A stretch of 64,000 nt of DNA from Deltaproteobacteria bacterium (GTDB lineage: Bacteria; Desulfobacterota; GWC2-55-46; DRQE01). The notes below the pieces were generated by a model. That model made no database searches. It saw nothing but the letters and a program-made list of their open reading frames with translations, and was not told the DNA's origin. Each line of letters begins with the position of its first letter. The stretch's first letter is position 1. Location of the stretch: NCBI GenBank assembly GCA_015492245.1, contig WGFM01000012.1:1-64000 (forward strand). Reading direction: 5' to 3'. Both the position numbers and the translations under genes were made by a program. Below are positions 1 to 64,000 of the stretch, piece after piece.

Positions 1-585
1 ATATGGACACCCTACAGGGCCCTCATAGGAGGTGTATTGCTCGTGGCCCTGGGGATGCTCTTCTCGCAGGACTACTTCGGTGTGGGTGAAGGTGTGGTGG
101 AGAGCGTGCTGGTCGGTGGAGATGTCTTCCTTGTGGCCTTCCTTCTTAAGATACTCTTTACTGCCATAACATTTGGGGCAGGTGGCACAGGGGGGATGAT
201 TTCTCCACTCTTTTTTATAGGTGCAACGGCAGGCTACTTTTTTGCCACCATCTTCGGGCTCAAGACGGAGGTCTTCTCGGCCATAGGGCTTGTAAGCCTC
301 CTTGCAGGGGCAGCCAATACCCCCATAACGGGCAGCATAATGGCGGTAGAGCTTTTCGGCCCCAAGATAGCACCCTATGCAGCTGTGGCATGTATAATAA
401 GTTTCCTCATAACGGGCCACAGAAGTCTCTTCCCAACCCAGATAGTGGCCATGAAGAAGGCAGCCTCCCTTGAGGTGGAACTGGGCAAGGTCATAGAGGA
501 GATAACCCCTACCGTTGAAAAGACCCATGTTTCAGACTACCTCCAGAGATTTCTGGAGCGCCTCAGAAGGCTCTTTAAAAGATAG
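1..585 (+). CDS. ClC-family chloride channel/antiporter, C-terminal part (5' end outside window)
   Basis: The reading frame is open from base 1, so this is the last 194 codons of a longer gene. It encodes hydrophobic segments with the ClC signature region GTGGMISPLFFIGATAG (the GxFxP-type selectivity segment, here GMISP) followed by NTPITGSIMAVELFG, which matches the conserved helix N/O part of ClC proteins. ClC proteins move chloride across the inner membrane as homodimers, either as channels or as H+/Cl- exchangers. The gating-glutamate region lies upstream of the window, so channel versus exchanger cannot be told. The tail after the last membrane helix is short and charged (about 45 residues), with no CBS domain pair. 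Confidence 0.85.
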   Translation: MWTPYRALIGGVLLVALGMLFSQDYFGVGEGVVESVLVGGDVFLVAFLLKILFTAITFGAGGTGGMISPLFFIGATAGYFFATIFGLKTEVFSAIGLVSLLAGAANTPITGSIMAVELFGPKIAPYAAVACIISFLITGHRSLFPTQIVAMKKAASLEVELGKVIEEITPTVEKTHVSDYLQRFLERLRRLFKR

Positions 586-587
586 GT

Positions 588-616
588 TTGACAAAAGGGT
601 GTGCCATACCTAAAAT
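588..616 (+). promoter_or_regulatory. sigma-70-like promoter for the fmdB operon
   Basis: TTGACA at 588-593 and TAAAAT at 611-616 are separated by 17 bp. This is close to consensus and lies about 55 bp before the fmdB start. Predicted from sequence only. Confidence 0.65.
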
Positions 617-669
617 ATAGATGGACAGGACTATTGCTGGATATAAAACCAAGGAGGTGGATTCCAGAC

Positions 670-918
670 ATGCCCATGTACGAATACAGATGCACAGAGT
701 GTGATAGGCAGTTCGAGGCCGTGCAGAAGTTTTCAGACGAGCCTTTGAAAGATTGCATATACTGTGGTGGCACGGTAAAGAGGCTCATCTCACTTTCCTC
801 GTTCCATCTCAAGGGCTCGGGCTGGTATGTTACAGACTATGCCAGAAAGAAGGATGATACCAGGAAGGCCGGCCAGCAGGGCTGTGATGGAAAGAAGAAG
901 ACCTGCGGTGGCTCCTGA
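670..918 (+). CDS. FmdB-type zinc ribbon protein
   Basis: An 82-residue protein opening [16 protein letters not shown], with paired CxxC knuckles (CTEC, CIYC) about 20 residues apart. This is the FmdB/CxxC_CXXC_SSSS zinc ribbon family named after a formamidase-operon regulatory protein. The molecular role of the family is unclear. The tail is Lys/Cys rich. The ATG at 670 was chosen because AAGGAGGT ends 11 nt upstream; an upstream GTG at 601 lies inside the predicted promoter and is unlikely. It is the first gene of a short operon with the inositol phosphatase gene 3 nt downstream. Confidence 0.8.
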
Positions 919-921
919 TAG

Positions 922-1713
922 ATGGAGGTAAAAGAGGCTGCCATATATATCGCCAGGAAGGCTGGGGAACTCCTCAGGGAAAACCTCGGCAGAGTCGAGA
1001 GCATAGAGTACAAGGGTGCTGTGGACCTCGTTACCGATGTGGACAGAAAGAGCGAGACCCTCATAGTGGACTTCATAAAGGAGCGTTTCGCTGACCACGA
1101 CATACTCACCGAAGAGGGGCAGGACAAGACCGAAGGCAGCCCCTGCCGGTGGATTATAGACCCGCTGGATGGCACCACCAACTATGCCCATGGGTATCCG
1201 GTCTTCTGTGTGTCCATAGGGTTCGAAGAGGAGGGAGAGTTAAGGCTCGGGGTGGTCTATGACCCGATGCTCGAAGAGCTCTTCGTTGCAGAAAATGGTG
1301 GGGGTGCCTATCTCAATGGCAGAAGGATAAGGGTTTCTGCCACACCAACACTGGACAAGAGTCTTCTTTCCACAGGTTTTCCCTATGACCTGAGAACCTC
1401 GAGGGAGAACAACCTCAACCATTTTTCCAACTTTGCCATGAGGGCACAGGCCATAAGGAGGGCTGGCTCTGCAGCGCTCGATATGTGTTATGTGGGCTGT
1501 GGAAGGTTCGATGGGTTCTGGGAGCTGAAGCTCAAGCCCTGGGATGTTGCAGCAGGCTCACTTGTGGTGAAAGAGGCTGGTGGCAGGCTTACAGACTTCA
1601 ATGACTCCCCCTTCTCCATCTATGGCTACGAGGTTATAGCCTCGAACGGGCTGATACACCAGGAGATGGTGGAGGTGGTTAACCTCAAAACCGTGGTAAC
1701 CCCTCAGGGATGA
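922..1713 (+). CDS. suhB: inositol monophosphatase family protein (SuhB-like)
   Basis: 263 residues, the normal family length. Visible metal-binding motifs are TEEG near residue 73, the WIIDPLDGTTNYAHG block near residues 84-98, and WDVAAGSLVVKEAGG near the C-terminus. These three acidic sites bind the Mg2+ ions used to hydrolyse inositol-1-phosphate or related sugar phosphates. Family members in bacteria may also act on fructose-1,6-bisphosphate or NADP, or (as SuhB) influence rRNA transcription, so the substrate is not fixed by sequence. It follows fmdB by 3 nt and its stop codon overlaps the next start (ATGA). Confidence 0.9.
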   Translation: MEVKEAAIYIARKAGELLRENLGRVESIEYKGAVDLVTDVDRKSETLIVDFIKERFADHDILTEEGQDKTEGSPCRWIIDPLDGTTNYAHGYPVFCVSIGFEEEGELRLGVVYDPMLEELFVAENGGGAYLNGRRIRVSATPTLDKSLLSTGFPYDLRTSRENNLNHFSNFAMRAQAIRRAGSAALDMCYVGCGRFDGFWELKLKPWDVAAGSLVVKEAGGRLTDFNDSPFSIYGYEVIASNGLIHQEMVEVVNLKTVVTPQG

Positions 1714-2045
1714 GGCTTCTGGTCTACTTTATCTCACCACCTGTCTCCATAAAGGCCGTGGAATATGTCTACAGCAGTGTATCCATAGAGGGGTGGGAGG
1801 CAATCGTTGTGGTAGGCCTTGTGCTGGGTGGATGGAACATTTTTGTAAGACCGGTTGTAAGGCTTTTGAGCCTTCCGCTAAACATTCTCACCCTGGGGAT
1901 CTTTGGTGTGGTGGTAAACATCGGCGTGGTGTGGCTTACTGCAGAGCTTGTCGATGGGTTCACAGTGGGTGGGCTCGTGGGCGCCCTTCTGTGTGCCGTG
2001 GCCATAGGTTTTATGAACAGCCTCCTGAGGGAGTTTACAGGCTGA
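1710..2045 (+). CDS. small four-helix membrane protein, phage-holin-IV family
   Basis: 111 residues with about four predicted membrane segments. The conserved stretch NIFVRPVVRLLSLPLNILTL is typical of the mycobacterial 4-TM phage holin superfamily IV proteins (YvlD-like) that occur widely on bacterial chromosomes. Despite the name there is no phage context here. The start codon overlaps the suhB stop, so it is translated as the last gene of the fmdB operon. Function unknown. Confidence 0.8.
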   Translation: MRLLVYFISPPVSIKAVEYVYSSVSIEGWEAIVVVGLVLGGWNIFVRPVVRLLSLPLNILTLGIFGVVVNIGVVWLTAELVDGFTVGGLVGALLCAVAIGFMNSLLREFTG

Positions 2046-2056
2046 AAATTTGGGGC

Positions 2057-2085
2057 TTGACTACAGAGGATTAAAAGGGTATCCT
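2057..2085 (+). promoter_or_regulatory. promoter of the pyr operon
   Basis: TTGACT at 2057-2062 and TATCCT at 2080-2085 with a 17-bp spacer. The predicted start near 2092 yields a leader of about 130 nt containing the PyrR-type attenuator. Confidence 0.6.
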
Positions 2086-2091
2086 TAAAAG

Positions 2092-2777
<686 letters not shown>

Positions 2778-2780
2778 AAG

Positions 2781-3710
2781 ATGAGGCTTAAGAGAAAGGA
2801 CATACTTGCCATAGAAGAGCTCGATAGAGACGAGCTGGAGATGATACTATCTTCGGCACAGAGTTTCAAGGAGGTCTCAGAGAGGGATATAAAGAAGGTT
2901 CCGACCCTCAGGGGTAGAACCATAATAAACCTCTTCTACGAGCCCTCCACACGCACCCGCACCGCCTTCGAGATAGCAGGCAAACGGATGAGTGCCGATG
3001 TTATAAACATATCTGCATCTGTAAGCTCTGTCAAGAAGGGTGAGACCCTCAAGGATACGGCAAAGAACCTCGAGGCCATGCGCCCCGACTGCATCGTTGT
3101 AAGGCACTGTTCAGCAGGCACTGCCCACATGCTTGCAGGCCTCCTTTCCTGCAGCGTCATAAACGCAGGAGATGGCGCCCATGAGCACCCCACACAGGCA
3201 CTTCTGGATATTTTCACCATAAGAGAAAGGCTTGGCAGAGTAGAGGGGCTGAAGGTCCTCATAGTGGGTGATATTCTCCACTCGAGGGTTGCAAGGTCGA
3301 ACATATGGGGGCTTAGAAATCTCGGGGCAGAGGTTACTGTGTGTGGGCCACCAACGATGATACCACCCCATATAGAAAGGCTCGGGTGTTCTGTTGCATA
3401 CCATGTGGACGATGCCATAGCCGATGCAGATGTTATAATGATGCTCCGCATACAGCTTGAACGCCAGAGGGCAACGCTCTTTCCGTCTCTCAGGGAGTAT
3501 GCGAGGTGCTGGGGACTATCGGCCGAAAGGCTTAAGAAGGCAAAGAAGGATGTATTGATAATGCACCCGGGGCCTGTAAACCGTGGGGTGGAACTCTCAC
3601 CAGAGGTGGTTGACGGGCCATGGTCGGTAATACTCGAGCAGGTTACAAACGGGGTGGCCGTAAGGATGGCACTATTCTATCTCCTTCTTGGAGACATTAA
3701 GGAGGATTGA
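2781..3710 (+). CDS. pyrB: aspartate carbamoyltransferase catalytic subunit
   Basis: 309 residues, the normal length for the catalytic chain. It carries the carbamoyl-phosphate loop [13 protein letters not shown], the SVKKGET loop, [11 protein letters not shown], and [10 protein letters not shown] near residue 220 (aspartate-binding region). It makes N-carbamoyl-L-aspartate in the second step of UMP synthesis. No regulatory pyrI gene is visible next to it; control appears to be through PyrR attenuation. It sits 3 nt after pyrR and is followed closely by pyrC. Confidence 0.96.
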
Positions 3711-3715
3711 ACACA

Positions 3716-5002
3716 ATGGAAAGGGTGGCCTTGAGAGGTGGAAGGGTTGTGGACCCCTCACAGGATGTGGATGACCTGTATGATATATTCATAATGGGTG
3801 GTAGAATCGCCTCCATCAAGCCCTCGGAAGAGAAGGCACCTGTGGGCGAGGGCTGGCTCGAGTATGACTGTAAGGGGCTTGTGGTAGCACCTGGTTTCGT
3901 GGACCTTCACACCCACTTGAGAGAGCCGGGCGAGGAATACAAGGAGACCATAAGGACAGGCACACTTGCAGCAGCCACAGGAGGGTTTACCACCATACTC
4001 TGTATGGCAAACACCACCCCACCAAACGATTGTGAGGCCCTAACGAGGCTCATAAAGAAGAAGGCGGCAGAAGAGGGCACCGTAAAGGTGCATCCCGTGG
4101 GTGCTGTAACCAGGGGGCTTCTTGGCAGAGAGCTCACGGACATGGCAGAACTCAAGGAGGCAGGCTGTGTGGCAGTCTCTGACGACGGTAGGGCCGTTAT
4201 GAACACCTCGGTTATGAGAAGGGCACTTGAGTATGCAAAGGGGCTGGAACTTACGCTCATCAGCCACTGCGAAGACCTCCATCTCAAAGAAGATGGTGTG
4301 ATGAACGAGGGTTTCGAGGCCACAAGACTGGGGCTTAAGGGTATACCGGCACAGGCAGAATCCATAATGATTGCAAGAGAGATAGAACTCTGCGAGCTCA
4401 CCTGTAGCAGGGTCCACATAGCCCATGTATCAACCCGCAGGGGGGTTCAGCTCATAAGGGATGCTAAGAGACGGGGGGTAAATATAACCGCAGAGGTTAC
4501 ACCCCACCATCTGCTCCTTACAGACACACAGGTGGGCTATGATACAGACTTCAAGATGAACCCGCCTCTAAGGAGCCGTGAGGATGTGGAGGCCTTAAGG
4601 GAGGCACTTAAGGACGGCACAATAGATTGCATCGCCACAGACCATGCCCCACATTCATCCATAGAGAAGGATGTGGAGTTCGATATGGCAAAAGACGGGG
4701 TTGTGGGGCTTGAGACAGCCTTCGGCGTGTTGATGAGGCTTGTTCACCAGGGGGTGTTCACCCTGAAGGAGCTTGTAGGGTTTCTATCCACACAGCCTGC
4801 AGGTGTCATGGGGCTTAAGTGCGGTAGCCTCTCTGTGGGCAGCCCTGCAGATATTGTGGTTATAGATACCGAGAGAGAGTGGACCGTTGAGCCCGAGGCC
4901 TTCAGGTCTCTGGGCAGGAACACCCCCTTTAAGGGATGGACCCTTAAGGGTAAGGTGGTAAAGACACTGGTGGATGGAAGGGTCGTCCATGAGGAAGAAT
5001 AA
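3716..5002 (+). CDS. pyrC: dihydroorotase
   Basis: 428 residues, class I (multifunctional-type) dihydroorotase. The metal-binding HTHLREPG motif lies near residue 60, MANTTPPND follows, HCED marks a further ligand region, and ATDHAPHSSIEK contains the catalytic Asp. It cyclises carbamoyl aspartate to dihydroorotate. ATG 3716 is chosen because AGGAGG at 3700-3705 is 10 nt upstream; the in-frame TTG at 3707 would be too close. The 3' end overlaps the carA start by 14 nt, suggesting translational coupling. Confidence 0.95.
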   Translation: MERVALRGGRVVDPSQDVDDLYDIFIMGGRIASIKPSEEKAPVGEGWLEYDCKGLVVAPGFVDLHTHLREPGEEYKETIRTGTLAAATGGFTTILCMANTTPPNDCEALTRLIKKKAAEEGTVKVHPVGAVTRGLLGRELTDMAELKEAGCVAVSDDGRAVMNTSVMRRALEYAKGLELTLISHCEDLHLKEDGVMNEGFEATRLGLKGIPAQAESIMIAREIELCELTCSRVHIAHVSTRRGVQLIRDAKRRGVNITAEVTPHHLLLTDTQVGYDTDFKMNPPLRSREDVEALREALKDGTIDCIATDHAPHSSIEKDVEFDMAKDGVVGLETAFGVLMRLVHQGVFTLKELVGFLSTQPAGVMGLKCGSLSVGSPADIVVIDTEREWTVEPEAFRSLGRNTPFKGWTLKGKVVKTLVDGRVVHEEE

Positions 5003-6125
5003 GAAGGCATACCTTGTGTTCTCGGATGGCACGGTCTTTGAAGGCCATGCCATGGGAAAGGTGGGTGAGAGCGCAGGAGAGGTGGTGTTCAACACCTCCA
5101 TGAGCGGCTACCAGGAGGTCCTTACCGACCCATCCTACCGTGGCCAGATAGTAACCATGACATACACCCACATGGGTAACTACGGGACCAACCCTGAGGA
5201 TGTGGAGTCTACAAGGCCATGGGTTGAGGGGTTTGTCGTAAAGGAGCCATGCCCCTGGCCCAGCAGCTGGAGGTATGAAAAGGAGGGGCAGACCCTCGAT
5301 GAGTACCTTGAACACCGGGGCATTGTGGGCATATGGGGGGTGGATACCCGTGCCATAACGAGGCACATAAGGGAAAGGGGTGCGATGGAGGCTGTAATCT
5401 CAAGTATGGATGACAATGTGGAAAGGCTCTACGAGAAGGCACGGGGGCTCGAGGGGCTTAAGGGTAAGGACCTGGTAAAAGAGGTTACCTGTAGGAAGCC
5501 CTACCACTGGCAGCAGGCCCTCTGGGAGCTTGAGGGCGGATACAAAAAGGGCGGTGAGGCAGCTTACAGGGTGGTTGCCTATGACTATGGGATAAAGCTC
5601 AATATACTGAGAAACCTTGTTGAGGCAGGCTGTGATGTTACAGTGGTGCCTGCGTGGATGCCGGCAGAACAGGTGCTCGAGCTCAACCCGGATGGTATAT
5701 TCCTTTCCAACGGCCCTGGAGACCCCGAGCCTGTAACCTATGCCATAGAGAACATAAGAAGGCTCATAGGCAAAAGGCCCATATTCGGTATATGCTTGGG
5801 GCATCAACTGCTTGCATTGGCCATTGGTGGAAGAACATATAAACTCAAGTTCGGCCATCATGGTGGAAACCAGCCTGTAAAGGACCTGAAGACCGGCAGG
5901 GTGGAGATAACCTCACAGAACCATGGATTCTCCGTGGATGTAGAGTCGATAAAGGGTATTGCAGAGCTTACGCATCTCAACCTCAACGACCACACCGTGG
6001 AGGGTATAACCCACAGGGAGTATCCGCTCTTCTCTGTGCAGTATCATCCAGAGGCAAGCCCCGGCCCACACGACTCACAGTATCTTTTCAAAAGGTTTAC
6101 AGCACTCATGGAGGGACAACGATAA
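4989..6125 (+). CDS. carA: carbamoyl-phosphate synthase small subunit (glutaminase)
   Basis: 378 residues. The N-terminal CPSase_sm domain (VFSDGTVFEGHAMG, MSGYQEVLTDPSY) is followed by a class I glutamine amidotransferase domain with the nucleophile Cys in GICLGHQLLALAIGG and the His-Glu pair in QYHPEASPGPHDS. It releases ammonia from glutamine and channels it to CarB. ATG 4989 is preferred over ATG 4974 because GGAAGG lies 7-8 nt upstream; both overlap the pyrC end. Three bases separate it from carB. Confidence 0.95.
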   Translation: MRKNKKAYLVFSDGTVFEGHAMGKVGESAGEVVFNTSMSGYQEVLTDPSYRGQIVTMTYTHMGNYGTNPEDVESTRPWVEGFVVKEPCPWPSSWRYEKEGQTLDEYLEHRGIVGIWGVDTRAITRHIRERGAMEAVISSMDDNVERLYEKARGLEGLKGKDLVKEVTCRKPYHWQQALWELEGGYKKGGEAAYRVVAYDYGIKLNILRNLVEAGCDVTVVPAWMPAEQVLELNPDGIFLSNGPGDPEPVTYAIENIRRLIGKRPIFGICLGHQLLALAIGGRTYKLKFGHHGGNQPVKDLKTGRVEITSQNHGFSVDVESIKGIAELTHLNLNDHTVEGITHREYPLFSVQYHPEASPGPHDSQYLFKRFTALMEGQR

Positions 6126-6128
6126 CAC

Positions 6129-9100
6129 ATGCCAAAGAGAACCGATATAGATAGAATCCTTATAATAGGCAGTGGCCCCATAGTGATAGGCCAGGCCTGT
6201 GAGTTCGACTATTCTGGCACGCAGGCGTGCAAGGCCCTTAGGGAAGAGGGCTACAAGGTAGTGTTGGTTAACTCAAACCCTGCCACCATCATGACAGACC
6301 CCAACTTTGCAGACCGCACCTACATAGAGCCCTTAACGCCCGAGGTGGTCTCACGCATAATAGAGCGGGAAAGACCAGATGCACTGCTTCCAACCATGGG
6401 GGGGCAGACCGCCCTCAACATAGCTGTGAGGCTCCATGAAGATGGGGTGCTTGAAAGATTCGGGGTCAAGATGATAGGGGCAAACCCGGAGGCCATAAAG
6501 AAGGCAGAGGACAGGGAGCTCTTCAAGGAGGCCATGGAGCGGATAGGACTTAAGATGCCGCAGAGTGGGTTTGCAAGGAGTGTGGACGAGGCCATGGATA
6601 TAGTGGGTAGACTACGGTATCCTGTCATAATAAGGCCATCTTTTACACTGGGCGGGACAGGCGGAGGTATTGCCTACAACCGCGAGGAGTTCATGGAGCT
6701 TGTAAAGAAGGGGCTTTCCTCAAGCCCCATCGAAGAGGTGCTCGTAGAGGAATCCCTTATAGGCTGGAAGGAATACGAGCTTGAGGTAATGCGCGATGGC
6801 AAGGACAATGTGGTGATCGTATGTTCCATAGAGAACCTCGACCCCATGGGTGTGCACACAGGAGACTCCATAACAGTCGCCCCCCAGCAGACCCTTTCTG
6901 ACAAGGAATACCAGATAATGAGGGATGCAGCCATGGATATAATCCGTGAGATAGGGGTGGACACAGGGGGTAGCAACATCCAGTTTGCCATTAGCCCCCG
7001 GGATGGAAGGATGTATGTTATAGAGATGAACCCCAGGGTCTCAAGAAGCTCTGCCCTTGCCAGCAAGGCCACTGGCTTTCCCATAGCAAAGATATCGGCA
7101 AGGCTTGCAATAGGATATACGCTCGATGAGATACCAAATGACATAACAGAGAAGACCCCTGCCTCCTTCGAGCCGACCATAGACTATGTGGTGGTGAAGA
7201 TACCAAGGTTCACCTTCGAGAAGTTTCCCCGGACAGACCCCACCCTTACAACCCAGATGAAGTCCGTGGGAGAGGTGATGGCCATAGGCAGAACCTTCAA
7301 GGAGGCCATGGGTAAGGCATTGAGGTCCCTTGAGACAGGTAGAACAGGGTTCAACCATGTGATAAGAAAAGACAGGGACTCGGTCTATTTTGAACCCACA
7401 CAGGCAGAACGAGACGAGATAGCCTCCATGCTCAAGACCCCAGGGGCGGAAAGACCATGGTATCTTGCAGAGGCATTGAGGGCAGGGTTTTCAGTGGAAG
7501 AGGTCTGTGGACTCAGCCGTATAGACCGCTGGTTTGTATGCCAGATAAAGGAGATGGTCGAGCTCGAGGCAGCCCTCAAAGAGGCTTCAAAAAAGGGTGG
7601 TATCATTGAAGAGGAGCTTTTGAGGAGGGCGAAGTCCTGGGGGCTTTCAGATGCATTCATTGCAGGGCTTACAGGTATGGACGAGGCCAGTGCAAGGAAG
7701 ATGGCAAGAGATAGAGGGGTTGAGCCTGTCTACAAGTGTGTTGATACCTGCGGGGCAGAGTTCGAGGCATATACACCCTATCTCTATTCCACCCATGAGG
7801 CGCCTTTTTTCAACATAAAGGGCGCTGAGAAGAGGGCAGAGTGTGAGGCAAACCCAACGGATAGAAGGAAGGTCATAATCCTTGGCAGCGGGCCAAACCG
7901 TATCGGACAGGGCATAGAGTTCGACTACTGCTGTGTGCACGCAAGTTTTGCCCTGAGGGAAGAGGGCTATGAGTCCATAATGGTGAACTGCAACCCTGAG
8001 ACGGTCTCAACAGACTACGACACCTCTGACAGGCTCTACTTCGAGCCCCTTACCTTCGAGGATGTTCTGTCCATAGTTGAGAAGGAGCGTCCTGTGGGGG
8101 TTGTAGTGCAGCTGGGTGGACAGACCCCTCTCAAGCTTGCAGTGCCCCTTGAAAGGGCAGGGGTGAGGATACTCGGCACCCCGCCCGATTCCATAGATAT
8201 GGCAGAGGATAGAGAGAGGTTCGACAGTCTGCTCGAGCGCCTGGGTCTTAGAAGGCCCGAAAGTGGCACGGCAAAGAGCAAAGAGGAGGCCCTTAAGGTG
8301 GCAGAGGAGCTGGGTTACCCTGTCATGGTAAGGCCATCCTATGTGCTCGGCGGAAGGGCCATGGAGATAGTCTACGATAGGGATAGCCTTGCAGATTACA
8401 TGATACAGGCCGTGGAGGCATCTCCAGAGCATCCCGTGCTCGTAGATAAGTTCCTGGAAGGAGCCGTGGAGGTGGATGTGGACTGCCTCTCAGATGGAGA
8501 GGATGTGGCCATAGGTGGCATCATGGAGCACATAGAGGAGGCAGGGGTGCATTCAGGAGATTCGGCATGCTCGCTTCCACCATACTCGCTTGAAGAAGGG
8601 CTCCTCGAGGAGATAAAACGGCAGACCACACTTCTTGCAAGGGAACTCAGGGTGGTGGGCCTTATGAATGTGCAGTTTGCCGTAAAAGATGGCACCCTAT
8701 ACATACTCGAGGTGAACCCCAGGGCATCGAGAACCGTGCCCTTTGTAAGCAAGGCCGTGGGAATACCACTTGCAAAGATTGCAACAAAGCTCATGCTCGG
8801 CAGGACCATAAGAGAGTGTGGCATAAAGGGAGACCTCACACCACCCTATGTGTCTGTAAAGGAGGCGGTATTCCCCTTTGTAAAGTTCCCGGGGGTGGAT
8901 ACCCTTCTGGGCCCCGAGATGAAGTCCACTGGAGAGGTGATGGGCATAGGCACAGATTTTGGCTGGGCATTCGCAAAGGCCCAGCTTGCAGCAGGCTCAA
9001 GGCTGCCTCTTAAGGGCAATGTCTTCATAAGTGTGAGGGATGAGGACAAACCACAGATACTCGATGTGGCAGCAGAGTTTGCCAAGATGGGCTTCCATAT

Positions 9101-9431
9101 AATCGCAACGAGGGGGACCGCAAGATACCTCAATGAACACGGCATTGAGGCAGAACCGGTGCTCAAGGTTATAGAGGGCAGACCACACATAGTGGACCGC
9201 ATAAAGAGTGGAGAGATAGATATGGTCATAAACACCTCCTTCGGTGCCCAGAGTGTGAAGGATTCCTATTCCATAAGAAGGACATCTGTGGACATGGGAG
9301 TTGCCTATGTAACCACAGTTGCAGGTGCCCATGCGGTGGTAAGGGCAATAAGGTCTCTCCTTGAAGAGGAGTTCGCCGTAAAGAGCGTACAGGAATACCA
9401 TACAGAAACCCTCGAGAAGACCAGAACATAA
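6129..9431 (+). CDS. carB: carbamoyl-phosphate synthase large subunit
   Basis: 1100 residues, full length, with two homologous ATP-grasp halves. The first begins [20 protein letters not shown] and the second, after about residue 575, [20 protein letters not shown]. Between them is the oligomerisation domain, and the last 140 residues form the methylglyoxal-synthase-like allosteric domain ([19 protein letters not shown] onward). It makes carbamoyl phosphate from bicarbonate, ATP and ammonia for pyrimidine and arginine synthesis. It is the last pyr gene of the operon; recG follows after 14 nt and may be co-transcribed. Confidence 0.96.
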
Positions 9432-9445
9432 GGGCCTTCCCCTCG

Positions 9446-11848
9446 ATGAAAGGCAAGACCCCCAAAGAACCACTCCACAGGGTGGCAGAGAAGATGTTGA
9501 AGATCCTCGAGCTTGCCTCAAAGGACAACTACCGGAGACTTGCCAACATAAAGAACCTCTCTCTTCCAATACTGACCATCTGCGATGAAACACTGGAGCA
9601 TACAGAAGAGCCTGATGCTATAAAAGGCCTTGAATCCATAAGAGCACTGTTCAGAGGGTTTGAAGGGCTACCGCTGGAAAGAAGACAGGCTGTGGTGGAA
9701 AGGGCCATCGTCGAGCTTACAGGCCTTTACGAGAGGGCTGTTGAAAGGGCGGCAGACCATCTCAATACACCCCTTGAGAGGGTAAGGGGTGTAGGCCCTG
9801 GGCTATTGAAGAAGCTTGGCAGAAAGGGGCTCAAGACCGTGGAGGATGTGCTCTACTTTCTGCCCATACGATACGAGGACAGAACAAGGATGAAGAAGAT
9901 AAGGGAACTCACACCCGGCATCCGGCAGACCACATGTGCAACCGTTCTTGCCTGTGGAGAGGTCTTTTACGGCAGAAGAAGGGTCTTCGAGGTGGTGGTG
10001 GGAGACGATACGGGCATATTGAAACTCAAATGGTTCAACTATAGATCCCCTTACATGAAGAAGACCTACAGGCAGGGTAGAAGACTCATACTCTTCGGGC
10101 AGGTCTCAACCTTTGGAGCCCACAGGGAGGTCATACACCCTGATGTGGAGTTCGTGGAAGAGGAGGAACTGGACTCACAGAGTTTTGGCAGGGTTGTGCC
10201 CGTCTACTCCCAGGTTGAGGGGCTGCATCAGAAGACCTTGAGAAGGCTCGTAAGAAGAATCGTTGAGGAGTATTCGGTCTTCCTCGTGGGTTGTATGCCA
10301 GAGAGGCTGTCAGAAAGACACAACCTTATGAGCCCCACAGAGGCTGTCAGGGTGCTTCACGGCCCTGAGTCCATAGGGGATGAAACCCTCAGGGCTGCAA
10401 GGAGAAGCCTTATAATGGATGAGCTCTTTGCACTCGAATGCGGGCTTCTGCTTAAAAAGGGCAGGACAAGAAAGGAAGGAGGCGTGGTGATAAGGCCCGA
10501 TGGAAGACTTCTCAAAAGGATTTCGGGGCTTCTTCCCTTTGAGCTTACAGGGGCACAGAAGCGGGTGGTAAAGGAGATAAATGGGGATCTTTCCATGCCC
10601 TATCCGATGAACAGGCTCCTTCAGGGTGATGTGGGCAGTGGCAAGACCATCGTAAGCTTTATAGCCATGGTGATGGCCGCAGAATGCGGCTGGCAGGCAG
10701 CCCTCATGAGCCCCACAGAGATACTGGCGGAACAGCACTACCTTTCCACAAGGGAATATGCCGAAAAACTCGGTATAAAGACACTTCTTCTCACAGGCAG
10801 GCTTGGAAAGAAGAGGAGAGAGGAGTGTCTCGAGCTCATACGCTCTGGCAGTGTGGATATAGTTGTAGGAACCCATGCACTGATACAGAAGGATGTGGAG
10901 TTTAAAAGACTCGGGCTTGTGGTAATAGATGAGCAGCATCGATTTGGTGTGGTGCAGCGTAAAGAACTCAAGGATAAGGGCGTAAGAAGACCTGATGGCA
11001 CACTCCTTTCACCCAATATACTGGTTATGACGGCAACCCCCATACCAAGAACCCTCACGATGACCGTCTTCGGAGACCTGGATGTATCCATAATAGATGA
11101 GCTTCCAGGTGGAAGAAGGCCTGTAAGGACCATACTCCTGGGTGGGAGGGAGAGACAGAAGGCCTACAGGCTTGTAAGAAGAGAGCTCGAGCAGGGCGGG
11201 CAGGGCTACATAGTGTATCCCCTTGTGGAGGAGTCCCGGGAGATGCCCCTAAGGGATGCAACGAACATGAAGGAACATCTCCAGAAGGATGTGTTTCCTG
11301 AGTTCAGGGTGGGCCTTCTCCATGGAAGGATGGGGGCAGAGGAGAAAGAGGAGGTTATGAAAGGCTTCAGGGATAAGAGGATACAGCTGCTGGTCTCTAC
11401 CACGGTAATAGAGGTGGGTGTTGATGTGCCAGATGCGAGTATAATGGTCATAGAGCATGCGGAAAGGTTCGGTCTATCACAGCTTCATCAGTTGAGGGGG
11501 AGGGTTGGCAGGGGCACAAGGCCCTCGGTGTGCGTGTTGCTTTCAGAGCCAGGCTCGGAGGATACATGGCGAAGGCTCAAGGTCATAGAGACATCTACCG
11601 ATGGGTTCAGGATAGCGGAAGAAGACCTCAAGATAAGGGGCCCTGGAGACCTTCTTGGACCACGCCAGTCAGGCCTGCCCGAGGGCAGGCTCACAGACCT
11701 CCTTTCAGACCCACTGCTTCTTAAGACCGCAAGGGATGAGGCACAGAGGTTTGTAGAAGGCCGGCCTACAGGCACGGAGGCAAGATGTATGGTTGCCACC
11801 ATAAAAAGAAGATGGTGCGGAAAGTTCGAGTTTGCAGAGGTGGGCTGA
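9446..11848 (+). CDS. recG: ATP-dependent DNA helicase RecG
   Basis: 800 residues. A wedge/OB domain around residues 110-260 (GVGPGLLKKLGRKGLKTVEDV opens it) precedes two helicase lobes with Walker A GDVGSGKT near residue 394, the DEQHRFG motif II near 494, TATPIPRT, and QLRGRVGRG near the end. It reverses stalled replication forks and processes branched DNA. Compared with the roughly 690-residue E. coli protein it has an extra N-terminal region of about 100 residues, as in several thermophile-type RecGs. It lies 14 nt after carB and is likely read through from the pyr transcript. Confidence 0.95.
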   Translation: MKGKTPKEPLHRVAEKMLKILELASKDNYRRLANIKNLSLPILTICDETLEHTEEPDAIKGLESIRALFRGFEGLPLERRQAVVERAIVELTGLYERAVERAADHLNTPLERVRGVGPGLLKKLGRKGLKTVEDVLYFLPIRYEDRTRMKKIRELTPGIRQTTCATVLACGEVFYGRRRVFEVVVGDDTGILKLKWFNYRSPYMKKTYRQGRRLILFGQVSTFGAHREVIHPDVEFVEEEELDSQSFGRVVPVYSQVEGLHQKTLRRLVRRIVEEYSVFLVGCMPERLSERHNLMSPTEAVRVLHGPESIGDETLRAARRSLIMDELFALECGLLLKKGRTRKEGGVVIRPDGRLLKRISGLLPFELTGAQKRVVKEINGDLSMPYPMNRLLQGDVGSGKTIVSFIAMVMAAECGWQAALMSPTEILAEQHYLSTREYAEKLGIKTLLLTGRLGKKRREECLELIRSGSVDIVVGTHALIQKDVEFKRLGLVVIDEQHRFGVVQRKELKDKGVRRPDGTLLSPNILVMTATPIPRTLTMTVFGDLDVSIIDELPGGRRPVRTILLGGRERQKAYRLVRRELEQGGQGYIVYPLVEESREMPLRDATNMKEHLQKDVFPEFRVGLLHGRMGAEEKEEVMKGFRDKRIQLLVSTTVIEVGVDVPDASIMVIEHAERFGLSQLHQLRGRVGRGTRPSVCVLLSEPGSEDTWRRLKVIETSTDGFRIAEEDLKIRGPGDLLGPRQSGLPEGRLTDLLSDPLLLKTARDEAQRFVEGRPTGTEARCMVATIKRRWCGKFEFAEVG

Positions 11849-11936
11849 CGAGAGGCCCCGTCTCTTTGCCATCCACGGTGTATGTAGCAGGGACTTGCCC
11901 GGTTCGAGCCGATGTGCAGGTTCCGAAAGAAAAGAC

Positions 11937-11963
11937 TTGACAGACTGTTTTGAAAATGATAAT
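11937..11963 (+). promoter_or_regulatory. candidate promoter upstream of the TonB receptor
   Basis: TTGACA at 11937-11942, with GATAAT at 11958-11963 (15-bp spacer) or TAATCA starting at 11960 (17-bp spacer). The -10 element lies inside the Fur-like box, the standard geometry for Fur repression. The gene start is about 480 bp downstream, so a long leader or a second promoter is implied. Confidence 0.5.
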
Positions 11964-11970
11964 CATTTTT
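11952..11970 (+). promoter_or_regulatory. Fur-box-like operator 1
   Basis: GAAAATGATAATCATTTTT matches 16 of 19 positions of the classical Fur consensus (GATAATGATAATCATTATC) by direct comparison and is almost a perfect palindrome. It overlaps the -10 region. Iron-dependent repression of the receptor downstream is inferred. Confidence 0.7.
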
Positions 11971-12127
11971 AAAAAGAGATGTCCATCCCGTTCTTGATGG
12001 ATACTTTCCGCCCACTGATGATTTACTGGGTGCCCTGCAAGGAGTCCACCAGCGGGGCACCATGCGATACAACCGATATTTCGAGAAAAGTTGCAAGATG
12101 GTTTGCTGTTTTTTTTCCACACATATT

Positions 12128-12146
12128 GAAAATGATAGTCAACATC
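12128..12146 (+). promoter_or_regulatory. Fur-box-like operator 2
   Basis: GAAAATGATAGTCAACATC matches 15 of 19 positions of the Fur consensus. It lies about 300 bp before the receptor start and may mark a second promoter or an auxiliary operator. Confidence 0.5.
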
Positions 12147-12443
12147 AATAACGGAGGACAGGAGGAAACCATAAAGGGAGGGTTTCGAGAGTGTGTGTTG
12201 ACAGCCCAGGCAATACTCGGTTACTCCTCGGGAACACAGGGAGCCACAGAGGTCATTCACTACCACGGAAGGAATGATTGAGAGCCAAGGAAGGATACAC
12301 CCGGAAAGACGGACATTGTGGTCATCCCGCAGGATTATCTGGACCACTTGCTGGCTCAAAGGGTAAATAAGGAGACTTGGGAAGACTACAAGGGTAGAGA
12401 ACAAGAGGTTACAGTCAATATTCTACAAAAAGGAGGTATAGAG

Positions 12444-14294
12444 ATGAGAAGCCATCTTAGAACACTGGTTGTAGCGTCTTTTATGGTGATAAACACCCTC
12501 TCATGGACAGTGATGGCATCGGAGGGCACAAAGGATGACCTGCCACAGAATGTGGTCGTCATTACCTCAGATGAGTTGAGGCAGGGGCTATACGGATACG
12601 ATCTCTTCGATATACTATCGGTATTGAGAACAAAGACAGGTATTGCTGTCAAGAGCTCAAGCGATGTTGGTGCGGAGGACTGGGTCCTGATAAGGGGATT
12701 GCCAAGAGACAGCTCCAGAAATGTTCTCGTTCTGATAGATGGTATGCCTCTGAATGACTCGTTCGTAGAAGCCAACGAAATTGAGCACATACCTCCTGTT
12801 GAACTTATCGAAAAGATAGTTGTCTACAAACCTCCTCTGCCTGCCAGATTCGGTGGCTATACAGCGGTTATCGAAATCTTCACCAGAAAGAGCTCTGAAG
12901 CCCACAAGACGGAACTCTCAGGAGGTATGGGTGAATACGGGAGCAGAATCATGTCGTTCTCAACAGAGAGTTCTTACAGGGCGCTGTGGTATCACCTCAG
13001 TCTGGACTACCTGGAGACCGATAACCTGACCGGTGTAAGAAGAACGCCACCAAAGGAGGATGTGGTCTATGGAGACCGTTCATACTGGAAGGTCAGGCCA
13101 GCGTTCAAACTGGTGTATGGCCTCTCTGATAGCTCGGAGCTCTCACTCTACATGCAATATGTGAAGAGTGAAAAGTTCTTTTCTGATGAGATATTTAGAG
13201 GAGAGAAGGAGTTCAGAGAAAGGGAACTGCTCAATTTTAATCTGGGCTATCTATGGAGTCCCGTGGAAGATTCAGACCTCCTGCTCTCCCTCTTCAGGAC
13301 AGAGGAGGTATATAGACTCAATCTCAAGATGCATCCAACCACCAGGGAGCAGAACCGCTACAAACAGGGTATAAGGCTCAAGTATACCCTGCCTGCATAT
13401 GGAAGACATAGGTTGTCCGTCGGAGGCGAATACACCAACCTCTATGTGGAAGAAGAGCTGGGAAGCCCACTGGAGCTCAACAGGGTGAGCTTCTATGGTC
13501 TCTACATAGAAGACCACCTTGGTATCAATGAAAGGACAAGCCTTACCCTCGGCATGAGATTCGATGACCACTCGGAAGCAGATTCGGCATGGAACCCCTA
13601 TGTGTCAGTAGTTTATATGCCCTCAGGGTCCACCTCACTATATGGAATATGGGGCAGGACCACCAGATGGCCAGGTCTAAACGAGTTCTCGAACAAGAAT
13701 CAGGAGTTGGGGCTTGAAGGTGAAGGAGTAGAGAGCTTCGAACTGGGAGTAAGGCAGACAATAGGTGAGGCTCTCTCCACTCAGTTCGCTGTATTCCAGG
13801 TGGAGCTTGAAAAAGAGTCTGAGCTGTTCATGGATTTTTCCACTTTTCCACTTGTCGTGTATCAGAGAAACGCATCTGACAAGATAAGGTCCAGAGGGGT
13901 TGAGGCTGAAGTCAACTTCGAGATTGCTGAAAACCTGAGAGGTTTCCTTAACTATACATACAATGAGGTGAAGAGAAAGCCTGATGATACATATGTGGAC
14001 TATGGTCCTCCCACCAATCTTGTCAACGCAGGACTTTTGTATTCCAGGGGAAAAGGAAGCCTGAACGGGGTGGTCAGTTATGCCAGTGGTGCGAAGGGTG
14101 TGCAGCGTATGGGAGGCAAGTCCACAACACTGGATGAGTGGGTCGTAGTTGACATTGCAGGAAATCTCGATGTAACGAATAATTTGAACCTCTTCACAAG
14201 GGTCAGCAACCTGTTTGACCAGGAGTACGAAACCTTTGAGGGGCGTCCGATGTTTGGTAGAGTACTCATGGGTGGTATCTCCTATAAGTTTTAG
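12444..14294 (+). CDS. TonB-dependent outer-membrane receptor
   Basis: 616 residues. A Sec signal peptide (MRSHLRTLVVASFMVINTLS) precedes a plug domain (VLIRGLPRDSSRNVLVLIDG, typical of siderophore/cobalamin/haem receptors) and a beta-barrel that ends in an aromatic residue (SYKF), as outer-membrane proteins do. A TonB box may be DLPQNVVVIT near residues 32-41. It imports a scarce ligand using TonB-ExbBD energy. Two Fur-like sites upstream suggest an iron chelate or haem. ATG 12444 has AAGGAGGT upstream. Codon use looks less AGG/ATA-biased than in neighbouring genes, which may indicate a different history. No TonB or ABC transporter genes are adjacent. Confidence 0.88.
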   Translation: MRSHLRTLVVASFMVINTLSWTVMASEGTKDDLPQNVVVITSDELRQGLYGYDLFDILSVLRTKTGIAVKSSSDVGAEDWVLIRGLPRDSSRNVLVLIDGMPLNDSFVEANEIEHIPPVELIEKIVVYKPPLPARFGGYTAVIEIFTRKSSEAHKTELSGGMGEYGSRIMSFSTESSYRALWYHLSLDYLETDNLTGVRRTPPKEDVVYGDRSYWKVRPAFKLVYGLSDSSELSLYMQYVKSEKFFSDEIFRGEKEFRERELLNFNLGYLWSPVEDSDLLLSLFRTEEVYRLNLKMHPTTREQNRYKQGIRLKYTLPAYGRHRLSVGGEYTNLYVEEELGSPLELNRVSFYGLYIEDHLGINERTSLTLGMRFDDHSEADSAWNPYVSVVYMPSGSTSLYGIWGRTTRWPGLNEFSNKNQELGLEGEGVESFELGVRQTIGEALSTQFAVFQVELEKESELFMDFSTFPLVVYQRNASDKIRSRGVEAEVNFEIAENLRGFLNYTYNEVKRKPDDTYVDYGPPTNLVNAGLLYSRGKGSLNGVVSYASGAKGVQRMGGKSTTLDEWVVVDIAGNLDVTNNLNLFTRVSNLFDQEYETFEGRPMFGRVLMGGISYKF

Positions 14295-14453
14295 CCGATT
14301 GCACTACATATCCTCTCCTCTGTGGATATACCATCAGGATGTTCATCCATCCTTGCCTGCCCGTCTGCCGTGGAGACTCTCTGCCACGATTGCCCAGAAT
14401 GGGCTGAAAAAGGGTTTGACTTTCCACCCTCCTTATGGTTTACCTTAAATGTG

Positions 14454-15488
14454 ATGAAGAAGGGGCTTACATACAAAGAGGCAGGTGTAGATATAGAAGG
14501 GGCGGATAGATTCGTAAGAGCCATAAAGGGGCTTGCAAGAAAGACCCACCAGAGAGGCGTCGTGTCAGCCATAGGCGGGTTCGCCTCGCTCTTCAGGTTG
14601 AGCCACTTGAGACTGGAAGACCCGGTGCTCGTCAGCTCCACCGACGGGGTGGGAACCAAGCTCAAGGTTGCCATAACGGCGAATGAGCACTCCACAATAG
14701 GCATAGACCTCGTTGCCATGTGTGTTAATGATATTGTAACGGTTGGTGCAAGGCCACTCTTCTTTCTGGACTACCTGTCGGTTGGAAGGCTTGAGAGAAG
14801 AAGGGACCTGTCCATAGTAAGGGGCATTGTCCGTGGCTGTAGGGAGGCGGGCTGCGCACTCGTTGGTGGAGAGACCGCAGAGATGCCCGCCCTCTACAGG
14901 GAAGACGAGTATGACCTTGCAGGGTTTGTGGTGGGTGTGGTGGAGAGAAAGAAGATAATAGATGGCTCACGCATAGGGGCAGGGGATGTGCTCATAGGCC
15001 TGCCATCCTCGGGGTTGCACAGTAACGGCTATTCCCTCGTAAGAAAACTACTCTTTGAAGAGTTCGGCCTTGGCCTTGACGATAGACCCAGGGGGCTCAG
15101 GACGACACTCAAGAGAGAGCTTCTCAGGCCCACCCGTATATATGTGAAGACGGTGCTGGATGTTATCGACAGATTTCCCATCAAGGGTATAGCCCACATA
15201 ACGGGCGGAGGGCTCACAGAGAACATACCCAGGATACTGCCCGGTGGATACATGGCCGTGCTCCAGCCTGCCCGATGGAGGCGCCAGCCCATATTCGATT
15301 TTATAGAGAGGGAAGGTGGCATCGCACCAGATGAGATGCATGGAACCTTCAACTGTGGTATAGGGCTCGTGTTCGTTGTGGGTAGAAGATACAAAGAGGG
15401 GATAGTTGAAAGGCTTGAATCCCTTGGTGAAAGGCCAGCCCTTGTGGGCTCTGTAGAGAAGGGTGGAAAGGGGGTAGAGTTTATCTAA
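14454..15488 (+). CDS. purM: phosphoribosylformylglycinamidine cyclo-ligase
   Basis: 344 residues, family length. The N-terminus MKKGLTYKEAGVDIEGADRF is typical, followed by the ATP-binding SSTDGVGTKLKVA and GGETAEMPALY motifs. It makes AIR in purine synthesis. ATG 14454 (or the adjacent GTG 14451) is taken as the start since upstream residues do not fit the family. There is no Shine-Dalgarno site. TTGACT at 14416 with a weak -10 (TTACCT or TACCTT) just before the ATG could make a leaderless transcript. purN follows 5 nt downstream. Confidence 0.94.
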   Translation: MKKGLTYKEAGVDIEGADRFVRAIKGLARKTHQRGVVSAIGGFASLFRLSHLRLEDPVLVSSTDGVGTKLKVAITANEHSTIGIDLVAMCVNDIVTVGARPLFFLDYLSVGRLERRRDLSIVRGIVRGCREAGCALVGGETAEMPALYREDEYDLAGFVVGVVERKKIIDGSRIGAGDVLIGLPSSGLHSNGYSLVRKLLFEEFGLGLDDRPRGLRTTLKRELLRPTRIYVKTVLDVIDRFPIKGIAHITGGGLTENIPRILPGGYMAVLQPARWRRQPIFDFIEREGGIAPDEMHGTFNCGIGLVFVVGRRYKEGIVERLESLGERPALVGSVEKGGKGVEFI

Positions 15489-15493
15489 CAGAC

Positions 15494-16147
15494 ATGCTTA
15501 CCATTGGTGTGCTCGTTTCAGGAAGTGGGACAAACCTTCAGTCCATAATAGACTCGATAGAGGCCGGATGCCTCGATGCCCGTATAAGTGTGGTATTGAG
15601 CGATAATCCACAGGCCCATGCCCTCAAGAGGGCAGAAGAGCATGGCATCAAGACCTGTGTTATAACCAAAAAGGAGCTCCCCAAGAGGGAGGACTACGAC
15701 AGAAGGGCTGTGGAGGTGCTCAATGCCCATGGGGTAGAGCTTGTTGTGCTTGCAGGGTTTATGCGCATCCTCTCGCCTGTCTTTGTAAGGGCATTCCCCT
15801 TGAGGATTATGAACATACATCCCTCGCTACTGCCTGCCTTCCCGGGCCTCGATGTGCATAGAAAGGCCATAGAGAGTGGGGCAAGGTTTTCAGGCTGCAC
15901 GGTGCACTTTGTTGACGAAGGGGTTGATACGGGCCCCATAATAATACAGGCTGTAGTGCCCATAAGGGATGATGACACCCCTGAAACACTTAGACAGAGG
16001 ATACTCACAGAGGAACACCGCATATACCCCGAGGCCATAAGGCTCTTCGGCGAGGGTAGACTCACGGTGGAGGGCAGAAGGGTGCGTATAAGAGAGGGAA
16101 GGTTCCCTGAAGGCGTGCTCGTAAACCCGGCCATAGAGGATGAATAA
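15494..16147 (+). CDS. purN: phosphoribosylglycinamide formyltransferase (formyl-THF type)
   Basis: 217 residues. GVLVSGSGTNLQSIID at the N-terminus is the GAR-binding loop, MNIHPSLLPAFPG holds the catalytic His, and HFVDEGVDTGPII contains the catalytic Asp. It formylates GAR with 10-formyl-THF, one step before purM chemistry resumes. It lies in the purM-purN operon, 5 nt after purM, and overlaps the next gene by 8 nt. Confidence 0.95.
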   Translation: MLTIGVLVSGSGTNLQSIIDSIEAGCLDARISVVLSDNPQAHALKRAEEHGIKTCVITKKELPKREDYDRRAVEVLNAHGVELVVLAGFMRILSPVFVRAFPLRIMNIHPSLLPAFPGLDVHRKAIESGARFSGCTVHFVDEGVDTGPIIIQAVVPIRDDDTPETLRQRILTEEHRIYPEAIRLFGEGRLTVEGRRVRIREGRFPEGVLVNPAIEDE

Positions 16148-16577
16148 GAGGGTCTGTATAATAAGCGCCTGTCTGGTTGGGCTTGAGACACGATACGATG
16201 GCACCGATGAGCTGAGGGAAGAGCTCTTAAGAGACGGTGCCACCATCTACATACCCATCTGCCCGGAGCAACTGGGAGGACTGCCCACCCCACGGCCAGG
16301 GGCAGAGATAGAGAGAGGTGATGGCAGGGATGTGCTCGAAGGCGATGCAAGGGTTCTGGCAGAGGATGGAAGTGATGTAACCGCAAGTTTCCTCAGAGGT
16401 GCCAAGGAGGTATTGAGGGTGGTTCGCCTTACGGGGGCAGGAAAGGCCCTGTTGAAAGAGGGTAGCCCCTCCTGCGGACTGAATCGCATAAAGAGGGCTG
16501 GCATGGATGTAAGCGGCATGGGGGTTACGGCAGCACTGCTTGCCAGTAGTGGAATCGAGCTTGAAGGCATAGAGTAG
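16140..16577 (+). CDS. DUF523 family protein
   Basis: 145 residues with the DUF523 hallmarks: SACLVGLETRYDG near the start, CPEQLGGLPTPRPGAEI in the middle, and LLKEGSPSCG near residue 110. The conserved cysteines (SACL, CPEQ, SCG) are present and could bind a metal or Fe-S cluster; the family has no firmly established role in this context. It overlaps purN by 8 nt, so it is translated as part of the purine operon. Confidence 0.85.
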   Translation: MNKRVCIISACLVGLETRYDGTDELREELLRDGATIYIPICPEQLGGLPTPRPGAEIERGDGRDVLEGDARVLAEDGSDVTASFLRGAKEVLRVVRLTGAGKALLKEGSPSCGLNRIKRAGMDVSGMGVTAALLASSGIELEGIE

Positions 16578-16622
16578 TGTATTAATAACCACATAAAAAA
16601 GAAAAAAAGGAGGTGCTTTGAG

Positions 16623-17288
16623 ATGAAGATAACCTTTCAGGGGCATGCCTGTTTCATAGTGGAGGGGACAGGCGGCAGCATTATAATAGACCCATTCCTG
16701 CGGGACAACCCCCTCGCAAGGATAGAGCCGGAGGATGTCAGGGTGGATGCGGTGCTTGTAACCCATGGGCACTTCGATCACCTTGGCGATGCCGTGGAGA
16801 TTTCAAAGAACAACAACTGCCCTGTGATAGGCACATTCGAGCTTGTCAATTACTGCCAGACCGGGGGTGCTCCCCAGGGGCATCCCATGCACATAGGTGG
16901 CAGCTTCCAGTTTCCCTTCGGCAGGGTGAAGCTCACACAGGCCTTCCATGGCTCGACCACAGACACAGGCCCTGTTGGAAACCCATGTGGGTTCGTTGTA
17001 ACCATGGATGGCAAGAGCGTTTATCACACGGGTGATACGGGGCTGTTCAGTGATATGTCCCTCTACAGCGGGGTGGACTGTGCACTGCTACCCATAGGAG
17101 ACAACTTCACCATGGGTATAGAGGATGCCATAAGGGCTGTGGAGTTCATAAAGCCAAAGGTGGCCATACCGATGCATTACAATACCTTCGATGTGATAAA
17201 GCAGGACCCTCAGGTCTTCAAGGAGGGTGCCGAAAAGCTGGGTGTTGAGGTAAGGTGCCTCGAGCCAGGAGAGGCCACGGAGATTTAG
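16623..17288 (+). CDS. metallo-beta-lactamase fold hydrolase (UPF0173 family)
   Basis: 221 residues. The MBL motif THGHFDHLGDA lies near residue 43, with further ligand regions in HTGDTGLFSDM and PMHYNTFDVI. This matches the UPF0173 / UlaG-like group of metal-dependent hydrolases, whose substrate is usually unknown. ATG 16623 is preceded by AGGAGGTG. The gap to DUF523 is 45 nt and contains a weak promoter (TTGAAG at 16561, TAATAA at 16583). The 3' end overlaps the convergent ElyC-like gene by 4 nt. Confidence 0.88.
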   Translation: MKITFQGHACFIVEGTGGSIIIDPFLRDNPLARIEPEDVRVDAVLVTHGHFDHLGDAVEISKNNNCPVIGTFELVNYCQTGGAPQGHPMHIGGSFQFPFGRVKLTQAFHGSTTDTGPVGNPCGFVVTMDGKSVYHTGDTGLFSDMSLYSGVDCALLPIGDNFTMGIEDAIRAVEFIKPKVAIPMHYNTFDVIKQDPQVFKEGAEKLGVEVRCLEPGEATEI

Positions 17289-17860
17289 ACCCCTGGCAGA
17301 GAAATTCTCAGAAGATACCACCAGTACTTTAAGAACTCGAGCATCACAATGAACAGACCCTCTCCCTTCCACCACCTGTGGCTGTCGAAGTTGGGACTTT
17401 CCACAGGATAGAGCCTTATGGCTATGGCAGGGGGGAGGGTCTTTCTGAATACAAAGTGGGCCCGCTTCATGTGGTATACAGATGTTATGAGCACGATGGA
17501 CGAAAAACGAAGCCTTTCGGCGAGTCTTCTTATCTCACGGGCGTTCTCAAGGGTGCTGGTCGAGTTCTTCTCAAGTATTATCCGTGCCTTCTCATCCGGT
17601 GAGAGGGGCTTGAGGAATATGGAGTCAACATCGGCATCTTTGTCCACCCCGCTCAGTATCAAGAGATCTGCCACGCCATCCTTCAGGAGCCCGAGGCCAG
17701 CCTCTGCCCTGCCCGTCCCACCTGTGAGCACCACTATGGCATCTGCCCTGCTCACCTTGGTGGGCCTGAACCGGGAAAGACCTGTTGCAAAGCTTACGAA
17801 CTGGTAGGAGAGAAAGAGAAAAAGTATAATCGATACTATCGTATAAGCCCTTTTCTGCAT
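17285..17860 (-). CDS. ElyC/SanA/YdcF-like DUF218 membrane-anchored protein
   Basis: 191 residues. One N-terminal membrane helix (YTIVSIILFLFLSYQFVSF) is followed by a DUF218 domain: ADAIVVLTGGTGRAEAGL, then NSTSTLENAREI and VLITSVYHMKRAH. DUF218 proteins such as ElyC and SanA affect envelope integrity and undecaprenyl-phosphate lipid carrier use in E. coli; here the role is inferred by family. It stands alone on the minus strand, convergent with the hydrolase gene and divergent from rpmB. No clear Shine-Dalgarno site precedes the ATG. Confidence 0.82.
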   Translation of the reverse strand: MQKRAYTIVSIILFLFLSYQFVSFATGLSRFRPTKVSRADAIVVLTGGTGRAEAGLGLLKDGVADLLILSGVDKDADVDSIFLKPLSPDEKARIILEKNSTSTLENAREIRRLAERLRFSSIVLITSVYHMKRAHFVFRKTLPPAIAIRLYPVESPNFDSHRWWKGEGLFIVMLEFLKYWWYLLRISLPGV

Positions 17861-17874
17861 GATAAAGTTTGTGC

Positions 17875-17903
17875 TTGAAAAAGATGGGTGAATCTGTTAA
17901 AAA
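17875..17903 (+). promoter_or_regulatory. candidate promoter of rpmB
   Basis: TTGAAA at 17875-17880 and TAAAAA at 17898-17903 with a 17-bp spacer, about 53 bp before the TTG start. A small inverted repeat (GATTG AAAA CAATC) follows in the leader. Confidence 0.4.
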
Positions 17904-17955
17904 GTATAGATTGAAAACAATCCGATGGTCAAGCAATAAAAGGAGGTAGATAGAG

Positions 17956-18147
17956 TTGGCTTACAGGTGCGAGATATGTGGCAAGGGTGTTGTGTTCGGC
18001 AACAACATAAGCCATGCCAACAATAAGACAAGAAGAAAGTGGTATCCCAATCTTCAGAATGTAAAGGTAAGACAGGGCTCCAGGACTGTGAAGATGCGGG
18101 TCTGCACCAGGTGTATAAGGTCAGGGGCTGTAACGAAGGTCGCCTGA
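17956..18147 (+). CDS. rpmB: 50S ribosomal protein L28
   Basis: 63 residues beginning [16 protein letters not shown], with [16 protein letters not shown] in the centre. Both zinc-binding pairs are intact (CEIC near residue 5, CTRC near residue 51), so this is the C+ form of L28. The start is TTG, supported by AAAGGAGGT 8 nt upstream and by the family N-terminus. It is a single gene followed by the convergent ridA. Confidence 0.95.
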
Positions 18148-18148
18148 T

Positions 18149-18523
18149 TCACTCCGCCACAGCAATAACATCCATCTCTATATCCACCCCTTTGGGAAGG
18201 CTACCTGCACCAACGGTGGTCCTTGCAGGGTAAGGGGGGCTGAAGTATTCACCATAGAGGGTGTTCACCTCCTGGAAGGTGGAGAGGTCTGTAAGGTATA
18301 TGGTGGTCTTGACCACATCCCCGAGGCCCAGCCCCTCGGCACCCAGTATGGCCTTTATGTTCTCAAGAACCTGTATGGCCTGTTCCCTTATGGGGCCTGT
18401 GATTATTCTGCCATCGGGTGTTGCAGGTATCTGGCCTGAAAGGAAGACCAGATCAGCTGCCCTTACGGCCTGTGAATATGGTCCAAATGGTGCGGGAGCG
18501 CGGGTGGTGCGAATCTGCTTCAT
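18149..18523 (-). CDS. ridA: RidA family 2-iminobutanoate/2-iminopropanoate deaminase
   Basis: 124 residues: APAPFGPYSQAVRAADLVFL at the N-terminus, GQIPATPDG, then NTLYGEYFSPPYPARTTVGA with the conserved Arg, and MDVIAVAE at the end. RidA hydrolyses reactive enamines/imines released by PLP enzymes. ATG 18523 is used because GGAGG lies 9 nt upstream; an in-frame ATG at 18544 lacks a site. Its 5' 71 bases overlap the 3' end of rel in another frame, so the two are translationally linked. Confidence 0.92.
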   Translation of the reverse strand: MKQIRTTRAPAPFGPYSQAVRAADLVFLSGQIPATPDGRIITGPIREQAIQVLENIKAILGAEGLGLGDVVKTTIYLTDLSTFQEVNTLYGEYFSPPYPARTTVGAGSLPKGVDIEMDVIAVAE

Positions 18524-20690
18524 CGGGCTCGAGCCTCCTTCCATCCTTTAGTCTTGTAACCTTCTTTATCTTCTTTGCACCCTGAAGCTCTTTTATTATG
18601 GCGTTAAGGTGATCCACACTCTGCACCTCTATCTCGAAGGTGCATATGGCAAGTCTGTCTGTGGTGGTGCGTATGTTGGCCCCTGTTATATTTGCATCGG
18701 CATTCTTTATTATGTTTGTCATCTCTGCAAGGAGTCCCTTCTCATCGAGGGCTATGACCTCTATCTTCACAGGTCTCAGGACCACCGCCTCTTTGTCCCA
18801 GTCTGCATCCACCCTTCTTTCAGTGTCCACATCTATTATATTCTGGCAGCCTTTGTGGTGTATGGTTATGCCCTGCCCCGTGGTTATCAGCCCCATTATG
18901 GGTTCTCCAGGCAGGGGGTTGCAGCAGCCTGCAAATTTTACCAGTATGTCCTCAAGCCCCCTTATCTTTATGCCCTCGCTGGCAGGTCTTCCTTTGAGGC
19001 GCTGGAGCACCTTCTTGAAAGAAGGTAGCCTCTTTCTGATGGATAATCCTTGCTGTGGCAGAAGCTTGCTTACAAGCTGCCTTACCGGTATCTTCCCATA
19101 ACCTATGTTTGCAAGCAGTGTTTCTGTGGAGTTGAACCCCATAAGGTGGGCCGCCTTCTCGAGTTCGCCTGATTCTGCAAGCTCTGAAAGGTTGAGGTTG
19201 TGTCTTCGAAGTTCCTTCTCGCAGATTTCCCTGCCCAGTGCAAGGCTCTTTTCTCTCTCCTCTGTCTTTATCCACCTTCTTATGCGGGTCTTAGCCCTTG
19301 AGGTTACCACGAACTTGAGCCAGTCCTTGCTGGGCTTGTGATTGGGTGAGGTTATTATCTCCACCACATCACCGTTTTTCAACCTGTACTTGAGGGGAAC
19401 CATCTTTCCATTCACCATTGCCCCTGAGCAGCGGTGCCCCACCTCGGTATGTATGCCATAGGCAAAGTCCACAGGCGTGGCACCTGCAGGGAATACCCTT
19501 ATGTCTCCCCTTGGTGTGAAGACGAATATCTCCTCTGGAAAGAGGTCCACCTTGAGGGTCTCGAGGAACTCGAAGGAGTCCTTAAGGTCTTTCTGCCACT
19601 CGAGTATCCTGCGTATCCAGGCAAAGCTGAGCTCGTGTCTGTCAGCGGTGTGGGGTTTGCCTTCCTTGTATTTCCAGTGGGCTGCTATACCATATTCGGC
19701 TATCCTGTGCATCTCCTTCGTGCGTATCTGGATTTCTATCCTCTTGCCCTGTGGGCCCACCACGGTGGTGTGCAGGGACTGATACATGTTCTGCTTGGGC
19801 AGTGCTATGTAGTCCTTGAACCTCCATGGCAGTGGCTTCCACAGGGAATGCACTATGCCGAGCACAGAGTAGCAATCGCGCACGGTGTCAACTATGACCC
19901 TGAATGCCAGGATGTCGTATATGTTCTCAAAGTCCACACCCTGTTCCTCCATCTTCAGGTATATGCTGTAGAGGTGTTTCAGTCTGCCGCTTATATCACC
20001 CTCTATACTGTGTTCCGCGAGCTTTTCCCGAAGCATACTGGTTACAACAGATATGTATCTTTCCTTCTCCTTTTCCTCCCTTATTATGAGTTCCTTAAGT
20101 TTTCTGTATCTTTCCGGCTCAAGGTACTTGAAGGAAAGGTCCTCAAGCTCTGTCTTCATCCAGCCTATACCGAGCCTGTTGGCGAGCGGGGCGTATATGT
20201 CCAGTGTTTCCTGGGCTATCTTCTTCTGTTTCTCCCTTGCAAGGGGCGAGAGGGTGCGCATGTTGTGGAGCCTGTCTGCAAGTTTTATGAGCACCACCCT
20301 TATATCCTTTGCCATGGCAAGGAGCATCTTTCGGAAGTTTTCTGCCTCCACATCCTCCTTCTTCCACTGGGATATGTGGCTCAACTTGGTCAGGGCATCC
20401 ACCAGGTTTACTATCTCCTCACCAAAGTGCTCCCTTATCTCTTCCACGGTGGTGAAGGTATCCTCCACAGTGTCATGCAGCAGCCCTGTTGCAACAGCGT
20501 TTACATCCATCTTGAGGTCTGTGAGTATCTTTGCCACCGCAAGGGGATGGGCAAGGTAGGGCTCTCCGGAGATACGGGTCTGCCCCTTGTGGACCTTTGC
20601 AGAGAATATATAGGCCTGTTTTATCAGGTCCAGATTGGCAGAGGGGTTGTAAGAGGCAACCCTCTCCAGTATGTCCTCTATTCTTACCAT
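18453..20690 (-). CDS. rel: bifunctional (p)ppGpp synthetase/hydrolase (Rel/SpoT)
   Basis: 745 residues. The HD hydrolase domain shows HPLAVAKIL and LLHDTVEDT near residue 72. The synthetase domain has RFKDYIALPKQNMYQSLHTT near residue 290; the RFKD signature marks bifunctional Rel/SpoT enzymes rather than synthetase-only RelA. TGS (VFTPRGDIRVFPAGATPVDF) and C-terminal ACT domains follow. It makes and degrades (p)ppGpp in the stringent response. The last 35 or so residues after the ACT domain extend out of frame into ridA. ATG 20690 has no ribosome site but a promoter -10 box 8 nt upstream, so the mRNA is predicted leaderless. Confidence 0.95.
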   Translation of the reverse strand: MVRIEDILERVASYNPSANLDLIKQAYIFSAKVHKGQTRISGEPYLAHPLAVAKILTDLKMDVNAVATGLLHDTVEDTFTTVEEIREHFGEEIVNLVDALTKLSHISQWKKEDVEAENFRKMLLAMAKDIRVVLIKLADRLHNMRTLSPLAREKQKKIAQETLDIYAPLANRLGIGWMKTELEDLSFKYLEPERYRKLKELIIREEKEKERYISVVTSMLREKLAEHSIEGDISGRLKHLYSIYLKMEEQGVDFENIYDILAFRVIVDTVRDCYSVLGIVHSLWKPLPWRFKDYIALPKQNMYQSLHTTVVGPQGKRIEIQIRTKEMHRIAEYGIAAHWKYKEGKPHTADRHELSFAWIRRILEWQKDLKDSFEFLETLKVDLFPEEIFVFTPRGDIRVFPAGATPVDFAYGIHTEVGHRCSGAMVNGKMVPLKYRLKNGDVVEIITSPNHKPSKDWLKFVVTSRAKTRIRRWIKTEEREKSLALGREICEKELRRHNLNLSELAESGELEKAAHLMGFNSTETLLANIGYGKIPVRQLVSKLLPQQGLSIRKRLPSFKKVLQRLKGRPASEGIKIRGLEDILVKFAGCCNPLPGEPIMGLITTGQGITIHHKGCQNIIDVDTERRVDADWDKEAVVLRPVKIEVIALDEKGLLAEMTNIIKNADANITGANIRTTTDRLAICTFEIEVQSVDHLNAIIKELQGAKKIKKVTRLKDGRRLEPDEADSHHPRSRTIWTIFTGRKGS

Positions 20691-20698
20691 ATAGTTCT

Positions 20699-20727
20699 AA
20701 TTTACCTTAAAAACCGTCTGTTTGCAA
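20699..20727 (-). promoter_or_regulatory. promoter of rel (predicted leaderless)
   Basis: On the minus strand TTGCAA (20727-20722), a 17-bp spacer, TAAATT (20704-20699), then 8 nt to the A of the ATG at 20690. The predicted start of transcription falls at or next to the start codon. Confidence 0.6.
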
Positions 20728-20751
20728 ATCCATTGTGGAAAAGTAGGGTGT

Positions 20752-20773
20752 GGAGGGGCAGGGATGCCCCTCC
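20752..20773 (-). terminator. hairpin downstream of nirBD
   Basis: A perfect 9-bp stem (GGAGGGGCA / TGCCCCTCC, 4-nt loop) lies between the nirD stop and the rel promoter. On the minus strand it is followed only by a weak, displaced T tract (CTACTTTTCC), so termination is plausible but not strong. Confidence 0.45.
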
Positions 20774-20813
20774 TGTGGCGAGAGGGCTTGATAAAGAGAG
20801 GAGGGGTTAAGAC

Positions 20814-21128
20814 CTACTCACATATCCATATGTAGCCATCCTTGAGTTCTGTCCTGAATACCTTGATAGTTCCTGCCCCTTCATCAGCACCGTTAGAGAG
20901 TGTGCCGGTTGCAAGGTCTATACGCATGCTGTGGAGCGGGCATATAAGGGTGTTGCCAGAGAGCATGCCCTCTGATATTGGGCCTTCCCTGTGGGGACAA
21001 CGGTTCTCCAGGGCGAAGAACCTGTCCCCTCTTGTCCTGAAGAGGGCTACCTCCCTGTCCTCAAGCTGCACCCTTATACCAGTCCCTGGTGGTATGGTAT
21101 CTACAGGGCATATCCTGTGTCTTCCCAT
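20814..21128 (-). CDS. nirD: Rieske-type small subunit of nitrite reductase
   Basis: 104 residues with a full Rieske [2Fe-2S] set: CPHREG near residue 43 and CPLHSM near 63 (Cys-x-His pairs). It is the NirD partner of NirB in NAD(P)H-dependent nitrite reduction. E. coli NirD lacks the cluster ligands, so this is the cluster-bearing form seen in many bacteria. ATG 21128 is chosen because GGAGGT lies 10 nt upstream, within the nirB stop region; an in-frame ATG at 21146 has no site. It starts 8 nt after the nirB stop. Confidence 0.88.
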   Translation of the reverse strand: MGRHRICPVDTIPPGTGIRVQLEDREVALFRTRGDRFFALENRCPHREGPISEGMLSGNTLICPLHSMRIDLATGTLSNGADEGAGTIKVFRTELKDGYIWICE

Positions 21129-21135
21129 CTTAAGG

Positions 21136-23562
21136 CTAACCTCCATGGTTTACTGTAAGATAGTCTGCAGGATGGGTGGCAACGGAGTCTTCCCTCCAGG
21201 GGTCTCGCTCTATGGTGGACAGATAGTGGTCGAGCCTTTTGACAAGCTCGCTCTGTTCTTTCTCATCGAGCACCCTGGATTTAACTGTCTCCATGCCTAT
21301 CCGTTCTATCCACTGGGATGTTCGTTCCCCGTAGAAGGCATCCTCTCTGTAGAACTGCACAAATGCCTTTACCACTTCCTCCACCTCATCCTCTTCTTTG
21401 GCAACGGTAAGAAGTTCTGCCACCTTTGTTCTCACCCCACCGTTACCTCCGCAGTATATCTCCCAGCCACCTTCTATTCCCACTATACCTGTATCCTTTA
21501 TGGTGGCTTCTGCACAGTTTCTGGGACACCCTGTAACCCCAAGCTTGAGCTTTGCAGGTGTCCATATGCCTTCGAGCTCTCTTTCGAGCCTTATGCCGAG
21601 TTCCATGGATGGCTTGGTTGCGAACCTGCACCACCTTGAACCCACACAGGTCTTTACGGTCCTCAATGCCTTCCCGTAGGCATATCCAGATGGCATCCCC
21701 AGTGCCTGCCATACCTCTGGTAGACACTCCTTTTTGACACCCATAAGGGCTATCCTCTGCCCGCCTGTAAGTTTTATGTCTTTTATTCCGAACCTTTTTG
21801 CCACCTCCACTATACGCTCGAGTTCTTCTACGGTGGCAAGCCCTCCTCTTATCCTGGGGACCACTGAGAATGTGCCATCCTTCTGGATGTTTGCATGGAG
21901 CCTTTCGTTGCAGTGGCGTGAGTATATGTCGTCAACCGCCTTGTCAGGGAAGAACATCTTAACATAGTAGTTTATGGCAGGCCTGCATATATGACAGCCC
22001 TCCCCCTTCCAGTCCAGAATCTCCGTGACGCTATCTACAGACAGTAACCTCTTTTTCCAGATAGCCTCTTTGAGTTCCTTGTGGCTCATCTCGGTGCACT
22101 CGCACACAGGCATCTCGAGGGAAGATTGTCTGAAGGCCCCACCGAGCACCGTTGCAAGGAGCTCATCTATAAGCGGGCCACAACCACCACAGGATGTGCC
22201 TGCACGGGTATGTTTCGAGACCTCCTGGCGTGTGGTGAGCCCCTTCTCTGTTATGGCATCCACTATCATCTTTTTGGTTACACCGTTACATCCACACACT
22301 ATGGTGTCGTCTGTCATGAGGGATGTTACGGACACACCCGAATGGCCTGCATTACCAAGGGAGGGGTTGTTGAAAAGTAGTGTGGATGGGTCTGCCTCAA
22401 GGGCTTTCCCATCCTGTATGAGCTTCATGAGGTATGGCCCTATGGAGGTGTCTCCAAAGAGCACCGCACCATGCAGGATGTTACCGCTTATTACAAGCTT
22501 TTTGTAGACATTTCTGGTTCTGTCCATGTATTCTATGGTGTCTGCCCCTGCAGAATCTATCCTGCCGACAGAGAACACATCCACCCCTTCGACCTTGAGT
22601 TTCGTTGCAACGGGTGGTTCAACATAGCTTTTAAGGCCCTGTCCTGTTATGTGGTAGGCGAGTATCTTTGCCTGCTCGAAAAGTGGGGCCACAAGCCCGT
22701 AGGTCTTTCCCCTCCACTGGCAGCACTCACCCACCGCATACACAGAGGGGTCTGTTATGGACTGCATGTAGTCGTTCACCACAACCCCCCTTCCACAGAA
22801 AAGCCTCATCTTCTTGGCAAGCTCTATGTTCGGCCCTATACCGCATGAGATGACCACCATCTGGCAGATAAGCTCCTTCGAGTCCTTGAACCTTACTCCC
22901 TCTACCCTCTCATCACCCACAATCTCCTCTGTGAGGGTGGAGAGGATAAACCCTATGCCCTCTTTTTCGAGTTCTTCTTTAAGAAGCCTGCCTGCCACCT
23001 CATCGAGCTGGAGGTTCATCAAGGTGGGCTGGTCATGAACCACCACCACATCGAGGCCCTGTTTTCTGAGCCCCTTTGCGGCCTCAAGCCCAAGTAGCCC
23101 ACCACCTATGACCACGGCCCTCTTTGCCTTCCTGGCACCACGGAGTATGTGCTCACAGTCTGCTATGTCCCTGAAGGTGTAAACCCCCTTCTTGTCCGTT
23201 CCCTTTATGGGGGGGACGAAGGGGTTGGAGCCCGTTGCAAGTATAAGGAAGTTGTAGTCCTCCTGGGTGCCATCTTTTGCAACTACCTTTCGCCAGCCAC
23301 GCTGAACATCCACCACCTCCTTGCCCAGGTGCAGCCTTATACCATTCTCCCTGTACCACTCAAGGGGGTGGAGCACTATCTCTTCGGGGTTCTTGTCTCC
23401 TGCAAGCACGGAAGAGAGCAGAATCCTGTTGTAGTTGGGGTAGGGCTCTTTGCCGAATATGGTTATGTCGAACATGTTAGGGGCTATCTGGATTATCTCC
23501 TCGATGGCCTTCATGCCTGCCATACCACAGCCCACCATTACCAGCTTTTTCTTCATGGGCAA
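21136..23562 (-). CDS. nirB: nitrite reductase large subunit (siroheme, Fe-S, FAD)
   Basis: 808 residues. An N-terminal FAD/NAD(P)H oxidoreductase domain (VMVGCGMAGMKAIEEI) is followed by two BFD-type [2Fe-2S] regions (CGCNG near residue 422 with SCGGC, and CECTEM near 485 with GCHIC), a ferredoxin-like half domain, and a siroheme/[4Fe-4S] site with CVGSRWC near 638 and GCPRNC near 676. It reduces nitrite to ammonium in the cytoplasm. TTG 23562 is listed because AAGGAGG is 7 nt upstream; ATG 23556 is the alternative at 13 nt. nirD follows; no nitrite transporter gene is nearby. Confidence 0.93.
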   Translation of the reverse strand: MPMKKKLVMVGCGMAGMKAIEEIIQIAPNMFDITIFGKEPYPNYNRILLSSVLAGDKNPEEIVLHPLEWYRENGIRLHLGKEVVDVQRGWRKVVAKDGTQEDYNFLILATGSNPFVPPIKGTDKKGVYTFRDIADCEHILRGARKAKRAVVIGGGLLGLEAAKGLRKQGLDVVVVHDQPTLMNLQLDEVAGRLLKEELEKEGIGFILSTLTEEIVGDERVEGVRFKDSKELICQMVVISCGIGPNIELAKKMRLFCGRGVVVNDYMQSITDPSVYAVGECCQWRGKTYGLVAPLFEQAKILAYHITGQGLKSYVEPPVATKLKVEGVDVFSVGRIDSAGADTIEYMDRTRNVYKKLVISGNILHGAVLFGDTSIGPYLMKLIQDGKALEADPSTLLFNNPSLGNAGHSGVSVTSLMTDDTIVCGCNGVTKKMIVDAITEKGLTTRQEVSKHTRAGTSCGGCGPLIDELLATVLGGAFRQSSLEMPVCECTEMSHKELKEAIWKKRLLSVDSVTEILDWKGEGCHICRPAINYYVKMFFPDKAVDDIYSRHCNERLHANIQKDGTFSVVPRIRGGLATVEELERIVEVAKRFGIKDIKLTGGQRIALMGVKKECLPEVWQALGMPSGYAYGKALRTVKTCVGSRWCRFATKPSMELGIRLERELEGIWTPAKLKLGVTGCPRNCAEATIKDTGIVGIEGGWEIYCGGNGGVRTKVAELLTVAKEEDEVEEVVKAFVQFYREDAFYGERTSQWIERIGMETVKSRVLDEKEQSELVKRLDHYLSTIERDPWREDSVATHPADYLTVNHGG

Positions 23563-23661
23563 CAGTCAACCTCCTTCATTATGTTACTCCTGTTTTCTTC
23601 GAAGACATCCATTGTCCCGGAAAGTGCGATCAGATAAGAATGAAGATACACCACGGCGTGT

Positions 23662-23681
23662 CATCTACAGGATTGTAGATG
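23662..23681 (-). promoter_or_regulatory. perfect inverted repeat upstream of nirB
   Basis: CATCTACA (23662-23669) and TGTAGATG (23674-23681) form an 8-bp perfect inverted repeat with a 4-nt loop, about 100 bp before the nirB start in a 233-bp gap between nirB and rho. It could be an operator for a nitrite/NO-responsive regulator or a leader hairpin. No clear -35/-10 pair was found beside it. Confidence 0.4.
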
Positions 23682-23795
23682 CAATAGCTGTGCCAGGCTG
23701 AAAGATGGCCTGATGCCTGCCTTTCTGCACGGTATTTATGCAGTGGTGGTGGGCTGTGCCTACAAAACAGGCAGTGGGTCATGTATGCTGGTGGC

Positions 23796-25043
23796 CTATC
23801 TGCTCATGGATGCAAGGAACTCTTTGTTGGTCTTTGTGTGCTGCATCTTGTCGAGCAGGAACTCCATGCTCTCTATGGGGTTAAGTGGCTGGAGCACCTT
23901 TCTGAGTATCCAGATTCTATTGAGGTCTTCCTTGGGTAAAAGAAGTTCTTCTTTTCTCGTGCCGGATTTATTGAGGTCTATGGCAGGGAATATGCGTCTT
24001 TCTGCAAGCTTGCGGTCGAGCACGAGTTCCATGTTGCCTGTGCCCTTGAACTCTTCGAATATGACCTCGTCCATACGGCTGCCCGTTTCTATAAGGGCAG
24101 TGGCCATTATGGTGAGGCTTCCGCCTTCCTCGATGTTTCTGGCCGCACCGAAGAAGCGTTTCGGCTTATGAAGGGCGTTTGAGTCCACGCCACCGGAGAG
24201 CACCTTTCCGCTTGGGGGCACTATGGCATTGTATGCCCTTGCAAGGCGTGTAATGCTGTCAAGCAGTATTACCACATCGTGGTGGTGTTCCACAAGCCTT
24301 TTTGCCTTCTCGAGGACCATCTCTGCCACCTGGACATGGCGCTGTGCCGGTTCATCGAAGGTGGAGCTTACAACCTCTCCCCTGACAGAGCGTTCCATGT
24401 CTGTAACCTCTTCGGGTCTTTCGTCTATAAGTAGCACTATGAGTATGATTTCCGGGTGGTTCTTCTCTATGGAGTTGGCTATGTTCTGGAGTATGGTGGT
24501 CTTGCCTGCCCTTGGTGGTGATACTATAAGCCCCCTCTGCCCCTTGCCTATGGGGGTGAAAAGATCCATCACCCTCATTGACATGTCTCCACCAGTGGTC
24601 TCAAGCTTTATCCTCTCCTGTGGATACAGGGGGGTAAGGTTGTCGAAGAGTATCTTCTCTTTGGCAACCTCGGGGTCTTCGTAGTTGAGCTTTTCCACCT
24701 TGAGCAGGGCAAAGTACCTTTCGCCTTCCTTGGGTGGGCGTATCTGTCCCGAGATTATGTCGCCTGTTCTTAGGTTGAACTTTCTTATCTGAGATGGGGA
24801 TACATATATATCGTCCGGGCCTGGCAGGTAGTTGTAGTCAGGAGCCCTGAGGAAGCCGAAGCCATCGGGCAGTATCTCCAGGACCCCCTCACCGGTTATG
24901 ACCCCGTTCTGCTCGCTCTGGGCCTGGAGGATGGCAAATATGAGGTCCTGTTTACGCATCGAGGAGGCACCCTCGATGTTGTATTTCTTTGCAAGCGTGG
25001 TGAGCTCACTGATCTTCTTCTCTTTTAATTCCTTTAGGTTCAT
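23796..25043 (-). CDS. rho: transcription termination factor Rho
   Basis: 415 residues, near the E. coli length (419). The N-terminal SAP-like helical region [20 protein letters not shown] leads to a cold-shock-like RNA-binding domain ([20 protein letters not shown]) and a RecA-type ATPase with Walker A PPRAGKTT near residue 178 and [14 protein letters not shown] as the B/catalytic region. It is the hexameric RNA helicase that ends transcription of untranslated RNA. ATG 25043 has GGGAGAAG upstream. It has its own strong promoter and a leader of about 190 nt, as expected for autoregulated rho genes. Confidence 0.96.
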
Positions 25044-25238
25044 AGACTTCTCCCCTGATAATTTTGGTTTTTAAGGATTTTCAGGACAATCAAACTCGAA
25101 GATTTGTGGTTTGTATTCAACTTCTTTTCGTATGGTTTTAAGGATTTTTCTTCCTGCGGACTTCAGACCTTCCGGGATTGATATTTGTTCGTAAGATATG
25201 CTGGAATACTATGACAATCCATATTGAAGGGTATCTTC

Positions 25239-25267
25239 AGAATAGCACCATTCTTCATCCATGTCAA
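25239..25267 (-). promoter_or_regulatory. promoter of rho
   Basis: On the minus strand TTGACA (25267-25262), a 17-bp spacer and TATTCT (25244-25239). The -35 box overlaps the coaE stop codon. Transcription from about 25232 gives a roughly 190-nt untranslated leader before rho. Confidence 0.7.
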
Positions 25268-25896
25268 CCCCTTTTTGTCCGAAATTTTTCTGCCACAGCC
25301 TTTTTAAGTTCTTCGAAGAGTCTTTTCACCTCTTGGGTGGTCTTCTCCATGGTGCCGGAGTTGTCTATGACAAAGTCTGCGTATCCGAGTTTTTCTTCCT
25401 GTGGCATCTGGGCACCGAGTCTCTGCCGTGCATCCTCTTCTGTAAGGGAGAACCTCTCCATGGCTCTTCTTATCTGCTGGTCTTCGGTGGCAGTAACCAC
25501 CACGATTTTGTCCACCCTTTTGTGAAAACCTGCCTCTATGAGGAGGGCTGCATCCACCACTATTATGGCATCGGGTGAGCTCTTCTCTATGAGCCCTATC
25601 CTTCGCTCGATCTCCTCGAGTATGCGCGGATGTGTTATGGCATTGAGCCTTTCAAGTTTCTCCCTGTCCTTGAAGACTGTTCTGGCAAGCCCTTTCCTGT
25701 CTATGGAGCCGTCTTCAAGGAGTATGTCTCTACCGAACTCATCTACTATCTCCTGCCAGGCAGGGCTTCCTTTGCCTATAACCCCATGGCCTATTGAATC
25801 GGCATCTATTATGTATGCCCCGAGAGCTTTGAGCTTTGAGGCAACAGTGCTCTTTCCCGCTGCCATATTGCCTGTAAGCCCCACAACTATCGCCAT
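25264..25896 (-). CDS. coaE: dephospho-CoA kinase
   Basis: 210 residues. The P-loop GLTGNMAAGKST lies at residues 6-17, then DADSIGHGVI and the LID region (RFSLTEEDARQRL). It phosphorylates dephospho-CoA in the last step of CoA synthesis. It is 9 nt downstream of pgeF in a rluD-pgeF-coaE arrangement, and its 3' end carries the rho promoter -35 box. Confidence 0.94.
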   Translation of the reverse strand: MAIVVGLTGNMAAGKSTVASKLKALGAYIIDADSIGHGVIGKGSPAWQEIVDEFGRDILLEDGSIDRKGLARTVFKDREKLERLNAITHPRILEEIERRIGLIEKSSPDAIIVVDAALLIEAGFHKRVDKIVVVTATEDQQIRRAMERFSLTEEDARQRLGAQMPQEEKLGYADFVIDNSGTMEKTTQEVKRLFEELKKAVAEKFRTKRG

Positions 25897-25905
25897 AGGG
25901 ATAAC

Positions 25906-26664
25906 CTACTCCTTGAGCATCACCATGTTGAGCTGCCTGCCTGTGGTTTTCTCTTTTCTGTAGGAAAAGAAGCTGTCCACACTGCAGGCAGTGCATGTGT
26001 TTGTCATATCAACATCCTTTATGCCCTCTTTCTGGAGCTGCCAGCCGTTTACAGTCTTGAGATCTATAGAGCGGGCCTTATTGTCCATGCCAGGGGCTTT
26101 CTGGAAGGCAGTTCTGAAACCCTCCATGAGTGTGGCACTCACCCTGTAGCAGCATCCCCCTATGGCAGGCCCTATGGCGGCTATAAGCTCTCGGGGTTCT
26201 ATGTTGTAGAGGGTTTTGAGCCTCCTTATGGTCAAGGGTACAACCTCCTTCAGTGTGCCCCGCCAGCCCGCATGCATTATAGCAGCCACCCTGCCATCTC
26301 TGTCAACCACTATTATGGGCACACAGTCTGCTGTGAGCACACAGAGGGCAATACCCCTTTTGTCTGTTATTATGGCGTCCGCACTGTATCTGCCCATACC
26401 ACACATGGCACTGTCTCTGATGTGCACCATGTTGTTGCCATGGACCTGGTTACAGACCACGAGCCTGCTTCTGTCAATCCCCAGCCTCTCTGCTATTATA
26501 GAGAGGTTTTTCTCGATGTTCTCCCCTCTGTCGCCCACATGATGGCCCACATTCAGGGAGCCGAAGGGTGGGGGGCTCACCCCGCCGGTTCTGCCGAGGA
26601 AGGCGTGCAGGATGTTACCTGCCTTTGAGAGGTTTTCTGCCTCTACGAGTGTTATCTTCTCCAT
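25906..26664 (-). CDS. pgeF: peptidoglycan editing factor / multicopper-oxidase-fold protein (YfiH)
   Basis: 252 residues with FLGRTGGVSPPPFGSLN near the N-terminus, CVLTADCVPIIV and MHAGWRG in the middle, the conserved Cys and two His residues of the YfiH/DUF152 family. PgeF in E. coli removes wrongly incorporated L-Ser from muropeptides; family members also show purine nucleoside phosphorylase or laccase-like activity. ATG 26664 is preferred over TTG 26682. Its first 50 bases overlap the 3' end of rluD in another frame. Confidence 0.88.
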   Translation of the reverse strand: MEKITLVEAENLSKAGNILHAFLGRTGGVSPPPFGSLNVGHHVGDRGENIEKNLSIIAERLGIDRSRLVVCNQVHGNNMVHIRDSAMCGMGRYSADAIITDKRGIALCVLTADCVPIIVVDRDGRVAAIMHAGWRGTLKEVVPLTIRRLKTLYNIEPRELIAAIGPAIGGCCYRVSATLMEGFRTAFQKAPGMDNKARSIDLKTVNGWQLQKEGIKDVDMTNTCTACSVDSFFSYRKEKTTGRQLNMVMLKE

Positions 26665-27607
26665 ATTCTTCGAGCACCTCAATAAACCCGTTCATCTCTT
26701 CTGGATACTCTGCGCAGAACTCCATGTATCTTCCATCCTGTGGGTGTGGTATACCCAGGGTTCTGGCATGCAGCAGTTGTCCCCCCACAGAGGAGAGTGT
26801 TTCCTTTACCTTCTCTGGTAGCGAGGCAGGTGGTGTGCGTTTTCCATAGAGAGGGTCTCCCACTATGGGGTGGCCTGCAAGTTTCATGTGAACCCGTATC
26901 TGGTGGGTTCTGCCTGTAACGGGCCTTAGCTCAACGAGGGTGAACCAGCCAAGCCGCCTTATGACACGAAAGTGTGTCGTTGCCCTTCGTGCCTTTGTGG
27001 TGCGTGGGGAGATCTTCTTTCTATCCCTTATGTCTCTACCCAGTGGTCTGTCTATTGTGCCTTCCTCTTCTTTCAGGATACCCCATACGATGGCATGGTA
27101 TATCTTGAGCGGCCTGTGGGCCTTGAAGGCATCAGCAAGCCTTCTGTAGGCCCTGTCTGTCTTTGCCACCACCATGACCCCTGAGGTATCCTTGTCGAGT
27201 CTGTGCACTATCCCTGGCCTCAGCGTGCCGCCTTCTTTCGATAGCTCTGTGCGATACAGAAGTGCATTGACGAGGGTGCCACAGGTTCTGCCTGCCCCGG
27301 GGTGGACAGTAAGCCCACGGGGCTTGTTTACCACTACGATGTGGTCGTCCTCGTAGAGTATGTCCACCCCTATGGGCTGTGGGATGGCAATGGGCTCTGG
27401 TCTTTCAGGCACATGTATGGTTATGGTCTCCCCTGGCCTTACCCTGTGGGCACCCTTTGTGGGCTTGCCATCTACGAGCACAAGCCCCTCTTCTATAAGC
27501 TCCTTCAGATAGGTTCTGCTCAGCTCTGGCAGTAGATGGCGAAGGTAGAGGTCAAGCCTTCTTGCAGAGTCCTCTTCTTTTACGGTAAAGCTGTAGTCTT
27601 TTCCCAT
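26615..27607 (-). CDS. rluD: 23S rRNA pseudouridine synthase RluD-type
   Basis: 330 residues. The N-terminal S4 RNA-binding domain (ARRLDLYLRHLLPELSRTYL) precedes the catalytic domain, with the active-site Asp in VHRLDKDTSGVMVVAKT near residue 140 and GRTHQIRVHM near residue 225. RluD-type enzymes modify helix 69 of 23S rRNA, though RluA/RluC-type specificity cannot be excluded. The final 17 residues overlap the pgeF start out of frame. It precedes pgeF and coaE. Confidence 0.92.
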   Translation of the reverse strand: MGKDYSFTVKEEDSARRLDLYLRHLLPELSRTYLKELIEEGLVLVDGKPTKGAHRVRPGETITIHVPERPEPIAIPQPIGVDILYEDDHIVVVNKPRGLTVHPGAGRTCGTLVNALLYRTELSKEGGTLRPGIVHRLDKDTSGVMVVAKTDRAYRRLADAFKAHRPLKIYHAIVWGILKEEEGTIDRPLGRDIRDRKKISPRTTKARRATTHFRVIRRLGWFTLVELRPVTGRTHQIRVHMKLAGHPIVGDPLYGKRTPPASLPEKVKETLSSVGGQLLHARTLGIPHPQDGRYMEFCAEYPEEMNGFIEVLEEYGEDNTRRGRKPLKGR

Positions 27608-27635
27608 TGGAAAGAAACCGTGGCTGTGGCCAGGC

Positions 27636-27902
27636 CTACCAGATTCTCGACTCTATGTTGCCGCTTTTCTTGATTAGGATGTCCACCAATGCACGGTTGT
27701 AGAAGTTGGTTCGGGCTGCAAGCTCGGGATCAACTCTACTATTGTAGAGTCTTTCTCCTTCTCTTATCTCTTCTTCGAGGAGGTCGAACACATTGTCGTT
27801 TCTTATGCCCTCTTCTATCTTCTCCTTATTGTAGAGCACAATATCGTATACTATGGTTCTTGCAAGCCTTGCAGCCGCCTCTGGTGTGGTTATGGGTTTC
27901 AT
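27636..27902 (-). CDS. conserved small protein of unknown function
   Basis: 88 residues, mostly alpha-helical and acidic, with no cysteines and no membrane segment. Recognisable stretches are ARTIVYDIVLYNKEKIEEGI and NFYNRALVDILIKKSGNIES. I have an impression of similar proteins in Geobacter-like and Nitrospirota genomes, but I cannot name a family. Its start codon overlaps the gntR stop (4 nt), so it is co-transcribed with the regulator and probably read into rluD 28 nt later. It is not RpoZ, which was considered for its size. Confidence 0.7.
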   Translation of the reverse strand: MKPITTPEAAARLARTIVYDIVLYNKEKIEEGIRNDNVFDLLEEEIREGERLYNSRVDPELAARTNFYNRALVDILIKKSGNIESRIW

Positions 27903-28585
27903 CTTGCCTCCCCTGTCTCAAGCTCTTTTACCAGTATTTCCGCGCTCATCTCGGCATTCTCTCTTACCAGTTGCTCCACCATGTCCGCATTACGCTCTTC
28001 GAATGCCCTTATGATTTCAGCATGCTGTTTGAGAGAGTTCTGCATCCTTCCGTGCACAGAAAGGGCTGCAATCCTCATCCTTTCGAACTGCTGGACCACC
28101 TGATGGGCGAGCTGGCAGAGTTTCTCATTGCCACACGCCCTGAGGAAGGTCTCGTGGAACTGGTTGTCGAGCCTGTAGAACCCTTTTATGTCGTTCCTGG
28201 CCACACACCTTTTCATGTGCTCATTGAGGCTCTTGAGCTTCCTTATATCCCTTTCGCTGAATTTGGCGCATGCAAGCCTTGCAGCATACCCCTCAAGAAG
28301 GCTCTTTATGGCGTAGAACTCCTTCACATCCTTCGCTGTTATGGGGCTTACGACGGCACCCTTACGGGGAATGACGGTTATGAAGCCCTCGGACTCGAGT
28401 TGACGGAAGGCCTCCCTTATGGGAGTTCTGCTTATACCAAGGCTACGGGCTATCTCTGGCTCCGGAACCCTTTCGCCCGGCTTGAGCCTGCCACTTGTTA
28501 TGGAGTCCTTTATGAACTCCACTATCCTCTCCCTGAGCGTGAGAGGCTTTTCAAGGGAAGAATCGAGGAGTTTAATCTTTTCCAT
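27899..28585 (-). CDS. GntR-family (FCD/FadR-type) transcriptional regulator
   Basis: 228 residues. The winged HTH spans about residues 10-75 (PEPEIARSLGISRTPIREAF is the recognition region), followed by an FCD ligand-binding domain (LDNQFHETFLRACGNEKL) that usually binds an organic acid through a metal held by Asp and His. ATG 28585 is the start: it lies 7 nt after a -10 box and has no ribosome site, predicting a leaderless mRNA. An operator-like GTATAC palindrome lies inside its own promoter spacer. It is divergent from hemE-hemH-PPO and could control either side. Confidence 0.88.
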   Translation of the reverse strand: MEKIKLLDSSLEKPLTLRERIVEFIKDSITSGRLKPGERVPEPEIARSLGISRTPIREAFRQLESEGFITVIPRKGAVVSPITAKDVKEFYAIKSLLEGYAARLACAKFSERDIRKLKSLNEHMKRCVARNDIKGFYRLDNQFHETFLRACGNEKLCQLAHQVVQQFERMRIAALSVHGRMQNSLKQHAEIIRAFEERNADMVEQLVRENAEMSAEILVKELETGEAR

Positions 28586-28592
28586 AGTCTTA

Positions 28593-28621
28593 AATATACT
28601 GTATACAATAGAAAAAATCAA
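28593..28621 (-). promoter_or_regulatory. gntR promoter with internal operator-like palindrome
   Basis: On the minus strand TTGATT (28621-28616), 17-bp spacer, TATATT (28598-28593), then 7 nt to the ATG. The spacer holds the near-palindrome ATTGTATACAGT centred on GTATAC (28601-28606), the kind of site FCD-type GntR proteins bind. Autorepression is inferred. Confidence 0.65.
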
Positions 28622-28649
28622 GTAATTGATGCGTTCTGCAACAGTATCC

Positions 28650-28678
28650 TTGCAAACAGAGGGTGTAAGTTCTATAAT
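28650..28678 (+). promoter_or_regulatory. promoter of the hemE operon
   Basis: TTGCAA at 28650-28655 and a perfect TATAAT at 28673-28678, 17-bp spacer. The predicted start is about 45 nt before hemE, and its ribosome site AAAGGAGGA follows at 28712-28720. Confidence 0.75.
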
Positions 28679-28729
28679 AGAACCTTTATCTCTGGCATAC
28701 AGACTTTTTAAAAAGGAGGAGCTTTGAAG

Positions 28730-29761
28730 GTGAACGATACATTCCTGAGGGCCTGCAGACGAGAGCCCGTAGACTACACCCCTGTGTGGCTCATGCGTCA
28801 GGCAGGCAGATACATGGAAGAATACATGGAGATAAGGAGGCGTTATTCCTTCCTCGAGATGTGCAGAACCCCTGAGATAGCCTGCAAGGTTACACTGCAA
28901 CCTGTCGAGAGGTTCGAGCTCGATGCTGCCATAATATTTGCCGATATACTTCTACCCCTTGAGGGCATGGGCATAAGGCTCGAGTTTGCAAAGAACGAGG
29001 GGCCTGTAATCCTGAACCCTGTAAGGGAAGAGAAGGATGTGAACTCTCTTCGCATAATAGAGCCCAGGGAGGATGTTCCATATCTGCTTGAGGCCATAAG
29101 GCTCGTCAAGAAGGAGCTTTCGGGCAGGATTCCCCTCATAGGGTTTTCTGCTGCCCCCTTTACACTTGCAAGTTACATAATAGAGGGTGGGGGGTCGAAG
29201 AACTATCTCCATGCAAAGAGGCTCATGTACACAGAATCTGGCCTCTGGTGCAGGCTCATGGAGAGTATAACCTCGACCCTTACAACCTATGTGAATGCCC
29301 AGATAGACGCAGGTGCGGATGCCATACAGATATTCGACAGCTGGGCAGGGGCATTGAGCCCCCAGGACTATGCAAGCTATGTTCAGCCCCACACCACAAG
29401 GCTCATAGAGAACATAAGCGGCAGGGTGCCTGTCATAAACTTTTCCACCGGCACTTCTGCCTACATAGAGACCATAAGCCAGTGCGGGGGAGATGTGGTT
29501 GGTGTGGACTGGCGGATAAGACTCGATGTGGCATGGGAGAGGATAGACCACCACAGGGCCATCCAGGGCAATCTTGACCCCACAGTGCTCTTTGCAACCC
29601 CTGAGGAAATCAAAAGACAGGTTGAGACCATCCTCCATATGGCAGGTGGTAGAGCCGGCCACATATTCAACCTCGGGCACGGCATAATCGTTGGAACCCC
29701 GGTGGATAATGTTAGAGCCCTTGTGGACTATGTCCATGAGCTGAGCTCACAGAGGAGATGA
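28730..29761 (+). CDS. hemE: uroporphyrinogen decarboxylase
   Basis: 343 residues. The signature PVWLMRQAGRYMEEY lies near residue 20, with IIFADILLPLEGMG and GHGIIVGTPVDNV further on. It converts uroporphyrinogen III to coproporphyrinogen III. GTG 28730 is chosen because AGGAGG ends 9 nt upstream; an in-frame TTG at 28724 is only 3 nt from it. It is the first gene of hemE-hemH-PPO with overlapping junctions, so heme formation from uroporphyrinogen is mostly encoded here (the coproporphyrinogen oxidase is elsewhere). Confidence 0.95.
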   Translation: MNDTFLRACRREPVDYTPVWLMRQAGRYMEEYMEIRRRYSFLEMCRTPEIACKVTLQPVERFELDAAIIFADILLPLEGMGIRLEFAKNEGPVILNPVREEKDVNSLRIIEPREDVPYLLEAIRLVKKELSGRIPLIGFSAAPFTLASYIIEGGGSKNYLHAKRLMYTESGLWCRLMESITSTLTTYVNAQIDAGADAIQIFDSWAGALSPQDYASYVQPHTTRLIENISGRVPVINFSTGTSAYIETISQCGGDVVGVDWRIRLDVAWERIDHHRAIQGNLDPTVLFATPEEIKRQVETILHMAGGRAGHIFNLGHGIIVGTPVDNVRALVDYVHELSSQRR

Positions 29762-30675
29762 TGGGCAATAAGGCGGTCCTTATACTCGCCTTCGGTGGGC
29801 CCCGCTCCCTCGATGAGGTCGAGCCCTTCATAAAAAAGGTCTTCAGGGGAAGAGAGGTGCCAGAGGCCCTGATAGAAGGGGCAAGAAAGAGGTATGCCGC
29901 AATAGGCGGTGGCTCCCCACTTGGTGCCATAACGGCGAAGCAGGCAGAGCTCATGGAAGAGGGGCTGAAGAAGAGGGGTGAGGATGTAAGGGTATACACC
30001 GCGATGCTCAACTGGTACCCCTCCATAGAGGAGACCATCGAGAGGATTGCCCGGAGCGGTATAGAGAGAGTATACGCCCTGGTCATGTCCTCCCATACCT
30101 CGCCAGTTGCAACGGGTGGATACAGGATGGCCGTGGAGGAGGCCATAAGAAGGCTCGATACAGCCATGGATGTAGTATTCGTTGAGTGCTGGCACACACA
30201 CCCGCTCTACATAGAGGCAATGAAGGAGAAGATAGAAGACGCCCTCGATGGCGTATCGGAGGATGAAAAGACCCTTCTTGTATTCACGGCCCACAGCCTT
30301 CCGGAAGAGGTTGCAAAGGGAGACCCCTATGTGAGAAGACTCAGGGAGACTGTGGAGGCACTTTCTTCGAGGATGAGGCTGCCTCCTGCAAGGCTTGCGT
30401 TCCAGAGCAGGGGGCAACGGGGCAGATGGCTTGGCCCCCAGGCAGAAGAGGTCATAGAGGAGGCGGCAGGGGAGGGGATAGAGCGGGTGTGTCTTGTGCC
30501 CCTGGGGTTTGTGGCAGACCATCTGGAGACCCTGTACGATATAGATATAGCACTGAAAGGGCTTGCAGAGTCCCTGGGGATGAGGTTCGTGAGGGCGGCC
30601 TCGCTCAATACATCCGATAGGTTCATCGAGGCGGTTGTGGATGTAATATGGAGAAAGATAAGAATATCCTCATAG
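29758..30675 (+). CDS. hemH: ferrochelatase (protoporphyrin or coproporphyrin)
   Basis: 305 residues. TAHSLPEEVAKGDPY near residue 177 has the catalytic His, and AFQSRGQRGRWLGPQ is the conserved family block; SSHTSPVATGGYR matches the SxTS region. It inserts Fe2+ into a porphyrin. Its start overlaps the hemE stop (ATGATG at 29758). Pairing with a HemY/HemG-type oxidase leaves open whether the protoporphyrin or the coproporphyrin-dependent route is used. Confidence 0.93.
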   Translation: MMGNKAVLILAFGGPRSLDEVEPFIKKVFRGREVPEALIEGARKRYAAIGGGSPLGAITAKQAELMEEGLKKRGEDVRVYTAMLNWYPSIEETIERIARSGIERVYALVMSSHTSPVATGGYRMAVEEAIRRLDTAMDVVFVECWHTHPLYIEAMKEKIEDALDGVSEDEKTLLVFTAHSLPEEVAKGDPYVRRLRETVEALSSRMRLPPARLAFQSRGQRGRWLGPQAEEVIEEAAGEGIERVCLVPLGFVADHLETLYDIDIALKGLAESLGMRFVRAASLNTSDRFIEAVVDVIWRKIRISS

Positions 30676-32078
30676 TAGGCGGTGGCATAGCAGGGCTTTC
30701 CACGGCATATTATCTTAAAAAGGGGCTCGATGAAAGGGCTAAGGGGTCCTGCACCATAACACTGGTTGAGAAGGGCTCAAGGCTTGGTGGCAATATTGTA
30801 ACCGAAAGGCTCGATGGTTTCCTCGTAGAGGGTGGGCCAGACTGTTTCCTCAGCGAGAAGCCCTGGGCACTGGCACTCTGTAGAGAGCTCGGCCTTTCAG
30901 AGGAACTACTGCCCACGAAGAAGCCATCTGGCACCACCTATGTGTTTTCAGAAGGTAGCCTCCATCCCCTGCCCGAGGGCATAATCCTCATGGTTCCAAC
31001 CAGAATACTTCCACTTCTGAGTGATACACTCATCTCCTGGAGGGGCAAGCTCCGTATGGCCATGGAGCCCTTCATTCCAAGAAGAAGAGGGGCAGGCGAT
31101 GAAAGCCTTGCAGACTTTGTGAGAAGAAGGCTTGGCGAGGAAGTGCTCCAGAAGATAGCACAGCCCCTTGTTGCAGGCATACACGCAGGAGACCCTGAAA
31201 CGATGAGTGTGAGGGCAAGTTTTCCCAAGTTCGTCGAGATGGAGGAACAATACGGTAGCCTGGTGCGGGGTATGCTCTACAGGATGAGGGCCTTGAGGGG
31301 TATGGCAAAAAAGGGTGGTGAAGAGCGGCTTACGATGTTCTTAAGCCTCAAGAGCGGTATGCAGCTACTTGTGGATACCCTTGCAGAAAGGATAAAGGAT
31401 GGGGTTACAATCCTCAAGGACAGGGGTATGAAGAGGATAGAGAGACCGGGCAACCATTATATGGCCGAGACAGACAGGGAAGAGACAATCAGGGCAGATG
31501 CCCTCGTGGTGGCAACACCGGCCTATGTTGCGGCCTCACTCGTTGAGGCACTCGATAGAGAGCTTTCCAGCCTTCTGCTTACCATACCCTATGTCTCCAC
31601 AGCCACAGTATCCCTGGGTTATGAGAGGGAAGGGCTATCCCATCCAATGGATGGGTTTGGCTTTGTGGTGCCAGAGGTGGAGGGAAGGGCAATCATGGCG
31701 GCCACATGGACATCCTCGAAGTGGGAGGCAAGGGCCCCCGAGGGCAGGGCCCTTATAAGGTGCTTCGTCGGTGGGGCAAAGAGGGGAGAACTGGTATCGA
31801 TGGATGATGGCCAGCTTGCAGGGCTTGTCAAAAAGGACCTCAGGGATATTATGGGTATCCAGACCCCACCCCTCTTTGTCAGGATATACCGCTGGCACAG
31901 GGCGATGCCACAGTATACCATAGGCCATATGGAACGGGTGAAGGGTATAGAAGAGCTGTGTGAAAGACACAGTGGACTCTTCCTTACAGGCAGTGCCTAC
32001 CACGGGATAGGTATAAGCGATACGGTAAGAGAGGCAGAGACCACGGCAGAGAGGGTTGTTACAACCCTTTTTGGATAA
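30648..32078 (+). CDS. hemY: FAD-dependent protoporphyrinogen/coproporphyrinogen oxidase (HemY type)
   Basis: 476 residues. It opens with the FAD-binding ILIVGGGIAGLSTAYYLKKG, has EGGPDCFLSEKPWALAL near residue 63 and the C-terminal GSAYHGIGISDTVREAE typical of PPO. It oxidises protoporphyrinogen IX (or coproporphyrinogen III) with oxygen as acceptor in the classical enzyme, fitting a cell that meets oxygen. It overlaps hemH by 28 nt. The next gene is convergent, 22 nt away. It is also annotated hemG in some genomes. Confidence 0.92.
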   Translation: MEKDKNILIVGGGIAGLSTAYYLKKGLDERAKGSCTITLVEKGSRLGGNIVTERLDGFLVEGGPDCFLSEKPWALALCRELGLSEELLPTKKPSGTTYVFSEGSLHPLPEGIILMVPTRILPLLSDTLISWRGKLRMAMEPFIPRRRGAGDESLADFVRRRLGEEVLQKIAQPLVAGIHAGDPETMSVRASFPKFVEMEEQYGSLVRGMLYRMRALRGMAKKGGEERLTMFLSLKSGMQLLVDTLAERIKDGVTILKDRGMKRIERPGNHYMAETDREETIRADALVVATPAYVAASLVEALDRELSSLLLTIPYVSTATVSLGYEREGLSHPMDGFGFVVPEVEGRAIMAATWTSSKWEARAPEGRALIRCFVGGAKRGELVSMDDGQLAGLVKKDLRDIMGIQTPPLFVRIYRWHRAMPQYTIGHMERVKGIEELCERHSGLFLTGSAYHGIGISDTVREAETTAERVVTTLFG

Positions 32079-32100
32079 AGAAGAGTCTATGGGAACAGGG

Positions 32101-33564
32101 TTATATGAACGGGCCCTTCCTGTGGCACTCTATGCATATGTCCCGCTCGAAGTCCATCCTGGCAAAGAAAGGTTTGTTGCTGCCATGTGGATAATGGCAT
32201 GTAACACAGGTTATTATGCCCCCCTCGAGGGTTGGTAGATTCCTGGGTACCACGGTGCTGGGAGTGCTGGCACTTATCCCCACGGGATGAGAGACACTCT
32301 GGTTATGACACTCCACGCATACATCTATCTGGGTTGTCTTTGGCGGCAGGAACCCATCACCGTGCGTCTTGTCATCAGCGCTCGCCTTCAGTGTTACTGT
32401 TATTCTTGCTGGTCTGTCGGTCCTTACAAGCAGGAAGGGAATCCCGTTTATGCTTGTAACCTCTGCCTTCTCTATGGAAGGAAAACCCCGTGTTATGGAT
32501 GATGTCCCCTGTGGAGAATAGCGTGGCTCTCTTGTGTCGAGCAAGAGGTCTGAAGACCTTATCATGTTGCCAAACACATCTTTCAGTATTATACGATAAT
32601 GGTAGCGCCTGCCCTGTTTGAGACCCCTTAGAGTAACCCGGTGCTCCCTGGAGTAGGCGTACTCCCAGGGGGTTACATTTATGTAATCTCTGGTCTCACC
32701 GTATTCCACCGCAGCCCTGGTGAACTCGTTGGTCAGCCAGCTTATGGTTGCCGTTGAGAATATACCGTGTCTTACCTCTTCCACTTTTATGTTCTGTATC
32801 GAGAGTGTTGAAGGGGACTCGGTCTCAAGTGGTGTTATCCCTTCAGGCTCGAGGGTTAGTTTCACAGGGGCAGACCTGCGAGAGGTTTTGTCCCATGCAA
32901 TCACCTTTATGGTGTATCTCTTGTTCCTCTCGGCAATATCACCAAGTGGTACGAGTGCCTCGGTCGTGTATTCTTTCGAGATGGCCTGCTCCAGGAGCCT
33001 GGAGTCCCAGTTCTTCTGCTCTATTATATGACATGTTGCACACTTCTCATCTGTTACAACACTGTGTCTGTATTTTACGGTTATGGCATTACGGTGTACA
33101 TCCTGATGGCAGGAGACACAGGTGCCGGGTTCTGTGGCCGTGCCAGGGGCTGGTGGCAAGAAGAGAAGGGTGGCGATTATCAGTAAAAGGGTGTAAAGCA
33201 GGGGGAAGGCCCTGATGGAGCCTCTCATGGTGTAGGGCATCTTCTCTACCATTGCTGGTATGGCCTGGTATGTGGGCGCAAGCCCGAATCCCCCCTGGCA
33301 GATAAGCTCTTCCAGGGCACAGTCCTTCGAGTATTCCACCACAATGGTCCTTCCGCAGAGGCCGGGCCATTCATGGTGTAGTCTTTCAAGAAAGGAGACA
33401 AGCCTCTTTCTTTCCGCCACAGCTACCACAGTGGTATCATAATCTGCAATATTTTCAAGGGCAGCTTCTGTATCAGCATGTTCAACCGTGTGGCCCTGTT
33501 TTGACAGTATCTCTTCCAGGTGTTCGGGGCTTGAAGAGTCATCTGTTACAATAAGTATACGCAC
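32101..33564 (-). CDS. receiver-like domain / membrane helix / Fn3 / pentaheme cytochrome fusion
   Basis: 487 residues with an unusual order. Residues 1-110 look like a degenerate response-regulator receiver (MRILIVTDDSSSPEHLEEIL; the usual phospho-acceptor Asp and Lys pattern is not clear). A membrane helix at about 118-137 ends in a signal-like site. The exported part has five CxxCH heme sites (C149, C175, C416, C453, C477), two before and three after a fibronectin-III-like region (ATISWLTNEFTRAAVEYGE, then HRVTLRGLKQGRRYHYRI). An electron-transfer role with a cytoplasmic sensory or docking part is inferred. GTG 33564 has AAGGAGGG upstream; a longer TTG/ATG frame from 33624 is less likely. 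Confidence 0.82.
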   Translation of the reverse strand: MRILIVTDDSSSPEHLEEILSKQGHTVEHADTEAALENIADYDTTVVAVAERKRLVSFLERLHHEWPGLCGRTIVVEYSKDCALEELICQGGFGLAPTYQAIPAMVEKMPYTMRGSIRAFPLLYTLLLIIATLLFLPPAPGTATEPGTCVSCHQDVHRNAITVKYRHSVVTDEKCATCHIIEQKNWDSRLLEQAISKEYTTEALVPLGDIAERNKRYTIKVIAWDKTSRRSAPVKLTLEPEGITPLETESPSTLSIQNIKVEEVRHGIFSTATISWLTNEFTRAAVEYGETRDYINVTPWEYAYSREHRVTLRGLKQGRRYHYRIILKDVFGNMIRSSDLLLDTREPRYSPQGTSSITRGFPSIEKAEVTSINGIPFLLVRTDRPARITVTLKASADDKTHGDGFLPPKTTQIDVCVECHNQSVSHPVGISASTPSTVVPRNLPTLEGGIITCVTCHYPHGSNKPFFARMDFERDICIECHRKGPFI

Positions 33565-33645
33565 TGCACCCTCCTTTCTGGTATAGGTTTCTCCATATTC
33601 GGTTTTACGGCAAGATGACAGCATACACAGATGAATTTTAGGACC

Positions 33646-34179
33646 TCAGTCTCCAAGGTCTTCGAGGGTCTTTCTATATACATCAAGGTCTTTATCTGTA
33701 AACAGGACGAACCTCACAAGCTCGAACCAGTCTTCTTCTTTTATGAAGTCCATTACGGTCTCGAGGGCTATGCGGGATGCCTCTTCTATGGGGTATCCAT
33801 AGGCACCTGTGCTCAGGGATGGAAAGGCTATGGATTTGCACTCCTTCTCTTTTGCCACCTCAAGGCTGCGCCTGTAGGCACTCCTGAGAAGCTCTGGTTC
33901 ACCACTGTTGCCACCCCTGTAGACAGGCCCCACAGCATGGATTACATGTTTTGCCCCGAGCCTTCCCCCACCTGTTGCAACGGCATTGCCTGTGGGGCAT
34001 CCACCAATCTTTCGGCACTCTTCCATTATCGATGGTCCCCCTCGTCTGTGGATGGCACCATCCACCCCGCCACCACCTGCAAGTCTCGAGTTGGCGGCAT
34101 TGACGATGGCATCCACACTTTCCTCTGTTATGTCTCCCCTGGTAAGGGAGAGGGTTGTCTTCCCTATCTTCATTTCCAT
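33646..34179 (-). CDS. macrodomain protein (O-acetyl-ADP-ribose deacetylase type)
   Basis: 177 residues. GDITEESVDAIVNAANSRLA, GGGGVDGAIHRRGG and the loop FPSLSTGAYGYPIEEA are the ADP-ribose-binding signatures of the MacroD/YmdB class, and the substrate-binding Asn/Asp pattern is intact. It removes ADP-ribose or acetyl groups from ADP-ribosylated products. It is preceded by a promoter whose -10 box is 7 nt from the ATG, with no ribosome site, so a leaderless mRNA is predicted. No ADP-ribosyltransferase partner is adjacent. Confidence 0.92.
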   Translation of the reverse strand: MEMKIGKTTLSLTRGDITEESVDAIVNAANSRLAGGGGVDGAIHRRGGPSIMEECRKIGGCPTGNAVATGGGRLGAKHVIHAVGPVYRGGNSGEPELLRSAYRRSLEVAKEKECKSIAFPSLSTGAYGYPIEEASRIALETVMDFIKEEDWFELVRFVLFTDKDLDVYRKTLEDLGD

Positions 34180-34186
34180 GATATAT

Positions 34187-34214
34187 ATTTTAGCCCAATA
34201 ATCTGATTAGACAA
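34187..34214 (-). promoter_or_regulatory. promoter of the macrodomain gene (predicted leaderless)
   Basis: Minus strand TTGTCT (34214-34209), 16-bp spacer, TAAAAT (34192-34187), then 7 nt (ATATATC) to the ATG. Confidence 0.55.
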
Positions 34215-34264
34215 CCCTTACTCAATATCGGCGGTGATGGTGTCGAGCTTTAGTAAAACTCTGC

Positions 34265-34294
34265 TTGACACAACTGATTGTTCTGCAATACTCT
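34265..34294 (+). promoter_or_regulatory. candidate promoter of the small holin-like gene
   Basis: TTGACA at 34265-34270 and TACTCT at 34289-34294, 18-bp spacer, about 38 bp before the ATG at 34332. Confidence 0.5.
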
Positions 34295-34331
34295 AAAAAA
34301 GAGGGCTATTTGCATAAAGGGGGGATGGGTG

Positions 34332-34586
34332 ATGGTGCATAGACTGAATGTGAGGGCGCTGGCACTCTCCATAGGGCTATGCTGGGGTGGTGCCATGTTG
34401 TTTGTAGGGTGGACAGCCACAGCCGGATGGGGAGTTGAGTTTGTAAGGGTGATGGGTTCTGTATACATAGGGTTCACCCCTTCCTTCACAGGTGCCCTTG
34501 TGGGGGGTATGTGGGGATTCGTGGATGGCATGCTGGCAGGCCTCATCGTGGCGGTGCTGTATAACCTGTTTGCAAGAAAGCTGTGA
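34332..34586 (+). CDS. small membrane protein of the 'bacteriophage holin' type
   Basis: 84 residues with about two to three membrane segments: LNVRALALSIGLCWGGAMLF, VYIGFTPSFTGALVGGMWGF and a last helix before NLFARKL. This matches a widespread family often annotated bacteriophage holin on chromosomes of Nitrospirota and Desulfobacterota; there is no phage context. ATG 34332 follows a G-rich ribosome site. It heads a group of membrane and K+ transport genes on the plus strand but has its own promoter. Confidence 0.75.
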   Translation: MVHRLNVRALALSIGLCWGGAMLFVGWTATAGWGVEFVRVMGSVYIGFTPSFTGALVGGMWGFVDGMLAGLIVAVLYNLFARKL

Positions 34587-34598
34587 GGTAACAACGGT

Positions 34599-34627
34599 TT
34601 GACCTCAGGGTACAGAGGGCATAATCT
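34599..34627 (+). promoter_or_regulatory. promoter of the coiled-coil protein gene / trk cluster
   Basis: TTGACC at 34599-34604 and TAATCT at 34622-34627, 17-bp spacer. The -35 box overlaps an inverted repeat TGAGGT/ACCTCA (34584-34607), a possible operator. Confidence 0.55.
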
Positions 34628-34672
34628 ATATTGTGAGGGTAAAACAAATTTTAAAAGAAGGAGGTACATATC

Positions 34673-35155
34673 ATGTCATTCTGGGACAAGGTTACAGAAG
34701 AGCTCAAAAGGGCGGCGCAGGGTGGCTGGGAGGCCGTAAGGGGTGGTGCGAAGCTTGCCGTGGAAAAGAGCGAGGAGATGGCAAAGATAGGAAAACTGCG
34801 CTACCGTATATACACAAACCACAAACAGGCCGAAAAGCTCTTTAACGAGCTCGGTGGTATGGTATACGAGACGGCAAAACCACCCTATGAAAACCCCCTT
34901 TCAAGGCCAGAGATTACCAGGCTTGTGGAAGAGATACGAAAGATAGAGGATGAGATAGCCCAGCTTGAAGAAGAGATAGAGAATATCCGCAAAGGTGGTG
35001 TGGAGGAGAAAGAGACTGAGGAGCCAGAGAAGGCAGCCCCCGAAGGGGCTGAACACGCCGTGGCACCAGAAGAGCCTCAAAAGGAGGCACCACAGGAGCC
35101 TGGAAAAGAAGAGCCCCCCAGGACAGAACCCGAAAAGAAGGATCCCCCTGCATAA
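34673..35155 (+). CDS. coiled-coil protein with Pro/Glu-rich tail, function unknown
   Basis: 160 residues, soluble. Residues 1-75 are helical (MSFWDKVTEELKRAAQGGWE), residues 80-110 form a strongly charged coiled coil (EEIRKIEDEIAQLEEEIENI), and the last 45 residues are rich in Glu, Pro, Lys and Ala, a low-complexity disordered tail. AGGAGG lies just before ATG 34673. It sits 15 nt before trkH, so it could be co-expressed with K+ uptake. I do not recognise a family with a known function. Confidence 0.75.
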   Translation: MSFWDKVTEELKRAAQGGWEAVRGGAKLAVEKSEEMAKIGKLRYRIYTNHKQAEKLFNELGGMVYETAKPPYENPLSRPEITRLVEEIRKIEDEIAQLEEEIENIRKGGVEEKETEEPEKAAPEGAEHAVAPEEPQKEAPQEPGKEEPPRTEPEKKDPPA

Positions 35156-35170
35156 CCACCTCTGCAAGGA

Positions 35171-36595
35171 GTGGATACCTTAAGATACAGGGTTGTATTC
35201 AAGTATATAGGAGGAGTACTTCTTGTAACAAGCGGGGCCTATCTGTTCTCTTCCGTGGTCTCTATTCTTGCAGGAGAAGACTTTATCCTCCATTTTCTGG
35301 GTCTATCGCTTGCCACATTCCTCTGTGGATGGTATTTGAGAAAGGGTGTGCCTGAAAGGGCCATAGAACGGGTGGAGGTTGGCGCGGTAGCAGCCCTGTC
35401 CTTTCTGGTTGTAAGTTTTCTGTCCGCACTGCCTTTTGTCCTCATAACAGGTCTTTCTCCGCTCGATGCCTGGTTCGAGGCCATGAGCGGGGTTACCACA
35501 ACAGGGTTCAGCCTGCTTACACCAGAGAATCTTCCACGAACCATGCTGTTTTTTCGTTCCCTCCTGCAGTGGTTTGGTGGCCTCGGGTTCATTGCACTGA
35601 CGGTAACACTCCTCATGGTCTCGGGCAGACCTGCCGTGGTTATGCTCAAAGAGGATGTGCAGGAAGGAAAGCTTGTCCCCAGGATAACGGCACACATGCG
35701 TATAGTCTTTGTAACCTACCTTATATTTACTATCGCAGCCACCACGGCCTTGTGGCTTGCAGGGCTCGATATAGTCAAGAGTGTATGCTACGCCCTCTCT
35801 GGCATATCCACGGGAGGTTTCACCCCGGAGACCCCTTCAGGAGACATGCTGCAGAGAAGGGCAGTGTCTGTAATAGTCTTATTTGTAATGCTCTCAGGGG
35901 CTGTGAACTTTGTGGTCTACTACAGGATATGGAAGGAAAGGGGTGAGGGCAGCTCTGTGGCAAATATCCTCAGGGACAATCTACAGCCCCTTGTGCTTCT
36001 TTCTCTTGTAGTCCCCTTGTTTCTGCTCTTTGCCCTATCGCTGCCAGATGGCTGGACCATACTCGATGCCCTCTTTATAACCTTTTCCGCACAGACAACC
36101 ACAGGGTTCTATGTGCATCCTCTTGTCGGGCTTGGGCCCCATCTTATGAGTCTTCTCGTGGTCTCCATGTTCATAGGTGGATGCATGGGATCCACAGCAG
36201 GTGGAATAAAGATATACAGGGTCATGGAGTCTGCAAGGTTTATAAACAGCTATCTTGTCTCGAGGCTCTATCCCAGAGAAAAGGTGCTCCCACATCACAG
36301 AAGGATGACCCATGAGGGAAGGGAAGACCCTGTGGGTCTATTTTCTCTTATACTGATATATGTTATAGTAATAACATTTGCCACCATATATCTCATATGG
36401 CGTGGCTATGGGCCACTCGAAAGTCTTTTCGATGTTACATCTGCTGTATCCACAGTGGGACTGACAAGCGGCCTTGTATCACCGGATATGGGATGGGATG
36501 TCAAGTTTCTCTTTATAGGCCTCATGTGGGCAGGCAGGCTCGAGTTTATACCCATCGTTTTATGGCTGTACGCCACCATAAAGGCTACGGAGTAG
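35171..36595 (+). CDS. trkH: Trk-type potassium uptake membrane subunit
   Basis: 474 residues with about ten membrane helices and the four TrkH selectivity-filter regions, such as EAMSGVTTTGFSLLTPEN, ALSGISTGGFTPETP, TFSAQTTTGFYVHPL and DVTSAVSTVGLTSGLV. It conducts K+ under control of TrkA. The start is uncertain: GTG 35171 is the only early start codon in frame, yet AAGGA abuts it directly. trkA follows 8 nt after the stop. Confidence 0.93.
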   Translation: MDTLRYRVVFKYIGGVLLVTSGAYLFSSVVSILAGEDFILHFLGLSLATFLCGWYLRKGVPERAIERVEVGAVAALSFLVVSFLSALPFVLITGLSPLDAWFEAMSGVTTTGFSLLTPENLPRTMLFFRSLLQWFGGLGFIALTVTLLMVSGRPAVVMLKEDVQEGKLVPRITAHMRIVFVTYLIFTIAATTALWLAGLDIVKSVCYALSGISTGGFTPETPSGDMLQRRAVSVIVLFVMLSGAVNFVVYYRIWKERGEGSSVANILRDNLQPLVLLSLVVPLFLLFALSLPDGWTILDALFITFSAQTTTGFYVHPLVGLGPHLMSLLVVSMFIGGCMGSTAGGIKIYRVMESARFINSYLVSRLYPREKVLPHHRRMTHEGREDPVGLFSLILIYVIVITFATIYLIWRGYGPLESLFDVTSAVSTVGLTSGLVSPDMGWDVKFLFIGLMWAGRLEFIPIVLWLYATIKATE

Positions 36596-36603
36596 TATTA
36601 AAG

Positions 36604-37254
36604 ATGAGGATAATACTTACAGGTGGAGGAGAGTTGGGAAGGCTGGTTATAGAGAGCCTTGTCGAGATGGGCCACGATGTTACAGTTATAGACCATAGAG
36701 AGGATGTATGCTCTTATCTTGCCGACCAGTATGATGTGATGGTTCTCTGTGGTGATGTTACAAGACCTGATGTGCTGGAGCGTGGTGGCATAGAGAAGGC
36801 AGACCTTGTCATAGCCCTTACAGAAGATGACAGGCAGAACCTTATAACAGCTCTTGTTGCAAAGGAGTACGGGGTTGAAAGGGTCATGGTAAAGCTCGAT
36901 GATCCGGGTTTCAACATAGTGTGCCACAAGCTGGGTATAGAGGAAATCATAAGCCCCAGGGTTGCAACGGCCCGTCTCATAGCCAGCATGGTGAGGAGAC
37001 ACCATGCCCTTGAGATGTCCACACTGGTGGGCGGAACCATAAGGGTGTTTACCGCCATCATAAGAAAACCTGAACACATAGGCAGGCACATAGCGGAGCT
37101 CGAGCTCCCCGATGATGCCCTGCCTGTGGTTGTGGAAAGGAGGGGGGAGTTCTTCATAGCAAAGCCAGAGATGAAACTGCTCGAAGGAGACCATCTCGAT
37201 ATAATCTGTGAGGAGAACACCCTCGACATACTTTCCAATATATTCAGCAAATAA
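36604..37254 (+). CDS. trkA: TrkA-type K+ transport regulatory (RCK) protein
   Basis: 216 residues: one RCK_N Rossmann domain (MRIILTGGGELGRLVIESLV; GDVTRPDVLERGGIEKADL) and one RCK_C domain (about residues 135-216). This single-unit form (216 versus about 458 residues in E. coli TrkA) is usual outside Enterobacteria. It binds NAD(H) or nucleotides and gates TrkH. It lies between trkH and a CPA2 antiporter with 8- and 18-nt gaps, forming a K+ homeostasis operon. Confidence 0.92.
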   Translation: MRIILTGGGELGRLVIESLVEMGHDVTVIDHREDVCSYLADQYDVMVLCGDVTRPDVLERGGIEKADLVIALTEDDRQNLITALVAKEYGVERVMVKLDDPGFNIVCHKLGIEEIISPRVATARLIASMVRRHHALEMSTLVGGTIRVFTAIIRKPEHIGRHIAELELPDDALPVVVERRGEFFIAKPEMKLLEGDHLDIICEENTLDILSNIFSK

Positions 37255-37272
37255 GCCTTAAAGAGGTGTGGT

Positions 37273-39252
37273 GTGGAGGAACTGCCACTTTTAAGAGACA
37301 TGGTCATACTCATGGGTGTATCTGTGCTCATGAGTATTGTGCTCACAAGGGTTGGCATACCCACGGTTGTGGGTTTCTTTCTTACAGGCGTCATCATAGG
37401 GCCCTATGGGCTGGGCTTCGTTACAGAGACCGATACGGTAAAGACCCTTGCCGAGGTGGGCATAGTGTTGCTGCTCTTCACGATAGGGCTTGAGTTCTCT
37501 GTAAAGAGGGTGCTAAGCATGGGTAGAGAGGCGATAATAGGCGGCGTATTGCAGCTTGCCGTTACCATCTTTTTTGTATGGGTGGCTGCAACACTGTGGG
37601 GCATGCCATCCCATGTGGCACTGGCGCTGGGTTTTATAATCTCCCTGTCGTCTTCTGCGATAGTGTTGAAGCTCCTTGTTGACAGGATGGAGATACACTC
37701 GTCTCACGGCACCGTGGCAGTGGGCATACTGCTCTTTCAGGACATATCCATGGTGCTCATGGTCATGGTTCTGCAGAATCTTGGTGAAGGTGGTGGCTCC
37801 ATCGAGATGTTCACCCTTGCATGGGAGATGGCAGCTGCCCTGGGCATAATGGTGGCAATAGTGGTTACAGTTGCCTACCTTGCCCCAAGGCTCTTTCACG
37901 AGGTGGTAAAACTCAGAAACAGGGAGGTGTTCATACTCACCGTGGTGCTCGTCTGCCTCGGCACCGCGTGGCTTGCCTCTCTTGCAGGGCTCTCGCTTGC
38001 CATAGGCGCGTTCATAGCAGGGCTTGTCATATCGGAGTCAGAATACTCCAACCAGATAGTGGCTGAGATACTGCCCTTCAGGGATACCTTCGGTTCACTG
38101 TTTTTCGTATCCATCGGGATGCTCGTAGAGCTCGATTACTTCATGAAGCATGCGGGCATGATACTGCCCATTACAGCAGGGGTGATGCTCCTTAAGGCCC
38201 TTATAATAGCCGCCATAGGCCAGCTTCTGAGATACCCACTCAGGCTTTCCATAATAACGGGGCTTCATCTTTCACAGATAGGGGAGTTCTCGTTCATACT
38301 CATAAAGATGGCAGAAGAGTTCAACTTCTTTGGGCACGATCTATATCAGACCATCTTGACTGTTTCTGTCATGACCATGGCACTCACCCCTGTTATGTTC
38401 GCCACGGCCTCGAAGGCGGCCATGTGGATGGGGTATTCCATAGGAAGGCGTTCTCTCAGGGCCACATCTGTTGCAAGGCCAGCTGTGGAGGAGCATGTTA
38501 TAATAGTGGGCTATGGGCTCAACGGGCAGAACCTTGCAAGGGTGCTGAAGGAGACAGCCATAGAGCACCTGGTACTGGACATAAACATGGACAGGGTAAG
38601 GCGTGCCAGAAAGGAGGGACACAGGGCATACTTCGGGGATTCCAGTTATCCCGAGGTTCTCAAAAGGATGGGCATAGAAAGGGCGCGCATCATAGTGCTC
38701 GCCATAACAGACCCTGTTGCAACCCGCAGAACCCTCAAGAGCGCAAGGGAGCTCAACCCCTCGATAAGGATAATCGTGCGCACAAGGTATGTGAACGAGG
38801 TGGAAGAACTCTACTCACTCGGTGCTGACGAGGTCATAGCAGAGGAGTTCGAGACCTCGGTGGAGATATTCGCAAGGGTGCTCAAGGAATACAGGGTGCC
38901 GGGCAATATTATCCAGACACAGATAGAACTCGTAAGGGAGAGGGGCTATGCCATGCTGCGCACCCCCTCCATCTATGCCGAGCGCCTTGCCCAGCTCACC
39001 TCCATCCTTGAGACCAGTGTTATGGACACCTTTCTTGTGGAGGAGAGTTCGGCCCTAAGGGGTAAGACCATCGGTGAGCTGGATATACGCACAAAGACAG
39101 GTGGTGCAGCTGTTATAGCCGTCATAAGAGGGGGAAAGCCCCATACAAACCCACCGAAGAGTTTCACACTCAGGGAAGGAGACCTCCTCGTTGTGGTGGG
39201 AAGCCATGCAGAGCTCTCTGCGGCCATGAAGATACTCAGCGAAGGAGGCTGA
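37273..39252 (+). CDS. CPA2-family cation/proton antiporter with RCK domains (KefB/KefC-like)
   Basis: 659 residues. Twelve or so membrane helices (the antiporter core includes GFIISLSSSAIVLKLL and FVSIGMLVELDYF) are followed by an RCK_N domain from about residue 408 (VIIVGYGLNGQNLARVLKE; HRAYFGDSSYPEVLKRMGIE) and a C-terminal RCK_C domain ending DLLVVVGSHAELSAAMKIL. It exchanges K+ or Na+ for H+, gated by nucleotide. GTG 37273 follows GAGGTG. It is the third gene of the trkH-trkA operon, pairing K+ uptake with efflux. Confidence 0.9.
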   Translation: MEELPLLRDMVILMGVSVLMSIVLTRVGIPTVVGFFLTGVIIGPYGLGFVTETDTVKTLAEVGIVLLLFTIGLEFSVKRVLSMGREAIIGGVLQLAVTIFFVWVAATLWGMPSHVALALGFIISLSSSAIVLKLLVDRMEIHSSHGTVAVGILLFQDISMVLMVMVLQNLGEGGGSIEMFTLAWEMAAALGIMVAIVVTVAYLAPRLFHEVVKLRNREVFILTVVLVCLGTAWLASLAGLSLAIGAFIAGLVISESEYSNQIVAEILPFRDTFGSLFFVSIGMLVELDYFMKHAGMILPITAGVMLLKALIIAAIGQLLRYPLRLSIITGLHLSQIGEFSFILIKMAEEFNFFGHDLYQTILTVSVMTMALTPVMFATASKAAMWMGYSIGRRSLRATSVARPAVEEHVIIVGYGLNGQNLARVLKETAIEHLVLDINMDRVRRARKEGHRAYFGDSSYPEVLKRMGIERARIIVLAITDPVATRRTLKSARELNPSIRIIVRTRYVNEVEELYSLGADEVIAEEFETSVEIFARVLKEYRVPGNIIQTQIELVRERGYAMLRTPSIYAERLAQLTSILETSVMDTFLVEESSALRGKTIGELDIRTKTGGAAVIAVIRGGKPHTNPPKSFTLREGDLLVVVGSHAELSAAMKILSEGG

Positions 39253-39286
39253 AGATAGAGGCCCCTAATGGAAGGATACAGGAAAA

Positions 39287-39400
39287 ATGCATCTGCCAGG
39301 ATGGGCACGGGCTGGCAGGGGGCTGTTGTGTTTGATGCTCCTTGCCTCTGTGGTACGCCCTGAACATGTGGAAGCCTATGTATACATAAGGTTGTTCTGA
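39287..39400 (+). CDS. possible 37-residue hydrophobic peptide
   Basis: A short frame in the 167-bp gap after the antiporter gene: MHLPGWARAGRGLLCLMLLA opens it, then a short polar stretch and IRLF at the end. The composition (basic start, hydrophobic core) resembles a signal or single membrane helix. GGAAAA just before the ATG is a weak ribosome site. No family is recognised; it may be chance. Confidence 0.22.
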   Translation: MHLPGWARAGRGLLCLMLLASVVRPEHVEAYVYIRLF

Positions 39401-39419
39401 AAAGGAGGAGGGTTAAGAG

Positions 39420-40319
39420 TTGAAAGAAAAGGAAAGAAAGATACCATGGGGAGTGATAGTCTTTACAGCAGGCTTTGTCGTTGTTCTTACGCTACTCTAC
39501 AGGCTTACAGAGCACGGCAGACAGGAGGTAGACCATATAGCCCACGGGCTTGCAGAGGGGTATATAAAGGAGTATCCTGTCAAGCCACCTCCAGAGGGGC
39601 TCACCATGGAGGAAGCCATGGCCGTGCAGAAGGAGTTCATCCAGCAGATAGGCAGGGCCTATGGGCAGGCGGTGGGCTACAAGGTGGGGCTTACAAACCC
39701 CACAGTCCAGAAGCGGTTTGGCATCAGAGAGCCTGTGAGAGGGCTTATACTCGAAAGGATGCTGCGCCATTCACCGGCTACGGTGCCACTGGGGTTCGGC
39801 ACAAGGCTCATGCTCGAAGGAGACCTCATGGTGGAGATAAAAGACGAGTCCGTGAACAGGGCAACCACCATCGAAGAGGCATTGAGGGGTATATCGCGGG
39901 TCATACCATTCATGGAGCTGCCCGACCTCGTCTACGAAGAGGGCACAACACTCGATGCCCCGCTTGTGGTGGCAATAAATGTGGGGACAAGACTCGGCAT
40001 CATAGGCGAGCCCATAGAGGTGAAGCCAACCCGGGAGTGGCTCGAAAGGCTTGCATCCTTCAGGGTGGAGCTATACGACCAGGATGGCAACAGGATTGCC
40101 GAGGGCACTGGCGCCAGTGTTCTGGAACATCCCCTCAATGTTATAATATGGCTTTCAGAGTCTCTCAAGAGACAGGGAAAGAAGCTCAAAAGGGGAGACA
40201 TAGTGTCTGTCGGAAGCCTCACCCCGCTTCTGCCCCTAAAGAAGAAGGGCACCATGAGGGCTGTCTATAGAGGGTTATCACCAGAGGGCGATGTGGAGCT
40301 TACCGTAACCTTCGATTAG
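39420..40319 (+). CDS. membrane-anchored 2-keto-4-pentenoate hydratase fold protein
   Basis: 299 residues. An N-terminal uncleaved helix (IPWGVIVFTAGFVVVLTLLY) precedes a complete MhpD/HpcG-like domain: AVGYKVGLTNPTVQKRFG, EGDLMVEI where the family has E-x-E metal ligands, FMELPD, and GSLTPLLPLKKKG near the end. Cytoplasmic relatives hydrate dienoates in aromatic degradation. Here the anchor would place the domain outside the inner membrane, and the second metal ligand motif and the DNAS-like motif look altered, so activity and substrate are uncertain. TTG 39420 is 11 nt after AGGAGG. The 3' end overlaps convergent DUF362 by 4 nt. Confidence 0.8.
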   Translation: MKEKERKIPWGVIVFTAGFVVVLTLLYRLTEHGRQEVDHIAHGLAEGYIKEYPVKPPPEGLTMEEAMAVQKEFIQQIGRAYGQAVGYKVGLTNPTVQKRFGIREPVRGLILERMLRHSPATVPLGFGTRLMLEGDLMVEIKDESVNRATTIEEALRGISRVIPFMELPDLVYEEGTTLDAPLVVAINVGTRLGIIGEPIEVKPTREWLERLASFRVELYDQDGNRIAEGTGASVLEHPLNVIIWLSESLKRQGKKLKRGDIVSVGSLTPLLPLKKKGTMRAVYRGLSPEGDVELTVTFD

Positions 40320-41125
40320 ACCTCCACAACGGTTATCTCCTCTAACATGCCCAGCACACCATGTGCCATGGTTATGTAGCCTATATCCTGTGGGTCTCTT
40401 CCAAGAAGCTCTGTGCCGTAGGAGTCCATGGCAACAGGGTCAGAACCAATGGCTATAATGCCGGGTGATATTTGTGCACCACCAAGGTGGCTGTCGCGCA
40501 TACCCCTCATTGCGTAGAGTATTGTAAGATCAGGTGAGCGGTAGTTGTTAAGATCAAATATGGACTCATCTATCCTCGTGTGGAATGCAGATTTCTTCCA
40601 GTATCCACCCATCCTGTAATGAGCGGGTGGCACAAAGCCCATCATGTTCTTCATGGTAAGGGTTACACCTGCAAGTGTGTGTGCCTTGAGCACCGGGGCC
40701 GATACTATGTAGTAGTCCAGCGCTATGGTGGGCAGGTAGAACTCCTTCCAGCGTGTAAGATATGGCATCGAGAGCTTCGTAAGGGGTTCTTCGTTGAGGT
40801 CCACAAGCCCGACCCCCTTTCTCTCTGCCATGAGATTGTAGCCCAGGTGTTTGAACACCTGGTGGGTGGATAGCTCTGCAGAGCCGGTGCCCTCTGCAAC
40901 GGTTATCTTGAACCCTTCCCATCTTTCCCTGAAACACTCTATTATGGCCTCTACGAAATCGACCGGGGTGGTTACAGGCGGGGCTATGGCATCCACAAGG
41001 TTGGGTTTTATGAGTATGTCCTTATCAGGTGGCTTAAGGGCTATCCTGTCGAGAAGCCCTGAAATGGTCTCTTTTATATCCCTATCTGCCACATCTTTTG
41101 TGATGTATACCATGCCCCCTCTCAT
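40316..41125 (-). CDS. DUF362 domain protein
   Basis: 269 residues. DILIKPNLVDAIAPPVTTP, the central APVLKAHTLAGVTLTMKNMM and IAIGSDPVAMDSYGTELLG define the DUF362 family. Many relatives carry a C-terminal 2[4Fe-4S] ferredoxin domain; this one does not. Some DUF362 proteins take part in cofactor or maturation pathways, but the role is unproven. ATG 41125 is supported by a promoter ending 8 nt upstream with no ribosome site (leaderless prediction); ATG 41113 is the alternative. It is divergent from the radical SAM gene. Confidence 0.85.
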   Translation of the reverse strand: MRGGMVYITKDVADRDIKETISGLLDRIALKPPDKDILIKPNLVDAIAPPVTTPVDFVEAIIECFRERWEGFKITVAEGTGSAELSTHQVFKHLGYNLMAERKGVGLVDLNEEPLTKLSMPYLTRWKEFYLPTIALDYYIVSAPVLKAHTLAGVTLTMKNMMGFVPPAHYRMGGYWKKSAFHTRIDESIFDLNNYRSPDLTILYAMRGMRDSHLGGAQISPGIIAIGSDPVAMDSYGTELLGRDPQDIGYITMAHGVLGMLEEITVVEV

Positions 41126-41133
41126 GGAGTTTA

Positions 41134-41162
41134 GGTTAACCCCTGTGGAGGTCTTCTGTCAA
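41134..41162 (-). promoter_or_regulatory. promoter of the DUF362 gene (predicted leaderless)
   Basis: Minus strand TTGACA (41162-41157), 17-bp spacer, TTAACC (41139-41134), 8 nt to the ATG at 41125. The -35 box is perfect, the -10 weak. Confidence 0.5.
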
Positions 41163-41186
41163 GCCCCTTAAAAAGGGGTTTTATTT
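41161..41186 (+). terminator. hairpin with T-rich tail between divergent genes
   Basis: AAGCCCCTT / AAGGGGTTT stem (41161-41181) followed by TTATTT. No plus-strand gene lies directly upstream, so it may insulate the divergent promoters or end a weak transcript. It overlaps the DUF362 -35 region. Confidence 0.35.
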
Positions 41187-41238
41187 GCCCCTCGTCTGAG
41201 ATAAAATAGAGCATAAAAACAGAAGGAGTCAACCCACT

Positions 41239-42441
41239 GTGCAGACACCACAGCCCTACCTTATATCCTATAATCTTACAAAGAGGTGTAACCTCAAATG
41301 CAGGCACTGTTATCTCGATGCAGGTGAGCTCGAGGGCAGAACCGATATGTCCACTGCCCAGGTGCTCTCTGTCATAGACTCCATTGCAGAGCTGAACCCC
41401 TCTGCCATGCTCATACTTACAGGGGGCGAGCCCCTTCTGCGGGAGGACATATTCCACATAGTAAGGCATGCATCCACGAGGGGCTTTACGGTGTTCGTTG
41501 GCACCAATGGAACAGGGCTTACAGGTAGCACCGTAAGAAGACTTAAAGAGAGCGGGGCAAAGGGGGTGGGGATAAGCCTCGATTCTGTAAGGGAAGAGGT
41601 GCACGATGAGTTCAGAGGACTCAAAGGTGCGTGGCGTGAGACCATAAGAGCGATGGATGTGTTGAAACAAGAGGGGATGCCCTTCCAGGTGCAGTTCAGT
41701 GTTACAAGAGAGAACAAGGATGAGCTCAGGGATATGCTCGCACTCGCACTTCGTAAGGGGGCTACCGCCCTTAACATATTCTTTCTTGTATGCACAGGCA
41801 GGGGAGAAAAATCCACAGACTTGAGCCCCCAGGAGTACGAGGCTGTCATCACAGAGATTGCAGAGCTCTCGAGAGACCACGAGGATAGAATAATGGTAAG
41901 GTCCCGCTGTGCCCCTCACATATTCAGGGTTGCCGATAGAATAAACCCATCTCTTCTGAAGGGGCTTACCAGCGGCTGCATCGCTGCCAAGGGCTACATG
42001 AGGATAACACCCGATGGTTATGTAACACCCTGTCCATACATACCGGAGGATGGCTCCAGGGATATGAACATAAAGAACAGAAGCCTTAAGGATATATGGT
42101 ATGAAAACCCCCTCTTCAAGTCCATGAGGACACCAGAACTCGGTGGCAAGTGTGGTAGTTGCGAGTACAATGAGCTCTGTGGTGGATGCAGGGCAAGGGC
42201 CCTTGCACTCAGGGGCGATATGATGGAAGAAGACCCCATGTGTGGTTACACCCCTGGAGAGGCCCGCCCAGAGAGGGTCAAGCCCAGATGGAGAGAGGAT
42301 GCCCTCGAGAGACTACATCGCATACCATTCTTTATAAGGCCCATGATAAAGGACGGCATAGAACGGTATGCAAGGATGAAGGGCATAAGAGAGATAACCC
42401 CGGAACTCCTTTCGGAACTTAAGAGGAAGTTCAGGAGATAG
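41239..42441 (+). CDS. radical SAM/SPASM protein with C-terminal PCP_red-like domain
   Basis: 400 residues. The radical SAM cluster is CNLKCRHC (Cys 17, 21, 24) with LILTGGEPLLR and GISLDSV following. A SPASM region near 250-340 has several further cysteines (SGCIAAKGYMRITPDG, CPYIPEDG, CGSCEYNELCGGCRA). The last 50 residues (RWREDALERLHRIPFFIRPM) match the small PCP_red domain found in protochlorophyllide reductase and in some heme-modifying proteins. NirJ/AhbC-like tetrapyrrole chemistry or peptide modification are both possible; no precursor peptide gene is seen. GTG 41239 has GAAGGAG 11 nt upstream; galT starts 5 nt after the stop. Confidence 0.88.
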   Translation: MQTPQPYLISYNLTKRCNLKCRHCYLDAGELEGRTDMSTAQVLSVIDSIAELNPSAMLILTGGEPLLREDIFHIVRHASTRGFTVFVGTNGTGLTGSTVRRLKESGAKGVGISLDSVREEVHDEFRGLKGAWRETIRAMDVLKQEGMPFQVQFSVTRENKDELRDMLALALRKGATALNIFFLVCTGRGEKSTDLSPQEYEAVITEIAELSRDHEDRIMVRSRCAPHIFRVADRINPSLLKGLTSGCIAAKGYMRITPDGYVTPCPYIPEDGSRDMNIKNRSLKDIWYENPLFKSMRTPELGGKCGSCEYNELCGGCRARALALRGDMMEEDPMCGYTPGEARPERVKPRWREDALERLHRIPFFIRPMIKDGIERYARMKGIREITPELLSELKRKFRR

Positions 42442-42446
42442 AGGCC

Positions 42447-43451
42447 GTGTCTGAGCTGAGGTTGAACCCTGTTACAAGAGAATGGGTCATAATAGCAAAG
42501 GAGCGGGCAAGAAGGCCCGAGGAGTTTACAAGAAGCTATACCCCCGGGGCAGGCTCTCTACAGGCATACCTTAAGGGGTGCCCCTTCTGCCCAGGCAACG
42601 AGGAGATGACCCCGCCAGAGAAGTTTCGGCTCGAAGAAGAGGGAAAGTGGCTCTTAAGGGTTGTGCCCAACAAGTATGCCGCCCTGAGTAACGAGGGCGA
42701 GAAGGTAAGAAGAAGAGACGGTGTTAAGCACATAATGACAGGGGTTGGTAGATGCGAGGTCATAGTGGAAAGCCCGCTGCACAATACAAGCCCTGCACAT
42801 CTGCCACTCGAACATGTGGAGAATATAATAAGGGTATACAGGGGGCGCTTCCTCGATGCCTACAGGGACCCCAGGGTTGAGCATGTCATAATATTCCGCA
42901 ACCATGGGGAGAGCGCAGGCACATCCTTAAGACACCCCCACTCACAGCTCATAGCCACCCCTGTGGTTCCCGTGCAATTTCGTGATAGGGTTAGTGCGAG
43001 CATGCATTACTTCGACGATACCGGAAACTGCCTTCTCTGTGATATTATAGAGACAGAGCTTAACGACAGGGCAAGAATAATATTCGAGACAAAGTGCTTC
43101 GTAACCTTCATTCCCCATGCAGCCCTTTCACCCTTCCATACATGGATATTCCCCAGGCGCCATTGCGCCTCCTTCTCTGGCATAACCGATGAGGAGATAG
43201 GGGAGCTTGCCCTGCATCTGAAGACCATTCTGGCGAAGCTCTATGCAGGGTTGAATGACCCTGACTACAACTATGTGATACGCTCGAGCAGGCCCATGGA
43301 CATGGAGAACGAATACTGCCACTGGTATGTGAGCCTTGTGCCCCGGCTCACACACACGGCAGGCTTTGAGCTCGGCACAGGGATGTACATAAACATAAGT
43401 GTGCCAGAAGAGAGTGCCGAGTTTCTGAAGACAGTGGAGGTAGAGCCTTAG
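42447..43451 (+). CDS. galT: galactose-1-phosphate uridylyltransferase family protein
   Basis: 334 residues: [20 protein letters not shown] at the N-terminus, zinc pair CPFC near residue 48, the active-site [15 protein letters not shown], a second pair CLLC and HTWIFPRRH. It transfers nucleotidyl groups between UDP-glucose and a sugar-1-phosphate; ADP-glucose-using relatives are hard to tell apart. No galK or galE partner flanks it directly, and an epimerase gene lies 7 kb away. It is in a row with the radical SAM and Nudix genes. Confidence 0.88.
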
Positions 43452-43452
43452 T

Positions 43453-43881
43453 GTGAGGCAGCCCAACCCCATACCAACGGTGGACATAATAATAGAGCTC
43501 GAAGATGGCGGTATAGTGCTCGTTGAAAGAGGCAATCTGCCCTACGGGTGGGCCATACCAGGTGGTTTTGTGGACACAGGTGAGACCCTCGAAGAGTGTG
43601 CAAGAAGAGAGGCCCTTGAGGAGACCGGCCTTCGGGTGGAGCTTGTCTGCCAGATGCACGCCTACTCGGACCCACAGAGAGACCCCAGGTTTCATACCAT
43701 AAGTGTGGTCTTTGTGGCAAAGGCGGTGGGCAGACCCCTGGCAGGCGACGATGCAAAGAACACAGGGGTCTTTACAAAAGACAGCCTTCCAGAAAATATG
43801 GCCTTTGACCACAGAAAAATCCTCGAGGACTACTTCAACTGGAAAGAAAGAGGGTTCGAGGTATTCAGGCTTGACAGATAG
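43453..43881 (+). CDS. Nudix hydrolase
   Basis: 142 residues with a complete Nudix box, [20 protein letters not shown] followed by ETGL (pattern Gx5Ex7REUxEExGU). [20 protein letters not shown] at the N-terminus and the DPRF region suggest the ADP-ribose/8-oxo-dGTP class. It hydrolyses a nucleoside diphosphate linked to another group; the substrate cannot be fixed. GTG 43453 lies 1 nt after galT. Confidence 0.9.
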
Positions 43882-43904
43882 CTTCATTTATTAAAAAGTG
43901 AGGT

Positions 43905-43933
43905 GGTAGCCCCGGGGAGGGCCCGGGACTACC
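43905..43933 (-). terminator. strong hairpin between convergent nudix and cupin genes
   Basis: GGTAGCCCCGGG (43905-43916) pairs with CCCGGGACTACC (43922-43933) with a single mismatch. On the minus strand it is followed, 8 nt later, by TTTTT, so it may end the cbb3-cupin transcript. Confidence 0.55.
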
Positions 43934-43935
43934 GC

Positions 43936-43966
43936 TACACCTCTGAGAGGGGGCAGTAGAGGTGTA
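43936..43966. repeat. second inverted repeat next to the terminator
   Basis: TACACCTCT (43936-43944) and AGAGGTGTA (43958-43966) form a perfect 9-bp inverted repeat with a 13-nt loop and no T tract. Together with the neighbouring hairpin it makes a tandem hairpin unit in a 105-bp gap. Confidence 0.5.
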
Positions 43967-43986
43967 AGGAGTAGAAGGGAAGTTCT

Positions 43987-44325
43987 TTACTCTCTTGTCT
44001 CCATCCCTGCGGGCTGCACAGTTGCCTGAGAGACCACGAGCTCTGTTTCTGCCACTATCTTGTGCCACACACCCTTTGGTGCGAGCACGACGCAACCTGG
44101 CTCGAGCCTGACCGTCTTCTCCTCACCATCGTCCAGATAATAGGTGCCTGTGCCCGTGTGGACGAAGAATACCTGGTCTCCACCAGGATGCCTGTGGTAT
44201 GGCAGGACCTGCCCTGGCTTGAAGTAGTAGGTGTCCTGCGCAAGGGCATCGGTCTTGATGTAGGTTGCCTTGTTTACCTTGTCGTCGGTGAATTCTTTCT
44301 TTTCAAGCACATTTGCTGCTTCCAT
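43987..44325 (-). CDS. cupin domain protein
   Basis: 112 residues, a single cupin fold with PGQVLPYHRHPGGDQVFFVH (motif 1, two His and a Glu/Asp-type ligand) and PGCVVLAPKGVWHKI (motif 2 His). Small cupins bind Fe, Mn or Zn. AAGGAGG lies upstream of ATG 44325. It closes the cbb3 oxidase operon, 25 nt after the small membrane protein gene, and could bind metal in connection with oxidase assembly, but the function is unknown. Confidence 0.85.
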   Translation of the reverse strand: MEAANVLEKKEFTDDKVNKATYIKTDALAQDTYYFKPGQVLPYHRHPGGDQVFFVHTGTGTYYLDDGEEKTVRLEPGCVVLAPKGVWHKIVAETELVVSQATVQPAGMETRE

Positions 44326-44350
44326 GTTGTGTTACCTCCTTTCTTAAGCT

Positions 44351-44533
44351 TTATTTGTTCAGAAACTGCCACTGTATCGTATCAGGGTCTCCACCGCCAA
44401 GCCAGAGGGTGAGGTCTGAAAAACCGTAGAATATGAGGTAGAGTGCTCCCCACAGGAAGAAGAGAACCCACATCCATATGATCCATGCAGGCGGTCTGTT
44501 TTCGCTGACCTGTAGTTTTTCTTTATCTGCCAT
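44351..44533 (-). CDS. single-helix cbb3-associated protein, possible CcoP N-terminal segment
   Basis: 60 residues: a short polar start, one membrane helix (RPPAWIIWMWVLFFLWGALY) and a polar tail. The pattern of aromatic residues and a Pro just before the helix resembles the N-terminal membrane anchor of CcoP, but no heme domain follows. ATG 44533 has AAGGAGG 11 nt upstream; GTG 44542 is too near the site. It sits right after the two-helix protein gene in the ccoNO operon. A structural role in the oxidase is inferred. Confidence 0.65.
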   Translation of the reverse strand: MADKEKLQVSENRPPAWIIWMWVLFFLWGALYLIFYGFSDLTLWLGGGDPDTIQWQFLNK

Positions 44534-44538
44534 GGCCT

Positions 44539-44844
44539 TCACTGCCTCCTTTCTTCGATTCTTCTCATCTTTTCTTCCATCTCGAGTACCCTGTATTTAC
44601 AGTCTTCCCACTGTGCGAAGTCCCCTTTGAGGAAACTCCATATGAAGAGGGAGAAAAAACCCACGGCCACTATGAGGTATGTAAGCACCTGCATTACCGC
44701 AAAGCCAGCCATCTCTCCGTTGGGAACGGTGTTCACTATCTCGTAGACCTTGTAAGCGAAGGTGAGGGCAGCAAAGCTTATGCCTGCTATTACCCAGAAG
44801 CCCATTGTAAGGGTTATCCACTCTCTCTTTGTTCTTTTCTTCAT
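44539..44844 (-). CDS. two-helix membrane protein in the cbb3 operon
   Basis: 101 residues with two membrane helices (ITLTMGFWVIAGISFAALTF; VLTYLIVAVGFFSLFIWSFL) and a charged C-terminal coil (EMEEKMRRIEERRQ). AAGGAGAGG precedes ATG 44844, 3 nt after ccoO. I do not recognise a named family; its place suggests an accessory or structural subunit of the oxidase, in the spirit of CcoQ/CcoS. Confidence 0.7.
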   Translation of the reverse strand: MKKRTKREWITLTMGFWVIAGISFAALTFAYKVYEIVNTVPNGEMAGFAVMQVLTYLIVAVGFFSLFIWSFLKGDFAQWEDCKYRVLEMEEKMRRIEERRQ

Positions 44845-44847
44845 GGT

Positions 44848-45471
44848 CTACCTCTCCTTTTCTTCGGGGTTCTGCCAGCTACCGAGCCACTGAAGATATG
44901 CCACCATGCTGAATGCCCTTCTCGTGGGTCTGCCATCTTCATCGAAGAGCCACGGGTAAGCTGGCATCACACTTTTTGGTTCCACAGACTGTGGGTCATA
45001 GAGGTGTTGCATGTGCCAGTCGTTGCTTCTGATTCCTGCCTCCCTTATGAGATCCGGCCCCACCCTTCTTGTGCCAAACAGTTGGGGGAGCTGAAGCTCG
45101 TTCTGGTATTCCGAAGCCACAGATACAGCGCCATATCTCAATGGCTCATTGGCTATGGGCCTTACATACTGGGAGTGGCAGTGCCAGCAACCCTCTGCTA
45201 TGTATATGTCCCTGCCTTCAAGAAGTGCCTGTGCATAGGACTCCGGGGTGGGCTCACCAAAGGCCTTCCTGAACTCTTCGGGATAGTCCTCCGAAAGGAG
45301 TGTGAACTCTGGCGAGACCCTGCTTGCCATCTCCTCTACACTCTTCATCGGTATCTTGTTCAGAAACACCACAGGGCCGAGCATCTGAAATATAAAGCCC
45401 ACTACGAAGAACCCTATGCCAGCAACGAGAAGTATAAAGCCAAAGCTTTCTCTAAGTGTCTTCTTTTCCAT
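44848..45471 (-). CDS. ccoO: cbb3-type cytochrome c oxidase subunit II (monoheme cytochrome c)
   Basis: 207 residues. One N-terminal anchor helix (FGFILLVAGIGFFVVGFIFQ), one heme c site CWHCH near residue 94, and the conserved RRVGPDLIREAG and MPAYPWL (Met axial ligand region). It passes electrons to CcoN from the periplasmic side. It lies 15 nt after ccoN. Confidence 0.93.
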   Translation of the reverse strand: MEKKTLRESFGFILLVAGIGFFVVGFIFQMLGPVVFLNKIPMKSVEEMASRVSPEFTLLSEDYPEEFRKAFGEPTPESYAQALLEGRDIYIAEGCWHCHSQYVRPIANEPLRYGAVSVASEYQNELQLPQLFGTRRVGPDLIREAGIRSNDWHMQHLYDPQSVEPKSVMPAYPWLFDEDGRPTRRAFSMVAYLQWLGSWQNPEEKER

Positions 45472-45486
45472 CCTTCCACACCTCCC

Positions 45487-46875
45487 TTATGTAGCTACCG
45501 TTTGTTCCTGGGCAAGCCTTGCCTCGTCTCTCACATGACCACGGGCTGTCATCCACATGTTGAAGACGAAGATGGCAATGCCTGCTATTATCATGAGCCC
45601 TGAAATGGTTCTCACATACCAGAAGGGCAGGGAGAATACCACCGAATCCATGAAGTGGTTTAGTCCCCACCATGTAACACCCTGCACAACACCTGCAATC
45701 GTAAGGGTTATGAACATGAGCGCAAGCCCGAGGGTGTTGAGCCAGTATGCCCAGGAATGTAGCCTTTCAGAGTACCACTGGTTCTGTGTGAGCCTTGGCC
45801 AGAGTTCTGTTATCATGCCTATAATCCAGAAGCTGAAGACCCCGAACATGACAAGGTGTGAATGTCCTACAACCCAGTCTGTAAAGTGTATCAATTTTTG
45901 CACCGTAAGGGTTACCTGTATGGCACACTGGAAGCATGTTATCCAGTAGAATATCATCCCCGTGTAGAACCACCTTATGGGGAAGTTGTGCCGCAGGTAA
46001 TCACCGTTGCCACGCAGTGTGAGTATGAAGTTTGCAAGCACTGTTGTTACCACCACCTCTATGGCTATGGTCGCCACCACAGCACTGTACTGCACATACA
46101 TGGGCACAGGAGACCACATGAAGTGATGCAGCCCCTGCATGGGGTAGAAGAAGGCGAGCCCCCAGAAGCCCATAAGACTCAGCGAATGGCTCCATATGGG
46201 TCTGCCAATGATTATGGGCACAAAGAAGTACATGAGCCCCCATCCCAGTGGGGTAACCAGAAGACCCACAAGGTCGTGTATGAAGTTGCCTGTTATGGCA
46301 GCCCCTGCTGCCCCGGGTACGAAGAACTGGGGAAGATAGTTGCCCATTATGTAGACAAGGATTACCCACACAAGGGCACCGGTGAAATACCACAGGGACA
46401 CATAAAGTGGAGCATCCTTGCCTGCCCTTATTATGGGAGGCACAAAGTTGACAGCAAGAAGTATCAGCCCCAGTGTTATGAACGGATCCACGAATATGGG
46501 TGTTTCACCCCACTCTATTGCCTGTGCGTATCCTGCGAGTATGCCCACAGCGGTTGCAAGCACGAGCAGTTGCAGCACCCAGAAGATGAACCAGCTCAAT
46601 GCCCTGCTGAGTGGTGGATAGCCTGTAAGCCGTGGGACCACCCAGTATACACCTGCAAGAAGGCCGTTCAAGAGCCATCCGTAGGCAACAGCATTTGTAT
46701 GGAGCATCCTTATCTTTCCTGGTGAGAGAAACTCCACACTCCTGAAGGGATAGTCCCCGGTAAACTGTAGCGAGTAGAGAAGCCCTGCAATAAGGGAGAC
46801 ACCAAGAAAGAGTAGCGCTGCCAGTATGTGTGCCTTTACTATATTATAGTCCATTATGTTCTCTCTATGTTCCAT
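45487..46875 (-). CDS. ccoN: cbb3-type cytochrome c oxidase subunit I
   Basis: 462 residues with about twelve helices. The key ligands are all present: H59 (MLHTNAVAYGW) and H340 for the low-spin heme, H200, H250 and H251 for CuB, H338 for heme b3, and Y244 exactly six residues before H250, where C-family oxidases carry the cross-linked Tyr. H200-Y244-H250 spacing equals that of the Pseudomonas stutzeri enzyme (207-251-257). This argues for an oxygen reductase, not a NO reductase. It reduces O2 to water with high affinity. Confidence 0.94.
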   Translation of the reverse strand: MEHRENIMDYNIVKAHILAALLFLGVSLIAGLLYSLQFTGDYPFRSVEFLSPGKIRMLHTNAVAYGWLLNGLLAGVYWVVPRLTGYPPLSRALSWFIFWVLQLLVLATAVGILAGYAQAIEWGETPIFVDPFITLGLILLAVNFVPPIIRAGKDAPLYVSLWYFTGALVWVILVYIMGNYLPQFFVPGAAGAAITGNFIHDLVGLLVTPLGWGLMYFFVPIIIGRPIWSHSLSLMGFWGLAFFYPMQGLHHFMWSPVPMYVQYSAVVATIAIEVVVTTVLANFILTLRGNGDYLRHNFPIRWFYTGMIFYWITCFQCAIQVTLTVQKLIHFTDWVVGHSHLVMFGVFSFWIIGMITELWPRLTQNQWYSERLHSWAYWLNTLGLALMFITLTIAGVVQGVTWWGLNHFMDSVVFSLPFWYVRTISGLMIIAGIAIFVFNMWMTARGHVRDEARLAQEQTVAT

Positions 46876-46877
46876 TG

Positions 46878-47618
46878 CTACCTACCTCCCTTCAGAGAAA
46901 GTATGTAAGAGACGAGATGCCAGATTTCCTCATCAGTCAGCACTCCACCAAAGCCTGGCATGGGGGTCCCTGCAACACCTGCCTTGAGGGTTCTGAAAAG
47001 CTCCTGCGGGCTGTTTCCTGCACGAAACATGGCCCACCTCAGGTTTGCAGGTCTTACAGGCTCGCCCCAGGTATCCTTGAGCGAGCTCCACAGCGGGCCT
47101 TTTCCATCTCCCCTATCACCGTGGCACACACTGCATCCGCCTTTTCCTCCGTAGATGGCTCTGCCCTTCTCGATGGAATCGGGTGTGTTGAGGTAGCCAG
47201 GTACAGACGGTATGGTTACAGTTGATGCAGGGCTTTCTGTCTGCCACCTTGCAGAGAAGGTCTTTATGTAGGCTATTACACTCTGGCGTTCCACCTCTGA
47301 AAGGAGCCTGTAAGATGGCATGGATGTTCCGGGAAGTCCACGCACCAGGGTGCGCATGAGGTCTTCATCAGTTGGAAGTGAGTCTCCAGGGGTGGATTTG
47401 AACTTGTAGATACCGGTGGTGAAGTCCCTGGGTTTTACCACCAGTAGAGCCGTGCCCCTGCCCTTGCCATCACCCTTTTCGCCGTGGCAGCCCACACAGT
47501 ATTTCTTGTAGACCCTTTTTCCTGCCTCTGTGAGCCCTGCGGCCTCGGCAGCCGGGATGGAGAGAGCAAGAGATAACAGGATTAATAAGATTAGATTTAT
47601 CCTTTTTTGTCTCACCAT
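46878..47618 (-). CDS. diheme cytochrome c, CcoP-like subunit without membrane anchor
   Basis: 246 residues. A Sec signal peptide (NLILLILLSLALSIPAAEA) is followed by two class I cytochrome c domains: CVGCH near residue 41 with MPSYRL, and CSVCH near residue 160 with MPGFGG. Canonical CcoP has the same two heme domains behind a membrane helix. It lies directly before ccoN (2-nt gap), where it can supply electrons to CcoO. It would be soluble in the periplasm, or a lipid or protein partner may hold it. Confidence 0.88.
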   Translation of the reverse strand: MVRQKRINLILLILLSLALSIPAAEAAGLTEAGKRVYKKYCVGCHGEKGDGKGRGTALLVVKPRDFTTGIYKFKSTPGDSLPTDEDLMRTLVRGLPGTSMPSYRLLSEVERQSVIAYIKTFSARWQTESPASTVTIPSVPGYLNTPDSIEKGRAIYGGKGGCSVCHGDRGDGKGPLWSSLKDTWGEPVRPANLRWAMFRAGNSPQELFRTLKAGVAGTPMPGFGGVLTDEEIWHLVSYILSLKGGR

Positions 47619-47675
47619 TTCGCCCCCTTTCCTTGTAGTGATTCCTTGTTTTATCCAAACACCGTGAAGACGGTA

Positions 47676-48119
47676 TTACTTCTTCTTTTTTGTCTTCGTG
47701 GCCTTTTTAAGCTTCGGAGATTCTGCAAGTTTTTCAAAGGTGCAGGATGAAAGGCTTTCCAGAAACCTCTCCTGTGCCTCCCTCCATACATCGTGCACAG
47801 GGCAGGTGTCCACCCTCTCGCAGAAGTCCTTGTGGATGAGGCAATCGTTGAGATGTATTGGCCCCTCCATGGCCTCTATCACATCGAGCAGGGTTATCTC
47901 ACCAGGGTCTCGATCCAGCACGAACCCACCACCTGCACCCCTCGTGGACTTGAGAAACCCCTTCTTGGAGAGATACTGGAATATCTTGGCAAGATATGCC
48001 CTTGGCACACCCTGGGCTGTGGCAATCTCGTCTATGTATGCCACCCTGCCCCTTGGTTGAAGGGAAAGGTGAAGCACACCCCTTATTGCATATTCCGCAC
48101 CTTTGCTTAGTCTGAACAT
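47676..48119 (-). CDS. Rrf2-family Fe-S transcriptional regulator
   Basis: 147 residues. Winged HTH (YAIRGVLHLSLQPRGRVAYI; PRAYLAKIFQYLSKKGFLKS) then three cysteines C93, C100 and C106 (CLIHKDFC, DTCPVH), the spacing class of IscR/NsrR-type cluster binding. The C-terminal tail is Lys-rich. It senses Fe-S status, NO or redox. It is the first gene of the rrf2-cytc-ccoN-ccoO-cupin run on the minus strand, so it likely controls the oxidase operon. A small hairpin (ACCGT/ACGGT) lies in the 57-bp gap before the cytochrome gene. Confidence 0.9.
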   Translation of the reverse strand: MFRLSKGAEYAIRGVLHLSLQPRGRVAYIDEIATAQGVPRAYLAKIFQYLSKKGFLKSTRGAGGGFVLDRDPGEITLLDVIEAMEGPIHLNDCLIHKDFCERVDTCPVHDVWREAQERFLESLSSCTFEKLAESPKLKKATKTKKKK

Positions 48120-48259
48120 AGGCTTATAGATATTTAAGACCTTTTTAGTCCTCTTTATATATCATCTCCCCATGGCTGTCAAGAGGTTTTTTAAAAAATT
48201 TTTGCATGGGAGAAGGAATCCTGCAGAGTGGCCCATATCACCCACAGACCATCTCTTCC

Positions 48260-48289
48260 TTGACCTCCCTGAACCGGTTGGCTTATAAT
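48260..48289 (+). promoter_or_regulatory. promoter of the leader RNA / ccsA-like operon
   Basis: TTGACC at 48260-48265 and perfect TATAAT at 48284-48289, 18-bp spacer. The predicted start lies near 48296, about 97 nt before the first coding start. Confidence 0.75.
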
Positions 48290-48295
48290 AGCCAG

Positions 48296-48368
48296 GGTGA
48301 GGGAGGACACTCAAGAAGGGGTGCTGCCTCAGGGCCTTGTTAAGGACGAAGGCTTTGGGGCTTTTTTT
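48296..48368 (+). ncRNA. structured leader RNA, candidate attenuator or riboswitch
   Basis: From the predicted start the RNA can fold into a 5' hairpin (48303-48330: GAGG/CCTC and CACTC/GGGGTG) or into the terminator hairpin 48326-48361. CCTC (48327-48330) belongs to both, so the two are mutually exclusive, as in attenuators and riboswitches. It matches no class I can name from memory; guanidine-II, fluoride, preQ1, ZTP and cobalamin motifs were considered. It could also be a free-standing small RNA of about 75 nt. Confidence 0.5.
48326..48368 (+). terminator. intrinsic terminator in the leader
   Basis: GCCTCAGGGCC (48326-48336) pairs with GGCTTTGGGGC (48351-48361) over 11 bp with three G-T wobbles and a 14-nt loop, followed by seven T residues. 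It lies 24 nt before the first coding start. Confidence 0.75.
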
Positions 48369-48392
48369 GTGTAACAAGAAGGGGTCTTGTCC

Positions 48393-48776
48393 ATGATACC
48401 GCTACTGGTAATGCTGAACAACCTCTTTCATGACCTTGCAACGGCGTTCATAGTTGTTGCCACATACATGGTTTACCTCCTTACAGGGTATGCCGCAGGG
48501 GGCAGGGAACAGGCAAAGAGGTTTGTAGCAGAGTTGTATCCAACCCTGCTACATGTTACCGCCGTTGTCTTTGCACTGTTACTGATGGCAGGCATTGTGA
48601 GATCCTTTACATACAACTGGTTCGAGTGGGTAGAGGGAGCAGGATGGGCCCAGGTGCCTGTGCTTGTGATAAAACACATAATACTCCTCGCCATTACACT
48701 CTATGGTATATACATATGGGTGTGGTCCTACAGGAGGGTTAAAAAGATGAGGGAGGCCCTGGATGGGCGGAATTAA
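48393..48776 (+). CDS. small polytopic membrane protein A with three conserved-position His
   Basis: 127 residues with about four helices, starting MIPLLVMLNNLFHDLATAFI. It has His at 13, 54 and 95, each in or near a helix, and Arg/Lys at the end. It aligns without large gaps to the gene at 49609, its paralogue, which has lost all three His. Loosely CopD-like in size and His placement; heme or copper binding is inferred. ATG 48393 follows AAGGGG; an in-frame TTG at 48387 overlaps the site. It is first in an operon with the ccsA-like gene (14-nt overlap). Confidence 0.8.
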   Translation: MIPLLVMLNNLFHDLATAFIVVATYMVYLLTGYAAGGREQAKRFVAELYPTLLHVTAVVFALLLMAGIVRSFTYNWFEWVEGAGWAQVPVLVIKHIILLAITLYGIYIWVWSYRRVKKMREALDGRN

Positions 48777-49590
48777 TGCTGTAGTGCTTTGGGTTGCAAT
48801 AGCGCTCTATCTGGCAGGGTTCATGCTCTTTCTTACAGGTGTGGTGTTCAATAGAAAGGGTGCTATAGAGAAGGCATGGTGGCTCTGCGTGTCAGGGTTC
48901 GGAGTGCATACGCTTACAATAATCATAAGATGGGTAGAATCAGGACACCCACCGGTTCTGTGGAGGTTCGAGCACGCACTGGCAGGCTCCTGGTTCGTTA
49001 TGGCCATATATCTTGCGGTGGTGAAGAACGCAAAGGGCCTGAGGGTTGCTGGCATAATGGTAAGCGGGTTTGCCCTGTTGATGCTGGGATACGGGCTTAT
49101 GAGCTCTAAACAGGTCCAGCCCCTGCCACCACCCTATCAGAGTGGGTGGCTGTGGATACACGTGGGCTTCGGATGGCTCACCTATGGCTCCTACCACGTA
49201 GCAGCCGGCACAGGTATACTATACCTCATAAAAGAATGGGCACTCAGAAGAGGAAAGGATGGATGGTTCTACAGGTTGCTTCCTGCCTGTCGGGTACTCG
49301 AAGAGGTTACATTCAAACTCATAGTATACGGGTTCATAGCACACATAGTCATGCTCGGCTCTGGCGCCATATGGGCATATGGGCTGTGGGGCAGATACTG
49401 GGCGTGGGACCCCATAGAGACATGGAGCCTTATATCATGGCTCGTGTATGGACTGGTCATACACCTGAGGGTTACCTACGAGTGGAGAGGCAGAAGGTTC
49501 ATATACCTTGCCATAGTGTCGGTGATAACCATAATAATACTCTTTGGCGGAATAGGATTCGTAGGTGGGGTGCACACACCACTTCTTTAA
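48763..49590 (+). CDS. ccsA: CcsA/CcsB-like cytochrome c assembly protein
   Basis: 275 residues with about eight helices. The WWD domain WGRYWAWDPIETWSLISW lies near residues 209-226, followed by H in GLVIHLR; other conserved His lie in FGVHTL, FEHALAG and IAHIVM. It belongs to the system II heme handling family that carries heme to apocytochromes outside the membrane. ResB/Ccs1, the usual partner, is not adjacent. GGGAGG lies 6 nt before ATG 48763. It sits between the two paralogous small membrane proteins. Confidence 0.9.
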   Translation: MGGINAVVLWVAIALYLAGFMLFLTGVVFNRKGAIEKAWWLCVSGFGVHTLTIIIRWVESGHPPVLWRFEHALAGSWFVMAIYLAVVKNAKGLRVAGIMVSGFALLMLGYGLMSSKQVQPLPPPYQSGWLWIHVGFGWLTYGSYHVAAGTGILYLIKEWALRRGKDGWFYRLLPACRVLEEVTFKLIVYGFIAHIVMLGSGAIWAYGLWGRYWAWDPIETWSLISWLVYGLVIHLRVTYEWRGRRFIYLAIVSVITIIILFGGIGFVGGVHTPLL

Positions 49591-49608
49591 GATGGAGAGG
49601 GGAAGGCA

Positions 49609-49983
49609 GTGGGAGAAGTTCTTATCATGCTCAACAACTACTTTAACGATATGTTTGTGTCCATAGTGTTCATCACGGCACTTTTCATGTGGTTTGCAAC
49701 AAAATACCTGCCCTCATGGAGAGAGGATACAAGAGGGCTTGTGCTGTATCTATACGAAAGGTTCCGCACCATCTTTGTGCTCACCTTTGCAATAGCAGTT
49801 GCAGGCTCACTTTTGAGGACCCTTGAGGGAACGGAGCTCGAGGATATGGCGGCCAAAGGGTTTTCAACAACGCTCTGGTTCAAATATGGGCTGCTTCTTC
49901 TCATGCTACTCTTTTCACTGTGGCTGTGGCTGAGGATTGACAGAGGCATTGACAGCTACAGGCAACATTCGAAAACTACTTGA
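49609..49983 (+). CDS. small polytopic membrane protein B, His-free paralogue
   Basis: 124 residues with about four helices, starting MGEVLIMLNNYFNDMFVSIV. It aligns with the protein at 48393 from residue 1; positions 13, 54 and 95 of that protein are Asn, Thr and Tyr here. LRTLEGTELEDMA corresponds to the loop before the last helix. GTG 49609 is preferred over ATG 49627 since the paralogue has the same N-terminal extension. It ends the ccsA-like operon. Function unknown; a heterodimer with protein A is possible. Confidence 0.78.
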   Translation: MGEVLIMLNNYFNDMFVSIVFITALFMWFATKYLPSWREDTRGLVLYLYERFRTIFVLTFAIAVAGSLLRTLEGTELEDMAAKGFSTTLWFKYGLLLLMLLFSLWLWLRIDRGIDSYRQHSKTT

Positions 49984-50075
49984 TATAAAAGGGAATTGAG
50001 AAATTTTTTCCTTGCAAGTTGTTATAAAATATTGTAAATGTAGAAAAACTAAAATCTTAAAAGGAGGTTGATACG

Positions 50076-50360
50076 ATGGCAAAGCCCATGACAAAAGCGC
50101 AGATCGTTGACCACCTTGCCAAAAAGGTGGGTGTACCCAAGAAAGTTGCGGCAAGCTTCCTCGAGGAGTTTACGCTTCTTGCCTACAAACAGGCAAAAAA
50201 TACTTTCACAATCCCTGGCATAGGAAAGGTTAGTGTATCCAGAAGAAAGGCACGCAAGGGAAGAAATCCACAGACAGGTGAAGAAATAAGGATACCTGCA
50301 AGGAGAGTCTTGAAGTTCAGGTTTGCAAAGGCTTGCAAAGACGCAGTCCTTGGAAAGTAA
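50076..50360 (+). CDS. hup: HU/IHF-family DNA-binding protein
   Basis: 94 residues. MTKAQIVDHLAKKVGVPKKV is the dimerising helical region, FTIPGIGKVSVSRRKARKGR and RNPQTGEEIRIPARR form the DNA-binding arm. It bends and packages DNA. AAAAGGAGGT precedes ATG 50076. An AT-rich promoter region lies at 49996-50040 (TTGCAA at 50012 with TAAATG at 50035 is one option). A strong terminator follows. Confidence 0.93.
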   Translation: MAKPMTKAQIVDHLAKKVGVPKKVAASFLEEFTLLAYKQAKNTFTIPGIGKVSVSRRKARKGRNPQTGEEIRIPARRVLKFRFAKACKDAVLGK

Positions 50361-50384
50361 GTTTATTAGTGCCAAAAAATTTTG

Positions 50385-50440
50385 CACGCGGGGCATGGAA
50401 TATTTCGATACGGGATTTCTTTTTAGCCCCGCGTGTTTTT
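50385..50440 (+). terminator. intrinsic terminator after hup
   Basis: CACGCGGGGC (50385-50394) pairs perfectly with GCCCCGCGTG (50426-50435), then TTTTT. The loop is long (31 nt) and T-rich. Confidence 0.75.
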
Positions 50441-50473
50441 GTCTGCTCTGGTGAATTTGAGAAAAGGAAGACC

Positions 50474-51436
50474 ATGAAGATAGTCGTAACAGGTGGAGCA
50501 GGTTTTATAGGTTCACATCTCGTAGAGGCGCTTCTCCAAAAAGGAGAGGATGTATGTGTCGTGGATGACTTCAACGACTTCTATGACCCCTCCCTTAAAA
50601 GAGAAAACGTGGTCCCATTTGTTCAAAACCCGCGTTTCACCCTATACGAGACAGACATAAGAGACAGAGAGGCCATCACAAAGATCATACAGGATGAGGC
50701 CCCGGATGTTATATGCCACCTTGCTGCAAGGGCAGGGGTGAGACCATCCGTTTCAGACCCACATCTCTACGAAGAGGTAAACTGCCTTGGCACACTCAAC
50801 ATCATGGAGGCGGTGAAAAAAAGGGGGGTGGAGAACCTTGTGTTCGCCTCTTCCTCTTCGGTATACGGGCTCAACAGCAAGGTGCCGTTCAGTGAGGATG
50901 ACCCCATAACAGCCCCTGCATCTCCCTATGCGGCAACCAAGAGGGCAGGAGAACTCATGCTCCACACCTATGCACATGTATACGGGGTTCCAATTACCTG
51001 CCTCAGGTTCTTTACAGTCTATGGAGAGAGGGGAAGGCCCGACATGGCTGTTGCAAAGTTTACACGCCTTGTATGGGAAGGAAGAAAGGTTCCCGTATAC
51101 GGCGATGGCACACAGAAAAGAGACTTTACCTACATAGGGGATATACTCAAGGGGCTTGTAAGGTCCGTATACACACCCTTCAGGTATGAAATCATAAACC
51201 TTGGTGGCTCTCATCCCGTGGAACTGAAAAGGCTTGTGGCCATTATAGAGGAAAAACTCGGCAGAAAGGCGGATACAGAGTATCTGCCAGCGGTGAAGGG
51301 AGATGTGCCACAGACCTTTGCCTCTGTGGAAAGGGCAAAAAGGCTTCTGGGATACTCACCACAGGTAGGGCTTGAAGAGGGTGTGGAAAGATATGTAAAA
51401 TGGTTTGTAGAAAGAGAGAAGAGGCTTAACAGATGA
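50474..51436 (+). CDS. NAD-dependent nucleotide-sugar epimerase (UDP-glucuronate 4-epimerase-like)
   Basis: 320 residues, SDR extended family. The NAD loop VVTGGAGFIGSHLVEALL is at the start, the catalytic Tyr-Lys is in SPYAATKRAGELM, and FFTVYGERGRPDMA resembles UDP-glucuronate/galacturonate epimerases. It makes a sugar for envelope polysaccharide. ATG 50474 has AAAAGGAAG upstream; a longer frame through the hup terminator is not real. Its stop overlaps the next start (ATGA). Confidence 0.9.
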   Translation: MKIVVTGGAGFIGSHLVEALLQKGEDVCVVDDFNDFYDPSLKRENVVPFVQNPRFTLYETDIRDREAITKIIQDEAPDVICHLAARAGVRPSVSDPHLYEEVNCLGTLNIMEAVKKRGVENLVFASSSSVYGLNSKVPFSEDDPITAPASPYAATKRAGELMLHTYAHVYGVPITCLRFFTVYGERGRPDMAVAKFTRLVWEGRKVPVYGDGTQKRDFTYIGDILKGLVRSVYTPFRYEIINLGGSHPVELKRLVAIIEEKLGRKADTEYLPAVKGDVPQTFASVERAKRLLGYSPQVGLEEGVERYVKWFVEREKRLNR

Positions 51437-52467
51437 AAAAGGTGTTCGTAGAAGACATAAAACCAGGGGAGCCTGTGGAGACGAGCTTTCTTGTGGTAAG
51501 GAAGGATACAGGCATAAGCCGCAGTGGAAGCCCCTATCTCATACTGAAACTCAAGGACAGAACGGGTGAGGTGGATGCCAGGGTGTGGAACGACGCAGAA
51601 AGGTTTGCCACAAGGTTCGAAAGAGACGATGTGGTGTCGATAAGGGGTCAATCGGTGCCCTATCAGGGGAGTATACAGATAAATGTTATGGACATGAAGA
51701 GGCTCGCCCCAGAGGAGTTCACCATAGCGGACTATCTGCCCTCTGCAAGGCTAAGCCCTGAAGAGATGATAACAGAGCTCGATGCCATAATAGAGGATAT
51801 AACAGACAGGCACATAAAGAGACTCCTTAAGGCCCTCTTCGAAGACCCTGCAGTAAGAGAACCCTTCATGGTGGCCCCTGCTGCAAGGAGTTTCCATCAC
51901 CCCTATGTGGGTGGACTCATCGAGCATGTGTTGTCTCTTTGCAGGCTTGCAACCCTTGTGGCATCACACTATAAGGGGATAAACAGAGACCTTCTCGTTG
52001 CCGGTGCAATACTCCATGACATAGGAAAGATACGGGAGATTTCCTGCACAGGCTCCTTCGAGTATACCGACGAGGGTAGACTCCTCGGGCACATAGTGAT
52101 GGGAGTAGAACTTGTGGAATCGAAGATAAGGGTGCTCGGGGGCTTCCCCCAGAAACTTGCCATGCTCCTTAAACACATGATACTGAGCCATCATGGACAC
52201 CTTGAGTTCGGCTCGCCAAAGAGGCCAAAGACCCTTGAGGCCATGGTGCTATTCTACCTCGATGATATGGACGCAAAGGTCAGCGCCATGGAGGCCCTGA
52301 TGGAGAAGAAAGGGGGCAGGGGAAACTGGTCTGAATACCAGAGGCTATTCGAAAGATACATATATAAAGGTAGATACATCTCTGAGGAAGAGCCCCGTGA
52401 AGAACCCCCGGGAAGCGAAGTATCCCATGTGGAAGAACTGACCCTGTGGAAAAAGCCAGAGAAATAA
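51433..52467 (+). CDS. OB-fold/HD-domain 3'-5' exoribonuclease, YhaM-like
   Basis: 344 residues. An N-terminal OB fold (TSFLVVRKDTGISRSGSPYL; DRTGEVDARVWNDAERF) precedes an HD domain with HHPYVGGLIEHVLSL and AGAILHDIGKIREI, then LSHHGHLEFGSPKRP and a YLDDMDAKVSAM segment. This is the YhaM/CBF1 family of Mn-dependent 3'-5' exonucleases. It overlaps the epimerase stop by 4 nt and the UDG start by 22 nt. Confidence 0.9.
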   Translation: MKKVFVEDIKPGEPVETSFLVVRKDTGISRSGSPYLILKLKDRTGEVDARVWNDAERFATRFERDDVVSIRGQSVPYQGSIQINVMDMKRLAPEEFTIADYLPSARLSPEEMITELDAIIEDITDRHIKRLLKALFEDPAVREPFMVAPAARSFHHPYVGGLIEHVLSLCRLATLVASHYKGINRDLLVAGAILHDIGKIREISCTGSFEYTDEGRLLGHIVMGVELVESKIRVLGGFPQKLAMLLKHMILSHHGHLEFGSPKRPKTLEAMVLFYLDDMDAKVSAMEALMEKKGGRGNWSEYQRLFERYIYKGRYISEEEPREEPPGSEVSHVEELTLWKKPEK

Positions 52468-53063
52468 GGAGGCTCTTCAGAAGGTTAGAGAAGGAGCTCT
52501 CAAAAAGAGAGGGCCTTTCCACCAGAAGGCCTGTTTTCAGTAGCGGCCCACCTGAAAGCCCTGTTGCCATAGTTGGCGAGGCACCTGGAAGAAAAGAGAC
52601 CGAGCTGGGTCTTCCCTTTGTTGGAAGGGCAGGCAGTTTCTTCATGGATGTTGTAGAGGAGGTATTCAAAAGACCACGGGATGCCTTCTATGTAACCAAT
52701 GTGGTAAAGCTCTGGCCCACCCTGCCCACCAGGAGGCTCAAGACGAGACCACCCACGAAAGAGGAGATAGAGTTCTTCCTGCCTCTACTTGAGAAGGAAC
52801 TTGAGGTGGTAAGACCACGCATAGTAATATGTGCAGGCAGGGTGGCCTTCAGGGCGGTTACAGGCAGTAGAGATTTCGAGCATGGAAGGATATTGAAAGA
52901 AGACGATAGGGTTGTGGCGTGTGTATACCATCCAGCCTATATATTGAGGAGAAGAGACAGGGAGGAACTTACCAGGAGTCTCAAACGGATACTCAGAAGG
53001 CTCAGAAGGTATCAGGGCTCTCCTTCGTCCCGTGGCTTTACAGGGCCACATACAGGGCAGTAG
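52446..53063 (+). CDS. uracil-DNA glycosylase, family 4-like, lacking Fe-S cysteines
   Basis: 205 residues. Motif 1 is VGEAPGRKETELGLPFVGRAG and motif 2 is CVYHPAYILRR. Family 4 enzymes bind a [4Fe-4S] cluster with four Cys, two near the N-terminus and two after motif 1; here the corresponding stretches read KREGLSTRRPVFSS and KLWPTLPTRR with none of them. Uracil excision is expected but cluster-free stability would be unusual. GTG 52446 overlaps the previous gene; the 3' end overlaps the minus-strand zinc-ribbon gene. Confidence 0.85.
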   Translation: MEKAREIRRLFRRLEKELSKREGLSTRRPVFSSGPPESPVAIVGEAPGRKETELGLPFVGRAGSFFMDVVEEVFKRPRDAFYVTNVVKLWPTLPTRRLKTRPPTKEEIEFFLPLLEKELEVVRPRIVICAGRVAFRAVTGSRDFEHGRILKEDDRVVACVYHPAYILRRRDREELTRSLKRILRRLRRYQGSPSSRGFTGPHTGQ

Positions 53064-53167
53064 AGTTCGCCCTCGTTGAGAACACATACATGCCCGCATT
53101 CGGGGCAACATATGCAATCGTCCACACTCTTTCTGCACACAGGACATGTCTCATCGGCCATGACCAT
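53012..53167 (-). CDS. small zinc-ribbon protein
   Basis: 51 residues packed with cysteines: CPVCRKSVDDC, ICCPECGHVC and CPVCGPV, enough for two zinc sites. ATG 53167 has GGAGGTGG 8 nt upstream, which argues that it is a real gene. The 3' half overlaps the end of the UDG gene on the other strand by 52 nt. Function unknown; its position suggests nothing specific. Confidence 0.6.
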   Translation of the reverse strand: MVMADETCPVCRKSVDDCICCPECGHVCVLNEGELYCPVCGPVKPRDEGEP

Positions 53168-53303
53168 CGGTTGCCACCTCCATGGTATACCTCTCCTATT
53201 ATAGCCCAATTTCTGTCCATGGCAATATTTTTAATCCCCTCTCCTTCGCTTTCCTTTTATAATAAATTGTTTTATACTCATATAGAGTGGAGGTCTCTGC
53301 AAG

Positions 53304-53951
53304 GTGAGCTACATACTCTCATGGGTAATGAAGATACTTCTCATACTGCTGCTGCCATATCTTGTGTACAGGGCAGACTATCTCTTCGCCGTTGCCACAC
53401 TCGTTGCCATAGTGTTGAGCTTTGTGCCCAGCATCGTGGAGCGCAACCACAGGATACACCTCCCCTTCGAGCTCGATTTTCTCATAACCCTCATACTCTT
53501 TCTGCACACATTCCTTGGTGAGTGGCTCATGTTCTACGAGAGGGTGTGGATGTGGGACAAGTTCCTGCATCTACTGGGTTCTGCCATAATCGCGCTTCTC
53601 GCATTCGTTACCGTCTATTCACTGCACTATACGAGGAAGATAAGGATTTCTGTGCCCCTTGTAGGGTTCTTCACCGTAATATTCGCCATGGCGATGGGTG
53701 GCATATGGGAGATACTGGAGTTCAGTGTGGATAATCTTTTCGGCAAACAGACCCAGAAGGGGCTGGCAGATACCATGTGGGATATGATATACGACCTTGT
53801 GGGAGGTATAATAGTGGCAACCCTGGGTATGCTCTATGTCAAGTATGCCCCACCAGAGACGCGCAGGCGCATTGCCCAGCCAATAGGGGAGATATTTGGA
53901 ATAAAGCTTAAAAGAAGGAGGCGCAACGACAACCGCAGAGGCTTGACTTGA
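53304..53951 (+). CDS. DUF2238-like (YjdF-type) integral membrane protein
   Basis: 215 residues with six or so helices. Conserved blocks are FELDFLITLILFLHTFLGEW, WDKFLHLLGSAIIALLAF and MAMGGIWEILEFSVD, with TMWDMIYDLVGG further on, the DUF2238/YjdF pattern with conserved His, Glu and Asp in helices. The basic tail (KRRRRNDNRR) faces the cytoplasm. GTG 53304 has GGAGGT 10 nt upstream. Function unknown. Confidence 0.82.
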   Translation: MSYILSWVMKILLILLLPYLVYRADYLFAVATLVAIVLSFVPSIVERNHRIHLPFELDFLITLILFLHTFLGEWLMFYERVWMWDKFLHLLGSAIIALLAFVTVYSLHYTRKIRISVPLVGFFTVIFAMAMGGIWEILEFSVDNLFGKQTQKGLADTMWDMIYDLVGGIIVATLGMLYVKYAPPETRRRIAQPIGEIFGIKLKRRRRNDNRRGLT

Positions 53952-53971
53952 GAAGGCTCTTCTAATAGTAT
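53943..53971 (+). promoter_or_regulatory. promoter of the arsS operon
   Basis: TTGACT at 53943-53948 and TAGTAT at 53966-53971, 17-bp spacer. The spacer holds a small inverted repeat AGAAG GCT CTTCT, a possible operator. Confidence 0.6.
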
Positions 53972-53996
53972 TAAGAAAAAAATGGAGGCACAGCCG

Positions 53997-54329
53997 ATGG
54001 ATACATACTACAGGCCCGAGGACCTGCACAAATTCTCTTCAGTAGGCGAGCATGCGCCCAGGCTCTGGAAAAAGTTCAGCGAGTGGTACGCAGAGGTGTT
54101 CAAGGATGGTGCACTCGATGAGAAGACAAAGGCCATAGTAGCCCTTGCGGTGGCACATGCCATACAGTGCCCCTACTGTATAGATGCATACACAAGGACA
54201 TGCCTTGAGAAGGGCGCCACCCCCGAGGAGATGACAGAGGCGGTGCATGTGGCATCTGCCATAAGGGGCGGGGCGAGCCTTGTCCACGGTGTGCAGATGA
54301 AGAATGTCATAGAGAAGATAAGCCTTTAG
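53997..54329 (+). CDS. AhpD/CMD-like peroxidase associated with ArsS
   Basis: 110 residues. The active-site CPYC pair (C58, C61) is followed by IDAYTRTCLEKGATPEEMTE. The start MDTYYRPEDLHKF and the CMD core match the arsenosugar-biosynthesis-associated peroxidase-like family found next to arsS. ATG 53997 has GGAGG 8 nt upstream; ATG 53982 lies upstream of that site. It forms an operon with arsS, 5 nt away. Confidence 0.88.
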   Translation: MDTYYRPEDLHKFSSVGEHAPRLWKKFSEWYAEVFKDGALDEKTKAIVALAVAHAIQCPYCIDAYTRTCLEKGATPEEMTEAVHVASAIRGGASLVHGVQMKNVIEKISL

Positions 54330-54334
54330 AAACC

Positions 54335-55300
54335 ATGGAAGGGCTTGAAGGACTCAGAAGCTTCGACGACATGCTTCGCGAGAGCGGGCTGTATCCTCTG
54401 AGGGCAGAGGATGTAAGAATACTCCAGATGAATCTTGGCAGCCTCTGTAACCAGAGCTGCAAACACTGCCATGTTGAGGCAGGCCCGAAGAGAGTTGAGC
54501 TCATGTCGAAAGATGTCATGGAGTGCTGCCTCAGGGTAGTGGATGAGCACAATATCGGCTGTGTGGACATAACAGGCGGTGCACCCGAGATGAACCCGCA
54601 CTACCGCTGGCTCATCGAAGAGTGTGCCAGAAGCAATATCCACCTCATGGTAAGGACAAACCTTACCATACTAACCCGGCAGGGCTACAGGGATATACCA
54701 GAGCTTCTTGCAAGAAGTGGGGCAGAGGTTGTGGCAAGCCTGCCCCATTATACAGAGGGTATTACCGACAGAATCCGTGGCAGGGGTGTCTTCAAGGCCT
54801 CCATGGAGGCTCTTGAGGTGCTCAACAGCCTTGGCTACGGAGAAGGAGAACTTGAACTCAACATCATGTATAACAGCGCAGGGGCATATCTTCCGCCTCC
54901 ACAGAAGAGGCTCGAAGATGAGTTCAGAGAGGCACTCTCCAGACATGGAGTAAGGTTCAATAAGCTCTACACACTGGTAAACATGCCTGTGGGAAGGTTT
55001 TTCTCCTTCCTCAAGGGCTCTGGCAACCTTGTTCCATACATGCAACGCCTTGTGGACTCATGCAACAGGGATACAATCAGTGCCCTTATGTGCAGAACCA
55101 CACTGAGCGTGGGCTGGGATGGCACCCTCTATGATTGCGACTTCAACCAGATGCTGTCTTTAAGGTGCAACAGTGGTGCACCATACCACATAAGAGACTT
55201 CTGCATGGAAGAACTGAAACACAGGGTCATCACCACAGGGCCTCACTGTTATGGATGCACCGCTGGTAGCGGTTCGAGCTGTACCGGTGAGACAACCTGA
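54335..55300 (+). CDS. arsS: arsenosugar biosynthesis radical SAM protein ArsS
   Basis: 321 residues. The radical SAM cluster is CNQSCKHC (Cys 38, 42, 45), followed by DITGGAPEMNPHYRWL. The C-terminal DUF3641-type region has LYDCDFNQMLSL and the Cys-rich end HCYGCTAGSGSSC. ArsS uses dimethylarsinous substrates to build arsenosugar precursors. Some ArsS-like proteins are selenoproteins; no in-frame TGA is used here. arsM is not in the window. nadD starts 1 nt after the stop. Confidence 0.9.
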   Translation: MEGLEGLRSFDDMLRESGLYPLRAEDVRILQMNLGSLCNQSCKHCHVEAGPKRVELMSKDVMECCLRVVDEHNIGCVDITGGAPEMNPHYRWLIEECARSNIHLMVRTNLTILTRQGYRDIPELLARSGAEVVASLPHYTEGITDRIRGRGVFKASMEALEVLNSLGYGEGELELNIMYNSAGAYLPPPQKRLEDEFREALSRHGVRFNKLYTLVNMPVGRFFSFLKGSGNLVPYMQRLVDSCNRDTISALMCRTTLSVGWDGTLYDCDFNQMLSLRCNSGAPYHIRDFCMEELKHRVITTGPHCYGCTAGSGSSCTGETT

Positions 55301-55301
55301 A

Positions 55302-55946
55302 ATGGACATGAAGATAGCCATACTGGGGGGGACATTCAACCCCATACACTACGGACACCTTAGAACCGCTGAAGAGGTGAGGGAGTTGTGTGGTCTCGAC
55401 AACATATTCTTTGTGCCTGTGAACATCCCACCACACAAGTACACACACAAGCTTGCTCCAGCAGGAGATCGCACCAGGATGATAGAGCTGGCCATACAGG
55501 ACAACCCCTTCTTCATGTTGTCCGATATAGAGATAAGAAGGGGTGGGGTCTCCTACACCATAGACACGGTTACAGAGCTCACAGGGAAGGGCTACAGGGT
55601 GAGTATTGTAACCGGCACAGACCAGTTCAACTCAATAGCCACATGGTGCAGATACCATGAGCTCTTCCATCATGCCGACTTCGTGGTGGTAAAGAGGGCA
55701 GGCCATGCCACGAGGAAGATAGAGGAGTGCTTGCCTGTTGAACTGGCAGATAAGTTCTGGTATGATGAGGCAATAGATGCCTACATGAATTCCTTTGACC
55801 ACAGGGTAACTTATATAGACACCACACTCCTCGATATATCCTCTTCAGACATACGCAGGAGGATAAGACAGGGGCTTTCGGTAAGGTATCTCCTGCCACC
55901 TGAGGTGGAGGAGTATATAGGGGCAAACAGGCTCTACAGAGACTGA
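55302..55946 (+). CDS. nadD: nicotinate-nucleotide adenylyltransferase
   Basis: 214 residues. KIAILGGTFNPIHYGHLRTA holds the HxGH nucleotidyl-transferase motif, and ISSSDIRRRIRQG the second signature. It makes nicotinic acid adenine dinucleotide for NAD. ATG 55302 is listed, ATG 55308 is equally possible. It begins a nadD-rsfS-rlmH set that is conserved in many bacteria. Confidence 0.94.
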   Translation: MDMKIAILGGTFNPIHYGHLRTAEEVRELCGLDNIFFVPVNIPPHKYTHKLAPAGDRTRMIELAIQDNPFFMLSDIEIRRGGVSYTIDTVTELTGKGYRVSIVTGTDQFNSIATWCRYHELFHHADFVVVKRAGHATRKIEECLPVELADKFWYDEAIDAYMNSFDHRVTYIDTTLLDISSSDIRRRIRQGLSVRYLLPPEVEEYIGANRLYRD

Positions 55947-55951
55947 AGCCT

Positions 55952-56344
55952 ATGGAGACAGTAGAAAGGAGGGACTCCATAAAGAAGAGCGCAAAGAAGA
56001 AGGCCATCGAGATAGCACGGCTCGTAAAGGAGAAGAAGGCAGAAGAGGTGGTGGTTATAGATGTCTCCAGTGTTTCGTCTATAGCCGATTACATACTAAT
56101 ATGCACTGTGGGATCTGAAAGACAGGCCCAGAGTGTGTCCAGGCATATTGAAGAGGAGATGGAAAAGAAGGGCATCCATGCGCTCAACATAGAGGGGTTC
56201 GAGACGGGCAGATGGGTCCTTATGGACTATGCCGATGTTATAGCCCATGTATTCCTCGACGAGGTGCGCACATTCTACGATATAGAGGGGCTGTGGATAG
56301 ATTGCCCAAGGCTTGAGCTCACGGAAGAGAAGAAGGCTGGTTGA
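55952..56344 (+). CDS. rsfS: ribosome silencing factor
   Basis: 130 residues of the Iojap/RsfS family: VVIDVSSVSSIADYILICTV, then ALNIEGFETGRWVLMDYADV and HVFLDEVRTFYDIEGLW. It binds L14 and blocks subunit joining under starvation. It lies 5 nt after nadD and 7 nt before rlmH. Confidence 0.95.
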   Translation: METVERRDSIKKSAKKKAIEIARLVKEKKAEEVVVIDVSSVSSIADYILICTVGSERQAQSVSRHIEEEMEKKGIHALNIEGFETGRWVLMDYADVIAHVFLDEVRTFYDIEGLWIDCPRLELTEEKKAG

Positions 56345-56351
56345 TAGAGCC

Positions 56352-56819
56352 TTGAAGATAGTCATCATAGTGGTTGGTGCCATAAAGAGGGGATACATAA
56401 GAGAGGCCATAGAGGAGTATATCGAAAGGATAGGAAGATACACAGGGGTTGAGCTTATAAAGGTCAAGGCAGCCTCCGGCAGGGTTGCAAGGGAAGAGCT
56501 CCTCAAAAAGGAGGCCGAAAGGGTTGAGAAAATACTCAAAAGAGAAGACCTCGTTGTGGCACTCGATGAAAAGGGCAGGTCTGTTTCAACCATGGAGTTT
56601 TCGGGCTGGCTGGAGGATACCATGAATCTATCCGGGAGAAGGCGAATATGCTTTGTTGTTGGTGGAAGCTATGGGCTTTCTGATTCCATGAAGAAGAGGG
56701 CGCACAGGGTGTTATCACTTTCGAGGCTGACACTTGCCTATGAGCTGGCAGCCCTTGTTCTTGTGGAACAGATCTACAGGGCATTCACCATAATAAAGGG
56801 AGAACCTTACTCGCACTGA
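56352..56819 (+). CDS. rlmH: 23S rRNA (pseudouridine1915-N3)-methyltransferase
   Basis: 155 residues from TTG 56352 (M-KIVIIVVGAIKRGYI), the exact family length. The SPOUT signature FVVGGSYGLSDSMKKRAH and the C-terminal ALVLVEQIYRAFTIIKGEPY-SH are complete. It methylates pseudouridine 1915 in helix 69, a site made by RluD-type enzymes (a matching gene is at 26615). No other start nearby fits. Confidence 0.95.
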   Translation: MKIVIIVVGAIKRGYIREAIEEYIERIGRYTGVELIKVKAASGRVAREELLKKEAERVEKILKREDLVVALDEKGRSVSTMEFSGWLEDTMNLSGRRRICFVVGGSYGLSDSMKKRAHRVLSLSRLTLAYELAALVLVEQIYRAFTIIKGEPYSH

Positions 56820-56846
56820 CTTACTTTAAAAAGGGAGCCGAACCCC

Positions 56847-58196
56847 ATGCATACAAGAATAGTGCTTCTGTTCATAATCATAGTGATGAGTGCATTCTTC
56901 TATCTCCATACCCTCAACCCCCTGGAGGTGAAGTTCATCATAACAGACGAGTGGACCTTTGTCCTTCCTGTAACGATAATACTTTTTGCAGGGTTTGTGG
57001 CAGGTGTTGTTGTGATGGTCGTAAACTCACTCTTCGTGGATGCAAAAAGACTCATGAAGGATGTAAGGGAAAAACGCAGGAGGAAGGCACTTGAGCAGGC
57101 AGAGAAGCTCCACAAAGAGGGGGTGGATCTTCTTTTCAGGGGCAAGTATGACAGGGCTGTTGAGACACTTAAGAGATCCCTTGAACTCAATCCCACAAGC
57201 AGGGCTACCATAGTATACCTGGCAGAGGCATACCTCAATGCCTCCATGCCAGAGAAGGCTGCCTCGCTGATAGAGGGCTACCTTGGCAAGAATCCCTCGG
57301 ATGTGGAGATGCTCGTTAAGCTTTCAGGGGCAGTGGTCTCGAAGGAGAGGAAGGAGAAGGTCCTTAAGGAAATACTGAGCATAGACGATCTCAATCCCCA
57401 TGCACTCAGGGAACTGAGGAACATGAAGCTTGAAGATGGCGAGCCAGAAGAGGCACTCGCCTACGAGAAAAGGCTCATAGAATACTGCGAGAGGCATGGC
57501 TCAAAGGAGTGCGTGGAAAAACAGATGGAGACACTCAAGGGGCTATACTACGAGGCCGCACAGAACCTCATCGAGGAAGGAAAGCTCCACAGGGCGGTGG
57601 AGCTGCTCAAGGAGGGGATCAAGCTGGACGGGGGGTTTGTAGCCTGCTATGTGCTGCTCGGGGTGTGCCACTTGAGGCTTGAAGACACGGAAGAAGCCAG
57701 AAGAACATGGCAGAGTGCCTACGAGAAGACAGGCAACTGTGTATTCCTTATGAAACTCGAGGACATATATATGGCAGAGTCCAACCCCGATGGAATGCTC
57801 GCCATCTACAGAGAGGCCGTGGAGAAGGCACCTGCAAGTGTGGCACTGAAGCTTCTTCTTTCCAGGTTCTATCTGCGCCTTGAGATGGTGGATGATGCCA
57901 TCTCAGAGCTTGAATCCATAGAGACAGAGGATACAACTTACAGGGATATACTGCTGGCAGAGGCCTATCTCAGAAGGAACCAGCCAGACAGAGCCATCAC
58001 ACTCTTTGAGACCATCATAGCAGGGGACGATCTTATACCAATCTTTATCTGCAGAAACTGTGGCCAGACCAGAAGAGACTGGGCACCAAGGTGTTCGGCC
58101 TGCGAAAGGTGGAATACCATGAGGCTCGAAGGCTATGGCAAGAAGGTTTCGCCAGATGTTACCGAGACCTCCATATACAAGAGGGTTATACAGTAA
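56847..58196 (+). CDS. LapA-LapB fusion: membrane domain, TPR repeats, rubredoxin-like zinc ribbon
   Basis: 449 residues. Residues 1-75 hold two helices of LapA (DUF1049) type (VLLFIIIVMSAFFYLHTLNP; VTIILFAGFVAGVVVMVVNS). TPR repeats follow (GVDLLFRGKYDRAVETLKRS; EALAYEKRLIEYCERHG), and the end has CRNC and CSAC in a LapB rubredoxin-like domain. In E. coli, LapA and LapB are separate and regulate LPS synthesis through FtsH and LpxC. Here they form one protein. AAGGGAG precedes the ATG. Confidence 0.88.
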   Translation: MHTRIVLLFIIIVMSAFFYLHTLNPLEVKFIITDEWTFVLPVTIILFAGFVAGVVVMVVNSLFVDAKRLMKDVREKRRRKALEQAEKLHKEGVDLLFRGKYDRAVETLKRSLELNPTSRATIVYLAEAYLNASMPEKAASLIEGYLGKNPSDVEMLVKLSGAVVSKERKEKVLKEILSIDDLNPHALRELRNMKLEDGEPEEALAYEKRLIEYCERHGSKECVEKQMETLKGLYYEAAQNLIEEGKLHRAVELLKEGIKLDGGFVACYVLLGVCHLRLEDTEEARRTWQSAYEKTGNCVFLMKLEDIYMAESNPDGMLAIYREAVEKAPASVALKLLLSRFYLRLEMVDDAISELESIETEDTTYRDILLAEAYLRRNQPDRAITLFETIIAGDDLIPIFICRNCGQTRRDWAPRCSACERWNTMRLEGYGKKVSPDVTETSIYKRVIQ

Positions 58197-59722
58197 TGAA
58201 AAGGGTTCTCCTCATCGTAATGGATGGCTGGGGGGTGGGTGAGGACTACGATGGTAACGCCACAGGGCTGGCAGATACACCGAACATAGATACACTCCAG
58301 AAGGAATATCCCACCACAAGGCTGAAGGCATCAGGGCTCTCGGTTGGCCTTCCGGAAGGACAGATGGGCAACTCGGAGGTGGGACACCTCACCCTGGGGG
58401 CAGGAAGGGTCATATTCCAGGAGCTCACCCGCATAAATATGGCCATAAAGAATGGAGAGTTTCAGAGAAATCCTGTTCTCACTGGACACCTTGCAGAGCT
58501 CAAGGAGAGGGGCGGAAGGCTTCACCTCATGGGGCTCCTTTCCGATGGAGGGGTGCACAGCCATGTGGAGCACCTCTATGCCCTGCTTGAGGCGGCAAGG
58601 GACGCGGGCCTGAAGGATGTCTTCATACACGCCTTCATGGATGGCAGAGACACCCCACCAGAAAGTGGTATAAACTACATAAAGGAGCTTACAGGAAGAC
58701 TTGAAGATGTTGGGGTAGGCAGGATTGCCACCATAACTGGCAGATACCACGCCATGGACAGAGACAGACGGTGGCACAGGGTGGAGAGGGCATACAACGC
58801 CATGGTAGAAGGCCATGGGGTGGAGAAGGACTCCCCCATAAGGGCCATGGAGGATTCCTACAAGGATGGCCTTACAGATGAGTTCATAAGACCGGTGGTC
58901 ATCGTTGAGCATGCAAGGCCTGTTGCAACTGTGGAAGATGGTGATGGGGTGATATTCTTCAACTTCAGGGCAGACAGGGCAAGAGAGCTCACAAGGGCCT
59001 TTACAGAAGAGGACTTTACAGGGTTCGAAAGAAGGAGGAAACCTTCCCTGCTCTTTTTCACAACCATGACGGAGTATGACAGAAAGTTCAGCCTGCCCGT
59101 TCTGTTTCCACCACAGAGGCTTACCAGTATACTGGCAGAGGTGCTGAGCCGCAATGGAATAAGGCAGTTCAGGGTCTCTGAGACAGAGAAGTATGCCCAT
59201 GTTACATTCTTCTTCAACGGTGGTGTGGAAAGACCCTTTGAGGGAGAGGACCGCCTTCTGATACCATCTATTAGGGATGTCGCCACATATGATAAGAGAC
59301 CCGAGATGAGGGCCTCCGAGATAGCAGACGCCGTCATAGAGAGGCTCAAGGAAGATTACGGCTTCATACTGGTGAACTTTGCAAATGGCGATATGGTGGG
59401 ACACACAGGCCTGCTTGAGGCCGCAGTCAAGGCATGCGAGGCGGTAGACCTGGCAACAGGAAGAACCGTGAAAGAGGCCCTCAAAGAGGGGTGGACGATT
59501 ATGGTTACTTCAGACCATGGCAATGTGGAGCAGATGAGAGAGCCCGCCACGGGTGAGCCACATACTGCACATACATCCAATCCCGTGCCTTTCATACTGG
59601 TGGATGATGGGCTCAGGGCGGTGAGCCTGCGCGAAGGAGGGCTGTACGATGTGGCCCCCACGGTGTTAAGTATCATGGGGCTTGAGATACCGGCCGAGAT
59701 GAGTGGCAGTCCACTTTTCTGA
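58196..59722 (+). CDS. gpmI: 2,3-bisphosphoglycerate-independent phosphoglycerate mutase
   Basis: 508 residues, family length. MDGWG near the N-terminus, the nucleophile Ser in MGNSEVGHLTLGAGR near residue 60, and VTSDHGNVEQM near residue 440 show the Mn-dependent alkaline-phosphatase fold. It interconverts 3- and 2-phosphoglycerate. ATG 58196 overlaps the stop of the previous gene by 1 nt and follows GAGGG. Confidence 0.96.
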   Translation: MKRVLLIVMDGWGVGEDYDGNATGLADTPNIDTLQKEYPTTRLKASGLSVGLPEGQMGNSEVGHLTLGAGRVIFQELTRINMAIKNGEFQRNPVLTGHLAELKERGGRLHLMGLLSDGGVHSHVEHLYALLEAARDAGLKDVFIHAFMDGRDTPPESGINYIKELTGRLEDVGVGRIATITGRYHAMDRDRRWHRVERAYNAMVEGHGVEKDSPIRAMEDSYKDGLTDEFIRPVVIVEHARPVATVEDGDGVIFFNFRADRARELTRAFTEEDFTGFERRRKPSLLFFTTMTEYDRKFSLPVLFPPQRLTSILAEVLSRNGIRQFRVSETEKYAHVTFFFNGGVERPFEGEDRLLIPSIRDVATYDKRPEMRASEIADAVIERLKEDYGFILVNFANGDMVGHTGLLEAAVKACEAVDLATGRTVKEALKEGWTIMVTSDHGNVEQMREPATGEPHTAHTSNPVPFILVDDGLRAVSLREGGLYDVAPTVLSIMGLEIPAEMSGSPLF

Positions 59723-59743
59723 AACCATTCAGAAAGCCATGGG

Positions 59744-59977
59744 CTATGCCCCGTTAAACCTTCTTATGCCCGCATGGTAACAGCAGTAAAGACTGTCTAT
59801 GTCGTTATTGAAGGTCTTGATGCCCGCGTGTTTGAACTCTATTCTTACCATGCTCATCCCGCCTGGCACAGTGGAGTTCATCTCCTCTACCACGAGCCCT
59901 CTACCCCACTCGGGATGCTGCAGGTGGACCACCGTCTCGCCAACGCTCAAGTAAAGTCTTCTTACCTCTTTGAACAT
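59744..59977 (-). CDS. DUF3553-type small protein
   Basis: 77 residues: SVGETVVHLQHPEWGRGLVV followed by SMVRIEFKHAGIKTFNNDID, the DUF3553 SH3-like pattern (VGERVVHPEHGEWG...FEHAGKKTI) seen alone or attached to helicases. ATG 59977 is the start because a promoter -10 box ends 6 nt upstream and no ribosome site exists (leaderless). A longer frame from TTG 60013 would begin in the -35 box. Convergent with gpmI. Confidence 0.78.
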   Translation of the reverse strand: MFKEVRRLYLSVGETVVHLQHPEWGRGLVVEEMNSTVPGGMSMVRIEFKHAGIKTFNNDIDSLYCCYHAGIRRFNGA

Positions 59978-59983
59978 GAAAGA

Positions 59984-60013
59984 CTTATAACCTTTTTGGA
60001 ACATACGGGTCAA
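59984..60013 (-). promoter_or_regulatory. promoter of the DUF3553 gene (predicted leaderless)
   Basis: Minus strand TTGACC (60013-60008), 18-bp spacer, TATAAG (59989-59984), then 6 nt (TCTTTC) to the ATG. Confidence 0.65.
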
Positions 60014-60047
60014 GGAAAAAACTTTCTCCTGTAGTCCCTGGTGATTT

Positions 60048-60064
60048 CTGCTGAAATTCAGCAG
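60048..60064. promoter_or_regulatory. palindrome between divergent promoters
   Basis: CTGCTGAAATTCAGCAG is a perfect 8-bp-arm palindrome in the gap between the DUF3553 promoter and the Rossmann-protein promoter. A shared operator is likely in form, its regulator unknown. Confidence 0.5.
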
Positions 60065-60075
60065 GGAATTTTGTG

Positions 60076-60103
60076 TTGACTCAGGTAGCCACTATGTTAT
60101 ATC
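60076..60103 (+). promoter_or_regulatory. promoter of the Rossmann-fold gene
   Basis: TTGACT at 60076-60081 and TATATC at 60098-60103, 16-bp spacer, about 45 bp before ATG 60149. Confidence 0.5.
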
Positions 60104-60148
60104 TTTAATATCTTTGATAACATGGTGAAAAACTACGGAGGTGAGAGA

Positions 60149-60544
60149 ATGGCAGAGGAGAAAAAGATTGTAAAGGTTGCAATAGTGGGGCTTGGAAGGG
60201 TTGGTTCAGTGTTTCTTAGGAGGTTGTCAGAGAAGGAGGGTTCGGGGCTAAAGATAGTTGCATGTGCAGAGAAGAGAGCAGATGCCCAGGGGATGGAGAT
60301 TGCCAAGAATAAGGGTATACCTGTCTACACCGATACGAAAGAGATAGTTGCCATTGGAGAGGATGTGGATGTGATATTCGACCTTACAGGCAATGCGGAG
60401 GCACGAAAGAACCTAAGGGGTGAGCTTGCACGCTCTGGCAACCAGCATACCGTCATAGCCCCGGAGGTGATAGCCTATCTTCTGTGGGACCTCATGGGCG
60501 AGACAGAGGCACTGCCCCAGGCACATGACAGAAAGGGCTATTGA
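60149..60544 (+). CDS. NAD(P)-binding Rossmann protein, homoserine-dehydrogenase N-domain-like
   Basis: 131 residues. VKVAIVGLGRVGSVFLRRLS is the dinucleotide loop, GIPVYTDTKEIVAIGEDVDV and IFDLTGNAEARKNLRGELAR follow as in GFO/homoserine-dehydrogenase N-domains. No catalytic C-terminal domain is present, so it may be a sensor or partner. ATG 60149 has GGAGGTGAG upstream; ATG 60122 lies before that site. Convergent with the hexaheme gene. Confidence 0.8.
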   Translation: MAEEKKIVKVAIVGLGRVGSVFLRRLSEKEGSGLKIVACAEKRADAQGMEIAKNKGIPVYTDTKEIVAIGEDVDVIFDLTGNAEARKNLRGELARSGNQHTVIAPEVIAYLLWDLMGETEALPQAHDRKGY

Positions 60545-60559
60545 GCCTCGTCCAGCCAA

Positions 60560-61741
60560 CTACCTCGGGATGGCCCGGCCTGCATCCTGTGGTTCCCTTG
60601 TGAGCACTCCTTCAGGTGGGGCACCTTTGTGGTTGTGGCATCTCTTGCAGTCTGCATAGGTGAATGAGACCTTGCCGTGGCACTTCCCGCAGCTTTTGCC
60701 CTCGCTCATCTCGCGCATTCGTATCTTGTTGGCACCCAGCTCTGGTTTGAACAGCGCAGGATGACAGAGGCTGCACTTGACCCATGTGGTGTGGATCCTG
60801 TGGTCGAATATTACGCTCTTCATGAACTTGCTGGTTGATCGGAAGAATATCCTGTTGTCCCTTGTCTCCTCCTTCTCACCATTTTCTGTTCCAAGGCTAC
60901 TTGCGGGCTCGAAGGCATCCGTGTTCTCAAGGGCTATCCAGTCTATGAAGCCGAACCTGTCGAGGGGATACCTGCCCCCAGGGAGTTTTTCAACATCCCA
61001 GTATGCCCCCACACGCTCTGCCATCTCCGAAAGCTCCTGCGGGTCTATAAGGGATAGGTCCACAAGGGGTGTTGCCTCTGGTTTGCCCAGGATATGACAT
61101 CTTTCACATTCCTTCTCTGATGTGGCATCGAACGAGAGCTTGCCATTGTGGCATACACCACAGGACTTTCCTTCCTCTATGGACTTCTGGTTTACAGGGT
61201 TTGTTCCACGAGCCATCCTGAATATGTCCTCATGACACACCTTGCACCTGAAAAATAGCCTGTGAACCCAGTGGGGATATACCACAGGGCTTAGCCCCTT
61301 CTCCTGCATCTCGTCAAAGTGGGTGAGCATTACGAAGTTTCCAGGAACTCGTTCAACCTCCTGTATGCCTCTTATGAAGGACTTCCTCTCTTTCTCCTTC
61401 TCTATCTCTTCTTTCTGCAGTCTTGCTATCTCGTCCACAAGCTCTTTGCTTCCCTTGTTCCAGTGCATGTGCATCGTTGCCATTGCACTGGCAAGATCAA
61501 GAAGCTCTATCTTTTCTCTGAAGCTGAGGCCGGGCCGATGTGCCTCTTCCATGAGTTTTCTTATCTCTTGCTCCAGAATAGCCTTGTTTCTCTTTACCAG
61601 TATCACCTGTGCCTGGAACTTGTTGTTCCTGTAGTTGTCTATGAACTGCTCCCGGAAGGACTTTTTCGCACTGCTCATGGGGGGAATGATGAGGATGGCA
61701 AATAGAACCAGTAACAGATATGAGACGGACCTTTTTGCCAT
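60560..61741 (-). CDS. exported hexaheme cytochrome c with two c7-like triheme modules
   Basis: 393 residues. A signal peptide (SVSYLLLVLFAILIIPPMSS) and a long helical region (about 30-150) precede six CxxCH sites in two groups of three: C166, C194, C212 and C323, C351, C365. Each group has the order FFRCKVCH / GKSCGVCH / CERCH or KCSLCH / GKSCGKCH / CKRCH, the triheme cytochrome c7 pattern. It is periplasmic. AAGGAGC precedes ATG 61741. It probably moves electrons between membrane and terminal reductases; the partner is unknown. Confidence 0.88.
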   Translation of the reverse strand: MAKRSVSYLLLVLFAILIIPPMSSAKKSFREQFIDNYRNNKFQAQVILVKRNKAILEQEIRKLMEEAHRPGLSFREKIELLDLASAMATMHMHWNKGSKELVDEIARLQKEEIEKEKERKSFIRGIQEVERVPGNFVMLTHFDEMQEKGLSPVVYPHWVHRLFFRCKVCHEDIFRMARGTNPVNQKSIEEGKSCGVCHNGKLSFDATSEKECERCHILGKPEATPLVDLSLIDPQELSEMAERVGAYWDVEKLPGGRYPLDRFGFIDWIALENTDAFEPASSLGTENGEKEETRDNRIFFRSTSKFMKSVIFDHRIHTTWVKCSLCHPALFKPELGANKIRMREMSEGKSCGKCHGKVSFTYADCKRCHNHKGAPPEGVLTREPQDAGRAIPR

Positions 61742-61839
61742 GAGAATGCTCCTTGTGTATGGTTTTAAATATTATCGGAAAGATAGACCAGTTAGATTAT
61801 ACAGAAAAAAGGGCCATTGGTAAACATAATTTATAGATG

Positions 61840-61867
61840 TTGAAAAAAGATGGGTGCATGGTATATT
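61840..61867 (+). promoter_or_regulatory. promoter of htrA (predicted leaderless)
   Basis: TTGAAA at 61840-61845, 16-bp spacer, TATATT at 61862-61867, then 7 nt (CATCTCT) to ATG 61875. Confidence 0.6.
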
Positions 61868-61874
61868 CATCTCT

Positions 61875-62939
61875 ATGATAAGAAGGCTCGCATTGTATGT
61901 GGTTCTACTGGCAACCTCTGGAGTTTCTGCTCCAGCCCAGGGGCTCACACCGGATGAAGAGGTAAACATACGGGTATACGGAGAATACAGCAGTGCCGTT
62001 GTGAACATAAGCACCACCATAGTGGCATACGACTTTTTCTACAACCCGGTACCAGAAAAAGGCACCGGCTCTGGCGCGATAATAGACGAAAGGGGCTACA
62101 TAGTAACCAACTACCATGTGGTGGCAAATGCCAGATACCTTGAGGTTACACTCCATGACGGCACGAAATACAGCGCAGAACTTGTGGGAATAGCACCGCA
62201 GGATGACATTGCCCTGTTGAAGATAGATGCACAGGGCAGACCCCTTAAGACCATACCCTTCGGTGATTCTTCCACCCTCAGGGTGGGGCAGAAAGTGCTC
62301 GTTATCGGTAACCCCTTCGGGCTGGAGAGAACCCTTACTGTGGGCATAATAAGCTCTCTTGGAAGAAAATTGAGAACAGGGGATGGCAGGCTCATAAGGG
62401 GTGTAATCCAGACAGATGCTGCCATAAACCCTGGAAACTCGGGGGGACCACTTCTCGACACAGAGGGCAGGATGATAGGGGTGAGCACCGCCATATTCTC
62501 ACCTGTGGGGGCAAATGTAGGGATAGGGTTTGCCATCCCTGCAAACAGGGTGAAAAGGGTGGTGGGTGAACTCATGGAAAAGGGATATGTGGCAAGACCA
62601 TGGCTCGGTATAAGGGGGCAGAATGTGGATGAAAAGCTGGCACCCCTTCTTGGCCTCCCACAGGCAGGGGTGCTCATCGCAGAGGTGTTCCCCAGCAGTC
62701 CTGCCCACAGGGCAGGACTTAAGGGAGGCACACACCGCAAAAGGGCAGGAAACCTTCTCTTCGTGGCAGGAGGAGACCTGATAGTCGCAATAGATGGAAA
62801 GACCATAAAGACCGTGGATGACCTCGATGAGGTCATGGATGAGCTCAAGGTGGGCCAGAAGATAACCGTAACGATAATACGAAGAGGAAAGAGGACCGAA
62901 AAAAGACTCACCCTCGAAGAGATGCCCCAGAGATTCTGA
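61875..62939 (+). CDS. HtrA/Deg-family serine protease
   Basis: 354 residues. After a signal-like N-terminus (LALYVVLLATSGVSAPAQG) comes a trypsin-like domain with His in TNYHVV, Asp in PQDDIALLKI and Ser in INPGNSGGPLLD, then one PDZ domain (LKGGTHRKRAGN contains a small insertion). It degrades misfolded envelope proteins. ATG 61875 is chosen over GTG 61854, as the latter lies inside the promoter spacer. No ribosome site is present. It is followed by small redox genes. Confidence 0.93.
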   Translation: MIRRLALYVVLLATSGVSAPAQGLTPDEEVNIRVYGEYSSAVVNISTTIVAYDFFYNPVPEKGTGSGAIIDERGYIVTNYHVVANARYLEVTLHDGTKYSAELVGIAPQDDIALLKIDAQGRPLKTIPFGDSSTLRVGQKVLVIGNPFGLERTLTVGIISSLGRKLRTGDGRLIRGVIQTDAAINPGNSGGPLLDTEGRMIGVSTAIFSPVGANVGIGFAIPANRVKRVVGELMEKGYVARPWLGIRGQNVDEKLAPLLGLPQAGVLIAEVFPSSPAHRAGLKGGTHRKRAGNLLFVAGGDLIVAIDGKTIKTVDDLDEVMDELKVGQKITVTIIRRGKRTEKRLTLEEMPQRF

Positions 62940-63068
62940 ACCCTCCGGGGTGTGGCCTCCCTATTCCTTCACTGCCATCTCCATATACTGCACAATTAAA
63001 AGGGTTTAAAAAGGGCTGATCAGTGTGATATAATTCACCAATACCGATAATAGATGGAGAAGACACAC

Positions 63069-63308
63069 ATGATGGATACCTCCATGGATGTATGTCCAAC
63101 ATGCGGTAGAAAGATAAAGACAGGCAACAGGCTGATTGTGCCGGCACTGGTTGGAGCCCTTGTGGGGCTTGGCGTGGGTGTGTGGTTTGTGTCCTGGTGG
63201 TTCGGCACGGAGGCAGGGTTCTTCCACTCCATGGCCATAATACACGAGGTTGCCGGCATGGTGCTCGGAACACTGGGTGGCCTTATAGTGGGTAGTATGA
63301 GAAAATGA
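63069..63308 (+). CDS. small zinc-ribbon membrane protein
   Basis: 79 residues: an N-terminal CPTCGRK motif (half zinc knuckle), then two membrane helices (RLIVPALVGALVGLGVGVWF; MVLGTLGGLIVGSM). ATG 63069 follows GGAG at 9 nt; ATG 63054 is the alternative. TATAAT lies at 63029-63034. The stop overlaps the next start (ATGA). Function unknown. Confidence 0.65.
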   Translation: MMDTSMDVCPTCGRKIKTGNRLIVPALVGALVGLGVGVWFVSWWFGTEAGFFHSMAIIHEVAGMVLGTLGGLIVGSMRK

Positions 63309-63787
63309 AGAAGATACTCGTTCTGCTCTGTCTTCTGATAGTCTTTGGAGGATGCGGCAGCAATGAGGCCCCCAAGGAGGCCCCCGACTTCACCATAAAG
63401 GTGGTTGGTGGCGGGGGCGACAGGTGGCTGGGTAAGACAATCACCCTCTCGGAACTTCGGGGCAGGGCCGTGGTGATTCACTTTACCGCAAGCTGGTGTC
63501 ATGCCTGTGAGAGGATATTCCATGCCCTCACACAGGGATACCGGGAGGCATTTGTTATGGGCATAGGGGTGCTCGACAGAAAGGCAAACATCATAGATTT
63601 CATAAGGGCGCACAACATGTCCGCACCTGTAGGATATGACGAGGATGGCTCCATTACGCGCAACTATGGGGTCAACACCCTGCCCCTTACCATTTTCATA
63701 GACCGAGAGGGCAGGATAGTGGAGCGTGTTGTGGGTGTCATAGAAGGTGAGGCCCTGAAAGAGGCGATGAACAGGATTGCTGGCTGA
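63305..63787 (+). CDS. thioredoxin-like (TlpA/ResA-type) lipoprotein
   Basis: 160 residues. A lipoprotein signal (LVLLCLLIVFGGC, lipobox ending in Cys) precedes a thioredoxin fold with the CHAC active site in HFTASWCHACERIF and a cis-Pro loop in VNTLPLTIFIDREG. It reduces disulfides outside the cytoplasmic membrane, for example in apocytochrome c maturation. It overlaps the previous stop by 4 nt; the next gene starts 1 nt after its stop. Confidence 0.88.
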   Translation: MKKILVLLCLLIVFGGCGSNEAPKEAPDFTIKVVGGGGDRWLGKTITLSELRGRAVVIHFTASWCHACERIFHALTQGYREAFVMGIGVLDRKANIIDFIRAHNMSAPVGYDEDGSITRNYGVNTLPLTIFIDREGRIVERVVGVIEGEALKEAMNRIAG

Positions 63788-63788
63788 T

Positions 63789-64000
63789 ATGAAAAAACAA
63801 CGAATACTGCTAATAACCCCACCATTCCATGCAGGTGTGGTGGAGGTGGCCGGAAGATGGGTTCCGCTACACCTGGTCTACCTTGCAGGAAGCCTCAAGG
63901 AGGCAGGCTATGAGCCCTTCATCTATGACGCCATGACAAAGATGGTTGATCATGGTGAAATAGAGAAAAAGATAGAAGAGCTCATGCCCCACTATGTTGC
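63789..64000 (+). CDS. B12-binding radical SAM protein, N-terminal part (3' end outside window)
   Basis: The frame is open to the window edge (about 70 codons). KKQRILLITPPFHAGVVEVA and LVYLAGSLKEAGYEPFIYDA match the cobalamin-binding domain of BchE/HpnR-type radical SAM enzymes. The radical SAM domain would follow beyond base 64000. Target unknown (anaerobic cyclase, hopanoid or other methylation types are possible). Confidence 0.75.
   Translation, partial: MKKQRILLITPPFHAGVVEVAGRWVPLHLVYLAGSLKEAGYEPFIYDAMTKMVDHGEIEKKIEELMPHYV

Follow-up and report, generated by a model that had tools for sequence, protein, structure and literature searches.

A single gene in the window, the 64,000-nucleotide stretch of a deltaproteobacterial contig (WGFM01000012.1) analysed here, joins a receiver-derived domain, a hydrophobic helix and a pentaheme-Fn3 part. 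Heme is attached to c-type cytochromes outside the cytoplasmic membrane, and thus the part with the CxxCH motifs is taken to be exported and the N-terminal domain to be cytoplasmic. Our tentative reading, to which we give a probability of roughly 0.4, is that the fused protein is a membrane-bound signalling cytochrome. The pentaheme-Fn3 part would report or relay the redox state of a periplasmic or extracellular electron-transfer chain, while the cytoplasmic domain would connect the cytochrome to an internal partner. A homologue that can be aligned over its full length is encoded in an independently assembled genome of another genus (G007; locus L004, same contig as WGEY01000069.1). The features of the gene and its upstream neighbor are as follows.

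32101..33564, minus strand: whole fused gene, 487 aa, GTG start, with a full-length relative in G007 at 39% identity
33570..33575, minus strand: Shine-Dalgarno-like AGGAGG, 5 nt before the GTG, read from the sequence
33235..33564, minus strand: receiver-like (pseudo-receiver) domain, about residues 1-110, from hhalign, a single-sequence AlphaFold2 model and the G007 homologue
33151..33213, minus strand: hydrophobic helix, residues 118-138, then PAPGTA (signal-peptidase-like), from hydropathy
33106..33120, minus strand: CxxCH 1, residues 149-153, invariant in 44 relatives
33028..33042, minus strand: CxxCH 2, residues 175-179, invariant in 44 relatives
32530..32805, minus strand: Fn3 domain, about residues 254-345, containing the invariant His308, from Pfam, AlphaFold and PDB matches
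32305..32319, minus strand: CxxCH 3, residues 416-420, invariant in 44 relatives
32194..32208, minus strand: CxxCH 4, residues 453-457, invariant in 44 relatives
32122..32136, minus strand: CxxCH 5, residues 477-481, invariant in 44 relatives
33646..34179, minus strand: macrodomain gene (PF01661, 1.8e-45), upstream of the fused gene, marking the orthologous locus

The initial annotation, made from this DNA alone, had proposed one gene with one membrane helix and an exported part carrying two CxxCH motifs, an Fn3-like region and three more CxxCH motifs. All of these points held up. The frame of 32101-33564 has no internal stop and is a single ORF of 487 residues, residues 118-138 (hydropathy 2.25 over 19 residues) form the sole such hydrophobic segment and have basic residues on their N-terminal side, and the order of heme motifs and Fn3 region was confirmed. 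A gene start near residue 110 was also considered, and none of the in-frame ATGs around residues 109-113 is preceded by a ribosome site as good as the AGGAGG of the GTG. A reading as two genes was ruled out by the unbroken frame, the strong upstream start and the same fusion in G007.

The N-terminal domain of the window protein falls short of the Pfam receiver model. Its match to PF00072 (Response_reg) had an E-value of 0.12 and 13.0 bits, under the curated cut-off of 30.2, and in a search of the whole genome with Response_reg it scored 11 bits, whereas the 41 receivers passing the cut-off scored 36-116. The top Pfam match, TusA (E=0.016), was set aside as a chance match of 30 residues. Since BLASTP returned no alignment between this domain and the G007 receiver, profiles were used instead. 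Aligned by hhalign, as one sequence, to a profile built from 30 receivers of this genome, the domain reached a probability of 87% and a score of 35; 200 shuffles scored at most 26.9, and it ranked first among 141 fragments of the proteins encoded in the window, with the next at 26.8. The receiver signal of the window N-terminus is beyond chance. AlphaFold2 run without an alignment produced strand-helix-strand-helix-strand-helix-strand, the receiver order, at a low-confidence mean pLDDT of 56; the order covers the initial four strands and three helices, and residues 68-112 are modelled poorly. The PDB matches of this model include many receivers or receiver-like domains (E 0.004-0.05) mixed with other Rossmann-like folds, none of them at E<=0.001.

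At the same position, the G007 homologue (P0002) carries a full PF00072 domain well over the cut-off (E=1.5e-20, 73.8 bits), in which the acidic pair (DD), the phosphoacceptor Asp58, and T and K (K109) are kept. When the window protein is aligned to it, Asp58 becomes Ala48 and Lys109 falls in a gap; the acidic pair is still present as Asp8 and Asp9. Because receiver ancestry is combined with the loss of Asp and Lys, the window N-terminus is, as far as its sequence tells, best called a pseudo-receiver. The initial annotation had seen here a degenerate receiver-like domain and had allowed for an unrelated fold; the profile comparison and the canonical receiver in G007 favor the former, and the N-terminus looks receiver-derived. 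Without a phosphosite, ordinary two-component control of the window copy is not expected. Phosphorylation at the canonical site would not occur in the window form, and it is possible that the G007 homologue is phosphorylated.

The exported part is predicted to be a multiheme c-type cytochrome of the paired CXXCH type, with scores over the cut-offs of both PF09699 (53.3 bits vs. 20.6) and TIGR01905 (43.5 vs. 25.2). It scored 38.7, 29.8 and 22.2 bits with the NCBIfam models for the DmsE, GSU2203 and OmcA/MtrC decaheme cytochromes, for which the cut-offs are 192.2, 325 and 209.3. No match to PAS, Cache or MCP was found in the window protein, which places it outside the c-heme chemoreceptor sensors. 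The five CxxCH motifs are invariant across the 44 relatives, as are His167, His308, His426 and His460 (44/44), and His401 is kept in 36 of the 44. Five additional histidines for five hemes would fit bis-His ligation with one ligand in the Fn3 domain. The Pfam matches in the Fn3 region, PF16656 (5.8e-6) and PF00041 (0.01), are both under the curated cut-off, and the fold itself is supported by AlphaFold, with pLDDT above 90 over approximately residues 200-350 and PDB matches that are Fn3 domains. As His308 lies inside this domain, the Fn3 domain is probably a component of the heme package rather than a mere spacer.

The fusion is rare, and the cytochrome family without a receiver is common. Among all 63 genomes searched in the class, two carry it, the window's own and G007. 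No further fusion turned up in 395 genomes drawn from the phylum, nor in 25 loci taken from genome contigs, one of which is G007 itself. The macrodomain gene adjoins the cytochrome gene in the window, G007, G003 and G009. The cytochromes of G003 and G009 at this locus and of G002 in the same clade have no receiver, and thus the cytochrome works without it. In the maximum likelihood tree of the exported part, the orthologues branch as (G009,(G002,(window,(G007,G003)))), with support of 99/80 for grouping G003 with G007. Placing the two fused proteins as sisters is not rejected (p-AU 0.25), so a single fusion event, with or without loss in G003, is possible from these sequences. Neither the macrodomain gene nor the fused gene was found in G001, which is of the same genus and 92% complete. 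In G008, the macrodomain contig ends ~190 bp past the gene, and that stretch contains no readable receiver start; in G006, a WrbA-like gene follows the macrodomain gene in the cytochrome's place.

Other members of the family are associated with signalling parts of different kinds. Among the 37 relatives outside the receiver subclade and the FecR-fused group, 34 have a HAMP-protein gene immediately downstream on the same strand at 8-230 bp, and of the three that lack it, L038 is truncated by a contig end. The copies of the HAMP protein that were read have ~160-203 residues and two apparent membrane helices, with no kinase or chemoreceptor output. An N-terminal FecR fusion is present in eight relatives (L003:835-2478, L024, L025, L055-L057, L059, L060), three of which were confirmed with PF04773 (FecR). 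In G048 (L045:6212-10895), genes for a GAF histidine kinase and an NtrC-type regulator come after the cytochrome gene, all on one strand. Neither the HAMP neighbor gene nor FecR occurs in the receiver-bearing subclade, and there is no kinase among the neighbors of the two fused genes. The window genome also has a HAMP-linked paralogue, located beyond the window at C12:73172-74146 and clustered with 26-heme and 15-heme cytochromes. This arrangement of genes suggests a redox module that has been wired repeatedly to differing signalling parts. The HAMP partner, the FecR fusions and the receiver-less orthologues together make a signalling role plausible.

The conserved cytochrome-HAMP pair (L033:9026-10751 and 33 other loci) occurs in this class, in Nitrospirota and in other deltaproteobacterial MAGs, and one Nitrospirota MAG has the cytochrome in two tandem copies (L070:6025-8429). 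Besides the 26-heme and 15-heme cytochromes and the HAMP protein, the surrounding cluster in the window genome (L033:7424-18653; G000 C12, ~71-83 kb, past the end of the window) encodes a receiver-HD-domain regulator and, as read by eye, PPIase-like and CsgG-like proteins. G049, G051 and G057 have clusters of a similar kind.

The initial annotation had put forward redox sensing across the membrane, or docking of a cytochrome to an internal partner, and both are putative roles of the fused protein. If it is a signalling cytochrome, the two forms may operate differently. For the G007 form, control of the cytochrome could come from a histidine kinase acting on the receiver by phosphorylation; alternatively, the cytochrome could set the availability of the receiver. 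In the window form, where the phosphosite is gone, the domain may be a phosphorylation-independent docking or dimerisation module. The receiver would substitute for the HAMP partner gene seen beside most relatives. The signalling reading is favored by the single ORF with its strong start, the full-length relative with a canonical receiver, the receiver signal of the window domain above shuffles and all other fragments, the five CxxCH motifs with their five extra histidines, and the links to HAMP, FecR and a kinase in the family. On the other side are the receiver-less orthologues, the unproven sisterhood of the two fused proteins, the lack of an adjacent kinase, the signal-peptidase-like site and the poorly modelled residues 68-112.

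The signal-peptidase-like site underlies the strongest alternative, in which the helix is an internal signal peptide cut by signal peptidase I, leaving a soluble periplasmic cytochrome and a membrane-tailed cytoplasmic receiver. All that the fusion would then secure is co-expression and the placement of a single-domain receiver at the membrane. In each fused protein the helix is followed by such a site, so the halves may part after export: the hydrophobic cores of ~15 residues are followed by PAPGTA-T in the window protein and SGTAA-Y in G007, candidate sites with fitting small residues at -3 and -1, and ordinary cleavable signal peptides are found in many family members. However, cleaved signal peptides are not usually preceded by more than 100 cytoplasmic residues, and the helix of G009 is not followed by a site of this kind, that of G003 only by a weak one. 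We regard cleavage as rather unlikely.

More doubtful is the possibility that the receiver is a neutral passenger, the leftover of a chance fusion, now degenerating in the lineage of the window and missing from G003, with the protein acting as a membrane-anchored electron carrier. The rarity of the fusion, the receiver-less G003 orthologue, the lost phosphosite and Lys and a second half of the domain that is hardly recognisable all fit a passenger. Yet the two genera, though far diverged, both keep an unbroken frame, the composition by codon position in the domain is coding-like, and G007 retains the complete set of receiver catalytic residues. We hold this explanation to be improbable. That there is no receiver fusion at all, the N-terminal part being either a gene of its own upstream or a fold unrelated to receivers, is very improbable and largely refuted: the empty BLASTP comparison, the Pfam score under the cut-off and the mixed fold matches would allow it, but they are countered by the lack of a stop or a good internal start between the domains, the same-frame fusion in an independent assembly, the profile comparison and the canonical homologue.

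Within the signalling cytochrome reading, a more specific version is that a single polypeptide spanning the membrane lets a two-component receiver directly control a multiheme electron-transfer protein, or be directly controlled by it. This is unlikely on present evidence. Were it true, electron flow outside the cell would be tuned by phosphorylation on the inside, or the reverse, with gene expression unchanged. The receivers known so far act for the most part on DNA, on nucleotide second messengers or on other partners in the cytoplasm. A receiver on a membrane-bound multiheme cytochrome would directly wire two-component signalling to extracellular or periplasmic electron transfer. In a family with a HAMP partner, FecR and receiver fusions, sensing by the cell of the redox state of an outer chain becomes testable in a defined protein pair.

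The architecture is built from known parts, and the combination of receiver and pentaheme cytochrome is without a described precedent in the openly licensed literature that was searched, where no receiver fused to a multiheme cytochrome is described; the initial annotation likewise knew of no such architecture. Nearest in logic are the Geobacter chemoreceptors GSU0582 and GSU0935 (c-heme PAS), which also combine an extracytoplasmic covalent heme, a membrane helix and a cytoplasmic signalling part (PMC3460858, PMC8396549). They differ in having one heme, a PAS fold and an MCP output (PMC3460858, PMC8396549), whereas the window protein has five predicted hemes, Fn3 and an N-terminal receiver. 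For the N-terminal domain, the nearest counterparts are pseudo-receivers or aspartate-less receivers, which are likewise receiver-derived and without the phosphoacceptor Asp (PMC12632262, PMC4395418). Unlike those, the window domain has an exported multiheme cytochrome as its output; the main text of PMC12632262 mentions neither a cytochrome nor a transmembrane part, and in PMC4395418 cytochrome appears only as a size marker. The exported part itself belongs with the paired-CXXCH cytochromes (PF09699, TIGR01905), both of whose cut-offs it passes, and has distant local similarity to the DmsE/MtrC decaheme families while keeping its own Fn3-pentaheme layout. The receiver-less Fn3-pentaheme cytochromes of the same class, Nitrospirota and other deltaproteobacterial MAGs are homologous over the whole exported part but have an ordinary signal peptide or a short N-tail, with a HAMP gene next to them or FecR fused.

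Three consecutive genes of the window (28724-32078, plus strand), read by eye as uroporphyrinogen decarboxylase, ferrochelatase and protoporphyrinogen oxidase, run convergently towards the cytochrome gene. On the side where the window has these heme-biosynthesis genes, G007, G003, G009 and G002 have ABC transporter genes. A further window ORF with six CxxCH motifs, separate from the fused gene, lies at 60560-61741 on the minus strand.
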